From assembly GCA_002083775.1 (NCBI GenBank), contig MTEI01000001.1, positions 248,001-312,000 of the forward strand: a DNA stretch of 64,000 bases. The letters are read 5' to 3'. The notes below the pieces were generated by a model that was not told the origin of the DNA, searched no databases, and saw only the letters and a list, made by a program, of their open reading frames with translations. This document shows, one piece after another, positions 1 to 64,000 of this stretch. Numbering within the stretch: position 1 is the stretch's first letter; each line of letters begins with the position of its first letter. This stretch comes from Rhodoferax ferrireducens. GTDB taxonomy: Bacteria; Pseudomonadota; Gammaproteobacteria; Burkholderiales; Burkholderiaceae_C. Position numbers and translations under genes: made by a program.

Positions 1-615
1 TTTAGCAGCGTGGCTGCGAGTTCGCGAATTTCGTCACTGAAAGTGGCCGAGAACAGCAGGCTTTGCTTGTCTTTAGGCACGGCGGCCAGCACCTTTTTCA
101 CGTCATGGATGAAGCCCATGTCGAGCATGCGGTCGGCCTCATCGAGCACCAGAATCTGCACCTGGCCCAAATCGACCATGCCTTGCTGCATCAGGTCCAG
201 CAGGCGTCCGGGGGTGGCCACCAAGATGTCCACGCCTTTTTTCATGCGGCTGATTTGTGGGTTCATGCCAACGCCGCCAAACACCGCAGCCGAGGTGATC
301 TCCAGGTATTTGCCGTAGGTTTGTACCGATTCTTCCACTTGGGCGGCCAGTTCCCGCGTCGGGGTCAACACCAGCGCGCGAATGGCGATGCCGCCAAATT
401 TGTTGCGTGGCGCTTCGGCGGCGCAGAGTTTGTTGAGCATGGGTAGCACAAACGCTGCGGTCTTACCCGTGCCGGTTTGCGCGCCGCCCAGCAGATCGTT
501 GCCTGCCAGGACCAGCGGAATCGCCTGGGCCTGAATCGGTGTGGGGGTTTCGTAGCCTTGCTCCAGCACGGCCTTGATGATGGCCGGAGCCAAATTGAGT
601 TCTTCAAATTTCATT
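1..615 (-). CDS. rhlE: DEAD-box ATP-dependent RNA helicase, RhlE type (3' part outside window)
   Basis: The reading frame on the minus strand runs from ATG at 615 to the window edge, giving the first 205 residues. Visible helicase core motifs in order are the Q-motif ([11 protein letters not shown]), motif I (AQTGTGKT), motif Ia (PTRELAAQ), the GG motif, motif Ib (TPGRLLD), motif II ([11 protein letters not shown]) and motif III (SAT). These define helicase domain 1 of a DEAD-box protein. The short N-terminus and the [11 protein letters not shown] form fit RhlE-like enzymes, which unwind RNA duplexes in ribosome assembly and mRNA decay. The second RecA domain and C-terminal tail lie beyond base 1, so the subtype is an inference. 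It is divergent from ettA, with 243 bp between them. Confidence 0.88.
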
Positions 616-858
616 GTGAGATGCACCCCATCCAGGGTGCCAGGACATCAGCCCGTTTTGGCGCGTTGTCGCGACAATTCAGTCAAAGGCAGATGGGATC
701 AAAAACGGAACCTCAAAAGTGCTGAAGTTCCCAGCAAGGTGCTGGCGTTGCAGGTAACTGAAGTCCCACAACAGCGCGCATTGTCGCACGGCCACGCGGA
801 TTCTTGCGGGTGAAGCCCGATAATGGCGGTTTTTCACTGACACAACATCACAGGTCCT

Positions 859-2520
859 ATGGCTCAATACGTATTTTCGATGAACCGCCTTGGCAAGATC
901 GTGCCGCCCAAGCGGCATATCCTGAAAGACATCTCGCTGAGTTTTTTCCCCGGTGCCAAGATCGGTGTGCTCGGCACCAATGGCTCGGGCAAGTCCACCC
1001 TGCTGAAAATCATGGCGGGTCTGGACAAGGACATTGAAGGCGAAGCCATCCCGATGCCGGGCCTGAACATCGGGTATTTGCCGCAGGAGCCGCAGCTCGA
1101 TCCAACCCAGACGGTGCGCGAGAGCATTGAGGCCGGCATGGGCAAACTGTTTGCTGCCAAGGCGCGCCTGGAAGAGGTGTACATCGCCTATGGCGCCGAC
1201 GACGCTGATTTTGATGCCCTCGCCGCCGAGCAGGCCGAGCTGGAAGCCATCATTGCAACCGCTGGGACCGACTCCGAGCATCAGCTTGAAATCGCCGCCG
1301 ATGCGCTGCGCTTGCCACCGTGGGATGCGGTGATCGGTGTGCTGTCGGGCGGTGAAAAGCGCCGGGTGGCGCTGTGCAGCTTGCTGCTGAGCCACCCTGA
1401 CATGCTGTTGCTCGACGAGCCGACCAACCACCTGGACGCCGAGTCGGTGGACTGGTTGGAGCAGTTTTTGCAGCGCTACAGCGGCACCGTGGTGGCGATC
1501 ACCCACGACCGCTACTTTCTGGACAACGCCGCTGAGTGGATTCTGGAAATGGACCGGGGTTCGGGCATCCCTTACAAGGGCAACTACAGCGCGTGGATGG
1601 AGCAAAAGCAGGCTCGCCTGGAGCAGGAAAAGAAGGGCGAAGAGTCCCGCGCCAAGACCCTGAAGAAAGAGCTGGAATGGTCACGCCAGAATCCGAAAGC
1701 GCGCCAAGCCAAGAGCAAGGCGCGGCTGGCCCGGTTTGAAGAACTATCAGACTTTGAATACCAAAAACGCAACGAAACCAACGAAATCTTCATCCCGGTG
1801 GCGGACCGCCTGGGCCAGGAGGTGATTGAATTCGTCAACGTCAGCAAATCCTTTGGGGACCGGTTGCTGATTGACAACCTGAGCTTCAAGGTGCCGCCAG
1901 GCGCCATCGTCGGCATCATCGGCCCCAACGGTGCCGGTAAGTCAACGCTGTTTCGCATGATTTCGGGCCAGCAAAAGCCCGACAGTGGCGAGGTGAAGAT
2001 CGGCCAAACTGTCAAGATGGCGTTTGTGGATCAGAACCGTGATGACCTGGCGAATGAAAAAACCGTCTGGGAAGATGTCTCGGGCGGGCTGGACATGCTC
2101 AACATCGGCAAGTTCACCATGGCCAGCCGCGCCTATTGCGGGCGCTTCAACTTCAACGGGGCGGACCAGCAAAAACGCGTTGGAACACTGTCCGGCGGTG
2201 AACGTGGTCGCCTGCACCTGGCAAAAACCCTGATTGCCGGTGGCAATGTGCTGATGCTCGATGAGCCCTCCAACGACCTGGACGTGGAAACCCTGCGGGC
2301 GCTGGAAGATGCGCTGCTGGAGTTTGCTGGCTCGATCATGGTCATCAGCCACGACCGCTGGTTCCTGGACCGCATTGCCACCCACATCCTGGCCTGTGAG
2401 GGCGACAGCCAGTGGACCTTCTACAACGGCAACTACCACGACTACGAAGAAGACAAGAAGCGGCGTCTGGGTGAAGAGGGTGCCAAACCCAAGCGTATGC
2501 GCTTCAAGGCTTTAAAGTAA
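859..2520 (+). CDS. ettA: Energy-dependent translational throttle protein EttA (ABC-F ATPase)
   Basis: A 553-residue soluble protein with two ABC domains and no membrane segments. Domain 1 has Walker A GTNGSGKS (about 39-46), signature LSGGEKRRV (162-170) and Walker B LLLDEPTNHL. Domain 2 has GPNGAGKS, LSGGERGRL and LMLDEPSNDLD. The linker carries the EttA-type P-site tRNA interaction motif (ELEWSRQNPKARQAKSKARL). The length matches EttA (about 555 aa). Family knowledge: EttA binds the ribosomal E site and gates the first peptide bond according to the ADP/ATP ratio. The N-terminus, starting MAQYVFSM, fixes the start. Uup is the alternative ABC-F, but it carries a C-terminal coiled coil that is absent here. 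Confidence 0.95.
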   Translation: MAQYVFSMNRLGKIVPPKRHILKDISLSFFPGAKIGVLGTNGSGKSTLLKIMAGLDKDIEGEAIPMPGLNIGYLPQEPQLDPTQTVRESIEAGMGKLFAAKARLEEVYIAYGADDADFDALAAEQAELEAIIATAGTDSEHQLEIAADALRLPPWDAVIGVLSGGEKRRVALCSLLLSHPDMLLLDEPTNHLDAESVDWLEQFLQRYSGTVVAITHDRYFLDNAAEWILEMDRGSGIPYKGNYSAWMEQKQARLEQEKKGEESRAKTLKKELEWSRQNPKARQAKSKARLARFEELSDFEYQKRNETNEIFIPVADRLGQEVIEFVNVSKSFGDRLLIDNLSFKVPPGAIVGIIGPNGAGKSTLFRMISGQQKPDSGEVKIGQTVKMAFVDQNRDDLANEKTVWEDVSGGLDMLNIGKFTMASRAYCGRFNFNGADQQKRVGTLSGGERGRLHLAKTLIAGGNVLMLDEPSNDLDVETLRALEDALLEFAGSIMVISHDRWFLDRIATHILACEGDSQWTFYNGNYHDYEEDKKRRLGEEGAKPKRMRFKALK

Positions 2521-2561
2521 CTTCGAGGCGCCTCATAGCTGTCACCCGGGCCAGGTTCAAT

Positions 2562-4820
2562 ATGCCGTCTATGTCCATCTATCAAAGTTTGCTGGATCAA
2601 GCCACCCAGGGGGGGGCCGCGTTGGTGTCGACGGTTGCTTTGGCAGCCAGACAATCCATGCGCGCCGAGGTGCAACTCACACGCAACCTGAGCGAACGTG
2701 AACAGTTGGAGCTCAGCTTCCGGTTGCTGGAAACGCAGGCACCTCAGCTTGGCGCGCGTTTTCCCATTGTTCTGCGGGAGATCTTTCAACGTTACGAGGG
2801 TGTTGACTCGGGTCATGATGATCTGGCGAGTCGCCCTTTGCGCCTGGATCAACTCGAACTGATGGACGAAGGCCAGGTGCAGGAGCGGGTGGAATTGGCC
2901 CGCATGTTGCAGCATGTGTTGCTGGAAGCAGAGGCTTCGCTGACTGAACTCAACAGTTATGTCTGTGCCCTGATGGGGCTGCAGCGGGTCTGCCCCGAGC
3001 GCAACCCGTTGCGACCTGATTCTTATGTGTCGGCATTGCAGCAGGTGATGACCGAGCTGAAGGTGCCAACCCGGGTGCGCGCCACCTGGCTGCACCACAT
3101 GGCCTCTGCCTTGGGACGTGCGCTGTCAGCCGCTTATCAGGCGTGGTCGGACGGTTTGCAGCGCCAGGATGTACGGCGTGCGGGCTTTACGGTGATCCGT
3201 ACCCCCGAGGCTGCGCCAACCACCAGCCCTGGCACGCCCGGTCGCCCAGCGCGGGCGGTGTGGACGCCGCAATACCGGCAAACCGTGCTGACACTGGACA
3301 AACTCCGGCGTTTGATGGCAGGCGAACTGGATGCGCCGGCAGATGATCCCAAGGCCGCCTTTGCCCAGCAGTTCAGCCGCGAATTCGAATCTGGCGCGGG
3401 TAACTTGGGCGCAGCGGCCAGGGCTGCGCCGGACACCGCTTTTCAGAGCACCGTGCCTGCGGCACTGGATGCCTTGCAGGAAATGCAGCAGGTGGAAGCG
3501 GTGGTCCAACGTATGCAGCAGCGCCCCGCAGCGTCTGCTGGACGCGCAGACGGCCGCTCGGCCGCAGATGCTGTGCGCGACGATCTGACACGCGCCGCCA
3601 CATCCGCCAGCCAAGTGCTCAGCCTTGAAGTGGTGTCCCTGATGGTGGCCAACCTGGTGCAGGACACCCGGTTGCTGGCGCCGATTCGCAAAGTGATCGA
3701 AAGGCTGGAGCCTGCCTTGTTGCGTTTGGTCGTCATCGACCCCCGGTTTTTCATCGACCGGATGCATCCGGCACGTCAGTTGTTGCAGGAAATTTCCCAG
3801 CGGGGGCTGGCCTTTGCGGCTGAGGGTGATCCAGAATTTCAAGACTTTTTATTGTCTTTGCAGCGGCATGTCAGTCCGTTGGCCGTGCTCAATATTGACA
3901 GCGTTCTGCCCTTTGAAGCGGCGTTGAAGCAATTCACGCAAGACGGGGACGATCCCAAAATCAGGGCCAATCTGAGCAGTCAGATCCACAGTGCAGCGGC
4001 CGTGCTGGGCTATGCAGAGGCGCGCAACTTGCGGGCTGAAAGCATGGCGGAAAGCCTGAAGGCGCTACCCGAACTTGGCAAGGTGCCGAAAGAGGTGTCA
4101 GAGTTTCTATGCGGTCCTTGGACGCAGGTGATGGCGCAGGCTGAACTGAAAGACCCGGCTAAGTCGGACGATCCAGGTCACTACAAGATGCTGGTCAGTG
4201 ACCTGCTCTGGAGTGCGCAACCCGATTTGACCCGAAAGGATGTCAGTCGGCTGACCAAACTGGTTCCCCGGTTGCTCTCTGGCCTGCGCGAGGGCTTGGG
4301 CCTGATTGGTTACCCCTCTACCAAGACCAGTCTGTTTTTTGATGTGCTGATGAAACTGCATCATCAGGCCTTCAGACCGCCCCCCAAAGAAGAGCCACTT
4401 GTTGTTGGTCTGGAAGAAGGCTTGCTGGGGAGTCAGGACCATTGGGTGGCGCCGTCTGAAGCCAAGGCTTCCGGGTTCATGGTGTTTGCTGATGAGGAAG
4501 TGCAGGAAACCCCGCAACCGCCGGTTGTGGCCACTGTGCCTGATGCCGTGCCCGTGGCGCTCAAACTGGGCGCCTGGGTCGAAGTCCAGCTCAAAGGGGC
4601 GTGGCAGCGCATGCAACTGTCCTGGGTCAGCCCGCATGGCACCATGTTTCTGTTCACCAGTTCCCGCGGCAAAACCCAGTCCATGACCCAGCGGTTTTTC
4701 GAGCGCATGCTGGCCGAGGGCAAATTGCGGGTGGTTTCCGAGCAGGCGTCCATGGTGGACGGGGCGCTGGATGCCGTCGTGCACACCGCCATGCTCAACA
4801 GCATCGACAGTCGCGCCTGA
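2562..4820 (+). CDS. DUF1631 family protein
   Basis: A 752-residue protein of the DUF1631 family, common in Beta- and Gammaproteobacteria and of unknown function. It looks cytoplasmic, with no signal peptide or membrane span, and is largely helical and Gln/Leu-rich. The last 100 residues or so (GAWVEVQLKGAWQRMQLSW, then a VSPHGTMFLFTS segment) look like a small beta-barrel with PilZ-like character; this is an inference from pattern only. It lies 41 bp after ettA on the same strand. ATG at 2562 is used; a second in-frame ATG at 2571 is equally possible. Confidence 0.8.
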   Translation: MPSMSIYQSLLDQATQGGAALVSTVALAARQSMRAEVQLTRNLSEREQLELSFRLLETQAPQLGARFPIVLREIFQRYEGVDSGHDDLASRPLRLDQLELMDEGQVQERVELARMLQHVLLEAEASLTELNSYVCALMGLQRVCPERNPLRPDSYVSALQQVMTELKVPTRVRATWLHHMASALGRALSAAYQAWSDGLQRQDVRRAGFTVIRTPEAAPTTSPGTPGRPARAVWTPQYRQTVLTLDKLRRLMAGELDAPADDPKAAFAQQFSREFESGAGNLGAAARAAPDTAFQSTVPAALDALQEMQQVEAVVQRMQQRPAASAGRADGRSAADAVRDDLTRAATSASQVLSLEVVSLMVANLVQDTRLLAPIRKVIERLEPALLRLVVIDPRFFIDRMHPARQLLQEISQRGLAFAAEGDPEFQDFLLSLQRHVSPLAVLNIDSVLPFEAALKQFTQDGDDPKIRANLSSQIHSAAAVLGYAEARNLRAESMAESLKALPELGKVPKEVSEFLCGPWTQVMAQAELKDPAKSDDPGHYKMLVSDLLWSAQPDLTRKDVSRLTKLVPRLLSGLREGLGLIGYPSTKTSLFFDVLMKLHHQAFRPPPKEEPLVVGLEEGLLGSQDHWVAPSEAKASGFMVFADEEVQETPQPPVVATVPDAVPVALKLGAWVEVQLKGAWQRMQLSWVSPHGTMFLFTSSRGKTQSMTQRFFERMLAEGKLRVVSEQASMVDGALDAVVHTAMLNSIDSRA

Positions 4821-4824
4821 TTTT

Positions 4825-5271
4825 TCAGCCCGCGAGTGCAGCCTTGACAGCCTGTGACACCAAGGCCATATCTGCTTTGCCTGCCAGTTGTGCCTTAACT
4901 GCGCCCATGACCTTGCCCATATCGCCTGGGCCTTTGGCACCCAGGGTGACCACGATGGCGGCCACTGCCGCCGTGATCTCCTCGCCTCTCAGGCGTTGTG
5001 GCAGGTAGGCCTCTAGCACCTTGATCTCGTCACTCTCCTTGTCAGCGAGGTCCTGCCTTTTGGCCTGCAGGTAAGCTGCGACCGAGTCCTTGCGCTGCTT
5101 GATCAGTTTGTCGATGATGCCCACCAGCATGGCATCGTCCACCACCACCCGTTCGTCCACCTCTTTTTGTTTGACCGCCGACAACAGCAGTCGAATGGTG
5201 CCAAGACGGATGCTGTCTTTGGCACGCATGGCATTTTTCATGTCTTCGGTGACCTGGTCTTTGAGTGACAT
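4825..5271 (-). CDS. yqeY: GatB/YqeY domain protein
   Basis: A 148-residue YqeY-family protein (MSLKDQVTEDMKNAMRAKD at the N-terminus, YLPQRLRGEEITAAV in the middle). The fold is shared with the tRNA-binding tail of GatB. In many bacteria it sits beside rpsU, as here, but its role is unsettled. An in-frame upstream extension to 5406 runs through the rpsU terminator and has no family similarity, so ATG 5271 is chosen. It is co-oriented with rpsU but separated by a clear terminator. Confidence 0.9.
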   Translation of the reverse strand: MSLKDQVTEDMKNAMRAKDSIRLGTIRLLLSAVKQKEVDERVVVDDAMLVGIIDKLIKQRKDSVAAYLQAKRQDLADKESDEIKVLEAYLPQRLRGEEITAAVAAIVVTLGAKGPGDMGKVMGAVKAQLAGKADMALVSQAVKAALAG

Positions 5272-5344
5272 TGTGGGCTCCTGCTGGGTGAAAAGTCGGG
5301 GGTTGGATGGAGGCACCGGCAGACAGAAGGCACCTGTCAGCAAC

Positions 5345-5380
5345 AAAAAAGCCCGCCTGAGCGTCCCCGGCGAGCTTTTT
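5345..5380 (-). terminator. Rho-independent terminator downstream of rpsU
   Basis: Read on the minus strand, an AAAAAGCTCGCC arm pairs with GGCGGGCTTTTT across a short loop (one G-U wobble) and ends in a T-run. It lies 72 bp past the rpsU stop and before yqeY, so yqeY probably receives only read-through or has its own promoter. Confidence 0.85.
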
Positions 5381-5451
5381 AAGGTGTCAAACCTTGACGA
5401 TGCCAAAAACAGAGTGGGTGCGCTTGGCTCCCCGCACTCTGTTCAAGTGGT

Positions 5452-5664
5452 TTAGTACATCTTCTTGGGCAACTGCATGGCGCGAATGCGCTTGTAGTTG
5501 CGTTTGACGGCAGCTGCCTTCTTGCGCTTGCGTTCGGCAGTGGGCTTTTCATAGAACTCGCGTGCACGCAAGTCAGTCAGCAGGCCCAATTTTTCAATGG
5601 TGCGCTTGAAGCGACGCAGCGCTACGTCAAAAGGTTCGTTTTCTTTAACACGGATGGTTGTCAT
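5452..5664 (-). CDS. rpsU: 30S ribosomal protein S21
   Basis: A 70-residue basic protein starting [20 protein letters not shown], the standard S21 N-terminus, with a Lys/Arg-rich tail ([15 protein letters not shown]). S21 joins the 30S platform and helps mRNA engagement at initiation. The ATG at 5664 matches the family start; an extra 6 residues are possible upstream but atypical. A good sigma70 promoter lies about 120 bp upstream. Confidence 0.97.
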
Positions 5665-5787
5665 GAACGTCAGGTTATCCAAATTGTGCAGACTTCAAAA
5701 ATTGGAAGATCGGGCCAAAATTTGATCTTGCGAATTTCTCCGCTTAAAAGTTGATCAGGCAGCGGAGTTTTGCCAGCAAAGCCATAC

Positions 5788-5816
5788 ATTATATCGATTA
5801 GATTGGCGCGTGGAAA
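5788..5816 (-). promoter_or_regulatory. Predicted sigma70 promoter for rpsU
   Basis: On the minus strand, TTTCCA (5811-5816) and a perfect TATAAT (5788-5793) are separated by 17 bp. The expected start near 5781 gives a leader of about 117 nt. That leader holds a CTCCGCT/AGCGGAG stem (5738-5744 with 5761-5767). Confidence 0.6.
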
Positions 5817-5865
5817 TACCGTGTGGCAAGAACAACGCATGACAGGCTGAACATCTGGATGGGGT

Positions 5866-6621
5866 TCAGTTAGACCAGGCGATACGTCTGGCCAGGCGCT
5901 CAAAACCCATGTCGGTGGCAACCGCCAGCAAACCGACCAGCAGCGCGCCCTGGATCACATAGGCAGTGTTGAAGCCGCTTAAGCCCACAATGATCGGAGA
6001 CCCCAGGGTTTTGGCGCCGACGGTCGAGGCAATGGCAGCCGTTCCGATGTTGATGATGACCGAGGTGCGAACACCGGCCAACCAGACGGGCAAGGCCAAA
6101 GGCACCTCCACTTGTCGCAGTGTCTGGCCTGAGGTCATGCCCATCGCCCGGGCAGACTCAAGGGCCGCTTGCGGCACAGCCGCCAGCCCGGCCAGTGTGG
6201 CCTGCAACACCGGTAGCAGGCCATACAAGGCCAGCGCGATCAAGGCGGGTAATTCACCAAAACCCACCATCGGCACCGCCAACGCCAGCACTGCAATCGG
6301 CGGAAAGGTCTGCCCGGTGGCTGCCAGGCTTTGCAGCATGGGCTCGAACACACGCCCACTGCGCCGCGTGACCGCAATGCCTGCGCCAATTCCGATCAGC
6401 GTGGCCAGCGTGCTGGACGCCAGGACCAGCGCCAGGTGTCGCCACAGCAATTCGGAAAACGGCTCTTGCAGATACACCGGGCGATCCTGCTGCGGAAACA
6501 GGGCGCCAAACACGATTTCGGAGTAGGGCAGGGCGTAGGTGAGCGCCAGCAACGCCGACAGTACCCATAGCAGCGGGTCTTTCAGCCAGTGAGGTGCCTT
6601 ACCAGGGGCGGTCTTGACCAT
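5866..6621 (-). CDS. yehW: Osmoprotectant ABC transporter permease, YehW type
   Basis: A 251-residue integral membrane protein of the BPD_transp_1 family with about six hydrophobic segments. The EAA loop ([26 protein letters not shown]) docks the ATPase. It is last in a four-gene minus-strand operon whose order (binding protein, large permease, ATPase, small permease) is that of E. coli osmF-yehY-yehX-yehW. Family role: low-affinity uptake of betaine-type compatible solutes. ATG 6621 starts 7 nt after the ATPase stop; an in-frame ATG at 6657 would overlap that gene. Substrate is inferred. Confidence 0.85.
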
Positions 6622-6628
6622 GCGCCGT

Positions 6629-7561
6629 TTAGCGGGGTGCAAAGATGTCAGCCGCATGCAGGCTACCCAATACTTGTTGCTGTGGGTTGACAACAGACAG
6701 GACCGACGTGCGATGCATCGCCAGCGTCGCCAAGGCTTCGCGCAGGGTTGCAGCTTCCGCCAGCGTGGGTGCGCCCGCCGGAGCGCGTTGTTGGCGCAGC
6801 AGCGGGGCAACAGGCTGCAGGGACAGCAATTTGATGCCCAGATCCGCCCGCCCGACAAAGTCCAGGACAAAGTCGTCAGCCGGGTTGGACAGCAATGCCA
6901 GCGGCGAGGCAACCTGCACCACCTGGCCGTGGTTGAGCAACACGATCCGGTCGGCCAGCAACAGGGCCTCGTCAATGTCGTGGGTGACCAGCACGATGGT
7001 TTTGCCGGAGCTTTGATGCACCCGCTTGAGTTCCAGCTGCAGTGCGGCGCGCGTGACCGGGTCGAGTGCGCCAAACGGCTCATCCATCAGCAGGACAGCC
7101 GGGTCAGCCGCCAGCGCACGCGCCACACCCACGCGCTGTTGCTGGCCACCCGACAGCTGATGCGGGTAGCGCTGGCGAAATTGCTCAGGCGCCATGCCAA
7201 ACAGCGTCAAGAGCTCACTGACGCGCTGGCTGATGCGCTCGCGTGGCCAGCCCAGCAACTGCGGCACGGTGGCGATGTTGCGCTCCACCGTCCAGTGCGG
7301 AAACAGGCCCACAGACTGGATGGCGTAGCCCATGCGCCGACGCAATTCACGTACGTCAAAGCTGTAGATCTCCCGCCCTTCCAGCAGAATGCGCCCCTGA
7401 TCGTGGTCGATCATTCGGTTGATCATTTTCAGGGCGGTGCTTTTCCCGGACCCTGAAGGGCCGATGAACACCACCAGTTCCCCCTGCGCAATGTGCAGGT
7501 TCAGGTTGTCGATGGCCCGCACGCCGTCGTAAGACTTGCCGATGTTCCGGAATTCGATCAT
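6629..7561 (-). CDS. yehX: Osmoprotectant ABC transporter ATP-binding protein, YehX/ProV type
   Basis: A 310-residue ATPase. Walker A is GPSGSGKS (34-41), Q-loop [13 protein letters not shown], signature [10 protein letters not shown], Walker [13 protein letters not shown] and switch His in VTHDIDEA. These follow the OpuCA/YehX subfamily. The last 50-60 residues form a CBS-like segment ([21 protein letters not shown]), as in ionic-strength-sensing relatives; only one such unit is visible. ATG 7561 overlaps the preceding permease stop by ATGA, showing translational coupling. Confidence 0.9.
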
Positions 7562-8808
7562 CCCGTGCGCCCTTCGGCGTTGGCCCAAGGTGTGGCAACC
7601 GTGGCGCGTGCTTGACCTGTTGCTGGCTGCGAGAGCACGATCAAGACCCTGAAAAAGGCATCGCCCAGCATGGCGAGCAGCACAATTGGCAGTACCCCCA
7701 GCAGCACCAAATCGTTGGCCGCGCTGAACAGTCCATCAAACATCAGAGACCCCAGCCCACCCGCACCCACCAACGCGGTAACGGCCGCCAAGCCGATGGT
7801 TTGAACCACGGCAGTGCGCAAGCCCGGCAACAGCACCGGCAGTGCCAGTGGCAATTCCACCTGCCAGAAGATTTGCGCATTGGTCATGCCCATCGCGCGG
7901 GCCGCTGTTTTTGCAGCGTCGGGGACTTGCTCCAGGCCAGCCAGGGCAGATCGGGTGATGGGCAGCAAGCTGTACAACACCAGCGCCAGCACGGCTGGTG
8001 CCAATCCCACACCACTGACGCCAGCCTGTGCCAGTGCCGGAAACTGCTGTGCCAGCCAGGCCAGTGGCGCCATGAACAAGCCAAAAAGTGCAATGGAGGG
8101 GATGGTCTGGACGATGTTGAGCAGCGGGAACACGCTCTGGCGTAGGCGCGGTACCCGGTTGCAGGCCCAGGCCAGTGGCAGACCCAGCAGCACTGAAGGT
8201 ACGACGGCGGTGGCCACAATCTGCAGGTGGCGCAGCACCGCTACCCAAAATACATCGTCGCGGTTGGCATATTCCTTCATGAGCGACAGGTCTTGGCCCA
8301 CGCCCAAGCTGATCAAGACCACCGCGGGTAAAGCGACCAGTGCCATCAAGGCATGACGCAGAACACTTGAGCGGCTTAGCCGCTGCAAGGCGTCCAGACT
8401 CGCCAGCCAGGCCAGTGCAACGATGCTCCAAAAGCCCGCACCCAAGGAGGTTCGTGCGAGGCTGGATTCAGTCAGTGCCACCTGCTGGGCATGGTGCCCG
8501 ACCAGCCAAAAAAGCCCCGCCAGGACACCAGACATGGATAAAAGCGTGGCGACCGGATGCAGCCAACCCGTCAGACCTGCTGGGGCAATACCAGTTGGGC
8601 GTTTCGTTGCTGCGTTGGTCGGGTAAAAAGCCAGAAAGATCAGGGGCAAGGCCAGCAGCCATGCCCAGTTGGGTAGCAATGCCGGTAACCCGACCGGTTC
8701 ACCCGACAGCAAGCGGTTGGGCGCCACCCGCACGGCGGGCAAAGCCCAGGCGGCCCACAGCCCTAGGCTTGTGCAGACCGTCAGAACCGGATGGGCTTGC
8801 AGCCGCAC
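7558..8808 (-). CDS. yehY: Osmoprotectant ABC transporter permease, YehY type
   Basis: A 416-residue membrane protein. An N-terminal half with several hydrophobic segments precedes a C-terminal permease domain with its own EAA loop (AKTAARAMGMTNAQIFWQVELP). The long N-terminal region is typical of YehY (about 385 aa) rather than of ordinary OpuCB permeases. The start is taken as GTG at 8808, six bases after the osmF stop; no ATG near the start fits. It overlaps yehX by 4 nt. Confidence 0.85.
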   Translation of the reverse strand: MRLQAHPVLTVCTSLGLWAAWALPAVRVAPNRLLSGEPVGLPALLPNWAWLLALPLIFLAFYPTNAATKRPTGIAPAGLTGWLHPVATLLSMSGVLAGLFWLVGHHAQQVALTESSLARTSLGAGFWSIVALAWLASLDALQRLSRSSVLRHALMALVALPAVVLISLGVGQDLSLMKEYANRDDVFWVAVLRHLQIVATAVVPSVLLGLPLAWACNRVPRLRQSVFPLLNIVQTIPSIALFGLFMAPLAWLAQQFPALAQAGVSGVGLAPAVLALVLYSLLPITRSALAGLEQVPDAAKTAARAMGMTNAQIFWQVELPLALPVLLPGLRTAVVQTIGLAAVTALVGAGGLGSLMFDGLFSAANDLVLLGVLPIVLLAMLGDAFFRVLIVLSQPATGQARATVATPWANAEGRTG

Positions 8809-8814
8809 GCCGGT

Positions 8815-9750
8815 TTACTTGATGAAACCCTTGCTGCGCAAATAGTCCCCAGCGACCTTGCGGGCATCCACGCCCTCCAGCTGGATGCGGGCGTTGAGCT
8901 GCTGCAGGGTTTCGGTGTCGAGTGACTTGAACACCGGTGCCAAAGCCGTCGCAACGATGGGGTGACGCTTGAGCGCTTCTTCGCGGATCAGTGGCGCCGG
9001 GGCATACACCGGCTGGGCACCCTTGGGGTCCTGCATGATGACCAGGCCCAGCGCCGAGACGGGGCCGTCTGTGCCGTATGCCATGGCGGCATTCACGCCG
9101 GAGGTCTTTTCAGCGGCAGCGCGGATGGTGGCCGCGGTGTCGCCACCGGCCAGCACCAGGGTCTGGTCAGGCCGCAGTGCCAAGCCATAAGCCGCAGTGA
9201 AAGCTGGCATGCCATCAGGGCGTTCCATGAATTCGGCCGAAGCTGCCAGTTTGAGCGGCCCCTTGCCTGCGGCAAATTTGGCCAGATCGTCCAGCGTGCG
9301 CAGCTGGTTGGCATTGGCCACATCTTTACGCACGGCAATGGCCCAGGTGTTGTTGGCATTGGCGGGCTCCAGCCAAACGATCCGGTTGCGCTCCAGATCC
9401 ATCTTTTTCACCAGTTCATAGCCCGCGCGCAGGTCTTTCCAGGCCTTGTTGCCTTCGTCGCCGAGCATGAAGGCGCCGTTGCCGGTGTATTCGGGGTACA
9501 GGTCAATTTCTCCGGCTACCAGCGCGGTACGCACCACCTTGGTGTTGCCCAGGGCCACCCGGTTGTCCACTTTCAGGCCCTGAGCTTCCAGCACCAGCAC
9601 GATGATGTTGCCTAGCAGCTTGCCTTCGGTGTCAATTTTGGAGCCCACGCGCAAAGGTGCAGCAGTTTGGGCCTGTGCGATCAAGGTAGAGCCCAGCAAG
9701 GCCGTCACACCAGCTGCCAGCAGGAACGAACGACGCCATTTCAAAAACAT
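8815..9750 (-). CDS. osmF: Osmoprotectant-binding periplasmic protein, OsmF/OpuAC type
   Basis: A 311-residue secreted protein. The signal peptide (MFLKWRRSFLLAAGVTALLG, cleavage likely after AQAQ-T) is followed by an OpuAC-type fold: RVGSKIDTEGKLLGNI, the DLYPEYTGNG motif shared with YehZ/OsmF, and a terminal QLEGVDARKVAGDYL block. It delivers quaternary-ammonium solutes to the YehYXW permease. ATG 9750 is preceded by AAAGGG at a proper distance; a TTG five codons upstream is less likely. First gene of the operon. Confidence 0.88.
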   Translation of the reverse strand: MFLKWRRSFLLAAGVTALLGSTLIAQAQTAAPLRVGSKIDTEGKLLGNIIVLVLEAQGLKVDNRVALGNTKVVRTALVAGEIDLYPEYTGNGAFMLGDEGNKAWKDLRAGYELVKKMDLERNRIVWLEPANANNTWAIAVRKDVANANQLRTLDDLAKFAAGKGPLKLAASAEFMERPDGMPAFTAAYGLALRPDQTLVLAGGDTAATIRAAAEKTSGVNAAMAYGTDGPVSALGLVIMQDPKGAQPVYAPAPLIREEALKRHPIVATALAPVFKSLDTETLQQLNARIQLEGVDARKVAGDYLRSKGFIK

Positions 9751-9901
9751 GGGGATCCCTTTCAAAAATATTGATCTGAACGCGCACGCAGGCGCAGATG
9801 TTGACTGAGGTTTGAGGATAAGCGAAAACCCATAGCCCCTCGCTCAAGGGCAGTGGCCAGGCTATGGTGCAATCCGGCTTTCATTGATCAAGGAGTTTGT
9901 C

Positions 9902-10183
9902 ATGAAGGCAGTCTGGAATGGCGTCGTCATCGCCGAGAGCGACGACACGGTGCTGGTGGAAGGTAACCACTATTTTCCGGCCAGTTCGCTCAATCGCGAC
10001 TTGGTCCGATTCAGCAACCACAAGACCAGCTGTGCCTGGAAGGGGCAGGCCAGCTATTACTCGCTGATGGTCAACGGCGAAATGAATGTCGACGCAGTCT
10101 GGTATTACCCCGACCCCAAGCCCGAAGCCAACCAGGTGCGAGACCGGGTGGCTTTCTGGAAGGGCGTGAAAGTGACTGGGTAG
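9902..10183 (+). CDS. DUF427 domain-containing protein
   Basis: A 93-residue protein that is all DUF427: the N-terminal WNGVVIAESDDTVLVEGNHYFP, the central KTSCAWKGQASYYSLMVNGE and the terminal YYPDPKPEANQVRDRVAFW. DUF427 is a compact beta-tent fold in bacteria and fungi with no settled function. ATG 9902 follows AAGGAG (9890-9895). It stands alone between a divergent transporter operon and a convergent sensor gene. Confidence 0.88.
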   Translation: MKAVWNGVVIAESDDTVLVEGNHYFPASSLNRDLVRFSNHKTSCAWKGQASYYSLMVNGEMNVDAVWYYPDPKPEANQVRDRVAFWKGVKVTG

Positions 10184-10204
10184 GCTTTGCCCCGCGAGCC
10201 TGGT

Positions 10205-13200
10205 TTAAACCGCTGTGGCGGAGGACATCCAGGCTTTGCGCGCGCTTTGCTCAAATGCTTCCACCGCCATAGGCCGGCCAAACAGATAACCCTGGTAGTC
10301 GTGGCATCCCAGGCGCGACAAAAATTCTCTTTGCGCCGCCAGCTCGACCCCTTCGGCAATCACCGAGAGGCCCAGGCTTTGCGACAGGGCCACCACCATT
10401 TTTGCAATGGCGGCGTCGTTGCTGTCGGTCAGGATGTTTCTGACGAAGCTCTGATCAATTTTGAGCTGGTCCAGCGGCAAGCGCTTCAGGTAGGACAGCG
10501 AGGAATAGCCAGTGCCAAAGTCGTCCAGCGAAAACCCGACGCCACGGGCTTTGAGCGCCGTCATTTTGACGATGATGTCTTCCACATCTTTGACCAGCAG
10601 GCTCTCGGTCAACTCCAGTTTCAGGCGCTGGGGGTTGGCGCCGGTTTGTGCCAGCAGGGTCAGAACTTCATTCACGAAATCAACCTGGCGGAACTGATGG
10701 GCACTGACGTTGACTGATACGTTCAGATGCGCCATGTCAGGCTGCTGTGCCCAGGTGGCCAGTTGGCGACAGGCTGCCTCTGTCACCCAATGACCCAGTG
10801 CCAGAATGAGCCCGGACTCTTCGGCCAGCGGTATGAATTCGGCGGGTGACACCATGCCGCGCTCTGGATGCGGCCAGCGCAGCAACACTTCTGCGCCAGT
10901 CAGGGCGCCCGAGTCGTTGACTTGCGCCTGGTAGTACAGCACAAGCTGGCGCTGGTGGATGGCGCTGCGCAGGTCATCCTCCAGGGCGGCACGGCTGGTA
11001 ACCAGTGCCTGCATACGCGGGTCGTAAAAACGCAGCGTGTTGCGCCCTGAGGCCTTGGCCTCGTACATGGCCAGGTCGGCACGTTTGAGCAGATCGTCAA
11101 TGGATCCCTGGTGCTGGGCAAACAGCGTGATGCCAATGCTGGGTGTGCTGTGGTGAGCGTAATTGCCCAACAGATAGGGCTGGTTCAAACTGCCCAAAAT
11201 TTTCTCGCCAACGGTTCTGGCGTGTTCGGCAGCCTCTTCCAGGTGCAGACTCATGTCTTCCAGCATGACCACAAATTCGTCACCACCCAGGCGGGCGGTG
11301 GTGTCGCCTTCGCGCACACAAGACTGCAGGCGCTGTGCCACCTGTTGCAGCAACAGGTCGCCAATCTGGTGGCCCCGGTTGTCGTTAAGGTGTTTGAAGT
11401 TGTCCAGATCAATGAACAGCAGCGCACCATGCCGGGCGCTCCGGGCACTGGAGGCGATGGCCTGTTTGAGCCGGTCAAGCAGCAGGCGACGGTTGGGCAA
11501 GCTGGTTAGCGGGTCGTAAAAGGCCAGGTTATTGATCTCGTTTTCGGCCTGTTTGCGTTCGGTGATGTCGGTCATGGTGCCCACGTAGTGGGTCACGGCG
11601 CCCTGTTCGTCCTTGACCGCCGTGATCATCAGCCACTCTGGGTAGATCTGGCCGTTACGGCGTTTGCTCCAGATCTCGCCTTGCCAGGAGCCCTGGCGTG
11701 CGACGGTATCCCACATGGCTTTGAAAAAGCTCTCATCGTGCTGCCCCGACTGAAGCATGCGCGGGTCTTGGCCCAGTGCTTCCTGCAGGCTGTAGCCGGT
11801 GATCTCGGTGAAGGCCCTGTTGACCCGCAAAATGCGACGTGCCGCATCGGTGATCACCATGCCCTGGCGGGTCTCGAAAGCGGTGGCGGCCAAGCGGCTT
11901 TCCAACTCGATGGTTTTTCTGTCGCGTAGATGCAGCACGATGGCCGACGCCGCAATGAGCAGCAGGCTGCCCGAGGCGGCCAACAGGAAAAACAGCCAGC
12001 GTTGATCACTCTCGAAACGTGTCAACTGGTCCAGCGGGCGAGCCACATACACCGTGACGTTGTGGCCGCTCAGCGCACGCGACGACAGCAGGCGTGGCAC
12101 CGGGCTGCTTCCCAGCAGCACCGCCTCCTGGCGGGGCGATGCGTCGCCCCAGCGGGTGACCGGCAACACCTCGAACTGGTCCCTTTTGTACTGCAGCAGG
12201 CGGCTGCCGGTGGACATCTGCATTACACGGGCGTCGGCCAACACACGTTGGTCCCATTCCTTCTCGCCCGCCAGAATGACCACGCCGTGGGCGTCGACCA
12301 GAAAACCATGGTGCAGCCCGAACCAGTCGGTCAGCAGTTCCAGATTGCGCTTGACCGCCACCACGCCCACCAGCTTGCCGTCATCGAGGATCGGCTCAGA
12401 GTAATACAGGCCAGGTTTGCCCGAGACACTGCCCATGGCGTATTGGCGGCCTTTCTGGCCGGTCATGGCCTGGCGAAAGTAATCGCGACCCCCATAGTTG
12501 GCACCGATGAAGCTGTCGCGCTGGTCGCTGTTGCTGGCGGCGATGCAGTCGCCCGACAGGTTCATGAGCCAGATCACGTCCGCCGCCAGATGACTGGCAT
12601 ACGCCGCCAACGCGCGGTTGCCCTGCGCCAGAGCGCGGTCTTGCGTCCATAAGGCCTTGCGTTCAGAGTGCGACATGTCGGAGGGCAGCGCGGTCAACGG
12701 CATGCGCCTGAGCGTGCTCACGCTCAGCGGATCTTTGGCAACCACCGAGGTGATGCCCTGCAAGACGTCCAGGCCATGCTGCAGATTCTTGGCGACATGG
12801 TTGATTTGTTGCTCGGCCAGACGGGTTTCCTGTTGGAAAACGTCGTCTGCCAGACGGCTGTAGTAATTGTCTGCGCCGACCCAGGCGGACGCGATCCAGC
12901 CCAGCACCAGCAACACCACCAGTTTGTAAGACCGCTTGAAAGACACCATGGAGGGCAATTCCAGGTAGGTCGACACAATCGTGGCCAGAATGATCAGGCC
13001 AGAAACGGTCAGCACAATCATGGCCAGAAAACCAGGTTCGATCCCGACACCCACCACGTTGGTCTCATCGCGCACAAAGTAGGCTGACAGCATGGCGGTG
13101 TAATGCATGCCCGAAACCGCCATGCCCAGCACCAGGGCTGTGGCCAAGGTGATCCAGAACGTGCTGTACTTTGACTTCTCGAGCCAGGTCTTGATCCAGA

Positions 13201-13720
13201 GCGCCAAATATGCCAGCGCCACCGCCACCACCAGTGACAGTGCAAACAGCGCGGGGTCGTAGGCAATCATCCCATTGATCTGCATCGCCTCCATGCCGGT
13301 GTAGTGCATGGTGCCCACGCCCGACCCCACCAGCAAGCTGGCACGCAGCATCTGCTGGCGGCTCAGGTTGGGGTGGCCGATGGTGTGGATGGCGAGCATG
13401 CTGGCCACGATGCCCGGCACGGTCGACAGCAGGGTCAGCCAGGCGTCATACCGCGTAGCGCAGGGCAGGCTGAAAGCCAGCATACCCACAAAATGCATGG
13501 CCCAGATGCCCAAACCAAAACACAAGCCCCCGGCCATCACCCAGGCTTTGCGGCGGGCCTGGGAGGCGGTGCCAGCCACATGGTGCGACACCAGCAACGC
13601 CGCATAGGCGGCAAAGACGGCCACCACCACCGAATAGCCGACCAGCACCGGATCGTAAAAACCCTCAAACAGCAAACTGCTGTCGGGTGGCATCAAAAAA
13701 AAGGGCTGAGGGCCGGGCAT
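10205..13720 (-). CDS. MHYT-Cache-PAS-GGDEF-EAL signalling protein (cyclic di-GMP turnover)
   Basis: A 1171-residue membrane sensor. Residues 1-270 hold seven hydrophobic spans with MHYT-type repeats (MHFVGM, MHYTGM, MHYTAM), a putative copper- or gas-sensing module. About 290-560 is a periplasmic double-Cache region flanked by two spans. About 610-730 is a PAS domain (MVITDAARRILRVNRAF, MTDITERKQAE). The GGDEF domain has an intact GGDEF near 811, so diguanylate cyclase activity is possible. The EAL domain reads EVLLRW near 942 and DDFGTGYSSL near 1065, so phosphodiesterase residues are also kept. Combining MHYT with Cache puts two different sensing inputs on one protein. Start ATG 13720; an in-frame ATG nine codons later is possible. 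Confidence 0.92.
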   Translation of the reverse strand: MPGPQPFFLMPPDSSLLFEGFYDPVLVGYSVVVAVFAAYAALLVSHHVAGTASQARRKAWVMAGGLCFGLGIWAMHFVGMLAFSLPCATRYDAWLTLLSTVPGIVASMLAIHTIGHPNLSRQQMLRASLLVGSGVGTMHYTGMEAMQINGMIAYDPALFALSLVVAVALAYLALWIKTWLEKSKYSTFWITLATALVLGMAVSGMHYTAMLSAYFVRDETNVVGVGIEPGFLAMIVLTVSGLIILATIVSTYLELPSMVSFKRSYKLVVLLVLGWIASAWVGADNYYSRLADDVFQQETRLAEQQINHVAKNLQHGLDVLQGITSVVAKDPLSVSTLRRMPLTALPSDMSHSERKALWTQDRALAQGNRALAAYASHLAADVIWLMNLSGDCIAASNSDQRDSFIGANYGGRDYFRQAMTGQKGRQYAMGSVSGKPGLYYSEPILDDGKLVGVVAVKRNLELLTDWFGLHHGFLVDAHGVVILAGEKEWDQRVLADARVMQMSTGSRLLQYKRDQFEVLPVTRWGDASPRQEAVLLGSSPVPRLLSSRALSGHNVTVYVARPLDQLTRFESDQRWLFFLLAASGSLLLIAASAIVLHLRDRKTIELESRLAATAFETRQGMVITDAARRILRVNRAFTEITGYSLQEALGQDPRMLQSGQHDESFFKAMWDTVARQGSWQGEIWSKRRNGQIYPEWLMITAVKDEQGAVTHYVGTMTDITERKQAENEINNLAFYDPLTSLPNRRLLLDRLKQAIASSARSARHGALLFIDLDNFKHLNDNRGHQIGDLLLQQVAQRLQSCVREGDTTARLGGDEFVVMLEDMSLHLEEAAEHARTVGEKILGSLNQPYLLGNYAHHSTPSIGITLFAQHQGSIDDLLKRADLAMYEAKASGRNTLRFYDPRMQALVTSRAALEDDLRSAIHQRQLVLYYQAQVNDSGALTGAEVLLRWPHPERGMVSPAEFIPLAEESGLILALGHWVTEAACRQLATWAQQPDMAHLNVSVNVSAHQFRQVDFVNEVLTLLAQTGANPQRLKLELTESLLVKDVEDIIVKMTALKARGVGFSLDDFGTGYSSLSYLKRLPLDQLKIDQSFVRNILTDSNDAAIAKMVVALSQSLGLSVIAEGVELAAQREFLSRLGCHDYQGYLFGRPMAVEAFEQSARKAWMSSATAV

Positions 13721-13858
13721 GCGAACCTGTGTCGGAGGGGTTGTCGGCAGATTCCGGCAACAGGTCGACTATGCCCCGGCGGGCGCACTGGCGGCTATGG
13801 CGGTTTACCCCAAGCCCCGGCCAGGCTTCACGCCCCCTGGCGGTGCACCGCAGCCAGA

Positions 13859-15310
13859 TCAGCGCGCGGTGGGCTGGGCCGCAGCGCTGTCCCCGCCGCC
13901 GCCGCCCAGGCTTTTGAAGAGTGCGATCTGGTTTTGCAGAAACGCCAGCCGGGTCTGTACCAGCGCCTGCTGCGCTGAAAACAGCGAGCGCTGGGCATCC
14001 AGCCAGTCGAGCTGGCTGGCCGCGCCATTGTCAAAGCGCAGCTGGGTCAGGCGCGCGCGTTCGAACTCTGCTGCCAGCAGGGCCTGGCTGGCTTGCAGCT
14101 GCAGGTCGAGCGTGGCCTGGCCTGCCAGCGCGTCAGACACCTCACGGAAGGCGTTCTGGATGGCTTTTTCGTACTGCGCCACGGCAATCTCGCGCCCGGT
14201 TTGTGCCGCGTCCAGGTTCGCCTGGTTGCGCCCGGCGTCGAAGATCGGCAGGATCAGCTGCGGCACCAGCGTCCAGCCCCAGGAACCGTCCTTGAACAGG
14301 CCCGAGAGTTCGCTGCTGGCCGACCCGGCGCTGGCGGTGAGCGTGATGCGCGGGAAAAAAGCTGCCCGAGCCGCACCAATGTTGGCATTGCTGGCCATCA
14401 GCAACTGCTCGGCCTGACGGATATCGGGCCGGTAGGTGAGCAAGTCAGACGGCAGCCCAGCGGGCACGCGGGTGAACTGCAGGGCGTCCAGCTGGCCGCT
14501 GGCCAGTTGCGCGCGGGCGGCGGTGGGCAGGCTTTGGCCCAGCAGCAGGGTGAGCGCGTTTTCGTCCAGCGCCCGCTTTTGGGTTTGCTGCGCCAGTGTG
14601 ACGCGGGTGCTCTCCAGCAGGGTCTGTGCCAGACGCCATTCCAGATCAGAGGCGGCGCCGTAGCGCAGTTTCAGGTCAACCAGTTTGAGCGATTCTTCGC
14701 GGGTTGCCAGCGTCTGGCGCGAGGTGCGCAGCAGTTCCTCGTCGGCCAGCAGGGTCAGCCAGCTTTGCGCCACGGCAGACATCAGGCTGATGCGGGCCGT
14801 CTGGCTGGCTTCAAACGTGGCCAGGTATTGCCCCAGCGCCTGCTCCTTGAGGCTGCCAACCCGGCCAAAAAAGTCCAGCTCATAGGCGGTAAATATGAAC
14901 CCACCGGTGTAGGTGCTGCTGATGCCGCCGTCGCTGGCGGGCACGCGCGAACCGGTCAGCCCGGCATTGACCGAAGGAAACTGGTCGGCCCGGCGTAAGC
15001 CCAGTTGTGCTCGGGCTTGCTCAATGTTGAGGACCGACACCCGCAGGTCGCGGTTGTTGGCCAGAGCGATGCTGATCAGCTCTTGTACCGTGGTATCTGC
15101 ATAAAATGCCTTCCAGCCCTTATTCCATAAGGGCTGAATGCTATTTTTATCAGAGTTTTCAACAGCGGCTGCATCCGGCCACTGTGCGGTGATGGGGGGA
15201 ACCGGGCGCTCGTAGGTGGGCATCAGCGAGCAGCCTGCTACAAAAACACTAACAGCTAGCCCAGGTAGAGTAAGGGCTAGAGGCCTAAAAGTTGTATAAA
15301 ACTTAGTCAT
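13859..15310 (-). CDS. RND efflux outer-membrane lipoprotein, OprM/NodT family
   Basis: A 483-residue protein with a lipoprotein signal and lipobox VAGC, then two outer-membrane efflux repeats (for example RADQFPSVNAGL and RAAFFPRITLTAS). It is the outer channel of the three-gene efflux operon. Its ATG at 15310 lies inside the pump gene's last codons (8-nt overlap), so translation is coupled. Oddity: two copies of a genomic dyad repeat lie inside the gene. One (15241-15300) encodes most of the signal peptide, the other (15101-15156) encodes about residues 51-69 (DKNSIQPLWNKGWKAFYAD). Both stay open in frame. Confidence 0.9.
   Translation of the reverse strand: MTKFYTTFRPLALTLPGLAVSVFVAGCSLMPTYERPVPPITAQWPDAAAVENSDKNSIQPLWNKGWKAFYADTTVQELISIALANNRDLRVSVLNIEQARAQLGLRRADQFPSVNAGLTGSRVPASDGGISSTYTGGFIFTAYELDFFGRVGSLKEQALGQYLATFEASQTARISLMSAVAQSWLTLLADEELLRTSRQTLATREESLKLVDLKLRYGAASDLEWRLAQTLLESTRVTLAQQTQKRALDENALTLLLGQSLPTAARAQLASGQLDALQFTRVPAGLPSDLLTYRPDIRQAEQLLMASNANIGAARAAFFPRITLTASAGSASSELSGLFKDGSWGWTLVPQLILPIFDAGRNQANLDAAQTGREIAVAQYEKAIQNAFREVSDALAGQATLDLQLQASQALLAAEFERARLTQLRFDNGAASQLDWLDAQRSLFSAQQALVQTRLAFLQNQIALFKSLGGGGGDSAAAQPTAR
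15101..15156 (-). repeat. Dyad repeat, copy inside the efflux channel gene
   Basis: Read on the minus strand, this has the family layout ATAGC, then AGCCCTTAT, a four-base centre, ATAAGGGCT, GGAAGGC and a T/A-rich end. The AGCCCTTAT/ATAAGGGCT arms pair perfectly. It is read in frame as protein in the sense orientation. Confidence 0.75.
15241..15300 (+). repeat. Dyad repeat, copy encoding the signal peptide of the efflux channel
   Basis: The plus strand reads AACAGCTAGCCC, a short centre, AAGGGCTAGAGGCCTAAAA, matching the other copies at both arms and the GAGGCC tail. It lies antisense to the gene and covers about residues 4-23 of the lipoprotein signal. Confidence 0.65.
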
Positions 15311-18300
15311 GTGAATGCACTCCCATGTGCGCTGCCTGCTCGGCATGCACTTGTTGCTGGCGCTCGCTGTCCTTGAACAGGCCGCGCACCACCACAAAAA
15401 AGATCGGTACAAACACCACCGCCAGCGCGGTGCCCGTCAGAATCCCGCCAATCACCCCGGTGCCAATCGCGCGCTGGCTGGCTGAGCCTGCACCGGATGA
15501 CAGCGCCAGTGGCAACACCCCCAGCGTAAACGCCATGGAGGTCATCACAATCGGGCGAAAGCGCATGTGGGCCGCCGCCAGCGCCGCCGCAATCACGCTC
15601 TGCCCCTGAGCCTGCAGGTCTTTGGCAAACTCGATGATCAGAATCGCGTTCTTGGCCGACAAGCCGATGATGGTGATCAGCCCGACTTGAAAGTACACGT
15701 CGTTCGAATAGTTGCGCAGCAGGGTGGCCAGGATCACCCCCAGCACGCCCAGCGGCACCACCAGAATCACCGCCATGGGGATGCTCCAGCTCTCGTACAG
15801 CGCGGCCAGGCACAAAAAAACCGCCAGAATCGCAAAGCCGTAGAGGATCACGGCTTGTGAGCCAGCCAGTTTTTCCTCGCGCGAGGTGCCAGTCCACTCA
15901 TAGCCAAAGCCCGCAGGCAGTTTGGCTGCCAGTTGCTCCATCTCGATCAAGGCCGCACCGGTGCTGAAGCCAGGGGCGGCGCTGCCGCTCAGGCGCATGG
16001 CCGGGTAGCCGTTGTAACGCACCGTCTGCATGGCACCGGTGACCCAGCGCGTGGTGGCGAAGGCCGACAGCGGCACCATCTGGCCTTTGCTGTTGCTGAC
16101 GTTGAGCTTGAGCAGGTCATCGGGCTGCATGCGTGCCGGCGCATCGGCCTGCACCACCACCCGCTGCAGGCGCCCGGCGTTGGGGAAGTCGTTGACATAA
16201 CTCGAACCCAGCGCGGTGGAGATCACGCTGTTGATGGCGTCAAAACTCACGCCCAGCGCGCTGGCCTTGTCGCGGTCAATGTCCAGCTGCAGCTGCGGCG
16301 CGTCTTCCAGGCCGTCGGGGCGCACCTGGGTGATCACCTTGCTTTGCGCGGCCATGCCCAGCAACTGGTTGCGTGCTGCCAGCAGCGCGTCGTGGCCCAA
16401 ACCGGCGCGGTCTTGCAGCCGGAAACTGAAGCCGCTGGAGGCCCCCAGCTCAGGAATGGGCGGCGGGCTCAAGGGGAAGATGAACGCATCGCGGATGCCC
16501 GACAGGGCACCAAAAGAGCGACCTGCCAGTGCCTGCGCGGAACTGCCTTCGCCTTTGCGCTCGGACCAGTCTTTCAGCGTCACGAACGCCAGCGCGGCAT
16601 TTTGCCCCTGGCCCGAGAAGCTGAAACCCAGCACGCTGACCATGCTTTTCACTTCAGGCTGGGCCAACACAAACCCTTCGACCTGCTGCATCACCGCCAG
16701 GGTGCGCGCTTGGGTGGCACCGGGGGGCAACTGCACATTGACCAGCATGCTGCCCTGGTCTTCATTGGGCAGGAACGAGGTGGGCAGGCGCTGGTACATC
16801 CAGGCAGCACCCGCCACGATGGCCAGGTAGATCACCAGATACCGCGCCGCACGCGGCAGCAGCTTGGCCACGCCCCGCTCGTAACCCTTGGCGGTGCTGG
16901 CAAAACCCCGGTTGAACCAGCCAAAAAAGCCGGTCTTGGCATGGTGGTGCCCGGCTTCCACCGGCTTCAGCAGCGTGGCACACAAAGCCGGTGTCAGTGA
17001 CAGCGCCAGAAAGGCCGAAAACGCAATCGACACCCCCATCACCGCCGAGAACTGGCGGTAAATGTTGCCAATCGAGCCGCTGAAAAACGCCAGCGGCACA
17101 AACACCGAGATCAGCACCACGGTCACGCCAATGATGGCGCCCGAAATCTGGCCCATGGCCTTGCGCGTGGCTTCCAGCGGAGGCAGGCCTTCCTCGCTCA
17201 TGATGCGTTCCACGTTTTCCACCACCACAATCGCATCATCGACCACGATACCGATCACCAGCACCATGGCAAACATGGTCAGCACGTTGATCGAGAACCC
17301 CAATGCCAGCAGCGTGGCAAAGGTGCCCAGCAGTGCCACCGGTACCACCAGCGTGGGAATCAGCGTGTAGCGCCAATCCTGCATGAACAAGAACATCACC
17401 AGAAACACCAGCACGATGGCTTCCACCAGCGTCTCGGCCACCTGACGCAGCGAAGTTTCAATAAAACGTGAGCTGTCGTAGGGAATCGCCCAGGTCATGC
17501 CCTGCGGGAAAAACTTTTCCAGCGTCTGCATGCGCTCGCGCACCGCCTTGGCCGTGGCCAGTGCGTTGCCGCTGGGTGAAAGCTGCACGCCAATACCGGT
17601 GGAGGGTTTGCCGTTGAGCCGCGCCGAGGTGGCGTAAGACTGGGCGCCAAGTTCGATGCGCGCCACATCTTTCAGGCGTACGGTTGAGCCGTCGGCATTG
17701 GCGCGCAGCACCACGTTGCCAAACTGTGCCACGCTGCCCAGCTGCCCGTTCACCACCACCGTGGCCGAAATACCTTGCCCCGCCACATTGGGCAGGCTGC
17801 CGATTTCACCGGCGGACACCTGGGCGTTTTGCGCGCGGATGGCGGCCGTCACTTCGGCGGCAGACAGGTTGAAACCCATCAGCTTGGCCGGGTCAATCCA
17901 GACGCGCATGGCACGCTCGGTGCCAAACAGTTGCACCTGGCCCACGCCGGGCAGCCGCTGCAGCTCGGGCACGATTGAGCGCGAGGCATAGTCACCCAGC
18001 GCCACCGGTGTCAGGGCCGGGTCATCCGACGACAAAATGGCAAACAACAGGAAGTTGCTGCGCGATTTGTCCACCCGCACACCTTGCTGCGTGACCGCTG
18101 AGGGCAGCCGTGGTGTGGCGCGCGACAGGCGGTTTTGCACGTCCACCTGCGCCAGCTCGGGGTTGGTGCCAGGCTGAAAGCTCAGCGTGATGCTGCCGGT
18201 GCCGTTGGCCTGCGCCGTGGACTCCATGTAGATCAGGCCGGGTGAGCCATTCATTTCCTGCTCGACGATGGCCAGCACGCTGTCTTCCAGCGTTTGCGCC

Positions 18301-18458
18301 GAGGCGCCCGGGTAGGTGGCCGAGATCACGATGGAGGGCGGCGCCACCGGCGGGTATTGCGCAATTGGCAGCTGGGTGATGGAAACCACGCCCATCACCA
18401 TGATGAACAGCGCGATCACCCAGGCAAAAATGGGCCGGTCAATGAAGAATTTAGCCAT
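15303..18458 (-). CDS. RND multidrug efflux pump inner-membrane protein, AcrB/MexB (HAE1) type
   Basis: A 1051-residue pump of standard HAE1 length, starting MAKFFIDRPIFAWVIALFIM. Twelve membrane spans are expected, with two large periplasmic loops. The proton-relay Asp pair is visible in VVDDAIVVVENVERIM (about 406-421), and the hydrophobic C-terminal half ends in GVIGGILTGTALAVVFVPIFF. It exports hydrophobic drugs, dyes and detergents using the proton gradient. It lies 12 bp after the fusion-protein gene and overlaps the outer-membrane gene. Real substrates cannot be told from sequence. Confidence 0.95.
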   Translation of the reverse strand: MAKFFIDRPIFAWVIALFIMVMGVVSITQLPIAQYPPVAPPSIVISATYPGASAQTLEDSVLAIVEQEMNGSPGLIYMESTAQANGTGSITLSFQPGTNPELAQVDVQNRLSRATPRLPSAVTQQGVRVDKSRSNFLLFAILSSDDPALTPVALGDYASRSIVPELQRLPGVGQVQLFGTERAMRVWIDPAKLMGFNLSAAEVTAAIRAQNAQVSAGEIGSLPNVAGQGISATVVVNGQLGSVAQFGNVVLRANADGSTVRLKDVARIELGAQSYATSARLNGKPSTGIGVQLSPSGNALATAKAVRERMQTLEKFFPQGMTWAIPYDSSRFIETSLRQVAETLVEAIVLVFLVMFLFMQDWRYTLIPTLVVPVALLGTFATLLALGFSINVLTMFAMVLVIGIVVDDAIVVVENVERIMSEEGLPPLEATRKAMGQISGAIIGVTVVLISVFVPLAFFSGSIGNIYRQFSAVMGVSIAFSAFLALSLTPALCATLLKPVEAGHHHAKTGFFGWFNRGFASTAKGYERGVAKLLPRAARYLVIYLAIVAGAAWMYQRLPTSFLPNEDQGSMLVNVQLPPGATQARTLAVMQQVEGFVLAQPEVKSMVSVLGFSFSGQGQNAALAFVTLKDWSERKGEGSSAQALAGRSFGALSGIRDAFIFPLSPPPIPELGASSGFSFRLQDRAGLGHDALLAARNQLLGMAAQSKVITQVRPDGLEDAPQLQLDIDRDKASALGVSFDAINSVISTALGSSYVNDFPNAGRLQRVVVQADAPARMQPDDLLKLNVSNSKGQMVPLSAFATTRWVTGAMQTVRYNGYPAMRLSGSAAPGFSTGAALIEMEQLAAKLPAGFGYEWTGTSREEKLAGSQAVILYGFAILAVFLCLAALYESWSIPMAVILVVPLGVLGVILATLLRNYSNDVYFQVGLITIIGLSAKNAILIIEFAKDLQAQGQSVIAAALAAAHMRFRPIVMTSMAFTLGVLPLALSSGAGSASQRAIGTGVIGGILTGTALAVVFVPIFFVVVRGLFKDSERQQQVHAEQAAHMGVHSHD

Positions 18459-18470
18459 GCTGAGCGCTCC

Positions 18471-19790
18471 TTAACGCGTAGCGCTTGACGCCGCACTGGC
18501 TGGGTTGGAGGCTGATTTGGCTTCAGAATTAGCCGGGGCTGGCTGCCCGGCAGGCTGTCCTCCACCGGGGCCAGAGGCCGCAGGCGCACCGGGTTGCCAC
18601 GGCACTGGTTTGACCGGGCCGCCGCCGCGCAGCTTCTGGAAGCCGTCGACCATCACCTGTTCACCGGCCTGCAGGCCGCTCAGCACCACCCACTGACCGT
18701 TTTGCTGGCCACCAATCTTGATCGGGCGCGGCGTCGCTTTGCCGTCGGCGCCCACCACCATCACCGTGTCGCCCTGGGGCGAACGCGTCACCGCCTGCTG
18801 TGGCAGGGTGATGGCGTTGCTGGCCTGGGCCTGCTCCAGGCGCACGCGCACGAAGAGCCCCGGCAGCAGCGTGCCCTGCGGATTCGGTACCTCGGCGCGC
18901 AGGGTGATCTGGCCGCTGGTGGTGTCCACGGTCAGGTCAGAAAACAACAGCTTGCCCGGCTGCGGGTACTCGCTGCCGTCTTCCAGCACCACGCGCACGC
19001 TGGCGCCCTGGCTGCCTGCGCGCTTGAGCTGGCCGCCTTCGAGCGCCTGGCGCAGCCGCATCACCTCGGCGGCGGACTGGGTGAAGTTCACGTACACCGG
19101 GTTGATCTGCTGGATCACCGCCAACTGCGTGGCTTCTCCCTGGCCCACCAATGCGCCTTCGGTCACCAGCGCCCGGCCGATGCGGCCAGAAATGGGGGCG
19201 GTGATGTGGGCATAACCCAGGTTGATGCGCGCGGTCTGCACCGCAGCGCGCGCCACCGCCAGATCGGCCTCGGCCAGCTTCTGCGCGGCTTGGGCGTTGA
19301 TGAATTCCTGCTGGCTGATGGCTTTAGCTTCAAACAGCGGTTTGTAGCGCTCGGCCTGGGCGCTGGCCTGCATCAGGTTGGCTTCGGCCCTGGCCACATT
19401 GGCCGTCGCACTGGTCAGCGCCACCTCAAACGGGCTGGCATCCACCTGAAACAGGGGCTGGCCTGCCCGCACGTCACTGCCCTCGGTAAACAGGCGCTTT
19501 TGCAGGATGCCCGCAACGCGTGCCCGAACCTGCGCCACGCGCGAGGCTTCCAGACGGCCTGGCAGCTCGGTGATCAGACCCACATCACCTGGTGTGACGG
19601 TGACCACACCCACTTCCGCCGGCGGCATGCCGCCGCCCGGCCCGCCAGCCCCAGCGGGGGCGGCACTCTGGCCACAGGCTGCCAGAGCCAGCGTCAGGCT
19701 GATTGCCAGCGCCGAGGGCAAGAGCATCGATCGGGCAGAAAGGCGCCGCATAGGCAACAAGCAGTCAGACGCTGTAGAAGTGTGAGTCAT
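18471..19790 (-). CDS. RND efflux periplasmic adaptor (membrane fusion protein), AcrA/MexA type
   Basis: A 439-residue lipoprotein: a long N-terminus, hydrophobic signal and lipobox ALAACG. A lipoyl half-motif (RVAQVRARVAGILQKRLFTEG), an alpha-hairpin (about 130-210, rich in Ala and Gln), the second lipoyl half (ITAPISGRIGRA) and beta-barrel follow. The tail is low-complexity Pro/Ala/Gly/Ser. ATG 19790 is supported by GGAAG seven bases upstream; ATG 19751 gives a tidier signal peptide but has no ribosome site. First gene of the efflux operon, divergent from its TetR regulator. Confidence 0.92.
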   Translation of the reverse strand: MTHTSTASDCLLPMRRLSARSMLLPSALAISLTLALAACGQSAAPAGAGGPGGGMPPAEVGVVTVTPGDVGLITELPGRLEASRVAQVRARVAGILQKRLFTEGSDVRAGQPLFQVDASPFEVALTSATANVARAEANLMQASAQAERYKPLFEAKAISQQEFINAQAAQKLAEADLAVARAAVQTARINLGYAHITAPISGRIGRALVTEGALVGQGEATQLAVIQQINPVYVNFTQSAAEVMRLRQALEGGQLKRAGSQGASVRVVLEDGSEYPQPGKLLFSDLTVDTTSGQITLRAEVPNPQGTLLPGLFVRVRLEQAQASNAITLPQQAVTRSPQGDTVMVVGADGKATPRPIKIGGQQNGQWVVLSGLQAGEQVMVDGFQKLRGGGPVKPVPWQPGAPAASGPGGGQPAGQPAPANSEAKSASNPASAASSATR

Positions 19791-19860
19791 GATGAGACTT
19801 CCATAAAGATAAAACGCGCTGCCGGGATACGGCGGCGTTGGGGGGCTTGATTTTTCCAAA

Positions 19861-19892
19861 ATTATACATACACTCATGAATGTATGTATAGA
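19861..19892. promoter_or_regulatory. Divergent promoter and TetR-family operator of the RND efflux system
   Basis: TATACATACA (19863-19872) and TGTATGTATA (19881-19890) are perfect inverted arms around an inner TCATGA. The 28-bp palindrome has a single mismatched pair. Its symmetry supplies promoter elements to both sides: TATAAT on the minus strand (19861-19866) for the efflux operon and TATAGA on the plus strand (19887-19892) for the regulator, each with a TATACA -35 at 18 bp. A repressor bound here would block both. Confidence 0.75.
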
Positions 19893-19911
19893 GCCCTTGT
19901 CAAGGTCATGT

Positions 19912-20553
19912 ATGGCCCGTAAAACCAAAGAAGATGCCCAAGCCACCCGCCAGCAGTTGCTGCAGGCGGCGGTGCGGGTGTTTGGCAAGAAGGGCGTGTC
20001 GCGCGCTTCCTTGCAAGATATCGCCTTGGCGGCGGGCACCACCCGGGGTGCGATCTACTGGCACTTCAAGAACAAGGCGGATTTGTTCAATGCGATGATG
20101 GACAACGCCCTGCTGCCCATGGAGCAGGCCATGCAGCGCATCGGCCACGACCCGACCCAGGACCCGCTGGCCGAACTGGAGCACGCGCTGCTGCAAACCA
20201 TTCGCGACATCGCCAGCAATGACAGCACGCGCGCGATGTTCGAGATTGCCATCATGAAAGTGGAGTACGTCGACGAGTTGCTGGGTATCAAGGCCCGGCA
20301 TGTTCAGGTTTTTGGCGACGGCACGCGCGAAATCACCCGCAGCCTGCGGGAGGCTGCGGCGCGCCGGGGTATCAGCTTGCCGGTCACGCCAGAGGTGGCG
20401 GCTCACGGCCTGCACGCGCTCATGGCGGGGCTGATCCACTCCTGGATGCTGTCGCCTTCAGCCTTTGATCTGGTGGCGGTATCGCAAAGCGCCATTCGCG
20501 CGCAGTTGGCCGGACTGGGGTTGCATCTGGGCAATCAGGGTTTGAGCGCCTGA
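19912..20553 (+). CDS. TetR/AcrR-family transcriptional regulator of the RND efflux operon
   Basis: A 213-residue repressor. It starts MARKTKEDAQATRQQLLQAA, followed by the TetR helix-turn-helix (LQDIALAAGTTRGAIYWHFKNKADLF). The C-terminal domain matches AcrR/TtgR-type ligand-binding regions. Its position divergent from the adaptor gene, with the palindrome between them, makes it the likely local repressor released by pump substrates. ATG 19912 fits the family start; the upstream in-frame ATG at 19876 sits inside the operator. Confidence 0.92.
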   Translation: MARKTKEDAQATRQQLLQAAVRVFGKKGVSRASLQDIALAAGTTRGAIYWHFKNKADLFNAMMDNALLPMEQAMQRIGHDPTQDPLAELEHALLQTIRDIASNDSTRAMFEIAIMKVEYVDELLGIKARHVQVFGDGTREITRSLREAAARRGISLPVTPEVAAHGLHALMAGLIHSWMLSPSAFDLVAVSQSAIRAQLAGLGLHLGNQGLSA

Positions 20554-20598
20554 GGCGCGAGCCTTTCAGGCCTAGGGCATCGCCTAAACTCGTTGGCT

Positions 20599-21669
20599 AT
20601 GTTCAAAGAAGTCTGTGTTCTGGGGATCGAATCCTCTTGCGATGAAACCGGCGTGGCGCTGGTCGATACCCCCGCGCAGGGCCTGCCGGTATTGCGTGCT
20701 CATGCGCTTTACAGCCAGATCGAGATGCACCAGGCCTATGGCGGCGTGGTGCCTGAGTTGGCCAGCCGTGACCACATTCGCCGGGTGTTGCCGCTGACGC
20801 AGCAGGTGCTGGATGAGGCTGGTCGCACGCTGGCTGATATCGATGTGGTGGCGTTTACCCGTGGCCCGGGGCTGGCAGGCGCGCTGCTGGTGGGCGCCGG
20901 GGTGGCCTGTGCCCTGGCTGCCGCACTGGGTAAACCGGTGCTTGGGGTGCATCATCTCGAAGGGCATCTGCTGTCGCCGTTTTTAAGCCTGGATGCGCCC
21001 GAGTTTCCGTTTGTGGCGCTGCTGGTGTCGGGCGGGCACACGCAGCTGATGCGGGTGGATGGGGTCGGGCGCTATCAAATTCTGGGTGAAACCATTGATG
21101 ACGCGGCGGGCGAGGCGTTTGACAAGTCCGCCAAGCTGCTGGGCCTGGCCTACCCCGGCGGGCAGGCGTTGTCGACACTGGCGGAGCTGGGCGACCCCAA
21201 GGCGTACAAGCTGCCGCGCCCGTTGTTGCACAGTGGCGATCTGGACTTTTCGTTTGCCGGTCTGAAAACGGCGGTGATGGTGCAGGTGGGCAAATGTGCG
21301 CTGGCGCAGGGCTGTACTGCGCCAGACTTGCCGCAGCACACGCTGGCGGATCTGGCGGCGTCCACCCAGGCGGCGATTGTGGAGGTGCTGGTGAAAAAGT
21401 CACTCACGGCACTAAAGCAAACCGGCCTGAAACGGCTGGTGGTGGCCGGCGGTGTGGGTGCCAACCGCCTGCTGCGCGAGCAGCTCAATACAGCGTGTGC
21501 GCGGCTCGCCACCAGGGTGCATTACCCCGAGCTGCATTTGTGCACCGACAACGGCGCGATGATCGCCATGGCCGCCGCCATGCGGCTGCAGTCTGGCCAG
21601 CAGGTGGCCAGCGACAACTATGCGTTTGACGTCAAACCGCGCTGGCCGCTGGATGCCATTGGCAGCTGA
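20599..21669 (+). CDS. tsaD: tRNA N6-adenosine threonylcarbamoyltransferase TsaD
   Basis: A 356-residue protein starting [22 protein letters not shown]. The metal-binding HxxxH is present as HLEGH, with VSGGHTQLM and the C-terminal CTDNGAMIA motif. TsaD transfers threonylcarbamoyl from TC-AMP to A37 of ANN-decoding tRNAs, with TsaB and TsaE. The ATG at 20599 matches the family; a TTG two codons earlier is unlikely. Monocistronic as seen, with an intergenic repeat just past the stop. Confidence 0.96.
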
Positions 21670-21670
21670 G

Positions 21671-21736
21671 TTTTATATGAAAAATGTGCCTCCAGCCCTT
21701 TATTCATAATGGCTGATAGCTATTTTTTTTGATAGT
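21671..21736 (-). repeat. Dyad repeat, intergenic copy after tsaD
   Basis: On the minus strand: ATAGCTATCAGCC, arms CATTATGAATAAAGGGCTGG, then AGGCAC and an A/T-rich end. It shares the layout of the copies at 15101, 26391, 45818 and 50178. It begins right after the tsaD stop. Confidence 0.75.
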
Positions 21737-21829
21737 CAAGCTGCCAAATCCCGTCCGGTGTGTTCGGTGATCTGAGCAGTTTCTGGTTTTCTGTGGGCGA
21801 ACACTGTAGTCGGGTGACTTGCCCACTGG

Positions 21830-21858
21830 CCAGATCGCCCACAAACTGGGCGATCTGG
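21830..21858. terminator. Perfect 12-bp hairpin between convergent tsaD and hsp20
   Basis: CCAGATCGCCCA (21830-21841) and TGGGCGATCTGG (21847-21858) pair fully around a 5-base loop. No T-run follows on either strand. It may act as a bidirectional 3'-end stabiliser or a Rho-assisted stop rather than a classical terminator. Confidence 0.5.
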
Positions 21859-21873
21859 CGTGTCATTCCAAGA

Positions 21874-22254
21874 TCAGTGAATCACCAGCTCGGTGACCCG
21901 GCTCACCGGCACCACTTTGGCCAGCTTCAAGGTCAGCACACCGTTTTCCAGCTTGGCCTGGCTTTGCCCGGCATCAATGTCTTGCGGTAACTCTGCTGCA
22001 AAGCGGTACTGGCGCGGTGCACCCTCAGCGCTGGACAAGCGCACCACATTGCCCTCAATCCCCACCACCAGCTGTTCGCGGCTCACGCCGGGCACGTCAA
22101 ACGACAGGGTAAATGACTGTTCGTCTTGCTCAAGGGTGGCTGCGCCCTGGCTGCGAGGTGTGCTTGCGGGTTGCGCGAAAGTGGGCAGCGCTCGCGCATT
22201 GGCGGCGTAGAGGTGGCGACGAAAACCAGCGGGGGTAACAGGGGTAAAGAACAT
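21874..22254 (-). CDS. Small heat-shock protein, Hsp20/IbpA family
   Basis: A 126-residue protein with an alpha-crystallin domain (about 40-126): FTLSFDVPGVSREQLVVGIEG, then LPQDIDAGQSQAKLENGVL and LTLKLAK. It is an ATP-independent holdase that binds unfolding proteins. The N-terminal arm is short and the usual C-terminal IxI anchor is not obvious, so oligomer size may be small. AAGGAG lies directly upstream of ATG 22254. Confidence 0.92.
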   Translation of the reverse strand: MFFTPVTPAGFRRHLYAANARALPTFAQPASTPRSQGAATLEQDEQSFTLSFDVPGVSREQLVVGIEGNVVRLSSAEGAPRQYRFAAELPQDIDAGQSQAKLENGVLTLKLAKVVPVSRVTELVIH

Positions 22255-22350
22255 GGTTGAACTCCTTGTAAACTACGCGGCCTTCACAACGAACTTGCCG
22301 CAAGACCCCCAACTTGGCGCTCTGGCGAGGTTTTCAAGAGAAATTTCCTG

Positions 22351-23622
22351 ATGTTTATTCTTGCTTGGCGGGCCTTGAAATCCTTGGCGCTGGCGCTATG
22401 TCTGCCACTTTTGGCTGCCGCACAACCGGCGCCCGCATCGATCAAGATCGCGTTGATTGAGGGCCTGAGCGGCCCGTTTGCCAACACCGGCGAGGCGGTT
22501 TTTCGCAACCTGCTGTGGGCTACCGAGCGGGTCAATGCGACGGGCGGCGTCAAACTCTCAGGCGCAGCCCGTGCACCCCTGCAACTGGCGCGTTTTGACA
22601 GCAAAGGCCAGACCGAAGAAGCGCTGACCATGCTCAAGGCTGCGGTGGACCAGGGTGCGCGCTTCATCACCCAAGGAAATTCGTCAGCGGTGGCCGCAGC
22701 GTTGATCGACGCCGTCAACAAACACAACGAGCGCGAGCCAACCAAGCGGGTGATCTTGCTGAACTACTCGGCGGTGGACCCGATCCTGACCAATGACAAG
22801 TGCAGTTTCTGGCACTTCCGATTTGACGCCCATGCTGACATGCGCATGAGCGCGCTGATGTCGGTGATCAAGGACGATGTGGCCCTGAAAAGCGTCTACC
22901 TCATCGGCCAGGACTACAGTTTTGGCCAGGCGGTAGCGCGTGAGGCCCGCCGCCAGTTGACCGCCTTGCGCCCGGATGTGCACATCGTTGGTGATGAGTT
23001 GCATGCCATCGGGCGGGTCAAAGACTTCATGCCCTATATGACCAAAATCAAGGCCAGTGGTGCCCAAGCGGTCATCACCGGCAACTGGGGCAACGACCTG
23101 ACACTGCTGGTCAAGGCGGCGAAAGACGTGGGCTTTGACGGCAAGTTCTACACTTTTTATGGCAATGCACTGGGTGCGCCCACGGCCATGGGTGACGCCG
23201 GCATCGGCAAAGTGTTGGCGGTGGCCGACTGGCTGCCGAATGTGAGCACGCCGCAAAGTGAAGCCTTTTACCAGTCGTTCCGCCAGCGCTTTCCCAAGCC
23301 TGAAGACGACTATGTGCACATGCGCATGCAACTCATGGTGCAGGCTTTGGTGCAGGCAGTTGAAGCTGCAGGTACTACAGATTCTGTAGCTGTAGCCACA
23401 CAGATGGAAAGGGCTAACGTCACTTTTTATGCACAAAGTGGCAGCATGCGGGCCAGCGACCACCAGTTTCAGCAAACGCTGGTGGTGGGGGTCATGGAGC
23501 GCCAGGGCACACCCGGCGTGAAGTTCGACGTGGAAGGCTCCGGCTATGGCTTTCGGGTGATCAAAACCCTGGCTGCGGCAGACGCCCAGCAGCCCACCAC
23601 TTGCCGCATGCAGCGCCCTTGA
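22351..23622 (+). CDS. Branched-chain amino-acid-type ABC transporter substrate-binding protein (LivK-like)
   Basis: A 423-residue periplasmic protein: signal peptide (about 1-25, [15 protein letters not shown]) then a type I periplasmic binding fold ([38 protein letters not shown]). No permease or ATPase genes are nearby, so it is an orphan receptor; substrate unknown. Residues 345-361 are encoded by a stretch that resembles the genomic dyad repeat, just before a conserved-looking SMRASDHQF block. Confidence 0.85.
23384..23434 (+). repeat. Possible diverged dyad repeat inside the LivK-like gene
   Basis: TGTAGCTGTAGCC, a centre, AAAGGGCTAACGTCAC and TTTTTA keep the order and spacing of the other copies. 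The arm pairing is poor. It may be coincidence. Confidence 0.35.
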
Positions 23623-23726
23623 GGTACGCAGGGCTCAGGTCAGCAGGGCGGGCCAATCCAACCCGCAGGCGCCGACGGGCGCTGCCGGTTATACTCGCAG
23701 GCTCTGCAGTTTTGGCAGACCAAGCA

Positions 23727-23753
23727 CGTCAGGGGCAGTTCCAGCGCCTGACG
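23727..23753 (+). promoter_or_regulatory. Stem-loop in the rpsO leader
   Basis: CGTCAGG and CCTGACG form a 7-bp stem 26 bp before the rpsO start. A possible -10 TATACT lies at 23690-23695. In other bacteria S15 represses its own mRNA through leader structures, so autoregulation is a reasonable inference. Confidence 0.4.
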
Positions 23754-23779
23754 CAAGTTGTTTATTCACAGGAAAAATC

Positions 23780-24046
23780 ATGATCGCATCCAGCATCAAA
23801 GCCGCTGTCGTCAAAGACAACGCACGCCAAGCCGGTGACACCGGTAGCCCCGAAGTTCAGGTCGCCCTGCTCACAGCGCGCATCAACGAACTCATGCCCC
23901 ACTTCAAAACCCATGCCAAAGACCACCACGGCCGTCGCGGCCTGCTGCGCATGGTGAGCCGCCGCCGCAAGCTGCTGGACTACCTCAAGAGCAAAGACGC
24001 TGACCGTTATGTGGCGCTGATCGCCAAGCTGGGTCTGCGTAAATAA
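23780..24046 (+). CDS. rpsO: 30S ribosomal protein S15
   Basis: An 88-residue protein with the S15 signature ([51 protein letters not shown]). It binds 16S rRNA at the central-domain junction early in 30S assembly. The ATG at 23780 follows AGGAAAAATC. It precedes pnp, the classical rpsO-pnp order, but a strong terminator lies between. Confidence 0.98.
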
Positions 24047-24067
24047 TCGCCGGGCAAGAATGACGGA

Positions 24068-24101
24068 CGCCTGAGTTAGGTTACTAGCTCAGGCGTTTTT
24101 T
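24068..24101 (+). terminator. Rho-independent terminator between rpsO and pnp
   Basis: CGCCTGAG and CTCAGGCG form a perfect 8-bp stem around a 12-base loop, followed by six T. It lies 22 bp after the rpsO stop. Confidence 0.92.
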
Positions 24102-24136
24102 ACTTCGGAAAGGTCAAAAACGGAGCGAAGCTGTGT

Positions 24137-24182
24137 CATTCCAAAGCCTGGTGCGCACCCTGGTGCGCCAGTTTCTGGAATG
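24137..24182 (+). promoter_or_regulatory. Extended stem-loop in the pnp leader
   Basis: CATTCCA (24137-24143) pairs with TGGAATG (24176-24182), enclosing GCGCACC/GGTGCGC. E. coli pnp has an RNase III-cut leader hairpin through which PNPase represses itself. The equivalent position suggests the same control, which is inferred. Confidence 0.5.
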
Positions 24183-24258
24183 GCATCGTGGCCTGTTTTG
24201 TCTGATCCGGGCTTAGGTGGGGTGGCCTGCACCCCCCGAATTCTCAGGAGATCAAAAA

Positions 24259-26382
24259 ATGACGATGTTCAAAAAAGTTAGCAAGACCTTCCAATGGGGC
24301 CAAAACACAGTCACCATGGAAACCGGCGAAATCGCTCGCCAAGCCAGCGGTGCGGTTATGCTCGACATGGACGGCACCGTGGTGCTGGCCACTGTGGTGG
24401 CCAAGACCGAAGGTAAAGCGGGTCAAGACTTTTTCCCCTTGACCGTGGACTACCTTGAAAAAGCCTACGCCGCCGGCCGCATTCCCGGCAGCTTCTTCAA
24501 GCGCGAAGGCCGCCCCAGCGAGTTCGAAACCCTGACCAGCCGCCTCATCGACCGCCCGATCCGCCCGCTGTTCCCCGAAGGTTTCTTCAATGAAGTGCAC
24601 GTGGTGGTTCACACCCTGTCACTCAATCCTGAAGTCGACGCCGACATTGCCGCCATGATTGCGGTCAGCGCCGCGCTGTCGATCAGCGGTGTGCCGTTCA
24701 GCGGACCCATTGGTGCGGCCCGCGTGGGTTACATCAACGGTGAATATGTGTTGAACCCGGGTCAAACCGCGCGCAAGAACAGCCAGATGGAGTTGGTCGT
24801 GGCCGGTACCGAATCCGCCGTTCTGATGGTGGAAAGTGAAGCTGACCAATTGTCGGAAGAAATTATGCTTGGCGCGGTGGTGTTTGGCCACACGCAAGGT
24901 GCGGTGGCCATCAACGCCATCCATGACCTCGTGCGTGACGCAGGCAAACCGATGTGGGACTGGAAGCCCGCCGCCAAGGACGAGGTACTGATCGCCAAGA
25001 TCGACGCGCTGGCCAAAGACAAACTCATCGCCGCCTACCAGATCCGCAACAAACAAGCCCGCACCCAGGCCTGCCGCAGCGCTTATGCCGAAGTCATGGC
25101 CGCCCTGAAAGCCGAAGGCGTGGCGTTTGACGGCGTGGCCATCGAAGGCCTGCTGTTCGAAATCGAAGCCAAGATCGTGCGCGGCCAGATCCTGGCCGGC
25201 GAGCCACGTATTGACGGCCGCGACACGCGCACCGTGCGCGCCATTGAAATCCGCAACGGCGTGCTGCCGCGTACCCACGGGTCAGCCCTGTTCACCCGCG
25301 GTGAAACCCAGGCGCTGGTGGTGACCACCTTGGGCACCGAGCGCGATGCCCAGCGCATCGACGCCCTCAGCGGTGACTACGAAGACCGCTTCTTGCTGCA
25401 CTACAACATGCCTCCGTTCGCCACCGGCGAAACCGGCCGTGTTGGTACCCCCAAGCGCCGCGAAATCGGCCACGGCCGTCTTGCCAAGCGCGCGCTCGTC
25501 GCTGTGTTGCCGAACAAGGAAGACTTTCCCTACACCATGCGTGTGGTGTCGGAAGTGACCGAATCCAACGGCTCCTCGAGCATGGCTTCGGTCTGCGGTG
25601 GCTGCCTGAGCCTGATGGACGCTGGCGTACCTTTGAAAGCCCACGTGGCCGGTATTGCCATGGGCCTGATCAAGGACGACAACCGCTTTGCCGTGCTGAC
25701 CGACATCCTGGGTGACGAAGATCACCTGGGCGACATGGACTTCAAGGTGGCCGGTACCACCAACGGCATCACCGCGCTGCAGATGGACATCAAGATCCAG
25801 GGCATCACCAAGGAAATCATGCAAGTCGCTTTGGCACAAGCCAAAGAAGCGCGCATGCACATCCTGGGCAAGATGGTTGAAGCCATGGGCGAAGCCAAAA
25901 CCGAAGTCTCCACCTTCGCGCCGCGCCTGTTCACCATGAAGATCAATCCGGAAAAAATCCGCGACGTGATCGGCAAGGGTGGCGCGGTGATCCGTGCGCT
26001 GACCGAAGAAACCGGCACCCAGATCAACATCGACGAAGACGGCACCATCACCATCGCCTCAAGCGACCCGGCCAAGGCCGAAGAAGCCAAACGCCGCATC
26101 GAGCAGATCACCGCCGAAGTTGAAATCGGCAAGGTCTACGAAGGCCCGGTGGTGAAGATTTTGGACTTTGGTGCGCTGATCAACCTGCTGCCCGGCAAAG
26201 ACGGCCTGTTGCACATCAGCCAGATTGCCCACGAGCGTGTCGAAAAAGTCACCGACTACCTGTCGGAAGGCCAGATCGTCAAGGTCAAGGTCATGGAAAC
26301 CGACGAAAAGGGCCGTGTCAAGCTGTCGATGAAAGCCTTGCTGGATCGTCCAGTGCAGGGCGGCAACGACAACCGGGCTTGA
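24259..26382 (+). CDS. pnp: Polyribonucleotide nucleotidyltransferase (PNPase)
   Basis: A 707-residue phosphorolytic 3'-5' exoribonuclease and degradosome component. Two RNase PH domains (the second with the [17 protein letters not shown] and [21 protein letters not shown] active-site blocks) are followed by a KH domain ([20 protein letters not shown], from about 562) and an S1 domain (from about 620, [20 protein letters not shown]). ATG 24259 has AGGAG eight bases upstream; a GTG at 24217 would add 14 non-homologous residues. Confidence 0.97.
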
Positions 26383-26390
26383 GGACTAGG

Positions 26391-26440
26391 TAAAACGATA
26401 GCTGCCAACCCTTATCCTATAAGGGCTGGAGGCCAAAAAG
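26391..26440 (+). repeat. Dyad repeat upstream of the quinone oxidoreductase gene
   Basis: GATAGCTGCCA, ACCCTTAT, centre, ATAAGGGCT, GGAGGCCAAAAA. The GGAGG in its tail (26428-26432) lies 11 bases before the next ATG, so the repeat may supply the ribosome binding site of that gene. Confidence 0.8.
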
Positions 26441-26443
26441 ACC

Positions 26444-27439
26444 ATGAAAGTCATTGACATCACTGGGTACGGCGGAACTGACGTTTTGCGTCTGGGGGAG
26501 CGGCCTGTACCCGTGCCGGGCGCGGGTGCGTTGCTGATTCGCGTGGCATCCAGTGGTGTCAATCGGCCGGATGTGTTGCAGCGTCTGGGCAACTACCCGG
26601 TGCCGCCCGGTGCCTCAGACATTCTGGGTCTGGAAGTGGCGGGGGTCATTGAGCAGGGCGACGCGGCTGAACTGGCTTCGGCTGGTTTCAAGCTGGGTGA
26701 CCGCGTGTGTGCGTTGGTGGCAGGTGGCGGTTATGCCGAGTTCTGCGTGGCACCCATTGGGCAATGTTTGCCGGTGCCGGAAGGTTTGTCAGACGTTGAA
26801 GCGGCCAGCCTGCCGGAGACGTTTTTCACCGTCTGGAGCAACCTGATGGAGCGTGCGCGCCTGCAGCCTAGTGAGTCCGTGCTGATTCAGGGCGGCTCCA
26901 GTGGCATTGGCGTGACCGCCATCCAATTGGCCAAACACGTTGGCGCAACCGTGTTCGTAACAGCCGGTAGTGATGAAAAGTGTGCTGCGTGCCTTGAACT
27001 GGGTGCAGACCACGCGATCAATTACAAAGCGCATGACTTTCAGGAAGAGTTGATGCGCCTGACCGACGGGCAGGGCGTGGACGTGATTCTGGACATGGTG
27101 GCTGGCAGCTATGTGGCCAAAGAGGTGCAGTGCCTGAAGGAAGATGGCCGCCTGGTCATCATCTCGATTCTGGGGGGAACCCGCAGCGAGTTCAATGCCG
27201 GTCTGGTGTTGCGCAGGCGCCTGACCATCACCGGCTCGACCTTGCGGCCGCGGTCGGTGGCGTTCAAGGCGGCGATCGCCCAGGCATGCCTGAAACATGT
27301 TTGGCCAGCCTTGGCTGCCAAGCGCATCAAGCCCGTGGTTTTTAGCACCTTTGCGGCTGAGCAGGTGGCGCAGGCGCATGCGCTGATGGAATCGAGCCAG
27401 CACGTAGGAAAAATTGTTTTGACTTGGAGCCAATCATGA
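26444..27439 (+). CDS. NAD(P)H quinone oxidoreductase, zinc-independent MDR family (PIG3-like)
   Basis: A 331-residue medium-chain reductase. The N-terminal GroES-like domain has [17 protein letters not shown]. The Rossmann domain has the nucleotide motif [20 protein letters not shown]. The zinc-ligand residues of alcohol dehydrogenases are missing. This pattern fits the TP53I3/PIG3 quinone reductases, which reduce quinones with NADPH. Its stop overlaps the tpiA start (ATGA), so the two are coupled. Confidence 0.88.
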
Positions 27440-28179
27440 AGAAAAAACTGATAGCCGGTAACTGGAAGATGAACGGTAGCCTGGCTGCCAATGACAAGCT
27501 TCTCAAAGACATCCTCGCTGGCATGGGCCAGGCCACCTGCCAGGTGGCGGTGGGCGTGCCGGCGGTGTACCTGGCGCAGTGCCAGGCTCTGCTGGCCGGC
27601 AGCGCCATCGATCTGGCCTCGCAAGATATTTCGGCCCAGGAGGGCGGTGCCTACACCGGTGAAATTTCGGGCGCGATGCTCAAAGAGTTCGGCGTGCGTT
27701 ATGCCATCGTCGGCCATTCTGAGCGCCGTCAGTACCATGGTGAGACCGATGACGTGGTGGCGTTGAAGGCGCAGCGCGCTCTGGGCTGTGGTATCACGCC
27801 CATCGTGTGTGTGGGTGAAACCCTGGCCCAGCGTGAAGCCGGTCAAACAGACGAGGTGGTCAAGCGCCAACTGGCGGCGGTGATCCACACCAACGGCCAT
27901 TGCATCAGTGAAGTGGTGGTGGCGTACGAGCCGGTGTGGGCGATTGGCACCGGCAAGACCGCCACGCCAGAGATGGCACAGCAGGTGCACGCCGTGTTGC
28001 GAGCCCAGCTCAAGGCCGCTTCCGAGCATGCTGACCGCATCCCACTGCTGTACGGCGGTAGCATGAACGCCGCCAACGCCGCGTCACTGCTGGCGCAGCC
28101 CGATATTGACGGGGGTTTGATTGGTGGCGCCGCGCTGAAAGCCCAGGACTTTTTAACGATTATTGCTGCCGCCGCTTGA
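27436..28179 (+). CDS. tpiA: Triosephosphate isomerase
   Basis: A 247-residue TIM barrel interconverting dihydroxyacetone phosphate and glyceraldehyde 3-phosphate. Active-site motifs are the N-terminal GNWKMN (Lys), GHSERR (His), [14 protein letters not shown] (Glu plus flexible loop) and LYGGSMN (phosphate). ATG 27436 overlaps the previous stop; a TTG four codons upstream is discarded. The order tpiA-secG-tRNA-Leu-nuo is conserved in many Betaproteobacteria. Confidence 0.97.
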
Positions 28180-28217
28180 GAATCAAGGGTTGGTAGCTAC
28201 TGAATGAGGAGCGAGAC

Positions 28218-28571
28218 ATGAATGTGATGTTGACGATTTTGCTGGCGGTGCAGATGATCTCTGCCATTGTGATGGTCGGGTTGATTCTGGTGCAGCACGG
28301 CAAAGGCGCCGATATGGGTGCGGCCTTTGGCAGCGGTGGTTCCGGTAGCCTGTTTGGTGCCAGCGGCAGTGCCAATTTTCTGTCACGCACGACCGCGGTG
28401 TTGGCCGCCATTTTCTTTGCCAGCACACTGGCGCTGGCCTATTTCGGTTCGGCGCGTTCCGCACCTTCGTCGGGTAGTGTTCTTGAAAACGCAGCGCTGG
28501 TGGCGCCGGTACCGGCTGCCGTTGCTCCTGCTGCAGCTGCGTCTGGCGCAGCACAAATCCCGGCTAAGTGA
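28218..28571 (+). CDS. secG: Protein translocase subunit SecG
   Basis: A 117-residue membrane protein with two spans (about 3-23 and 54-74) and the SecG block VGLILVQHGKGADMGAAFG between them. An Ala/Pro-rich C-terminal tail follows. It assists SecYE during protein export. GAGGAG and ATG 28218 support the start. Confidence 0.95.
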   Translation: MNVMLTILLAVQMISAIVMVGLILVQHGKGADMGAAFGSGGSGSLFGASGSANFLSRTTAVLAAIFFASTLALAYFGSARSAPSSGSVLENAALVAPVPAAVAPAAAASGAAQIPAK

Positions 28572-28689
28572 CCTTGGTCGCAAAAGCCCCTGAACCCTCA
28601 TTTCACTGGGGAATTCAGGGTAAACTCCGGGCTCTCTCACTGAGCGAAAGACAGCACCCAAGAGTGTGTTCGGTGATGTAGTCAAATTG

Positions 28690-28774
28690 GCCGTCGTGGT
28701 GAAATTGGTAGACACGCTATCTTGAGGTGGTAGTGGCGAAAGCTGTGCGAGTTCGAGTCTCGCCGACGGCACCA
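28690..28774 (+). tRNA. tRNA-Leu (anticodon GAG)
   Basis: An 85-nt cloverleaf: acceptor GCCGTCG/CGACGGC plus A and encoded CCA. The D-arm is TGGTGAAATTGGTAGAC. The anticodon stem CTATC/GGTAG has loop TTGAGGT, so the anticodon is GAG. A class II variable arm and the TTCGAGTC T-loop complete it. It reads CUC and CUU leucine codons. The encoded CCA ends 55 bp before nuoA. Confidence 0.96.
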
Positions 28775-28829
28775 GGTAAACAACTTTGGCCCACGCAAGT
28801 GGGCCAATGACACAGGGAACCCAACTTGT

Positions 28830-29192
28830 ATGATGAGCCTTGATCAGTACCTGCCAGTACTCCTGTTTATCCTGATCGGCATTGCCGTTGGTGTACTTCC
28901 CCAGGTGATTGGGTATGTTCTGGGCCCCAATCGCCCCGATGCTGCCAAAAACTCCCCCTACGAATGTGGCTTTGAGGCCTTTGGTGACGCGCGCATGACG
29001 TTTGACGTGCGGTATTACCTGATAGCCATCATGTTTATCCTTTTTGACCTGGAAACAGCGCTGCTGTTCCCCTGGGCTGTGACGCTGCGTGAATTGGGGT
29101 TGTTTGGCTTTTTGATCGGGTTGGAAATTGTGGCTGTCCTGACGATCGGGTTTGTGTACATGTGGCTTAAAGGCGCCCTGGATTGGGAGTAA
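28830..29192 (+). CDS. nuoA: NADH-quinone oxidoreductase subunit A
   Basis: A 120-residue membrane subunit with three spans. The loop between spans 1 and 2 has [25 protein letters not shown], cut here only to note the conserved Cys-Gly-Phe-Glu. It sits at the junction between the peripheral and membrane arms of complex I. First gene of the 14-gene nuo operon; ATG 28830 or 28833. Confidence 0.96.
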
Positions 29193-29196
29193 GTCG

Positions 29197-29676
29197 ATGA
29201 TTGAAGGTGTTCTCAAAGAGGGCTTTGTCACGACGACTTACGATAGTGTCGTGAACTGGGCCAAGACGGGTTCTGTCTGGCCGATGACGTTTGGGCTGGC
29301 CTGCTGTGCGGTCGAGATGATGCATGCGGCAGCGGCCAGATACGATATCAGCCGTTTTGGTGCCGAGGTGTTTCGCCCCAGCCCCCGGCAGTCGGATCTG
29401 ATCATTGTGGCGGGTACCTTGACCAACAAGATGGCGCCCGCCTTTCGCAAGGTGTATGACCAGATGGCTGAACCGCGCTGGGTGATCAGCATGGGTTCTT
29501 GTGCCAACGGCGGTGGCTACTACCATTACAGCTATTCTGTGGTGCGTGGCTGTGACCGCATCGTGCCGGTGGATATTTATGTGCCCGGCTGCCCGCCGAC
29601 CGCTGAGGCGCTGGTATACGGCATCATCCAGTTGCAAAGCAAAATCCGGCGCACCCAGACCATTGCCCGCACGTAA
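29197..29676 (+). CDS. nuoB: NADH-quinone oxidoreductase subunit B
   Basis: A 159-residue subunit carrying cluster N2, the last iron-sulfur centre before quinone. The ligands are visible as the tandem Cys pair in LACCAVEMM, one Cys in [10 protein letters not shown] and one in [14 protein letters not shown] 29197 lies four bases after the nuoA stop. Confidence 0.97.
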
Positions 29677-29686
29677 AAGGAACGTC

Positions 29687-30304
29687 ATGACGGTATACGC
29701 GGTAAATGTCCAAACGCTTCAATCGCAGGTGCATGTGGCTTTAGGGGCCCTGATTCAGAGCAGTGTTGTCAAATGGGGTGAGTTGACGATCGTCGTGACG
29801 GCAGCTGACTACATTCCAACGGTGCTGGCTTTGAGAGACCACCCAGACTGCCGGTTTGAGCAATTGATTGACTTGTGCGGTGTGGATTACTCGACCTACA
29901 AAGATGAGCCGCAGGTAGGGTTGCGCTTTTGTGTGGTGTTGCATTTGTTGTCGGTGAGCTTGAACCAGCGGATCCGTCTCAAGGTTTTCGCCAGCGATGA
30001 TGAGGCACCCGTTCTGTCCTCTGTCTGCGAGATCTGGAGCGCGGCGAACTGGTTTGAGCGCGAGGCTTTTGATCTTTATGGCATCGTGTTTGAAGGCCAT
30101 GACGATTTGCGGCGCATCCTGACCGATTACGGTTTTATCGGCCATCCTTTCCGCAAAGATTTTCCCCTGTCTGGTCACGTTGAAATGCGTTATGACGCCG
30201 AGCAAAAGCGCGTGGTTTACCAGCCCGTCACGATCGAGCCGCGTGAGATCACGCCTCGCATCATCCGTGAAGAGAACTATGGAGGCCTGCCGCAGGCGCA
30301 GTAA
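29687..30304 (+). CDS. nuoC: NADH-quinone oxidoreductase subunit C
   Basis: A 205-residue 30-kDa subunit ([20 protein letters not shown] and [20 protein letters not shown] are the family signature). It is a separate gene, not fused to nuoD. It packs against NuoD and NuoB in the connecting arm. AAGGA precedes ATG 29687. Confidence 0.97.
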
Positions 30305-30307
30305 GTT

Positions 30308-31561
30308 ATGGCGGAAATCAAAAATTACACCCTGAATTTTGGCCCCCAGCACCCGGCGGCGCACGGTGTGTTGCGATTGGTGTTGGAGCTCGATGGTGAG
30401 GTGATCCAACGCGCAGACCCGCACATTGGCCTGCTGCACCGTGCCACCGAAAAGCTGGCTGAAAACAAAACCTATCTGCAGACGTTGCCCTACATGGACC
30501 GCCTGGATTACATGTCGATGATGTGTAACGAGCAGGCTTATTGCCTGGTCATCGAGAAAATGCTTGGCCTGGAAGTGCCACTGCGTGCGCAGTACATCCG
30601 GGTGATGTTCGCCGAAATCACCCGGTTGCTCAACCACCTGCTGTGGGTGGGTGCCCATGCGATTGACTGTGGTGCCATGACCGTCATGCTGTATGCGTTT
30701 CGCGAACGCGAAGACCTGCTGGATGCCTATGAAGCCGTGAGCGGTGCGCGTATGCACGCGGCTTATTTGCGTCCTGGTGGTGTCTACCGGGATTTGCCCG
30801 ACACGATGCCGCGTCATGCGCCGAACAAGATTCGCAGCGCCAAATCCACGCAGGAACTCAATCGCAATCGCGGTGGCAGCCTGCTGGATTTCATCGAAGA
30901 CTTCACCAAGCGTTTTCCCACCTACCTGGAGGAATACCACACGCTGTTGACCGAAAACCGGATTTGGAAACAGCGCACCGTGGGCATTGGGGTGGTGACG
31001 CCTGAGCGTGCCTTGAATCTGGGCTTTACCGGGCCCATGCTGCGCGGCTCTGGCATTGCCTGGGATCTGCGCAAACAACAACCCTACGAGGTGTATGACC
31101 GGCTTGACTTTGACATCCCGGTGGGCAAAACCGGCGACACCTATGACCGTTACCTGGTGCGCATGGAGGAGATGAAGCAGTCCAATCGCATCATCAAGCA
31201 GTGTATTGATTGGCTGCGTGTCAATCCCGGCCCGGTCATTACCGACAACCACAAGATTGCACCACCTGATCGGGAATCCATGAAAGCCAACATGGAAGAC
31301 CTGATTCACCACTTCAAGCTGTTCACTGAAGGCTTTGCCGTGCCGGAAGGGGAGGCGTACGTTGCCATTGAGCACCCTAAAGGCGAATTTGGCATCTACA
31401 TGATCAGTGATGGCGCCAACAAGCCTTACCGCATGAAGATTCGTCCGCCCGCCTTCGTGCATCTGGCCGCACTCAACGAGATGGGTAAGGGGCACATGAT
31501 TGCTGATGCGGTGGCGATCATTGGCACGATGGACATTGTGTTTGGGGAAGTAGACCGATGA
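30308..31561 (+). CDS. nuoD: NADH-quinone oxidoreductase subunit D
   Basis: A 417-residue 49-kDa subunit, related to [NiFe] hydrogenase large subunits. It opens with [20 protein letters not shown] and ends [20 protein letters not shown]. It forms the quinone pocket with NuoB. The ATG is 3 bases past the nuoC stop, and the stop overlaps nuoE by 4 nt. Confidence 0.97.
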
Positions 31562-32049
31562 TTTCAGAAAAGTCTCTCGCGGCCTTTGCAAAAGAGGTTG
31601 CCAAATACCCTGCCCAGCACAGGCAGTCGGCAGTGATGGCTTGCCTGCAAATCGTGCAGCAGGAATTGGGCTTTGTGAGCCCGGAGAGTGAGCGCCTGGT
31701 GGCAGACTATCTGGACATGGCGCCGATGGCGGTGCACGAGGTCACCAGCTTCTACAACATGTACAACCAAAAAGCCGTTGGCAAGTACAAGCTCAATGTT
31801 TGCACCAACCTGCCATGCCAACTGCGTCAGGGCGCGCAAGCGATGGCGCATTTGAAAGCCAAACTTGGCATCGACGCCAACCAGACCACGCCAGATGGTT
31901 TGTTCACGCTGCAAGAGTGCGAGTGTTTGGGCGCCTGTGCTGATTCCCCGGTGATGCTGGTGAATGACACTGCGATGTGCAGTTTTATGACGGCTGACAA
32001 ACTGGATCAGTTGGTGGATGGTCTGCGGGCGATGGAGGTGAAGGCATGA
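31558..32049 (+). CDS. nuoE: NADH-quinone oxidoreductase subunit E
   Basis: A 163-residue thioredoxin-like subunit with the [2Fe-2S] N1a ligands: CTNLPC and, about 40 residues later, CECLGAC. It is part of the NADH-oxidising module with NuoF and NuoG. Overlaps both neighbours by 4 nt. Confidence 0.96.
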
Positions 32050-33398
32050 ACGTTGACAGCTTTCTCGCCCAGTTTCAATCATCAGGTTTGGAGACCTGTT
32101 TTCACAATCGGCACATCAAACCCCAAATTCTGGCGGGTCTGGATGGGTCCAATTGGCGCCTGAAGGATTATGAAGCCCGTGGTGGCTACCAGGCGCTGCG
32201 CAAAGTCCTGGGCAAGGATGGCGGTGAAGGGCTGACGCAGGATCAGGTCATTGCCACCGTCAAGGAATCCGGATTGCGCGGGCGTGGTGGCGCGGGTTTC
32301 CCGACCGGTCTGAAGTGGAGTTTTATGCCACGCCAGTTCCCTGGGCAGAAGTACCTGGTTTGCAACTCTGATGAGGGTGAGCCTGGGACCTGCAAAGACC
32401 GTGACATCATGGAATTCAACCCGCATACCGTGATTGAAGGCATGGCCATTGCTGCTTATGCCATGGGCATTTCAGTTGGTTACAACTACATCCATGGTGA
32501 GATCTTTCATACCTATCGGCGCTTTGAAGAGGCGTTGGAGGAAGCCAAGGCGGCTGGCTTGTTGGGTGACAACATCCTCGGCAGTGGCTTCAGCTTTCAA
32601 CTGCACGCAGCCCATGGTTTCGGTGCTTATATTTGCGGCGAAGAGACGGGATTGCTGGAGTCCCTTGAGGGCAAAAAAGGCCAACCGCGGTTCAAACCTC
32701 CGTTTCCGGCCAGTTTTGGTCTGTACGGCAAGCCGACCACCATCAACAACACCGAGACTTTCGGAGCGGTTCCCTGGATCATTCGCCATGGCGGTCAGGC
32801 CTATCTGGAGTCAGGCAAGCCGAACAATGGTGGCACCAAAATATATTCTGTGAGTGGTGATGTGGCGTTGCCGGGTAACTACGAAGTGCCCATGGGCACA
32901 CCTTTTGCCACCTTGCTGGAACTGGCCGGAGGCGTACGCGCCGGACGCCAACTCAAGGCCGTGATCCCGGGGGGATCTTCGTCGCCTGTGCTGCCAGCCA
33001 GCCTCATGATGGATTGCACCATGGATTACGACTCCATTGCCAAGGCGGGTTCCATGTTGGGTTCGGGCGCAGTCATTGTTATGGACGACTCGCGCTGCAT
33101 GGTGAAGAGTTTGCAGCGACTGAGTTACTTTTACATGCACGAGTCTTGCGGGCAATGCACGCCTTGTCGCGAGGGCACGGGTTGGATGTTCCGCGTTGTT
33201 GATCGTATCGAAAACGGACACGGTCGTCAGGCTGATCTGGACCTTTTGAACTCTGTGGCAGCAGACATCCAGGGGCGCACGATTTGTGCGCTGGGCGACG
33301 CGGCGGCCATGCCCGTGCGTGCCATGCTCAAGCATTTCATGCCTGAATTTGAGTACCACATCGCCCACAAGACCTGCATGGTTCCCGCATACGTTTGA
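32046..33398 (+). CDS. nuoF: NADH-quinone oxidoreductase subunit F
   Basis: A 450-residue flavoprotein where NADH is oxidised. [13 protein letters not shown] and GEPGTCKDR bind [22 protein letters not shown] plus a downstream Cys ligate the [4Fe-4S] cluster N3. Start overlaps the nuoE stop. Confidence 0.97.
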
Positions 33399-33409
33399 GC
33401 GAGAAACAG

Positions 33410-35548
33410 ATGATTGAAATTGAACTCGACGGTCAGAAAGTCGCAATAGAGCAGGGCAGTACGGTGATGTATGCCGCCGAAAAGGTGGGTACCTACATCC
33501 CGCACTTTTGCTATCACAAGAAGCTCAGCATCGCGGCCAGTTGCCGCATGTGTTTGGTGGACATAGAGAAAATGCCCAAACCCATGCCTGCCTGCGCGAC
33601 CTCTGTCACGCAAGGCATGGTGGTGCATACCAAATCTGACAAAGCGATCAAAGCGCAGCAATCCGTGATGGAATTCTTGCTGATCAACCACCCACTGGAT
33701 TGCCCGATTTGTGACCAGGGTGGCGAGTGCCAGTTGCAGGACTTGGCGGTGGGTTATGGTGGCACAACGTCGCGCTACGAGGAAGAAAAACGCGTGGTCC
33801 ACCCCAAAGACGTGGGGCCGTTGATCTCCATGGAGGAAATGGCCCGCTGTATCCATTGCACGCGCTGCGTCCGTTTCGGACAGGAGATCGCCGGCGTCAT
33901 GGAATTGGGCATGTCACACCGCGGAGAACATGCCGAAATTGAAACCTTTCTGGGTCAGACGATCGATTCTGAGTTGTCCGGCAACATGATCGATATTTGC
34001 CCTGTGGGCGCCTTGACCAGCAAACCCTTTCGTTACAGTGCACGGACTTGGGAACTGTCCCGCCGCAAGTCGGTCAGCCCGCATGACTCAGCCGGTGCCA
34101 ACTTGATTGTTCAGGTCAAGAACAACAAAGTCATGCGTGTTGTGCCTCTGGAGAACGAGGCAGTGAACGAATGCTGGATTGCTGACCGGGATCGTTATTC
34201 GTACGAGGCGCTCAATGGCCCGGACCGACTCACAACGCCCATGATCAAGCAAGGTGGGGTGTGGAACAGTGTTGACTGGAAAACTGCCCTCGAATATGTA
34301 GCACATGGGTTGTCCAGTATCAAGGCAGACCATGGAGCGGCTTCTATTGGCGCATTGGTCAGTCCCCACAGCACCGTTGAAGAGTTGTATTTGGCGGGTG
34401 CTTTTGTGCGTGGCCTGGGCAGTGACAACATCGATTACCGGCTCCGGCATGCCCAGTTTGAGACAGCACAGAAGCACGCACGCTGGTTGGGCATGCCGAT
34501 TGCGGATTTATCCACCTTGCAAAGTGTGCTGGTTGTCGGGTCCAATTTGCGTAAAGACCACCCCCTGTTTGCGCAGCGGATTCGCCAAGCGACCAAATTG
34601 GGTTGCGTGGTTGGCTCAGTCGCGGCAAGCGCCATGAATTGGGCTATGCCGATGGCCCAAACCTGTATTGCTCCAGTATCCAAATGGGTGCAAGCACTGG
34701 CTGACCTTGCTGCAGCGGTTGCCCTTGAAAAACACGTTGACGCACCCCAACCCGGGCAAGTCACTGCGTTTGGGCGTGCCATGGCCGCCTCATTGTTGGG
34801 TGGCGAACGAAAAGCCATTTTGTTAGGTAATGCCGCGGCGCATCACCCACAGGCTGCCCAATTGCTGGCTTTGGCCAACTGGATTGGAGAGCAGACCGGT
34901 GCAACGGTTGGCTACCTGACGGAAGCCGCCAATACCGTTGGCGCGCAACTGGCGGGAGCCGTTCCCCAGTCGCAGGGACTTAATGCGGGTGCCATGCTGG
35001 CAGGTGCTTTGAGATCGGTGATTTTGCTCAATACCGAGCCCCAATTTGACAGTGCTGCCGGTGCTGCGGTAGCCACAGGGTTTGAGTCCTGCCAAATGGT
35101 GGTGACCTTGAGCCCGTTCAAGGCCAATCTGGACATCAGCGATGTACTCTTGCCGATTTCGCCATTCACTGAAACCTCAGGCACCTTTGTCAACGCGGAA
35201 GGTCGGGTGCAGGGCTTCCATGCCGTAGTGAAACCTTTGGGCGAAACCCGTCCGGCTTGGAAAGTTTTCCGGGCATTGGCCAATATTCTGGGTTTGCCAG
35301 GTTTTGATTTCGAGTCCTCGCAAGAGGTCTTGGTGCAGGCTCTGGGCGACGCTGGCGGGGTTGTGCCGTTGCATGTGCCAGCCACCCGGCTGAGTAATGC
35401 CAGTGGTGCCATGCCTGCTGGCAACGCCCATTCAGTGGAACCCTGTGTTGCCAGCATTTATCAACTCGATGGCATCGTGCGCCGAGCGCCCGCGCTTCAA
35501 GCGACGGCAGATGCCAAGGCCTCGCAGGTTCATGAGGTGACAGCATGA
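33410..35548 (+). CDS. nuoG: NADH-quinone oxidoreductase subunit G
   Basis: A 712-residue iron-sulfur subunit. The N-terminal ferredoxin-like domain has [18 protein letters not shown] ([2Fe-2S]). The His/Cys block is [18 protein letters not shown], the [4Fe-4S] site [10 protein letters not shown], and [10 protein letters not shown] follows. A molybdopterin-oxidoreductase-like domain makes up the rest. ATG 33410 opens with [11 protein letters not shown], the family start; a TTG at 33395 overlapping nuoF is possible. Confidence 0.95.
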
Positions 35549-36621
35549 TCGACACAATTTTTGCCACTGGTTTGGGGCTTGTGGCGGCTGACTGGTGGAC
35601 CGGTATGGTTTGGCCGGTACTCTGGGCCTTGATGAAGGTCGTTCCTGTGCTGATGATTGTGTTGGGCGCCGTGACCTATGCCACCCTGTGGGAGCGCAAG
35701 TTGCTGGGCTGGGCGCAAATTCGCCTGGGACCGAATCGGGTCGGACCTTGGGGCCTGCTGCAACCGATCGCTGATGCCTTGAAACTGATGACCAAGGAAA
35801 TTGTCAGGCCCGCTGCTTCTGACAAATTTCTCTTTTATCTGGGTCCGGTTCTCACCGTGGCACCGGCACTGACCGCTTGGGCAGTGGTGCCGTTTGGTCC
35901 AGAGATTGCCGTTGCCAACTTGAATGCCGGGTTGCTGTTTTTGATGGCGATCGCCTCTCTGGAGGTGTACGGGGTGATCATTTCAGGCTGGGCTTCCAAC
36001 TCCAAGTATGCCTTCCTGGGTGCTTTGCGCGCGTCTGCCCAAATGGTCAGTTACGAAATCGCCATGGGGTTCTGCTTTTTAATTGTTCTGATGGTGTCCA
36101 ACAGCCTCAACATGACAGACATCGTGATGGGCCAAGATAAAGGTCGCTTTGCTGAAATGGGATGGTCTTTCCTGTCCTGGAACTGGTTGCCGCTGCTGCC
36201 GATAGTGGTGGTTTACTTTGTGTCGGGTCTGGCAGAAACCAATCGCACCCCGTTTGACGTGATCGAAGGCGAGTCAGAAATTGTGGCTGGGCACATGGTG
36301 GAGTATTCCGGGATGTCGTGGGCGATGTTCCAGATGGCCGAGTATGCAAGTATCTGGTTGGTCTCCATTCTGTCGGTCACGCTATTTTTTGGGGGATGGC
36401 TGTCGCCAATTGACAGCCTGAACTGGATTCCTGGCTGGATATGGCTGGGGCTCAAGACCTTTGCGGTGATGACCATGTTCATTTGGGTGCGGGTTACCTT
36501 CCCGAGGTTCCGATACGACCAGATCATGCGTTTGGGCTGGAAGATATTTATTCCCGTGACTTTGGTTTGGCTGGTGGTGATTGGTGTCTGGATGCAGACC
36601 CCATGGAACATTTGGAAGTAA
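35545..36621 (+). CDS. nuoH: NADH-quinone oxidoreductase subunit H
   Basis: A 358-residue membrane subunit with about eight spans. It carries [20 protein letters not shown], the family signature, and the charged loop [20 protein letters not shown] facing the quinone channel. Overlaps nuoG by ATGA. Confidence 0.97.
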
Positions 36622-36633
36622 TACGAGTCGCAT

Positions 36634-37167
36634 ATGTCAACCTCCACATCTCATTCCACAAAGAGCTCTGCCGTGAGTGCATTTTCTCTGTCGGATTTTC
36701 TTTCGAGTTTCTTTCTGACTGAGCTTTTTAAGGGCATGCGGCTGACAGGTAAATATGCCTTCAAAAGCAAAATCACGCTGGAGTATCCGGAGGAGAAAAC
36801 GCCTCTGTCACCCCGGTTTCGTGGCTTGCATGCCCTGCGCCGTTACGAGACGGGTGAAGAGCGCTGTATTGCTTGTAAGTTGTGCGAAGCGGTCTGCCCG
36901 GCCATGGCGATCACCATTGAATCCGAAGAAAGAGCCGACGGATCAAGGCGGACCACGCGATATGACATTGATCTCACCAAGTGTATTTTTTGCGGGTTTT
37001 GTGAAGAAAGTTGCCCGGTGGATTCCATAGTGGAGACGAATATTCTGGAATACCACGGAGAAAAGCGAGGCGATCTGTATTTCACCAAAGAAATGCTCTT
37101 GGCTGTTGGTGACCGTTACGAGTCAGAAATCGCTGCCAGCAAGATGGCAGATGCCAAATACCGTTGA
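36634..37167 (+). CDS. nuoI: NADH-quinone oxidoreductase subunit I
   Basis: A 177-residue ferredoxin-like subunit with two [4Fe-4S] motifs, [12 protein letters not shown] and [12 protein letters not shown] (clusters N6a and N6b). The first 17 residues are Ser/Thr-rich ([17 protein letters not shown]), slightly longer than common; a start further in is possible but no better ATG is seen. Confidence 0.96.
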
Positions 37168-37192
37168 TCCGTCGTCAGAAAGAATCCGAATC

Positions 37193-37855
37193 ATGAGTGT
37201 CACGACTGGTCTTTTTTACCTGTTTTCTACCATTTTGCTGGCGTCTGCCTTTCGCGTGATCACTACGCGTAACCCGGTACATGCTGTTTTGTATCTTGTG
37301 CTCACTTTTTTCCAGGCCTCCATGATCTGGATGATGCTCAAGGCCGAGTTTTTGTCGCTGACATTGATTTTGGTTTACGTTGGCGCAGTCATGGTGCTTT
37401 TCCTGTTTGTGGTGATGATGCTGGATGTGAATGTCGAGGCCATGCGGGTGGGCTTTTGGAAAAATTTTCCTCTGGCTGCGGTTCTGGGTGCGCTGATCAT
37501 TGTGGAAATGTCTGCTGTCTTGATGGGTGGCTTTCATGTGAGTGAGCAGCCTGACGCGTTGGCGGCTGTGGCGAAAGGCGCAGGCGAACTGTCCAACAGC
37601 AAGGCGTTGGGCAAGTTGCTCTACACCGAATACATCTATCCGCTGGAAGTGGCGACAGCCATTCTGCTGGTGGGCATGATCGCCGCTATCGCCTTGACGT
37701 TAAGACAACGCAAAGACAGCAAGGCGATTGATTCAGCAGCGCAGGTTCGGGTCAGGGCCAAGGACCGGATGACGGTGGTCAAACTCGCGGCCACCCAACC
37801 CGCGTTGCCGATTGAAGCAACAACCGACACCCCCTCCGTGGAGAGCAAAGCATGA
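37193..37855 (+). CDS. nuoJ: NADH-quinone oxidoreductase subunit J
   Basis: A 220-residue membrane subunit with five hydrophobic spans ([35 protein letters not shown]). The C-terminal tail after residue 180 is hydrophilic and variable. ATG 37193 matches the family; the frame is open further upstream but overlaps nuoI. Confidence 0.95.
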
Positions 37856-38160
37856 CGCTGACATTGGGCCATTTTTTGACCTTGGGGGCGATGCTGTTTG
37901 CACTCTCAGTGATCGGTATCTTTTTGAACCGGAAAAACCTGATTGTGTTGCTCATGGCCATCGAATTGATGTTGCTGGCTGTCAACACCAACTTCATCGC
38001 CTTCTCCCACTATCTCGGTGACCTGAATGGTCAGATATTTGTGTTTTTCATTCTGACAGTTGCCGCTGCTGAAGCGGCTATTGGACTGGCCATACTGGTG
38101 GTGCTGTTCCGCAACCGGACAAATATCAACGTTGACGAACTCGATTCGTTGAAGGGGTAA
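37852..38160 (+). CDS. nuoK: NADH-quinone oxidoreductase subunit K
   Basis: A 102-residue, three-span subunit ([36 protein letters not shown]). The buried Glu residues of spans 2 and 3 are in MAIELMLL and AAAEAAIG. MrpC-like proton channel element. Overlaps nuoJ by ATGA. Confidence 0.97.
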
Positions 38161-38166
38161 CAGGAA

Positions 38167-40221
38167 ATGAGTCAAACCCTATCCGCCCCTTTATTGGCAG
38201 CCATTCCGTTGGCGCCGTTGTTTGGCGCCCTGGTAGCAGGCATCATGGGAACCAAGTTGGGGGGCAACAGCATTGGTCGAAGCGCTTCGCACTCCTTTGC
38301 CATCATCGGTGTCTTGGTGTCTTTTGTTCTGTCTGCCATCACGCTCTATGACGTTGCCTTCGAAGGTGCGCGCTTCAACGAGACCCTCTATACCTGGATG
38401 GTGGTCGGCGACCTGAAGATGGAGATCGGCTTTCTGGTCGATGGCCTGACCGCCATGATGATGTGTGTCGTCACCTTTGTCTCGCTGATGGTGCACATCT
38501 ACACCATTGGTTACATGGAAGAAGACGAGGGCTACAACCGATTCTTCTCATATATCTCTCTGTTCACCTTCTCCATGCTGATGCTTGTCATGAGCAACAA
38601 CATGCTGCAACTTTTCTTTGGCTGGGAAGCTGTGGGGCTGGTTTCTTATCTTTTGATCGGCTTCTGGTACAACAAGCCGACGGCGATATTTGCCAACATG
38701 AAGGCTTTTTTGGTCAATCGGGTGGGCGACTTCGGTTTTATCTTGGGCATCAGTCTGATCGTTGCCTACACGGGTACGCTGAATTACGCGGAAGCTTTCG
38801 CCAAAGCCTCTGATTTGGCTGCATTGACCCTGCCAGGCACTGACTGGATGCTGATCACCGTGATCTGCATCTGTTTGTTTATTGGTGCCATGGGCAAATC
38901 GGCACAGTTTCCGCTGCATGTCTGGTTGCCAGATTCAATGGAAGGCCCGACACCGATCTCGGCCTTGATTCATGCTGCGACGATGGTGACAGCTGGCATC
39001 TTCATGGTGGCGCGGATGTCTCCTCTGTTTGAACTGAGTGAGGCAGCGCTGAATTTCATCATGGTCATCGGCGCCATCACCGCGCTGTTCATGGGCTTTC
39101 TGGGCATTATCCAGAACGACATCAAGCGGGTGGTGGCCTACTCGACGTTGTCGCAGCTCGGGTACATGACGGTCGCTCTCGGGGCGTCCGCTTACTCGGT
39201 AGCGGTGTTTCACCTGATGACACACGCCTTTTTCAAGGCTTTGCTTTTCTTGGCGGCTGGGTCTGTGATCATGGGGTTGCACCACAACCAGGATATTCGC
39301 TGGATGGGTGGCGTACGTAAATACATGCCCATCACCTGGTTCACTTCGCTGATTGGCTCCCTGGCTTTGATCGGTACACCTTTCTTTTCAGGTTTTTACT
39401 CCAAAGACGAGATCATCATGGCGGTTCACGCCAGCAACCTGCCGGCATCCGGGTTTGCGTATTTTGCGGTGATGGCCGGGGTGTTTGTGACGGCGTTTTA
39501 TTCGTTCCGTCTGTATTTTCTGGTGTTTCATGGCAAGGAGCGCTTTGATCAAAACCCTGATGCGCATCATGGCCACCACGATGACCACGGTGATGTGGCT
39601 GACGATCATGGTCACGGCCATGACAGCCATGTTGCAAACCATCATCCCAAGGAATCGCCGTGGGTGGTCACCATTCCTTTGATCCTGCTGGCAATTCCAT
39701 CCTTGATCATCGGTTACCACACCATTGGTCCGATGTTGTTTGGCGATTTCCTCAAAGATGCCATCTTTGTGAACGCTGACCTTCACAAAGCCATGGACGT
39801 ACTGGCTGAAGAGTTCCATGGTGCTGCTGCGCTCGCCAGGCACGGTTTCTCTGCCGCTCCCTTCTGGTTGGCGCTGTCGGGCGTGGTGACCGCCTACTAC
39901 ATGTACATGGTGAATCCGGCCTTGCCGGCGGCGATCAAGCGTCGCGTGATGCCCTTGTACAACCTGCTGGAAAACAAGTACTACATGGACTGGTTCAACG
40001 AGAACATTTTGGCGCGCGGTGTACGTGGCTTGGGTGTTGTGCTCTGGAAGGTGGGCGATCAAACTTTGATCGACGGCGCAGCTGTGAACGGGTCCTGGCG
40101 AGTGGTCGGATTGATCTCCAGTGTGGTCAGAAAATTCCAGACCGGATTTTTGTACGACTACGCGCTCACGATGGTGCTTGGCATCTTCGTGCTGATGACG
40201 TATTTCGTCTGGCTCAAATAG
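38167..40221 (+). CDS. nuoL: NADH-quinone oxidoreductase subunit L
   Basis: A 684-residue antiporter-like proton pump, the distal end of the membrane arm. FFGWEAVGLVSYLLIGFW and GKSAQFPLHVWLPDSMEGPT are the channel signatures. The C-terminal part has the long lateral helix. Oddity: the loop at about residues 462-494 holds some 12 His and several Asp (HHGHHDDHGD then DDHGHGHDSH), a likely metal-binding patch. Confidence 0.97.
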   Translation: MSQTLSAPLLAAIPLAPLFGALVAGIMGTKLGGNSIGRSASHSFAIIGVLVSFVLSAITLYDVAFEGARFNETLYTWMVVGDLKMEIGFLVDGLTAMMMCVVTFVSLMVHIYTIGYMEEDEGYNRFFSYISLFTFSMLMLVMSNNMLQLFFGWEAVGLVSYLLIGFWYNKPTAIFANMKAFLVNRVGDFGFILGISLIVAYTGTLNYAEAFAKASDLAALTLPGTDWMLITVICICLFIGAMGKSAQFPLHVWLPDSMEGPTPISALIHAATMVTAGIFMVARMSPLFELSEAALNFIMVIGAITALFMGFLGIIQNDIKRVVAYSTLSQLGYMTVALGASAYSVAVFHLMTHAFFKALLFLAAGSVIMGLHHNQDIRWMGGVRKYMPITWFTSLIGSLALIGTPFFSGFYSKDEIIMAVHASNLPASGFAYFAVMAGVFVTAFYSFRLYFLVFHGKERFDQNPDAHHGHHDDHGDVADDHGHGHDSHVANHHPKESPWVVTIPLILLAIPSLIIGYHTIGPMLFGDFLKDAIFVNADLHKAMDVLAEEFHGAAALARHGFSAAPFWLALSGVVTAYYMYMVNPALPAAIKRRVMPLYNLLENKYYMDWFNENILARGVRGLGVVLWKVGDQTLIDGAAVNGSWRVVGLISSVVRKFQTGFLYDYALTMVLGIFVLMTYFVWLK

Positions 40222-40234
40222 GAGACATATAAAA

Positions 40235-41710
40235 ATGGGTTTGTTGAGCCTGGCTATTTGGACGCCAATTCTGTTTGGTGTGGTTTTGCTTGCCATGGGT
40301 CGGGAAGACCAGGTACGCACTGTTCGTTGGGTGGCACTGGTTGGCGCCGTGATCAGCTTGTTGGTGACTTTGCCTTTGTATTGGCTGTTTGACAATGCCA
40401 CGGCAGCCCTGCAGTTTGGTGAGATATCGTCATGGATCGGGCGATTCAATGTCAACTACCACTTGGGCGTTGACGGTATTTCGCTGTGGTTTGTATTGCT
40501 GACGGCGTTTATCAACGTGATTGTGGTGATTGCAGGCTGGGAAGTCATCACCACCCGCGTCAATCAGTACATGGGGGCGTTCCTGATTTTGAGCGGCCTC
40601 ATGATTGGCGTTTTTTGCGCCTTGGATGGCATGCTGTTTTATGTGTTCTTTGAGGCCACGCTGATACCGATGTACTTGATCATTGGCATCTGGGGTGGTC
40701 CGAACAAGATTTACGCATCATTCAAGTTTTTTCTTTACACCTTGTTGGGTTCACTTCTGATGCTGGTGGCGTTGATTTACCTCTACGTTCAGTCTGGCAA
40801 CAGTTTCGATCTGGCGGTGTGGCACAAACTGCCCTTGGAGAGTTCGGCACAGACCTTGTTGTTCTTTGCTTTCCTGGCGGCTTTTGCTGTCAAGGTTCCT
40901 ATGTGGCCGGTACATACCTGGTTGCCCGATGTGCACGTGGAAGCCCCCACAGGCGGCTCGGCGGTGTTGGCCGCCATCATGTTGAAACTGGGTGCTTACG
41001 GGTTTCTGCGCTTTTCTTTGCCAATTGCCCCTGATGCCTCCCATCAATGGGCGGGGTTGATGGTGGGCTTGTCATTGGTGGCGGTGGTGTATGTGGGTCT
41101 GGTCTCGCTGGTGCAGAAAGACATGAAGAAGCTGGTGGCATATTCCTCAGTCGCGCACATGGGTTTTGTCACCTTGGGTTTCTTCATTTTCAATGACCTG
41201 GGCGTTTCCGGTGGCATCGTGCAGATGATTGCGCATGGTTTTGTCTCGGCAGCCATGTTCCTGTCCATCGGCGTTTTGTATGACCGGATGCATTCGCGCG
41301 AAATCGCCAGTTATGGGGGTGTCGTGAACACCATGCCCAAATTCACCGCTTTTGCCTTGCTGTTTGTCATGGCCAATTGCGGTCTGCCGGCTACGGCAGG
41401 ATTCGTCGGTGAATGGATGGTGATTCTGGGTGCCGTAAAGGTCAACTTCTGGGTCGGCATGGCTGCTGCCAGTGCGCTGATCTTCGGCGCAGCCTATTCG
41501 CTGTGGATGTTCAAGCGTGTGTACATGGGCCCCATCGCCAATGACCAGGTCAGGGAACTGACCGATATCAACAACCGCGAGTTTTTCTTCCTGGCGTTGC
41601 TGGCGATTGCCGTGCTTTACATGGGTATTTACCCGAAGCCATTTACCGATGTGATGGATGTTTCAGTGGCTGAACTGCTGAAGCACGTGGCGCAATCCAA
41701 GCTGCCCTAA
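40235..41710 (+). CDS. nuoM: NADH-quinone oxidoreductase subunit M
   Basis: A 491-residue antiporter-like subunit. FYVFFEATLIPMYLIIGIWG, VKVPMWPVHTWLPDVHVEAP and KKLVAYSSVAHMGF are family signatures with the conserved Glu and Lys of the proton path. GGAGACAT precedes ATG 40235. Confidence 0.97.
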   Translation: MGLLSLAIWTPILFGVVLLAMGREDQVRTVRWVALVGAVISLLVTLPLYWLFDNATAALQFGEISSWIGRFNVNYHLGVDGISLWFVLLTAFINVIVVIAGWEVITTRVNQYMGAFLILSGLMIGVFCALDGMLFYVFFEATLIPMYLIIGIWGGPNKIYASFKFFLYTLLGSLLMLVALIYLYVQSGNSFDLAVWHKLPLESSAQTLLFFAFLAAFAVKVPMWPVHTWLPDVHVEAPTGGSAVLAAIMLKLGAYGFLRFSLPIAPDASHQWAGLMVGLSLVAVVYVGLVSLVQKDMKKLVAYSSVAHMGFVTLGFFIFNDLGVSGGIVQMIAHGFVSAAMFLSIGVLYDRMHSREIASYGGVVNTMPKFTAFALLFVMANCGLPATAGFVGEWMVILGAVKVNFWVGMAAASALIFGAAYSLWMFKRVYMGPIANDQVRELTDINNREFFFLALLAIAVLYMGIYPKPFTDVMDVSVAELLKHVAQSKLP

Positions 41711-41745
41711 GCGACCCAACCTGACATCCTAGACAAGAGATTCAC

Positions 41746-43233
41746 ATGATTGACAAACTCAGTTTGCTGGCGGTTATTCCGGAAATTATCTTGTTGGTCA
41801 TGGCCTGCGTGATTCTGCTACTTGATGTGTCCGTCAAAAGTGGCAAGCGTGGTGCGACCTACGGTTTGACCATGCTTACCCTGGCGGTGGTGGTTGCGCT
41901 AGAGGCGGCCTCGGCAACTGCCGGTCAAACCGTCTACGCGTTTGGCAACATGGTGGTTAATGATGCCATGGGGCACTGGCTCAAATGTTTTGCCGCAGTC
42001 GCGGTCATGGTGACGCTGGTCTATGGCCGTGATTACGCTTTCGGTCGAGACATGTTGCGTGGCGGTGATCTGTTTACGCTGAGTCTCTTCTCGCTCCTGG
42101 GCATGTTTGTGATGATTTCCGGCAACAATTTCCTGGGCATCTACATGGGCTTGGAACTGTTGACGCTGTCGAGTTATGCCTTGGTGGCTTTGCGCCGGGA
42201 CCATGTGGTCTCGACCGAGGCGGCCATGAAGTATTTTGTTTTGGGTTCGCTTGCCTCCGGCTTGTTGTTGTACGGCATGTCGATGCTTTACGGCGCTACT
42301 GGCACGCTGGATCTGAGCCTGGTGTTCAAGGCCATCAGTGCAGGTCAAATCGACCATCAGATCCTGATTTTCGGACTGGTTTTTTTGGTGGCGGGTTTGG
42401 CGTTCAAGCTTGGCGTGGTGCCTTTTCACATGTGGATCCCGGATGTCTATCAAGGCGCACCCACGGTGATCACGCTCATGGTGGGTGGGGCGCCCAAACT
42501 GGCGGCTTTTGCGGTGATGATTCGTTTGCTGGTTGAGGGGCTGGCACCCTTGTCGGTGGACTGGCAGCAGATGCTGATGGTGTTGTCTGTGGCTTCATTG
42601 GCTGTGGGCAACCTGGCCGCCATTGCGCAGACCAACCTCAAGCGCATGTTGGCTTATTCGACTATTTCGCACATGGGTTTTGTGCTGATCGGCATGATGT
42701 CCGGGTTTTCGAACGGGCAGGCCGATGCTGCCGGTGGCGCCTATGGGTCGGCCATGTTTTATGTGGTGTCGTATGTGCTGACCACTTTGGCCAGTTTTGG
42801 TGTTATTTTGCTGTTGTCGCGTGACGGTTTTGAGAGCGAAGAAATTTCTGATTTTGCCGGGCTGAACCAACGCAGCCCTCTTTATGCCGGCATCATGGCG
42901 CTGTGCCTGTTTTCTATGGCGGGTATTCCGCCGATGATCGGCTTTTATGCCAAGCTCTCTGTTCTGGAGGCCTTGATTGCAACAGGCGCAACTTCTTACA
43001 TCGCCTTGGCGGTTTACGCGGTCATGATGTCGTTGATTGGCGCATTTTATTATTTGCGTGTGGTCAAAGTGATGTACTTTGATGCGCCAACGAGCACGGC
43101 GAGCCTTACCGCTTCGATCGATGTGCGGGCTGTGCTGGCCCTCAATGGCGCGCTGCTTTTGGTGCTGGGTTTGTTGCCTGGCGGCCTGATGACCTTGTGC
43201 GCCAACGCCGTGATGCGCATGATGTCGACCTGA
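41746..43233 (+). CDS. nuoN: NADH-quinone oxidoreductase subunit N
   Basis: A 495-residue antiporter-like subunit ([58 protein letters not shown]). It closes the nuo operon. No terminator is obvious in the 50 bp before the Nudix gene, so read-through is possible. Confidence 0.97.
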
Positions 43234-43283
43234 TCATGCCTGAGTTCGGGTTTGGCTGAACAACGCTTTGCCACAGGCTCATC

Positions 43284-43865
43284 ATGGATCACCTGCAAGA
43301 ATCAAAAGTAGCCAGTTCAGAGCTCTGCAAAGGCAGTTTCTTGCATGTGCTGCGAGACTCGGTCCGTCTGCCCAACGGTCATCTGACAACACGCGAGTAC
43401 GTGGTCCACCCCGGCGCGGTGATGGTGGTGCCGCTCCTTGTGGATGCTGATGGTGGCTTGCGGCTCGTCCTGGAGCGCCAATTTCGCTATCCCCTCAATC
43501 GCGTGATGATCGAGTTTCCCGCCGGGAAGATTGATCCAGGGGAGGACCCGTTTCATTGCGCCCAGCGCGAACTTCACGAAGAAACGGGTTATCGGGCCAC
43601 TGCCTGGGCACGGGCAGGTTTGTTGCACCCCGTGGTCGCTTATTCCACAGAATTTATCGATATCTGGTTTGCGCGTGGTTTGATCGCCGGTGAGCGACGC
43701 TTGGATGAAGACGAACTGCTGGATGTTTTTACCGCCACCCCGTCGGAGTTGATGGCGTGGTGCCGTGATGGGTTGGTGACCGACGCCAAGACGCTGATTG
43801 CGGCCCTCTGGCTGCAAAACGTGGTTTCTGGTGCATGGACGCTCGATTGGTTGGAGGCAACATAG
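43284..43865 (+). CDS. Nudix hydrolase, ADP-ribose pyrophosphatase-like
   Basis: A 193-residue protein with a full Nudix box: GKIDPGEDPFHCAQRELHEE then TGY (Gx5Ex7REUxEExGU). An upstream QFRYPLNRVMIEFPAG segment is typical of ADP-ribose pyrophosphatases (NudF group). It probably hydrolyses ADP-ribose to AMP and ribose 5-phosphate. It follows nuoN, as in many Betaproteobacteria. Confidence 0.9.
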   Translation: MDHLQESKVASSELCKGSFLHVLRDSVRLPNGHLTTREYVVHPGAVMVVPLLVDADGGLRLVLERQFRYPLNRVMIEFPAGKIDPGEDPFHCAQRELHEETGYRATAWARAGLLHPVVAYSTEFIDIWFARGLIAGERRLDEDELLDVFTATPSELMAWCRDGLVTDAKTLIAALWLQNVVSGAWTLDWLEAT

Positions 43866-43969
43866 CCTGGTGAACCGGATCTGCTGATAGCCTGCGCAGC
43901 GCTCAACGCCTTGACGCGGCCGGTGTTTGTCAGCCTGTCCTCACCCAAAGGCAGACACTGGAGACTGGG

Positions 43970-46900
43970 ATGAATGACACTGCTTTGGCTGCCCTGCGCA
44001 GCTTGTCAATAGACAATTCCAACGGTAACGCAGCGGCTCTGACCGAATTTGCCTGCAAGTACTTTGACGGCGCTGACCCCCAGGAGCTTCAGGCGCGGGG
44101 AGCGGCCTCCCTGATGGCCATGGCGCTCACCCATTTGCGACTGCTTGAGCAGGTGGGGTCAGCGCTTGGCGCGCGAGTACGAGTCTTTAACCCCACGATT
44201 GCGGAAGACGGTTTTGCGAGCGAACACACCCTGGTGCAGATCGTTCACGACGACATGCCGTTTCTGGTTGACTCGGTCACGATGGCGGTCAACCGCGCCG
44301 GGCTCACGGTGCATTGGATGGTCCACCCCCTGCTGGTTATTGAACGCGATGCCAAGGGGCGTCTGATGCACACCGAGCTCGCTGGCTCTTCCAGCAGCGC
44401 AGGTGTCAGGGTGCAGTCCCTGATCCAGTTGGAATGTGATCGCGTTGTGACAGCCATCGACCAAGAGGCGCTGCAGATCGATTTACTTCGTGTGCTCGGT
44501 GATGTCAGTGCGGCCGTTGCTGACTGGCCGGCCATGCTCGGCAGACTCCATCACCTGATGACGCAGGCTTCAAAGGTGATGGGGACGGTGGCACAGATCA
44601 GGGAAGGCGTGGCCTTCCTGCACTGGCTGGAAGACCAGAACTTCACTTTTCTGGGCGCGCGTGACTATGACCTGCATCGCGAGGGTCAGGTAACGCAGTT
44701 GATCGCTGTGCCACAAACCGGTTTGGGCATCTTGCGCGCTGACGCTGTCACGCCAGTCAGCCAACTGCCGCTAGGCGCCCAGGCTATTCTGGATTCTGAC
44801 CAGTTGGTGTACGCCACCAAGGCCATGACGCGTGCCACCGTGCATCGCCCTGCGTGGCTGGATTACATCGCCGTCAAACGGTTGGATGAGGTGGGCCGGG
44901 TTGTCGGAGAATCACGTTTTCTGGGTTTGCACACCTCGCGGGCTTACGCGGCTCCAGTGGCGCACATACCGGTCATCCGGGAGCGTGTCGCACACGTATT
45001 GGCCGCGGTCGGGGTCGTGGCGGAGAGTCACTCTGCCAAGTCTTTGCAAGCCATTCTGGAAGCCTATCCGCGGGACGAGTTGTTTCAGGTGGACCCCGAC
45101 ACCCTGACCCAACATTGCCTGAGTATTTTGCGGTTGCAAGAGCGCCAGCGCACCCGTGTGCTGCTGCGGCGCGATCCATTTGGTCGCTTTACCTCAGCGC
45201 TGGTCTATGTGCCCCGAGACCGTTACAACACCGAGCTGCGTTTACGGATGGGGGAGGAGTTGATCCGCAGTCTGGACGGGCAGTCTGTGGAGTTCACGCC
45301 CATGCTCACGGACCACCCCATGGCACGGGTGCATTACTTGGTTCGCGCCCGTGCCGTGGCACCGTCTGACGTGGACGAGCTAGCGCTGGAGGCGCGCATG
45401 GCGAGTTTGGCAAGGCGCTGGGAAGACGACTGCCAGCAGGCGCTGATGCAAATGCATGGAGAAGCTTTGGGGCAGGCTTTGTCCAAACGCTTTACCAACG
45501 CCTTTCCTGCCAACTACCGGGCCGACTTTGGCGGTGCCGTGGCTGCGGATGATGCGCTCATGCTGTCCAGACTGATGGTGCAGGGTGGGGTGGCCGTGAA
45601 GTTGTATCGGCCTGTTGCCGCCGGTGCCGATGAAGTGCGCTTCAAAATCTACAGCACCACCAAAGTGGCTTTGTCAGATGCGTTGCCCATTCTGGAGTGC
45701 ATGGGGGTGCGCGTGCTCGACGAGCAGCCGTACAGGGTGGCCCCTGCCAGCCCGGCGGACGGTGCCTGGGTCCATGACTTGGGTTTAAGCTGGCCAGCAA
45801 CGGTATCATTTTCTGACGTAAAAAACCGCTTTGAGCCTTTATTTATAAGGGCTTGGTGCCATGAAATTGATAGTGATGATCTGAATGCCTTGGTGCTGGT
45901 GACGGCACTGGATGCACGTGACATATCGGTTCTGCGTGCTTACACGCGATATTTCAAACAACTGGGTTTCGCGTTTAGCCAAAGCTATATGGAAGCCACC
46001 CTGTGCAAGAACGCCGTGCTGACGCAAGCTTTGATGGACTTGTTCAATGCCCGTTTTCATCCGGCCGTGTCGGATGATCGCGAGGAAATACAGGCACGGT
46101 TGGCTGGGCAGATCGAGGCGCGATTGGTGGCCGTGGCCAGCCTGGAAGAAGATCGCGTGATGCGCCAGTATTTCAAGAGCATGCTGGCCACCGTTCGAAC
46201 CAACGCCTGGCAGACCGATGCAACCGGCGCCTTCAAACCCTACCTCAGCTTTAAGTTCAATCCGCGCCAGATTCCGGGCGTGCCCGAACCCCGACCGCTG
46301 CATGAGATCTGGGTCTATTCGCCGCGCTTTGAGGCGCTGCATTTGCGAAACGGTAAGGTGGCGCGCGGGGGGCTGCGCTGGTCGGATCGACGCGAAGACT
46401 TCCGCACCGAGATCCTGGGTCTGGTCAAGGCGCAGCATGTCAAAAACACGGTGATCGTTCCGGTGGGTTCCAAGGGCGGCTTCGTGCTCAAAGCGGCGCC
46501 TAGCCCAACTGACCGGGATGCCTACCTCGCCGAAGGCATTGCCTGCTACAAGTTGTTTTTGTCGGGCATGCTGGACCTGACCGACAACCTGGTTAAAGGG
46601 GAACTGGTCCCGCCACCCCAGTTGGTGCGCCATGACGCTGACGATCCTTATCTGGTGGTGGCAGCCGACAAGGGCACAGCCAGTTTCTCAGACATTGCCA
46701 ACGGGGTATCGGCCGACTACGGTTTCTGGCTTGGCGATGCTTTTGCCTCGGGCGGTTCGGTGGGTTATGACCACAAAAAGATGGGGATCACTGCCCGTGG
46801 TGCCTGGGAGTCCACCAAGCGACATTTCCGCGCCTTGGGTGTTGACACGCAGACCATGCCTTTCACAGCAGTTGGCATTGGCGACATGTCGGGGGACGTG

Positions 46901-48730
46901 TTTGGCAACGGTATGCTGTTGTCGCAGCATATCCGGCTGGTTGCCGCCTTTGACCACCGTCACATCTTCCTTGACCCCGATCCCGACGCCATGCGCAGCT
47001 TTGCTGAGCGCCAACGCCTGTTTGCGCTGCCGCGCTCCAGCTGGGATGACTATGACAAATCACTGATTTCACCGGGTGGCGGTGTGTACCCGCGCGGGGC
47101 CAAGTCGGTCCAACTGTCTGCCGCTGTACAAGCGGTGCTGGGTGTGCAGGCCGCGGAAATGCCGCCAGCCGAGCTTTTGAATGCGATCCTCAAGGCGCCG
47201 GTCGACCTGATCTACAACGGCGGCATTGGCACCTACGTCAAATCGTCGCTGGAGAGTCACGCCCAAGTCGGCGACAAGGCAGGCGACGCCTACCGTGTGG
47301 ACGGCTGTGACCTGCGTTGCAAGGTGCTGGTGGAGGGTGGCAACCTGGGCTGCACCCAATTTGGCCGGATCGAATACGCCCAGAGCGGCGGCCTGATTTA
47401 TACCGACGCCATCGACAACTCGGCTGGTGTGGACTGCTCGGACCATGAAGTCAACATCAAGATCCTGCTGGATCGGGTGGTGGAGGCGGGCGACCTGACG
47501 CGCAAGCAGCGCAACGAGTTGCTGGCGTCCATGACCGAAGAAGTCGGGCATCTGGTGCTGGCCGACAACTATTACCAGACCCTGGCGATCGACATCGCCT
47601 GCCATCAGCCCGGGTATTTTCTGGATGGGCAGCAAGGGCTGATGCAATGGCTGGGCGGCGCAGGTCGCCTGGACCGTGGCATCGAGTTCCTGCCCAGTGA
47701 TGAAGAGATTGCTCGTCGCCGTGCCCTGAAGGCGGGGCTGACCGCCCCAGAAAACGCGGTCTTGCTGGCCTATGCCAAGATTGCTGTTTTTGACGACCTG
47801 CTCGCCAGTGACCTGCCGGATGACCCGTATTTCAGCGCAGCGCTCAAAGCCTATTTCCCCCAAGCGCTGACCGAGCGCTATGCGGCACCCATCGCCTTGC
47901 ACCCACTCAAACGCGAGATCATTGCCACCTATGTCACCAACACGGTGGTCAACCGCATGGGGGCCTCGTTCATCAACTTCCTGGCGGCCGAGACCGCCAC
48001 CAAAACAACCGACGTGGTGCGTGCGGTGACCCTGGCCAGAGAGATTTTTGACTTGGATGCCCTGTGGTCCCGCATGGATGCGCTCGACGGTGTGGTCCCA
48101 AGCACCTTGCAACTCGACCTGCTGGCCAGACTCATGTCGGTTGCCAAGCGGGCGTCTCGTCGGATGCTGAGCATGCGCAGCAGGACCGTCGACTTGCCCA
48201 CGCTGATTGCGCGCTATCAACCTGCCGCCCGCGAACTTCACTTGAAACTGAGCGTGTGGCTACCCGTTTATTCGCAAGACCTCTGTCGGCAAATGACACA
48301 AACCTGGACGATGGCCGGGGTGGCGGACGACCTGGCACACAGTCTGGCGACACTGGAATTCGTCTTCCCGGTGCTGGATCTGGTGGAACTGAGCAGCCAG
48401 CTTGAAATGGCGCTGGAGCGCGTTGCCCAAGTCTACTTTGAGGTGGAAAATCGCCTGGAGTTGTCGAGTTGGCGCGGGCAGATAGACCGTTTACCCACCG
48501 ACACCCTGTGGCAAAGGCAGGCTCGTAGCAGCGCTCGGGACGATGTTTATGCCATTGCCAGTCAGGCCACGCAAACGGTGCTCGCAGGTTATGCCGATAT
48601 CGAGGCTTGGGCAGCGCAGAACAACTCCCAAATCCAGCGTTTGGCGCGTCTATTGCAAACGGTCCGGGCCCAGAATGCAGATCTGGCGCCGATCTCCGTC
48701 GCCCTGCGGGAATTCAGACAACTGGCCTGA
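43970..48730 (+). CDS. gdhB: NAD-specific glutamate dehydrogenase, large (180 kDa) class
   Basis: A 1586-residue enzyme of the giant NAD-GDH class (GdhB/Gdh2), deaminating glutamate to 2-oxoglutarate. The N-terminal 700 residues hold ACT-like regulatory modules (HTLVQIVHDDMPFLVDSVTM). The catalytic core at about 790-1250 has RGGLRWSDRREDFRTEILGL, VPVGSKGGFV and VEGGNLGCTQ. The C-terminal helical region ends at 1586. A dyad repeat is read in frame at about residues 617-635 (KNRFEPLFIRAWCHEIDS), between conserved blocks. ATG 43970 follows GGAGACTGGG. Confidence 0.95.
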   Translation: MNDTALAALRSLSIDNSNGNAAALTEFACKYFDGADPQELQARGAASLMAMALTHLRLLEQVGSALGARVRVFNPTIAEDGFASEHTLVQIVHDDMPFLVDSVTMAVNRAGLTVHWMVHPLLVIERDAKGRLMHTELAGSSSSAGVRVQSLIQLECDRVVTAIDQEALQIDLLRVLGDVSAAVADWPAMLGRLHHLMTQASKVMGTVAQIREGVAFLHWLEDQNFTFLGARDYDLHREGQVTQLIAVPQTGLGILRADAVTPVSQLPLGAQAILDSDQLVYATKAMTRATVHRPAWLDYIAVKRLDEVGRVVGESRFLGLHTSRAYAAPVAHIPVIRERVAHVLAAVGVVAESHSAKSLQAILEAYPRDELFQVDPDTLTQHCLSILRLQERQRTRVLLRRDPFGRFTSALVYVPRDRYNTELRLRMGEELIRSLDGQSVEFTPMLTDHPMARVHYLVRARAVAPSDVDELALEARMASLARRWEDDCQQALMQMHGEALGQALSKRFTNAFPANYRADFGGAVAADDALMLSRLMVQGGVAVKLYRPVAAGADEVRFKIYSTTKVALSDALPILECMGVRVLDEQPYRVAPASPADGAWVHDLGLSWPATVSFSDVKNRFEPLFIRAWCHEIDSDDLNALVLVTALDARDISVLRAYTRYFKQLGFAFSQSYMEATLCKNAVLTQALMDLFNARFHPAVSDDREEIQARLAGQIEARLVAVASLEEDRVMRQYFKSMLATVRTNAWQTDATGAFKPYLSFKFNPRQIPGVPEPRPLHEIWVYSPRFEALHLRNGKVARGGLRWSDRREDFRTEILGLVKAQHVKNTVIVPVGSKGGFVLKAAPSPTDRDAYLAEGIACYKLFLSGMLDLTDNLVKGELVPPPQLVRHDADDPYLVVAADKGTASFSDIANGVSADYGFWLGDAFASGGSVGYDHKKMGITARGAWESTKRHFRALGVDTQTMPFTAVGIGDMSGDVFGNGMLLSQHIRLVAAFDHRHIFLDPDPDAMRSFAERQRLFALPRSSWDDYDKSLISPGGGVYPRGAKSVQLSAAVQAVLGVQAAEMPPAELLNAILKAPVDLIYNGGIGTYVKSSLESHAQVGDKAGDAYRVDGCDLRCKVLVEGGNLGCTQFGRIEYAQSGGLIYTDAIDNSAGVDCSDHEVNIKILLDRVVEAGDLTRKQRNELLASMTEEVGHLVLADNYYQTLAIDIACHQPGYFLDGQQGLMQWLGGAGRLDRGIEFLPSDEEIARRRALKAGLTAPENAVLLAYAKIAVFDDLLASDLPDDPYFSAALKAYFPQALTERYAAPIALHPLKREIIATYVTNTVVNRMGASFINFLAAETATKTTDVVRAVTLAREIFDLDALWSRMDALDGVVPSTLQLDLLARLMSVAKRASRRMLSMRSRTVDLPTLIARYQPAARELHLKLSVWLPVYSQDLCRQMTQTWTMAGVADDLAHSLATLEFVFPVLDLVELSSQLEMALERVAQVYFEVENRLELSSWRGQIDRLPTDTLWQRQARSSARDDVYAIASQATQTVLAGYADIEAWAAQNNSQIQRLARLLQTVRAQNADLAPISVALREFRQLA
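45818..45875 (-). repeat. Dyad repeat, in-frame copy inside gdhB
   Basis: On the minus strand: TATCAATTTCATGGCACC, AAGCCCTTATAAATAAAGGCT, then AAAGCGG and a T-run. GCCCTTAT pairs with ATAAAGGC with one flaw. It lies antisense to gdhB but adds only sense codons. Confidence 0.7.
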
Positions 48731-48762
48731 CGATCATTTGGCGCAGCAGCGCAGGCAGCGTG

Positions 48763-49167
48763 TCAGGCGCTGATATTGACAATGCGCCCGGTGGCTTGGC
48801 CCTGGGTGTTGCGCACTGGCGCTGCGGTTGGGTCACTTTTGAGGCCGTTGCCGTCGGCTTGACGTTTGGCGCTGGTGGCTTGGTACAGGCCGAACAGAAA
48901 CTCCTGTGTCTTGACAGGAACATCTGCCGTTGAGGTCTGAATTGGTGACCTGTACGTCGGGTCACTTTGGCGGGATTGATCCGTCAGCTTGCGCACATTG
49001 TCCTGGCGATTTTCAGACTCGTTTTCCGCAGCCTGAACCTGGGCACGCAAGTCGCGCACAGTGGAATCGGCTTGCTGTGCCTCCCGACGAGCCACCTCCA
49101 GCCGGTTCCTTATCAGGGCGGCTTGCAGCGAGGGCGTGGCGCTGTTGGTGGCAGCCAGCGCAACCAT
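48763..49167 (-). CDS. Uncharacterised coiled-coil protein with NTQGQxTGR tail
   Basis: A 134-residue soluble protein. Residues 15-65 look like a coiled coil (RNRLEVARREAQQADSTVRD). A Ser/Thr/Pro-rich middle follows, then the tail NTQGQATGRIVNISA. The same tail closes the neighbouring 64-residue protein, from which it is separated by 25 bp. No signal peptide or known domain is seen. The start at 49167 has only a weak ribosome site. Confidence 0.6.
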   Translation of the reverse strand: MVALAATNSATPSLQAALIRNRLEVARREAQQADSTVRDLRAQVQAAENESENRQDNVRKLTDQSRQSDPTYRSPIQTSTADVPVKTQEFLFGLYQATSAKRQADGNGLKSDPTAAPVRNTQGQATGRIVNISA

Positions 49168-49192
49168 GATGACACCCGGTGTGGCGCAGCCG

Positions 49193-49387
49193 TCAGGCGG
49201 TGACGTTCAGCAGCCGACCAGTGGTCTGACCCTGCGTGTTTACCACAGGTTTCTGTGGCTCGGGCTTTTGAGGTGCCGCAGCAGCTTGTTGCCGCTGGGT
49301 TTCCTCGGCCGTCATCCTGGTCTTCTGTGACGTCGTCGGTTGCTGTGTGGATTGAACGGGTGCTGACCGGGCGCTGGTAACTTCCAT
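49193..49387 (-). CDS. Small Gln/Thr-rich protein with NTQGQxTGR tail
   Basis: A 64-residue hydrophilic protein, Gln/Ala/Pro/Thr-rich and probably disordered, ending NTQGQTTGRLLNVTA. The stretch before its ATG at 49387 reads CAGGAGTACCTC, a good ribosome site. It is first in a two-gene unit with the coiled-coil gene. Function unknown. Confidence 0.6.
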   Translation of the reverse strand: MEVTSARSAPVQSTQQPTTSQKTRMTAEETQRQQAAAAPQKPEPQKPVVNTQGQTTGRLLNVTA

Positions 49388-49466
49388 GAGGTACTCCTGT
49401 CAAAAACGTTGCAACAGTTTACAAGTGATCCGGGAGATGTACAACTCCCCCCAAGCCACAGCGGCC

Positions 49467-51242
49467 TCAGGCGTTGAACTGCAGTGCAGCCAGCCCGGCG
49501 TACACGCCACCCAGGGTGACCAGTTCGGCATGTGTGCCCTGTTCAACCAAATGCCCCTGGTCGATGACCACAATGCGATCAGCCTTCTGGACGGTGGCCA
49601 GGCGGTGCGCAATCACCAGTGTGGTGCGGCCGCGCATGGCGGACTCCAGCGCGGCCTGAACCATCCGCTCGCTTTCAGCATCCAGCGCGCTGGTCGCTTC
49701 GTCCAGCAACAGCAACGGTGGGTTTTTCAAAATCGCGCGCGCGATGGCAATGCGTTGGCGCTGGCCACCGCTCAGGCGAACGCCCCGTTCGCCCAGAAAC
49801 GTGTCATAACCCTGCGGCAGGTCGTTGATAAAGACGTCTGCGAAGGCCGCCACAGCGGCTGCCTTCACCTCTTCGTCGCTGGCATCAGGTCGGCCATAAC
49901 GAATGTTTTCCAGCGCGCTGCTTGAAAAGACGACAGCGTCCTGTGGCACGATGCCAATGTGCTGGCGCAGATCCGCCAACAGCATGTCGCGGGTGGGCAC
50001 ACCGTCAAGCCGGATGCTGCCACTTTGCGCGTCGTAGAACCTCAGCAGCAGTTGAAACACGGTGCTTTTGCCTGCCCCACTGGGGCCCACCAGCGCCACC
50101 GTCTGCCCCGCAGGCACCGTCAAAGAAAATTCACGCAAGGCAGCTTGGTTGGGGCGAGAGGGATAATGAAACGTGATTGAATCAAATTCAATAGCACTTC
50201 CCCCTTTAGGTATAAGGGCTAGAGCCGGATTTGATGGTGATATTATGGGTGACTGGCTGGCCAGCAATTCCATCAGCCTTTCGGTGGCACCTGCAGCCCG
50301 CAATATATCGCCATACACCTCACCCAGCACGGCGAAGGCACTGGCCAGAATGATGACGTAAATCACGGTTTGACCCAGGTGCCCCGCGCTGATGGTTCCG
50401 GCCAGCACGGCTTGCGTGCCTTGGTACAAGCCCCACAGCAAGGCAGCGCTGGTGGCAATGATGATGAACGCCACCAAAGCCGAGCGCGTACCAGAGCGCT
50501 TGGCGGCCACTTCAAAAGCGGTTTCGGTGGCGGTGGTGAAGCGGTCAGTTTCGCGCTGCTCGGCGGTATAGCTCTGTACCACCGGGATGGCGTTGAGCAC
50601 TTCAGCGGCAATGGCACTGGAGTCTGCAGCGCGGTCCTGGCTGGCCCGCGAGAGCTTGCGCAAGCGCCTGCCAAATGCCGCCGCAGGCACCACGATCAGA
50701 ACCAGAATCAACAAAACCTGCGCCATCACCACGGGGTTGGTCCACACCAGAATGACCAACGCGCCCGAACCCATCACCAGATTGCGCAAGCCCTGGCTCA
50801 ACGATGAACCCACCACCGTTTGCACCAGCGTGGTGTCCGCCGACAGGCGTGACAGCACTTCGCCAGTTTGAGTGGTCTCAAAAAACTCCGGGCTTTGCTG
50901 CAAGACATGGGCGTACACCGCGTTGCGCAGATCAGCGCTGACACGTTCGCCCAGCCAGCTCACCATATAAAAGCGTGCCGCCGAGAAAACCCCCAGGGCT
51001 ACGGCCACGCCAAACAACAAGGCAAAGTGACCGCGCAAGGCCATCAGCCGCTCGCCAGGCTCGCCTTGTGTCAGTCCCCCGTCAATCAGATTGCGAAGCG
51101 CCAGTGGAAACGCCAGTGTGGTCACCGCAGCCATGATGAGGAACAACAGTGCCAGACCAATGCGCAACTTGTGCGGCCTGAGAAATGGCAACAGGCCAGA
51201 CAGTGATTTGGGAGGGCGGGTGGACTGGGCGTCGGCAGGCAT
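49467..51242 (-). CDS. ABC exporter, fused permease-ATPase (MsbA/multidrug type)
   Basis: A 591-residue half-transporter. The type IV exporter membrane domain is about 20-320 with six spans. The ATPase has Walker A GPSGAGKS (about 386), signature LSGGQRQRIA (about 490), Walker B LLLLDEATSALD and switch HRLA. It probably works as a homodimer exporting lipids or drugs; MsbA itself is not assured. The linker at about residues 334-355 (NPALALIPKGGSAIEFD) is encoded partly by a dyad repeat. Confidence 0.9.
   Translation of the reverse strand: MPADAQSTRPPKSLSGLLPFLRPHKLRIGLALLFLIMAAVTTLAFPLALRNLIDGGLTQGEPGERLMALRGHFALLFGVAVALGVFSAARFYMVSWLGERVSADLRNAVYAHVLQQSPEFFETTQTGEVLSRLSADTTLVQTVVGSSLSQGLRNLVMGSGALVILVWTNPVVMAQVLLILVLIVVPAAAFGRRLRKLSRASQDRAADSSAIAAEVLNAIPVVQSYTAEQRETDRFTTATETAFEVAAKRSGTRSALVAFIIIATSAALLWGLYQGTQAVLAGTISAGHLGQTVIYVIILASAFAVLGEVYGDILRAAGATERLMELLASQSPIISPSNPALALIPKGGSAIEFDSITFHYPSRPNQAALREFSLTVPAGQTVALVGPSGAGKSTVFQLLLRFYDAQSGSIRLDGVPTRDMLLADLRQHIGIVPQDAVVFSSSALENIRYGRPDASDEEVKAAAVAAFADVFINDLPQGYDTFLGERGVRLSGGQRQRIAIARAILKNPPLLLLDEATSALDAESERMVQAALESAMRGRTTLVIAHRLATVQKADRIVVIDQGHLVEQGTHAELVTLGGVYAGLAALQFNA
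50178..50240 (+). repeat. Dyad repeat, in-frame copy inside the ABC exporter gene
   Basis: Plus strand: TGAATCAAATTCAATAGCAC, CCCCTTTA, centre, TATAAGGGCTAGAGCCGGATTTG. It keeps the AATAGC, CCCTT and AAGGGCTAGAG order of the family, antisense to the gene, at the join between membrane domain and ATPase. Confidence 0.65.
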
Positions 51243-51310
51243 GGGGGAAAGTGATAGTCAGGCACCACGGGTGCGGGCAAACGCTTAACGCGCCGTCGTG
51301 GGGAGTTTAA

Positions 51311-51333
51311 GCCGCACCAGTTTCAGTTGCGGC
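51311..51333 (-). terminator. Weak stem-loop after ppaA
   Basis: GCCGCA and TGCGGC form a 6-bp stem. On the minus strand TTAAACT follows, which is only a partial T-run. It lies in the 158-bp gap between ppaA and the exporter gene. Confidence 0.3.
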
Positions 51334-51400
51334 ACGCCGGTTTGAATGACCTGATCTGATGGCCCATCTGGTGGTTGAGACCACACCACGTAATCAATGG

Positions 51401-52240
51401 CTAGCGGGCATCCACCAACAGAGAGGCGATCTGAACACCTTCCAGAGCATCGGTGGTGATGCCGTCAGCTCCCAGGCTCGCAGCGCTGCAGGCAGCCGAC
51501 AGGAAAGCCGGGCCACCCAACAGCACAGGAATCCTGCTGTTTCTCGACACTTTCTTCAAATTGGCGATCAAGTCCGGCAGACTGTCCACCTGCTGGGTCA
51601 GGCCGACAGACAACCCAATCAGATCAAACCATTCGTTTTTGGCTGTGGTGCACAACTCGCCCTGGGTTGTAGAAATCTCCACCACGACCTGCCAGCCATC
51701 CTTGCGAAAAAACTCAGACACCATGGCCAACCCGAGGATGTGCTGCGAACCCGGGGCGGATGCCAGCATGATGCGCTTGGACGGGCCGGCAATCTGGGGA
51801 CCGCTTTGGTATTCGTAACCAATCCTGTGTGTGATCTGATGCATTCGCAGCAGGCCCATGGTGACCTGCGTGAAGTCAGTACGCTCCTGCTCCCACATCT
51901 CGCCCAGGTGTCGTGCTGCGGGTGCAATCAGATTCAGGAAGATGCTGTCATTGTTCACGTTGTCAAGCAACAGCTTTTCAACGAACGCCAACACCTCCTC
52001 AGGCTCACGAGAAACACACAACTCCGCAAAAGCGGCCACTTCTGCTGCAGTGGGTTGGTAGGCCAGAACAAAGTCTTGGGCGTTAGCTGCGCTGGCGTGG
52101 GGATGTGCTTCAAGCAGGCGCGGGATGATTTGGCTCTCAATCAGGCTGCGCAGTGAGCCTGCGCATGCGTCATCCGGCGGGGAGCCAAATGGTTCGTAGG
52201 TTGCTTTTGGGGCTAATGAACGTGTGGCGCTGTTAAGCAT
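51401..52240 (-). CDS. ppaA: Cobalamin-binding photosystem regulator PpaA/AerR
   Basis: A 279-residue protein with a helical cap (about 60-140, including FLNLIAPAARHLGEMWEQER) and a C-terminal B12-binding Rossmann domain (155-279). The His of the short HxxG motif is at about 167 (SAPGSQHILG), and the usual Asp of DxHxxG is absent, as in AerR. The distal block VLLGGPAFL is conserved. Family knowledge: AerR/PpaA binds cobalamin in light and antagonises the repressor CrtJ/PpsR. It is divergent from crtE, whose promoter has PpsR sites. The usual partner ppsR is not beside it. Confidence 0.88.
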   Translation of the reverse strand: MLNSATRSLAPKATYEPFGSPPDDACAGSLRSLIESQIIPRLLEAHPHASAANAQDFVLAYQPTAAEVAAFAELCVSREPEEVLAFVEKLLLDNVNNDSIFLNLIAPAARHLGEMWEQERTDFTQVTMGLLRMHQITHRIGYEYQSGPQIAGPSKRIMLASAPGSQHILGLAMVSEFFRKDGWQVVVEISTTQGELCTTAKNEWFDLIGLSVGLTQQVDSLPDLIANLKKVSRNSRIPVLLGGPAFLSAACSAASLGADGITTDALEGVQIASLLVDAR

Positions 52241-52449
52241 ATGGGTCCCTGTGTGTTGTCGCGTTGGCGTGATAGGGTTGTTTTGCCCAGCATAAAGTCA
52301 ATCAAAGCCGCATTCATGGTAACCCCGGCGCTGATTTTGGCGCTCTTTTTGTCAAAGACCCGAGGCGATCCGGATATTTTTTTCATTATGAATCAAGCAA
52401 CACGGCGTTGTCACTAGGGGTTGCTACGTGGTTCTGAGCGGACTTTGAA

Positions 52450-52517
52450 TGTAAATATTGATTGACAACTTTTGGTGGATATATATAGTTGCGTACAAAT
52501 GTCAAGTTCACGTGACA
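52450..52517 (+). promoter_or_regulatory. crtE promoter with two PpsR/CrtJ operators
   Basis: TGTAAATATTGATTGACA (52450-52467) and TGTCAAGTTCACGTGACA (52500-52517) both fit TGT-N12-ACA exactly, 50 bp apart. TTGACA (52462-52467), 16 bp, then TATAGT (52484-52489) is a near-consensus sigma70 promoter whose -35 lies in operator 1. Operator 2 covers the start region. This arrangement suits cooperative repression in oxygen. Confidence 0.82.
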
Positions 52518-52531
52518 CAAAGTGAGGCTGT

Positions 52532-53437
52532 ATGGATCTGTTGAAGCGAGCTGAAAAATCCCTTGAATTTCACTTTGAACGAGCTGCAGGATCGGGTGCG
52601 CCACCCAGGTTGGTTGAGGCGATGCGTCATGCCGTGTTTTCTGGTGGTGCCCGGGTGCGCCCTCAGTTGGTGTTGTCGGTGGCCATGGCCTGCGGGGAAG
52701 ATGTTCCCGAGTTGACCGATGCCGCAGCCTGTGCTGTGGAACTGATGCACTGCGCGTCCCTGGTGCACGATGACATGCCGGCTTTTGACAATGCAGATAT
52801 TCGCCGTGGGCGGCCGTCTGTTCACAAAGCCTTTGGCGAACCCTTGGCACTGTTGGCCGGCGATGCTTTGATCGTGATGGCCTACCAGGTCTTGTTGAAC
52901 GCCGGGCAGGCGCATCCGGAGCGGCTGGTGCCCTTGATGCAAAACTTGAGCGCCGGCGTGGGTTTGCCATCGGGCATTGTGGCGGGCCAAGCGTGGGAAT
53001 GTGAGGTCAAAGCCGATCTGGGTCAATACCAGCGAGCCAAGACCGGTGCGCTTTTTGTGGCCGCCACCTGTGCAGGCGCCTTATGCTGTGCCAGTGATGC
53101 CAGTCCCTGGGCCACCTTGGGTGCCAGTCTGGGGGAAGCTTACCAAGTGGCAGACGATATTCGCGACGTCATGGGTCAGGCCATTTTGCTGGGTAAGCCA
53201 GCGGGTCAGGACGCCTTGCACGCCCGCCCCAGTGCCGCCAGCGAACTCGGTCTGGATGGCGCCATGGCACATTTTCAATCGCTGATTGAATTGGCTACCG
53301 CCAGTATTCCGCTGTGTTCGCACCGCGAATTGTTGAAGCAGTTGGTGCGTCGGGAAGCCGAACGCCTGGTGCCCAGCGAGGCCTTCGCGCAATACCGGCT
53401 GCAACAAAGCAGCTCGCGGCAAAGCCTGTCCGCTTGA
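52532..53437 (+). CDS. crtE: Geranylgeranyl diphosphate synthase CrtE
   Basis: A 301-residue trans-prenyltransferase. The first Asp-rich motif is DDMPAFD (80-86), the second DDIRD (208-212), with the usual RRGRPSVHKAFG between. SGGARVRP replaces the common GGKRxRP, so one basic residue of the diphosphate site differs. It adds isopentenyl diphosphate to make C20 precursor for carotenoids and the chlorophyll tail. First gene of the plus-strand photosynthesis superoperon. Confidence 0.93.
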   Translation: MDLLKRAEKSLEFHFERAAGSGAPPRLVEAMRHAVFSGGARVRPQLVLSVAMACGEDVPELTDAAACAVELMHCASLVHDDMPAFDNADIRRGRPSVHKAFGEPLALLAGDALIVMAYQVLLNAGQAHPERLVPLMQNLSAGVGLPSGIVAGQAWECEVKADLGQYQRAKTGALFVAATCAGALCCASDASPWATLGASLGEAYQVADDIRDVMGQAILLGKPAGQDALHARPSAASELGLDGAMAHFQSLIELATASIPLCSHRELLKQLVRREAERLVPSEAFAQYRLQQSSSRQSLSA

Positions 53438-53471
53438 TCGGGTCACTTCAGACGAACGTTGGGTAGCAGCT

Positions 53472-54647
53472 GTGGATAATTTGGATCTCGCCCGGGCCTC
53501 GCACGCCGGTATCAAAAGTCAGTCATGGATGGATGGGATTCATCAAAAAATTGATGATCTGATGACCCAGCCCGGGCTTTACCGGATGTCCATCTCCAAC
53601 CCCATGACGCGATGGCTGACACGCCGCCGAACCAAGCAGGTTTTTGATCTCATGTCAGGGTTTGTTCATTCGCAGGTGCTTCTGTCCTGTGTCAAGCTCA
53701 ACATTTTCTCGATGGTGCGCGAGGCGCCAGCCACGCTGGAGGAACTTGCTGTGCGCTGCAAGGTGCCCGCACCGGTGCTGCAACGGCTCATCTTGTCAGC
53801 CATTGCGCTACGGTTATTGGAGCATAGAAGCCAGCAGCGAATTGGGCTAGGGGCACTTGGAGCACCTCTTGCAGCGCATGAGGGCATTCGAGCCATGGTG
53901 GAACACAATAACTTGTTGTACCAAGACATGGCTGAGCCGCTGGACTTTTTGCGCGATGCCTGGCAAGGAGATATGGCCGCCTACTGGCCCTATGCGCACT
54001 CAGACGCACCCGCCCAGGAATCGCGCACAAAACTTGACCAGGTCGGGCGTTACTCGGCATTGATGGCCGCATCACAGAATTTTGTGATTGAAGAGATCCT
54101 GGCTGCTTATTCCTTTGGCAAGCATCGGTGCATGCTGGATGTGGGCTGTGGCATGGGGCGCTTTGTCGCCGCAGTGGCACAAAAGGAAAAGCAGCTCAAG
54201 TTCCAGCTCTTTGACCTGCCGGCAGTTTTGGGCTTGACACAGAAGAATCATGTCAGCTTGGGGTTGGACGCCAGGATGAGTTACCACCCGGGCAGCTTTT
54301 TCCAGGACGAACTACCCAAAGGCGCTGATCTGGTGACTTTGGTTCGTGTGGCACATGATCACCCGGACGGTGCTGTGCTGGGTATCTTGAAAAGAATCTA
54401 CCAAGCGCTTCCTGCTGGTGGCAGCCTCCTGTTGGCGGAGCCTATGGCGCAAGAGCCTGGCGACAAGCCGCTGGGAGATGCGTACTTCCATCTCTACTTG
54501 TTGGCCATGGGTGCCGGTCGTTACCGCACACCGGGTGAACTGAAGTCCATGTTGTTGGAGACTGGCTTCGAGCGGGTCGATCTGGTGCCCAATGCGATGC
54601 CTATTCACACCCGCATCCTGGTCGCTCGCAAGTCCAATGCGGCCTAG
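53472..54647 (+). CDS. crtF: Hydroxyneurosporene O-methyltransferase CrtF
   Basis: A 391-residue SAM methyltransferase. The SAM motif MLDVGCGMGRFVAAVA is at about 221-236, and the acidic/hydrophobic LFDLPAVL follows. The N-terminal dimerisation region starts before ATG 53526, so GTG 53472 is preferred. It methylates the C-1 hydroxyl in the spheroidene branch. 34 bp after crtE. Confidence 0.92.
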   Translation: MDNLDLARASHAGIKSQSWMDGIHQKIDDLMTQPGLYRMSISNPMTRWLTRRRTKQVFDLMSGFVHSQVLLSCVKLNIFSMVREAPATLEELAVRCKVPAPVLQRLILSAIALRLLEHRSQQRIGLGALGAPLAAHEGIRAMVEHNNLLYQDMAEPLDFLRDAWQGDMAAYWPYAHSDAPAQESRTKLDQVGRYSALMAASQNFVIEEILAAYSFGKHRCMLDVGCGMGRFVAAVAQKEKQLKFQLFDLPAVLGLTQKNHVSLGLDARMSYHPGSFFQDELPKGADLVTLVRVAHDHPDGAVLGILKRIYQALPAGGSLLLAEPMAQEPGDKPLGDAYFHLYLLAMGAGRYRTPGELKSMLLETGFERVDLVPNAMPIHTRILVARKSNAA

Positions 54648-54674
54648 GTATTTACCCTAATAGCCAGATTAAAC

Positions 54675-54714
54675 TGTAAATTCAAGTTGACAAATGTGAA
54701 TGTCAATCTAGAAT
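54675..54714 (+). promoter_or_regulatory. Internal bchC promoter with PpsR operator
   Basis: TGTAAATTCAAGTTGACA (54675-54692) fits TGT-N12-ACA. TTGACA (54687-54692), 16 bp, then TAGAAT (54709-54714) is a strong sigma70 promoter with its -35 in the operator. Further TGT half-sites at 54695 and 54701 are imperfect (AGA and AAA at the far end). The expected transcript start is 54720-54722, on the bchC ATG. Confidence 0.78.
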
Positions 54715-54720
54715 GAAATC

Positions 54721-55674
54721 ATGAAAGCACAAGCCATCGTTTTCCAGCAGCCCATGCATTTATCGGTGCAGGCTTTGGAGTTACCCGAGCTGGCAGACCA
54801 TCAAGTTCATGTGCAGGTGGAGTTCAGCGGGATCAGTACCGGAACAGAAAGATTGCTCTGGGATGGCTCCATGCCAGCGTTTCCCGGCATGGGTTATCCG
54901 CTGGTACCGGGGTATGAGACGGTTGGCCGGGTCATCAAGGTAGCCGGGGACTGCACCTTGAAAGTCGGGCAACGCGTGTTTCTTCCAGGTGCCAATTGTT
55001 TTCAGGGTGTTCGCAATTTGTTTGGTGGTTCTGCCTCGGATTTGGTAGTACCTCAGGAGCGTGCCATTCCTGTCCCAGAGGACCTCGGTGCGCAGGCCGT
55101 GCTGCTGGCGCTGGCCGCAACGGCCTACCACGCAGTGGCAGGTGGCGGCAAGCGTGAAGTAATTACCTCACCCGATCTGATTGTGGGTCATGGTGTGATG
55201 GGGCGCTTGCTGGCGCGGCTGACTGTGGCTTCTGGTGCGCCAGCGCCTACGGTGTGGGAAACGCAAGCGGTCCGCATGGATGGTGCCGAAGGTTACCGCG
55301 TGCTGCATCCTGATGATGATCCACGCAAAGATTACAAAGCCATCTACGACGTGAGCGGTGACAGCAATCTGCTTGACAAACTGATTTTGCGTTTGGCTCC
55401 CGGGGGCGAAGTTGTGTTGGCAGGTTTTTACAAACAAGACCTCCATTTCGCCTACGCCCCGGCATTCATGCGAGAAGCGCAGATTCGCACCGCTGCAGAG
55501 TGGAAGAGGGCAGATTTGCTGGCTGTGACTGAATTGGTCAGTACTGGCAGGCTGTCGCTTGAAGGCTTGATCACGCACCACCAGTCGCCAAAAAATGCTT
55601 TGGCCGCTTATGAAGTGGCCTTTGGTGATCCGCTTTGTTTGAAAATGATTATGGATTGGAGTGCCAACGCATGA
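54721..55674 (+). CDS. bchC: 2-Desacetyl-2-hydroxyethyl bacteriochlorophyllide a dehydrogenase BchC
   Basis: A 317-residue MDR-type dehydrogenase oxidising the C3 hydroxyethyl to acetyl, a late step to bacteriochlorophyll a. EFSGISTGTERLLWDGSMPA and FPGMGYPLVPGYETVGRV are the BchC hallmarks. MKAQAIVFQQP matches the family start at ATG 54721. No ribosome site is seen upstream and the promoter ends seven bases before the ATG, so the message may be leaderless. Confidence 0.95.
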   Translation: MKAQAIVFQQPMHLSVQALELPELADHQVHVQVEFSGISTGTERLLWDGSMPAFPGMGYPLVPGYETVGRVIKVAGDCTLKVGQRVFLPGANCFQGVRNLFGGSASDLVVPQERAIPVPEDLGAQAVLLALAATAYHAVAGGGKREVITSPDLIVGHGVMGRLLARLTVASGAPAPTVWETQAVRMDGAEGYRVLHPDDDPRKDYKAIYDVSGDSNLLDKLILRLAPGGEVVLAGFYKQDLHFAYAPAFMREAQIRTAAEWKRADLLAVTELVSTGRLSLEGLITHHQSPKNALAAYEVAFGDPLCLKMIMDWSANA

Positions 55675-56681
55675 CCACTCTGGGTACGCCTGCTGAGCAG
55701 ACCGTGAAGTTTGTCGAGCGGCTGCGGCAAGAAGCCGCAGAGCCTTTGCCAGAAGTGTCAACTGGCGCGCCAACCAAAGAGACTCAGATCATTGCGATTT
55801 ATGGCAAGGGTGGCATTGGCAAGAGTTTCACCCTGGCGAATTTGAGCTACATGATGGCTCAACAGGGTAAAAAAGTCCTGCTGATTGGCTGCGACCCCAA
55901 AAGTGATACGACCAGCTTGTTGTTTGGTGGCAAGGCATGCCCCACCATCATCGAGACATCGTCCCGGTTGAAATTGGCGGGTCAGGCAGTCAGCATCAGC
56001 GATGTCTGCTTCAAGCGTGATGGCGTCTTTGCCATGGAGTTGGGTGGCCCAGAAGTTGGGCGAGGCTGCGGAGGCCGGGGCATCATTCATGGCTTTGAGA
56101 CGCTGGAGAAGCTTGGTTTTCATGACTGGGGTTTTGACTACGTTTTGCTTGATTTTCTCGGCGACGTGGTCTGCGGTGGTTTCGGTTTGCCGATCGCACG
56201 TGACATGTGCCAAAAAGTCATTGTGGTTGGCAGCAACGATTTGCAGTCGCTGTATGTTGCCAACAACGTGTGTTCGGCGGTCGAATACTTCCGCAAACTC
56301 GGTGGGAACGTAGGTGTCGCCGGGATGGTCATCAACAAAGATGACGGTACGGGTGAGGCGGCCGCTTTTGCTGCCAACGCGGGTATACCGGTCTTGGCGG
56401 CTATTCCTGCCAACGAAGATATTCGCAGGAAAAGCGCCAGTTACGAAATCATCGGCATTCCAGGTGGTGAGTGGGGCCCCATGTTCGAGCAGCTCGCTGT
56501 CAACGTGGGTGAGGCGCCACCGGTGCGACCCAAGCCACAAACGCAAGATCAGTTACTGGGTTTGTTCAGTGCTGACGTTGTAGGCCGCAACGTGGTGCTT
56601 GAGCCTGCCACCTCGTTTGACATGGTGGGACGGCACGACGTGGTCAAACCCAGTTTGGAAGTCGTTTACGACAAGTCCTGA
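55671..56681 (+). CDS. bchX: Chlorophyllide a reductase iron protein BchX
   Basis: A 336-residue NifH-like ATPase. P-loop GKGGIGKS (45-52), Cys133 in GRGCGGRG and Cys168 in VVCGGFG bind the [4Fe-4S] cluster shared by the homodimer. It passes electrons with ATP hydrolysis to BchYZ, which reduces ring B of chlorophyllide a. Overlaps the bchC stop by 4 nt. Confidence 0.97.
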   Translation: MTTLGTPAEQTVKFVERLRQEAAEPLPEVSTGAPTKETQIIAIYGKGGIGKSFTLANLSYMMAQQGKKVLLIGCDPKSDTTSLLFGGKACPTIIETSSRLKLAGQAVSISDVCFKRDGVFAMELGGPEVGRGCGGRGIIHGFETLEKLGFHDWGFDYVLLDFLGDVVCGGFGLPIARDMCQKVIVVGSNDLQSLYVANNVCSAVEYFRKLGGNVGVAGMVINKDDGTGEAAAFAANAGIPVLAAIPANEDIRRKSASYEIIGIPGGEWGPMFEQLAVNVGEAPPVRPKPQTQDQLLGLFSADVVGRNVVLEPATSFDMVGRHDVVKPSLEVVYDKS

Positions 56682-56684
56682 GTC

Positions 56685-58238
56685 ATGACTGCTACCGCTT
56701 CCCTCGTTTCACCAAACCCATCAGAGATGCAGGTGACTGCATTGCAAGGTGACGGTATGGGTTGCCATGCTGGCGGTGAAAAGTTGTTGTCTGCAGCCAA
56801 AGCGGCTGGTAAGTCTGACATATTGAAGCAGTACGCCAAAGACTATCCGCAAGATGCCAAGGCGGGTCCGCACGATCAGCCGCAGAGCATGTGCCCAGCA
56901 TTTGGCTCTCTTCGCGTGGGTCTGCGCATGAGAAGAACAGCCACTATTCTTTCAGGGTCGGCATGTTGTGTTTACGGGTTGACATTCACCTCGCATTTTT
57001 ACGGTGCCCGGCGCAGTGTTGGTTATGTGCCGTTCAATTCTGAAACCCTGGTGACCGGCAAACTTTTTGAGGATATTCGGGAAGCCGTACATTTGCAGGC
57101 GGATCCCGCATCGCTTGACGCGATCGTTGTCATCAACCTCTGTGTACCAACGGCCAGCGGTGTGCCGTTGCAGCTACTTCCCAAAGAGATCAATGGTGTT
57201 CGCATCATTGGCATCGATGTCCCTGGTTTTGGTGTGCCGACACACGCCGAAGCCAAAGATGTTCTCGCGGGCGCCATGCTTCGGTACGCACGGCATGAAA
57301 TTCAAAGCGGGCCAGTGCAGGCGCCGCGCGGCGGTGTTGTAAACATGCCCACCGTGACCTTGTTGGGTGAAATGTTTCCTGCTGACCCGGTAGGCATCGC
57401 GCACCTGCTGGCCCCCATGGGGCTTGCCGCAGGGCCAGTGGTTCCTACTCGTGAATGGCGCGAACTGTACGCCGCGTTGGATTGTGTGGCAGTTGCCGCT
57501 ATTCATCCGTTTTACACCGCCAGTGTCCGTGAATTTGAAGCGGCAGGGCGCCCTGTTGTGGGTTCGGCGCCAGTTGGGCTGGACGGCACGGTATCTTGGT
57601 TGCAGTCGATTGGTGAGGCAGCGGGTGTTGCACAAGAAAAAATCGATTTGGCCAAGAATCAGGCATCAGTTGCTATCAAGGCTGCGCTGTCTTCCAATGC
57701 CATCACCGGGTGCATCACGCTGAGTGGTTATGAAGGCTCAGAGTTGTTGGTGGGGCGTTTGTTGGTGGAGTGTGGGGCTGATTTGAAATACGTCGGTTCT
57801 GCCTGCCCTGCAACACCCTGGAACAAAGCTGATGCTGACTGGCTGCGTTCCAAAGGCGTGCGGGTTCAGTTTCGCGCGTCGCTTGAGCAAGATATCGCTG
57901 CTGTTGAAGAATTCAAACCAGATTTGGCCATTGGCACCACGCCCGTCGTGCAAATGGCAAAGCAAATGTCCATCCCGGCGCTGTATTTCACCAATCTGAT
58001 ATCCGCACGCCCGTTGATGGGGGTGGCGGGGGCTGGTTCATTGGTGCAAGTGGTTCAGTCCGCTATTGGCAATCGTGCCCGCTTCGAAGCCATGACGGCT
58101 TTTTTCGAAAATGTTGGCTCTGGCGACACTGCTGGGGTGTGGGAAGATGTTCCGGTAGCTCATCCCGAGTTCCGCGCCGAGACACGTCGGCAGTTGGACC
58201 GCGCCCTCAAGAAGCGCAAGGCCGAGGAGATGGGCTGA
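56685..58238 (+). CDS. bchY: Chlorophyllide a reductase subunit BchY
   Basis: A 517-residue NifD-like subunit. [20 protein letters not shown] and [20 protein letters not shown] contain the conserved cysteines for the cluster shared with BchZ. ATG 56685 is three bases after the bchX stop. TGATG joins it to bchZ. Confidence 0.96.
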
Positions 58239-59716
58239 TGTACATCCTCGACCATGATCGTGCGGGTGGCTATTGGGGCGCTGTTTACGTCTTTACCGCC
58301 ATCAAAGGCTTGCAAGTTGTCATCGATGGGCCGGTGGGATGTGAAAACCTGCCAGTGACTTCGGTTTTGCATTACACCGATGCGCTTCCACCCCATGAAT
58401 TGCCGATCGTTGTGACCGGATTGGGTGAGGAGCAATTGGGACGCGAAGGCACCGAAGGTGCGATGAAGCGCGCGCACGCCACCCTGGACCCGGATTTACC
58501 TGCCGTTGTCGTCACCGGATCGATTGCAGAAATGATTGGTGGCGGGGTGACACCAGAAGGTACCAATATCTTGCGGTTTCTGCCGCGCACCATTGACGAA
58601 GACCAGTGGCAATGCGCCAACCGCGCGATTTACTGGCTTTGGAGCGAGTACGGTTTGCGCAAGGTCCCGGCGCGTTCCCCGTTTTTGGATCGCCCTGCGT
58701 CCGAAAAACCGCGTGTCAATATCATTGGCCCGTCTTACGGCATGTTCAACTCTCCCAGCGATCTGGCAGAAGTGCGTCGTCTGGTCGAGGGGATCGGCGC
58801 TGAAGTGAATATGGTGTTTCCGCTTGGCAGTCACTTGGCAGATGTCCCCAATCTGGTAAACGCTGATGCCAATATTTGCATGTACCGCGAATTTGGGCGC
58901 ATGTTGTGTGAAGCGCTTGAGCGTCCCTACCTGCAAGCGCCGATTGGGCTTCACAGCACGACACAATTTTTGCGCAAGCTCGGAGAATTGCTGGGTCTGA
59001 ACCCTGAGCCTTTCATCGAGCGTGAGAGACACACAACGCTGAAGCCTCTGTGGGATTTGTGGCGTTCGGTGACTCAGGACTTTTTCTCAACGGCCAGTTT
59101 CGCCGTGGTTGCAAACGAAACCTATGCCCGTGGACTGAAAAATTTTCTGGAAGTTGAGATGGGGTTACCTTGCAAGTTCAGCGTCTCCAGGACAGCTGGC
59201 GCCAAGACAGACAACCACAAGATCCGTGAATTGTGTAAAACACAAACGCCTCTGATCATGTTTGGTAGCTACAACGAGCGGATGTATTTGAGTGAAATTT
59301 CTGGTGGTGGGCCCATGCGGGCATCGTTCATCCCTGCATCATTCCCTGGAGCGGTGATTCGCCGCCACACGGGCACGCCATTCATGGGCTACGGCGGTGC
59401 GACCTATGTCATTCAGGAAGTGTGCAACAGCCTTTTTGACGCGCTGTTCCATATTTTGCCATTGGGTTCTGATATGGACCGCGTGGATCCAACCCATGCC
59501 CGAGGTGTGGTTGTACCCAATGCAGCGTGGCAAGAATCAGCACAACAGCGCATGCGGGATTTGATCCAGAACCAACCGGTCTTGATCCAAATTTCAGCCG
59601 CAAAGCGGTTGCGCGATTTGGCAGAGAAGTTCACCCGTGAAGCTGGGCAAGTCACTGTTTCCGTGTCGCTCGTCGAGCGTGCGGGTGAAGAACTGGGATT
59701 AGGAGTTCATGCATGA
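58238..59716 (+). CDS. bchZ: Chlorophyllide a reductase subunit BchZ
   Basis: A 492-residue NifK-like subunit opening [19 protein letters not shown], with [20 protein letters not shown] holding the cluster Cys. The C-terminus carries a short basic/helical domain. ATG 58238 shares its A with the bchY stop. It ends the bchCXYZ block, 139 bp before pufB. Confidence 0.96.
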
Positions 59717-59725
59717 GTTGTGATC

Positions 59726-59839
59726 TGCATGTCTCCATGCAAAGGCCTGCAAAGCCTTTGGTAGCAAGATGTCAAGGTTTCAAGCCTTGGCTACTCAGGT
59801 TGCGCGGGTTGTGCGCATCATCGGCCGAAAGGCTTTTTT
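59726..59839 (+). promoter_or_regulatory. Array of stem-loops between bchZ and pufB
   Basis: Hairpins in order: TGCATG/CATGCA (59726-59741); CAAAGGC/GCCTTTG (59740-59760), which shares two bases with the first; GTAGC..CAAGG/CCTTG GCTAC (59761-59794); TGCGC/GCGCA (59801-59817); and a small GCC-GAAA-GGC followed by six T (59824-59839). The set could trim or attenuate the long transcript and protect the 5' end of puf mRNA. Confidence 0.65.
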
Positions 59840-59855
59840 GTGAAGGAGTATTCGC

Positions 59856-59999
59856 ATGTCGAATCAAACCTCTATTTCCGGACTGACTGACGAGGAAGCC
59901 CAGGAGTTCCACAAGTTCTATGTTCAAGGCTTTGTGGGATTCACGGCAGTTGCTGTGGTTGCGCACGTTCTTGTTTGGGCTTGGCGTCCCTGGTTTTAA
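59856..59999 (+). CDS. pufB: Light-harvesting 1 beta polypeptide PufB
   Basis: A 47-residue protein: cytoplasmic [20 protein letters not shown], then a single span with the BChl-ligand His37 ([15 protein letters not shown]). The terminal WAWRPWF is the usual LH1-beta ending. GAAGGAG lies eight bases before ATG 59856. It pairs with PufA and BChl a in the ring round the reaction centre. Confidence 0.97.
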
Positions 60000-60030
60000 T
60001 GCTGTCGTTTGGTTTTAAGGACTAGCTGTC

Positions 60031-60255
60031 ATGAATCAAAACCCTCATATACAAAGCGCTTTTTTGCACGTAGAGAAGTCGCCCGCGTTTTGGATGATTT
60101 TTGCACCGGTATTCGCTATCTTCTTTGTTGCATCCGTTCTGGCTTCGCTAGTAGGTGTGCAGTGGAGATCGTTGTTGCCCGGCGCTGAAAATTCAAAAGG
60201 CTTTATTGAAGGTGTGAGTTCAGCGGTTTACACACTCATGTCATACATTATTTAG
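60031..60255 (+). CDS. Unidentified 74-residue single-span protein between pufB and pufA (orf74)
   Basis: A small membrane protein with a short N-terminus ([18 protein letters not shown]), one hydrophobic span (about 19-43, [20 protein letters not shown]) and a 30-residue C-terminal part with [11 protein letters not shown] and an end [12 protein letters not shown]. Its only two His lie outside the span, so it is not a normal BChl-binding LH subunit. AAGGA lies nine bases before ATG 60031, and its stop forms part of the pufA ribosome site (TAGGAGAA), coupling the two. Single span plus LLPxxEN and amphipathic tail recall PufX in layout only; PufQ or the LH1 gamma subunit are other models. Not recognised by sequence. 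Confidence 0.75.
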
Positions 60256-60266
60256 GAGAAATGACC

Positions 60267-60467
60267 ATGTGGAGAATTTGGCGTTTGTTCGACCCTATTC
60301 GGGTTATGGTTGCTCAAGGGATTTTCCTGTTTGCGTTGGCAGCGATGATTCACCTCATCTTGCTGGGTACCAACAAGTTCAACTGGCTCGATGGCCAACA
60401 CAAAGCAGGCGCAGTTGCCGTTCAAAACGCACCGCTGCCAGCAACAATTCCTGCAGCAGGGTCTTAA
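60267..60467 (+). CDS. pufA: Light-harvesting 1 alpha polypeptide PufA
   Basis: A 66-residue protein starting [17 protein letters not shown], one span with BChl-ligand His29 ([17 protein letters not shown]), then an Ala/Pro-rich tail. ATG 60267 is chosen over 60261 because TAGGAG spacing is better and LH1-alpha normally begins MW. Confidence 0.97.
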
Positions 60468-60485
60468 GGACTGTGTTCAAGGAAA

Positions 60486-60519
60486 GCAAACGGGCCCAAA
60501 AGTTTTGGGTTTCGTTTGC
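60486..60519 (+). promoter_or_regulatory. Intercistronic puf mRNA hairpin between pufA and pufL
   Basis: GCAAACG plus CCCAAAA pair with TTTTGGG plus CGTTTGC, joined by two G-U pairs, for a stem of up to 16 bp. R. capsulatus puf has a hairpin at the same place that protects the LH1 part of the message, giving more LH1 than reaction centre. Same role inferred. Confidence 0.8.
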
Positions 60520-60580
60520 AAAGTTTTTGTAATCAATTCAGAGCTGATGGTGAGTCAGTTCTAGTTAGGCGGGTGCAATC

Positions 60581-61405
60581 ATGGCGATGCTCAGCTTTGA
60601 AAAGAAGTACAGAGTTCGTGGGGGAACTCTGATTGGTGGTGACCTTTTCGATTTTTGGGTCGGCCCCTTCTACGTCGGTTTTTTTGGTGTCACCACATTG
60701 TTTTTCAGTGTGTTGGGCACGCTCATGATTCTTTGGGGTGCATCGCAAGGGCCAACCTGGAATCTTTGGCAGATCAGTATTGCGCCACCAGACCTGTCTT
60801 ATGGTTTGAGAATCGCCCCGCTTCTTGAGGGAGGGTTGTGGCAACTGGTCACAGTCTGCGCGATTGGTGCATTTGTTTCCTGGATGCTCCGAGAAGTCGA
60901 GATTTGCCGCAAGCTTGGCATGGGATTGCATGTGCCACTTGCTTTTGGCGTGGCGATTCTCGCTTATGTCACGTTGGTGGTAATCCGCCCTGTATTGATG
61001 GGTGCATGGGGGCACGGTTTCCCTTACGGTATTTACAGTCACCTGGACTGGGTTTCCAACGTTGGCTACCAATACCTGCATTTCCACTACAACCCAGCGC
61101 ACATGCTGGCGATCAGTTTTTTCTTTGGCACCACGTTCGCGTTGTCTCTGCACAGCTCCTTGATCATTTCTGCTTCCAACCCGAAAAAGGGTGAACAGGT
61201 GTGCGCCCCAGAAGCTGAAGACACTTTCTTCCGCGACATCATTGGTTATTCCATTGGCACCTTGGGTATCCACCGGCTCGGTTTGTTTTTGGCGCTCGCA
61301 GCCGTGCTCTTCAGTGCACTGTGTATTGTGATCAGTGGCCCGTTCTGGACACGTGGGTGGCCTGAGTGGTGGGGTTGGTGGCTGAATATGCCCATCTGGA
61401 ATTAA
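60581..61405 (+). CDS. pufL: Photosynthetic reaction centre L subunit
   Basis: A 274-residue five-span subunit starting [20 protein letters not shown]. BChl ligands His154 (SHLDW) and His174 (NPAHML), iron ligands His191 and His231, and QB proton-path Glu213-Asp214 are all present, each +1 relative to the standard mature numbering. It holds the special pair, bacteriopheophytin and QB with PufM. Confidence 0.98.
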
Positions 61406-61421
61406 GTCAGGAGTCCGAATC

Positions 61422-62399
61422 ATGGCTGAATATCAAAATCTGTTTACGGTCGTTCAACCTGTGGGCGCTGTGCACCACGGTGTTCCTCTCGGTAAAGGCA
61501 ATGAACCGCGCTTTGGTGAACCAGTTCAGTTCCATTTGCTGGGTCGTCTCGGTAACGCTCAAATTGGGCCCATTTACCTCGGAACGCTCGGCGTTGCCGC
61601 AGCGGTCAGTTTCACGATCGCCTTCGTCATTGTCGGGATGAACATGTTGGCGTCGGTTGGCTGGGATCCTATCCAGTTTGTTCGCCAGTTGTTCTGGCTG
61701 GCTTTGGAGCCACCGCCGCCAGAGTATGGTCTGAAAATGCCTCCGTTGAATCAGGGCGGTTGGTGGCTGATGGCTGGCTTTTTCCTGACAGCTTCCTTGA
61801 TTTTGTGGTGGCTGCGTATTTACCGCCGCGCACGTGAGTTGCACATGGGAACGCACGTTGCCTGGGCCTTTGCTGCTGCAATATGGTTGTATTTGGTGTT
61901 AGGGTTCTTTCGCCCGATTCTGATGGGCTCTTGGAGCGAGGCTGTACCGTTTGGCATCTTTCCGCACCTGGATTGGACGGCAGCTTTTTCACTGCGCTAC
62001 GGTAATCTTTTTTACAACCCTTTCCATGCTTTGTCTATTGTGTTTCTTTACGGTTCAACGCTGATATTTGCGATGCACGGTGCGACGATTTTGGCTGTGA
62101 CCCGTTTTGGTGGTGAGCGCGAGATTGAGCAGATTTTTGACCGCGGCGGTGCCTCTGAACGCGCTGCTTTGTTCTGGCGTTGGACGATGGGTTTCAATGC
62201 CACGATGGAATCCATTCACCGCTGGGCTTGGTGGTTTGCCGTGTTGTGCCCACTCGTTGGCGGTATTGGCATTCTGCTCAGCGGTACGGTAGTGGACAAC
62301 TGGTATCTGTGGTCGATGAAGCATGGCGTCGTTCCCCCCTATCCCAGTGTTTTCCCGCCTGCTGTTGACCCTGCTCTCCTGATTGGAGTGAAACCATGA
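61422..62399 (+). CDS. pufM: Photosynthetic reaction centre M subunit
   Basis: A 325-residue subunit. His182 and His202 bind BChl, His219 and His266 the iron; Glu in REIEQ (about 236) is the fifth iron ligand. Trp254 in [12 protein letters not shown] stacks on QA. AGGAG precedes ATG 61422, and the stop overlaps pufC by ATGA. Confidence 0.98.
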
Positions 62400-63433
62400 C
62401 TATGACATCGACTTCCCTGCGTCTCCTGGTTCTCAGCGGTGTGGTGTTACTGGCTGCTTGCGAGCGACCCGTTCCTGATTCAGTACAGCGCGGGTACCGC
62501 GGTACAGGCATGCTGCAGGTGTACAACCCGCGCATTCTTGAACCCATCACCAAGGCCAACTTACCACCTGTTTCGCTGGCTCCTGCCAGCGCGGAAGGAC
62601 CCCGCGCGTCTCAAGTGTTCCAAAATGTCAAAGTTTTGGGCGACACCAGTGCCGCCGAGTTCACCCGCATCATGACGGCCATGACCGAATGGGTTTCTCC
62701 CAAGGAGGGTTGTAATTATTGTCATAACCCAGAGAATTTCGCAGACGATAACTTGTATACCAAGGTTGTATCGCGCCGCATGTTGGAGATGACGCGTCAC
62801 ATCAACACAGACTGGAAGGCACACGTTGCTGAGACCGGTGTCACCTGTTACACCTGTCACAGAGGACAACCTGTGCCCTCAGAAATTTGGTTCAAGGAAG
62901 CACCTCAGGCTGTTGGGTCTAACTTTATTGGTGACGCTGCGGGTCAGAATATTGCCGCTCTCAGCGTCAAATATGCTTCGTTGCCCAGCGATCCCTTCAC
63001 GCCCTTCCTGTTAGATGCCAAGCCGATCCGTGTTTACGGCACCACGGCATTGCCATCCGGCAATAAAGCTTCGATCAAACAGGCTGAATGGACCTACAGT
63101 CTGATGACACACATGTCTTCAGCATTGAATGTCAACTGCACTTATTGTCACAACACGCAATCGTTTGGTGAATGGGAGGGCGCTCCCGCGCAGCGTGTGA
63201 CGGCGTGGCATGGCATCCGGCTGGCCCGGGGTTTGAACGTTGATTACCTAGAGCCGCTCACCAGCGCGTTCCCTGCGAATCGGCTAGGGCCCACTGGGGA
63301 TGCTCCAAAAGTGAATTGCGCGACTTGTCACCAAGCTGCCTACAAGCCTTTGAATGGTGCGCCTATGCTCAAGGACTACCCTGAACTGGCAGGGCCACGG
63401 CCGCCAGTGACGGCCACAGTAGCAGCCAACTAG
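62396..63433 (+). CDS. pufC: Reaction centre tetraheme cytochrome c subunit PufC
   Basis: A 345-residue periplasmic lipoprotein. Lipobox LAAC (Cys22). Four haem sites CNYCH (106-110), CYTCH (151-155), CTYCH (248-252) and CATCH (308-312). It re-reduces the photo-oxidised special pair. Presence of PufC, with no pufX after pufM, fits the betaproteobacterial pufBALMC type. Confidence 0.97.
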
Positions 63434-63529
63434 CGCCCTTGCTTGCAAAGATATCCACCATGGTCACCTCAGTTCGTTCGACGGCTGTGATTCTGGTTCC
63501 ACTAACCCATAAGTCTTAAAGGTCATTCC

Positions 63530-64000
63530 ATGAATGCAAAGACAAATGTGGCGAAGGACCTGTCGGGCGTCGTTGTGGTGCTGCTGGTGGATTATTTGAC
63601 GCAACATCGTGCTTGGGGCTGGATGCGGCTTGTGCAAGGCCCGGCGACGCTCAAGGATGTGCCGGGATTGTTATTCGCCAAGGTCATGGGCAGCGGTCAT
63701 GGAGGCGGTTTTGGGCTAAGACCCAGTGGTAGCCACCAAGGCTTGGTCTGCCTGTTTGAGGATCAACGGGCGGCAGAGGAGTTTTGTCTGGGCGACCAAG
63801 TACGCTCAATTGTTGATCATGCACGTGAACACTGGTTGAGCATGATGACGATAACCTCTGCCAGGGGGCAATGGGATCAACAATCTTGGGGTGTAACCCC
63901 GAGCGACTGCTTGGTTTCCTCGGCTGGAGATCATGAGCCGGATGTGTCACGCGGACCAGTGGCTGTTCTTACACGGGGTACTATCCGCCCAGCCAAGGCG
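63530..64000 (+). CDS. crtA: Spheroidene monooxygenase CrtA (3' end outside window)
   Basis: 157 residues are visible from ATG 63530 to the window end with no stop. The order HRAWGWMRLV, DVPGLLFAKVMGSGHGGGFG, QGLVCLFEDQRAAEEF and VAVLTRGTIRPAKA follows CrtA, a haem monooxygenase making keto-carotenoids (spheroidenone) under oxygen. AAAGG is nine bases upstream. Co-oriented with pufC, 96 bp apart. Confidence 0.87.
   Translation, partial: MNAKTNVAKDLSGVVVVLLVDYLTQHRAWGWMRLVQGPATLKDVPGLLFAKVMGSGHGGGFGLRPSGSHQGLVCLFEDQRAAEEFCLGDQVRSIVDHAREHWLSMMTITSARGQWDQQSWGVTPSDCLVSSAGDHEPDVSRGPVAVLTRGTIRPAKA

Follow-up and report, generated by a model that had tools for sequence, protein, structure and literature searches.

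ORF74, a gene between pufB and pufA in Burkholderiales, very probably encodes an LH1 beta paralogue that has lost its pigment ligand

The LH1 antenna genes pufB and pufA, which encode the beta and alpha chains, are separated in Rhodoferax ferrireducens by a short gene, here called ORF74, and this raises the question of where a further membrane protein at this place comes from and what it does there. The gene is already in print. By position it is the same gene as 'ORF2' of Rubrivivax gelatinosus, given with no known function and rejected as the origin of the alpha gene pufA2 (PMC12817894), and as 'ORF74' of Roseateles depolymerans (RD2015_RS05155), whose function is given as unknown (PMC10037100). 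The excerpts of these two papers link the gene neither to beta or its long forms nor to the beta-like genes at the pufQ position that are described below. In the excerpts of the open-licence literature that was searched, no text names it as a beta paralogue, and no ORF74 protein, mutant or structure was found.

The gene and its surroundings

The window, the whole stretch of DNA that was analysed, comprises 64,000 nt of R. ferrireducens (assembly GCA_002083775.1, contig MTEI01000001.1, positions 248,001-312,000 of the forward strand), and all coordinates refer to it. ORF74 lies on the + strand and runs from an ATG at 60031 to a TAG at 60253-60255 (74 codons), with its own ribosome site, AAGGA, at 60017..60021, 9 nt 5' of the ATG. 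It follows pufB (59856..59999, +; NF040862, E 4.8e-25), which encodes a short-form beta of 47 aa that ends in WRPWF and contains the ligand His. The ORF74 stop is part of the pufA ribosome site, TAGGAG (60253..60258, +). The first ATG of pufA (NF040861, E 3.6e-18) is at 60261, but a start at 60267 (MWRIW...), which matches the relatives, is more likely and gives a gene of 60267..60467 on the + strand. The pufA/pufL intercistronic region carries a hairpin at 60486..60518 (+), and the folding energy of 60468-60580 is -34.9 kcal/mol (z -3.3), with none of 200 shuffles equally stable. The initial annotation had described the gene with its own ribosome site, the overlap of its stop with that of pufA, and the hairpin, and all three were confirmed.

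Downstream on the + strand are pufL (60581-61405; PF00124, E 2.5e-97), pufM (61422-62399; match to solved M chains) and pufC (62396-63433; PF02276, E 3.3e-143). An open frame 3' of pufC (63530-64000) runs past the window end; Pfam searched to E 1 and PHROGs searched to E 0.1 gave nothing for it. On the 5' side of pufB lie bchC and bchX, so named by NCBIfam models, and two Oxidored_nitro genes that are taken for bchY and bchZ by gene order. Flanking the photosynthesis genes on the side of bchC are a gene for a 1586-aa NAD-glutamate dehydrogenase (43970-48730; PF05088) and one that resembles an ABC exporter gene (49467-51242, - strand).

The ORF74 protein has one span at about residues 18-41, which contains no His, as the initial annotation had read it; its two His are residues 6 and 13. 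An AlphaFold model (pLDDT 72.5) places helices at residues 18-41 and 58-73. The product matches no Pfam or NCBIfam model at cut-off, and a Pfam match to Tmemb_185A (E 0.007, below cut-off) was set aside as it looks like a span match. Foldseek comparison of the model with the PDB returned six matches, none with E <= 0.001, a result that is uninformative for a one-span protein of 74 aa.

Kinship with the LH1 beta chain

ORF74 is homologous to the LH1 beta chain, a relationship that the initial annotation missed, and judging from its profile matches it is very probably a paralogue of beta from which the ligand His has gone. A profile of nine members matches LH1 beta chains in the PDB (8z81_B, E 3e-15; 9m8m_B, E 1.1e-11; 7xxf_B, E 1.3e-11), and all 38 PDB sequences found up to E 10 are named light-harvesting or antenna, none of them as protein-W or a similar single ring-gap chain. 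The window protein by itself finds 8z81_B at E 2.6e-5, and the profile matches pufB of its own genome at E 4.8e-6. The pufB model NF040862 touches 22 of 30 ORF74 members (best E 1.5e-6) and PF00556 touches three of nine (best E 0.32), the window protein being matched by neither.

The closest kinship is with long-form betas. Aligned with hhalign, ORF74 and long beta reach 99.5% (E 9.7e-23) over 62 columns, from residue 12 to the end and with the C-terminal extension included; the values are 97% against short beta, 0.9% against alpha and 0.7% against reversed long beta. Long-form betas include the three PDB chains named above and those of five Burkholderiales loci (L188-L192), in which a beta with its ligand His is the only one found between bchZ and pufA. 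The homology extends over the span, the W-R-x-W motif, the P-G turn and the C-terminal helix. ORF74 differs from these proteins in lacking the ligand His and in being the neighbour of a short, His-bearing beta. Among solved complexes the closest RC-M chain is that of 9m8m, whose beta is of the long form. The ORF74 profile also matches, at E 0.0025, a single-copy antenna-type chain of 105 aa, chain 4 of 8k5o, the core complex of Halorhodospira halochloris (PMC12817894). It is possible that this chain is a structural precedent for a beta relative present in one copy.

Residue counts were taken from ORF74 loci of two overlapping collections, with the related-locus collection being the best 80 of 189 relatives, and after removal of identical letters there were 108 unique ORF74 and 117 unique beta proteins. 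The ligand column holds His in 117/117 betas and 0/108 ORF74s. Its place is taken in ORF74 by Gln (74 proteins), Ser (14, among them the window species), Thr (12), Glu (2) and Ala (2), with Phe, Arg, Leu and Gly occurring once each. The other beta His column shows His in 116/117 betas and in five of the ORF74s, and thus it is gone in 103/108. Gln is a possible weak ligand of bacteriochlorophyll. The initial claim that the protein has no ligand His in its span is therefore borne out across the homologues; the further claim that it cannot bind bacteriochlorophyll is too strong, given the Gln found at the site in most of them.

The remainder of the sequence is conserved in a beta-like manner. Column 31 is aromatic in both ORF74s and betas, column 35 is Phe or Tyr in all ORF74s and in 67/117 betas, and column 42 is Ala in 104/108 ORF74s and Ser in the others. 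At the W-R-x-W border motif the first Trp and the Arg (columns 52-53) are each present in 107/108 ORF74s and the second Trp in 101/108, with Leu in its place in the window species. Residues 45-74 (60163..60252, +) form the W-R-S-L-L-P-G-A-E turn and the C-terminal helix, a part common to long-form betas. Mean entropy is 0.79 bits over residues 42-53, 1.30 over residues 54-74, 1.89 in the span and 3.04 at the N-terminus; the W-R-x-W-L-P-G-A-E border and turn are thus the most conserved, followed by the C-terminal helix, and the N-terminus is nearly free. Nine columns are invariant in an alignment of 30 rows.

Distribution, selection and descent

An even set of 399 Burkholderiales genomes contains 48 with reaction-centre genes, which were sorted by hand from profile-search tables and locus reading. 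ORF74 is found in 38 of these, where it follows pufB; wherever pufA is visible too, it stands between the two genes (in G087 pufA is off the contig). In five genomes the only beta is a long one with the His, and ORF74 is absent (G064, G201, G215, G289, G319); three combine a short beta with a beta-like gene on the 5' side of pufB (G104, G224, G255), and two (G182, G336) are unsortable because of contig ends. Among the 351 genomes without a PF00124 match, the sole full-length ORF74 match is in G310, adjoining pufBA at a contig end; weak partial matches occur in G257, G287, G294 and G379 (E 0.0017-0.0093). Homologues, which the initial annotation had proposed to look for, were also found in 8 of 59 relatives, own genome excluded. 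The nearest named one among the best 80 of 189 relatives is that of Rhodoferax antarcticus (88% identity; L069), and others are present in Rubrivivax gelatinosus (L082, L087) and R. benzoatilyticus (L086). Outside Burkholderiales, none of 31 loci (26 + 5, the near-duplicate G790 left out) has an insert between pufB and pufA. The premise of the initial annotation that LH1 beta and alpha genes are normally adjacent thus holds outside the order, whereas inside it the insert is the usual state. At least five phototrophs outside the order (L202, L208, L219, L284, L286) have a short beta and no ORF74-type gene detected near puf, so the function of ORF74 is not universal. Plasmid records (tblastn) and PHROGs gave no ORF74 match.

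The order pufB-ORF74-pufA on one strand is kept in 115/115 loci with all three genes, a set that is partly redundant as some genomes occur in both collections. The distance from the ORF74 stop to the pufA start is 9-22 nt in 127/127 loci, by a loose pattern the stop opens the pufA ribosome site in 76/127, and a Shine-Dalgarno-like motif lies within 20 nt 5' of ORF74 in 114/127. The NG86 dN/dS ratio has a median of 0.14 and a range of 0.05-0.36 (30 of 31 pairs gave a value), and the full-length matches in the order sample contain no internal stops. A ratio near 1 had been named as evidence against the gene; ORF74 is instead under purifying selection, and it is real, conserved and tied to the puf operon. 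A decaying second copy of pufB with no function is hardly credible, since the loss of the ligand His and the low codon adaptation (see below) that would suit it are set against the dN/dS values, the intact frames, the invariant columns and the retained ribosome sites, and the selection data refute it.

A beta-family tree was built from 39 of the 108 ORF74s, all 14 long betas, 26 of 102 short betas and nine proteins encoded upstream of pufB, at the position of pufQ. In it the ORF74s form one clade (98/94), as do the nine pufQ-position proteins (100/99); the inner forks are weak owing to few columns and an unsettled bootstrap. On the simplest reading a long beta, with its periplasmic P-G-x-E turn and C-terminal amphipathic helix, would have been duplicated and ORF74 derived once. 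One copy would have kept the His and lost the extension to become the short pufB, and the other would have kept the extension and lost the His to become ORF74. A PufM tree (79 of 81 rows, a near-duplicate and a row of unknown state being left out and the long-beta genome G201 being absent) has 47 ORF74 rows on one side of a branch with a support of 25/17, which is compatible with a single gain but at that support does not show it. A rule of exactly one extension-bearing protein per operon was considered and rejected, as it fails outside the order, where a long beta occurs together with an upstream gene, or a short beta with neither.

In some Burkholderiales pufBA also occurs in a second form, whose alpha has the pattern MWR.WR..DPRKA...HLI.IS.DRYN (L137:1-597, L141:4338-4943, L135, L180, L184, L008). 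In the beta-family tree, ORF74s from L135, L141, L180 and L184 fall into a cluster with the L032 and L038 proteins; in a PufM tree, L135 and L141 stand apart from that genus. This difference between ORF74 clustering and the PufM tree hints at exchange of the pufB-ORF-pufA cassette among these Burkholderiales.

The initial annotation expected ORF74 to be made at LH1-like levels, and the data on this point are divided. In its favour, ORF74 of Roseateles is reported to be co-transcribed with pufBA in a major 1-kb transcript (PMC10037100, citing Suyama 2002), and in a sigma-factor mutant ORF74, pufA and pufB are the three most reduced genes (PMC10037100). Against it, the codon adaptation of ORF74, measured with 11 ribosomal genes as the reference, is 0.538, below that of the nine other puf and bch genes compared (pufB 0.658, pufA 0.608). 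Stretches of the same length have an equally low value in 5% of 276 cases from bch genes and 13% of 146 from pufLMC.

Possible roles of ORF74

As a copy of beta without the pigment-holding residue, ORF74 probably helps to build or shape the ring rather than capturing light. The best explanation is that it mimics beta in the assembly of LH1, and this has about an even chance of being right as a whole; the mechanism in particular, a bacteriochlorophyll-free pairing of ORF74 with alpha that aids or caps the assembly of LH1, falls slightly short of that. Beta chains have their N-terminus in the cytoplasm and their C-terminus in the periplasm. By homology ORF74 would insert in the same way, and the retained W-R-x-W border suggests this orientation. 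It would be made right before alpha, with its stop in the pufA ribosome site. Being made beside alpha, with beta-conserved residues and no ligand, it should pair with alpha and carry no ring pigment, that is no B880 bacteriochlorophyll. It would then not extend the pigmented ring and would serve LH1 assembly instead, either by holding nascent alpha until pigmented beta arrives or by capping the ring in one place or in a few. Its working part would be the periplasmic turn and helix. The codon adaptation favours a low copy number, albeit as a weak argument, and argues against a subunit of many copies.

Two results do not add to this proposal. The fair AlphaFold model, taken with the lack of a Foldseek match at E <= 0.001, counts somewhat against a beta mimic. 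Furthermore, in a mirror-tree comparison of 72 loci, kept from 76 with all five genes out of 80 given, ORF74 distances correlate (Spearman) with those of pufL at 0.46, pufM at 0.34, pufA at 0.31 and pufB at 0.20. Once pufL and pufM are controlled for, a partial correlation of 0.02 with pufA is left, a value reached by 192 of 500 permutations, and therefore no specific co-evolution of ORF74 with alpha is visible; the outcome for beta was negative as well.

A different role would follow if ORF74 took the place of PufQ in Burkholderiales and regulated porphyrin flux or the supply of pigment without sitting in LH1, which is fairly unlikely. Rhodobacter PufQ binds ferrochelatase and supports bacteriochlorophyll synthesis; some purple bacteria are without PufQ, and regulation at the branchpoint is described as open (PMC5725709). 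ORF74 resembles PufQ (PF05398) in size, in layout with one span and a conserved C-terminal part, and in belonging to the puf operon. No pufQ is seen here, as the initial annotation had remarked: the best PF05398 place in the genome reaches 12.3 bits, away from puf, against a cut-off of 22.1. At cut-off the model matches in 9/80 genomes, all of family f95 and none of Burkholderiales. As a family assignment, which had been one suggestion, PufQ is not supported: ORF74 has no PF05398 match and lies after pufB within the pufBA segment and not upstream. Directly compared with PufQ (hhalign), ORF74 reaches 30% and long beta 0.2-0.4%. A beta-like C-terminus would be periplasmic, whereas that of PufQ is predicted to be cytoplasmic (PMC5725709).

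The genes at the pufQ position bear on this reading. His-poor, beta-like proteins are encoded upstream of pufB in G104, G224, G255, G449, G780, G793, G820, G910 and genomes of family f78. A profile search found such proteins in 13/58 genomes at E 1.2e-8 or better, and five further loci added two such genes and a weak third. In genomes with ORF74 or a lone long beta, the profile of this group finds at most those proteins or pufB (best about E 2e-5). None of 85 ORF74 loci (four with <700 nt visible) has a span-bearing frame of 55-159 aa just upstream of pufB, compared with 13/34 loci without ORF74; the count covers frames of that length with a hydrophobic stretch and misses longer ones, which the profile search in 58 genomes checks. 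The group shares with ORF74 the scarcity of His, the layout and the C-terminal helix region, and its profile (11 rows) matches ORF74 at 98.4% (E 9.6e-15) and long beta at 97.7%. It differs in lying upstream of pufB and in having Arg at the place of the beta His in 10/12 rows by eye, with His in G820. The G820 gene (L282:443-757) keeps Ala-His and W-R-G-W at beta spacing and, from these motifs, may represent an intermediate form linking LH1 beta to the His-poor group.

The link from this group to classical PufQ depends on the rows included. Without a bridging sequence the group matches PufQ at 16-20%, and at 72-76% with a smaller early set. The bridge is a gene at the pufQ position in G1043 (L287:417-716), which resembles classical PufQ and, weakly, ORF74. 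Its inclusion in the PufQ set raises the match of PufQ with the group from 20% to 94% and that with ORF74 to 87%; placed in the group instead it gives 78% against PufQ, and controls with reversed profiles stay at about 1% or less. PufX also reaches 29-49% with the group, so that a match resting on a single bridging row does not amount to proof, and a deeper link between ORF74 and PufQ is suggestive only. It is conceivable, if on the doubtful side, that a single family takes in ORF74, the genes at the pufQ position and classical PufQ, namely betas that gave up the pigment ligand, perhaps twice, and now act as partners without pigment in directing the supply of bacteriochlorophyll and the assembly of the antenna. 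The losses would then have occurred between pufB and pufA and upstream of pufB, and the ancestral long beta of Burkholderiales would have split in two, a short beta with pigment and a protein without it that retained the periplasmic extension, a course of events that is equally tentative.

It is improbable that ORF74 is a quinone-gate subunit, of which a single copy replaces a beta and keeps a gap in the ring in the manner of PufX or protein-W while being unrelated to them. A pigment-free beta could end the ring, and among 25 genomes, four of them from the order, PufX (PF11511) was found in four, all of family f95. PufX is like ORF74 in size and in its one span, and the initial annotation had offered it as a model. 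As a family assignment it is not supported: the own genome has no PF11511 match and pufC follows pufM, a place that pufX takes elsewhere (PMC9640540) and ORF74 does not, and hhalign gives 9-12%, which does not show homology. Two points from the literature also speak against a gate: the primary carotenoid of Roseateles depolymerans and Rubrivivax pictus is spirilloxanthin (PMC12654162), and pores are reported to exist without PufX in rings that contain fewer carotenoids (PMC5347945).

Very improbable is a gamma-like subunit, present in many ring copies between the beta chains and stabilising LH1. Co-transcription with pufBA in Roseateles (PMC10037100) is in keeping with it, and gamma-like chains occur in a species with bacteriochlorophyll a, with 11 copies in this Rhodopila (PMC9640540). 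The Rhodopila chain is 22 residues long and its gene lies apart from pufLMC (PMC9640540), whereas ORF74 has 74 residues, derives from beta and shows low codon adaptation; the comparison with LH1 gamma covers size and gene position.

With the beta paralogy of ORF74, an orphan gene beside well-studied antenna genes gains an origin as an LH1 beta without its pigment ligand. In ORF74 a member of the LH1 beta family has lost its defining pigment ligand and has probably taken up a new job. The finding also bears on a question raised in print, how haem and bacteriochlorophyll are balanced in purple bacteria without PufQ (PMC5725709). If the three groups of genes were indeed one family, PufQ would be a retired antenna subunit and ORF74 the missing PufQ counterpart in bacteria that are believed to lack one. 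The main text of a 2023 review of RC-LH1 structures contains no occurrence of Rubrivivax, Rhodoferax, gelatinosus or betaproteobacteria. With the caution that the long-form beta of 9m8m calls for, a component of the core complex may thus have gone unrecognised in this order, to which many freshwater phototrophs belong.
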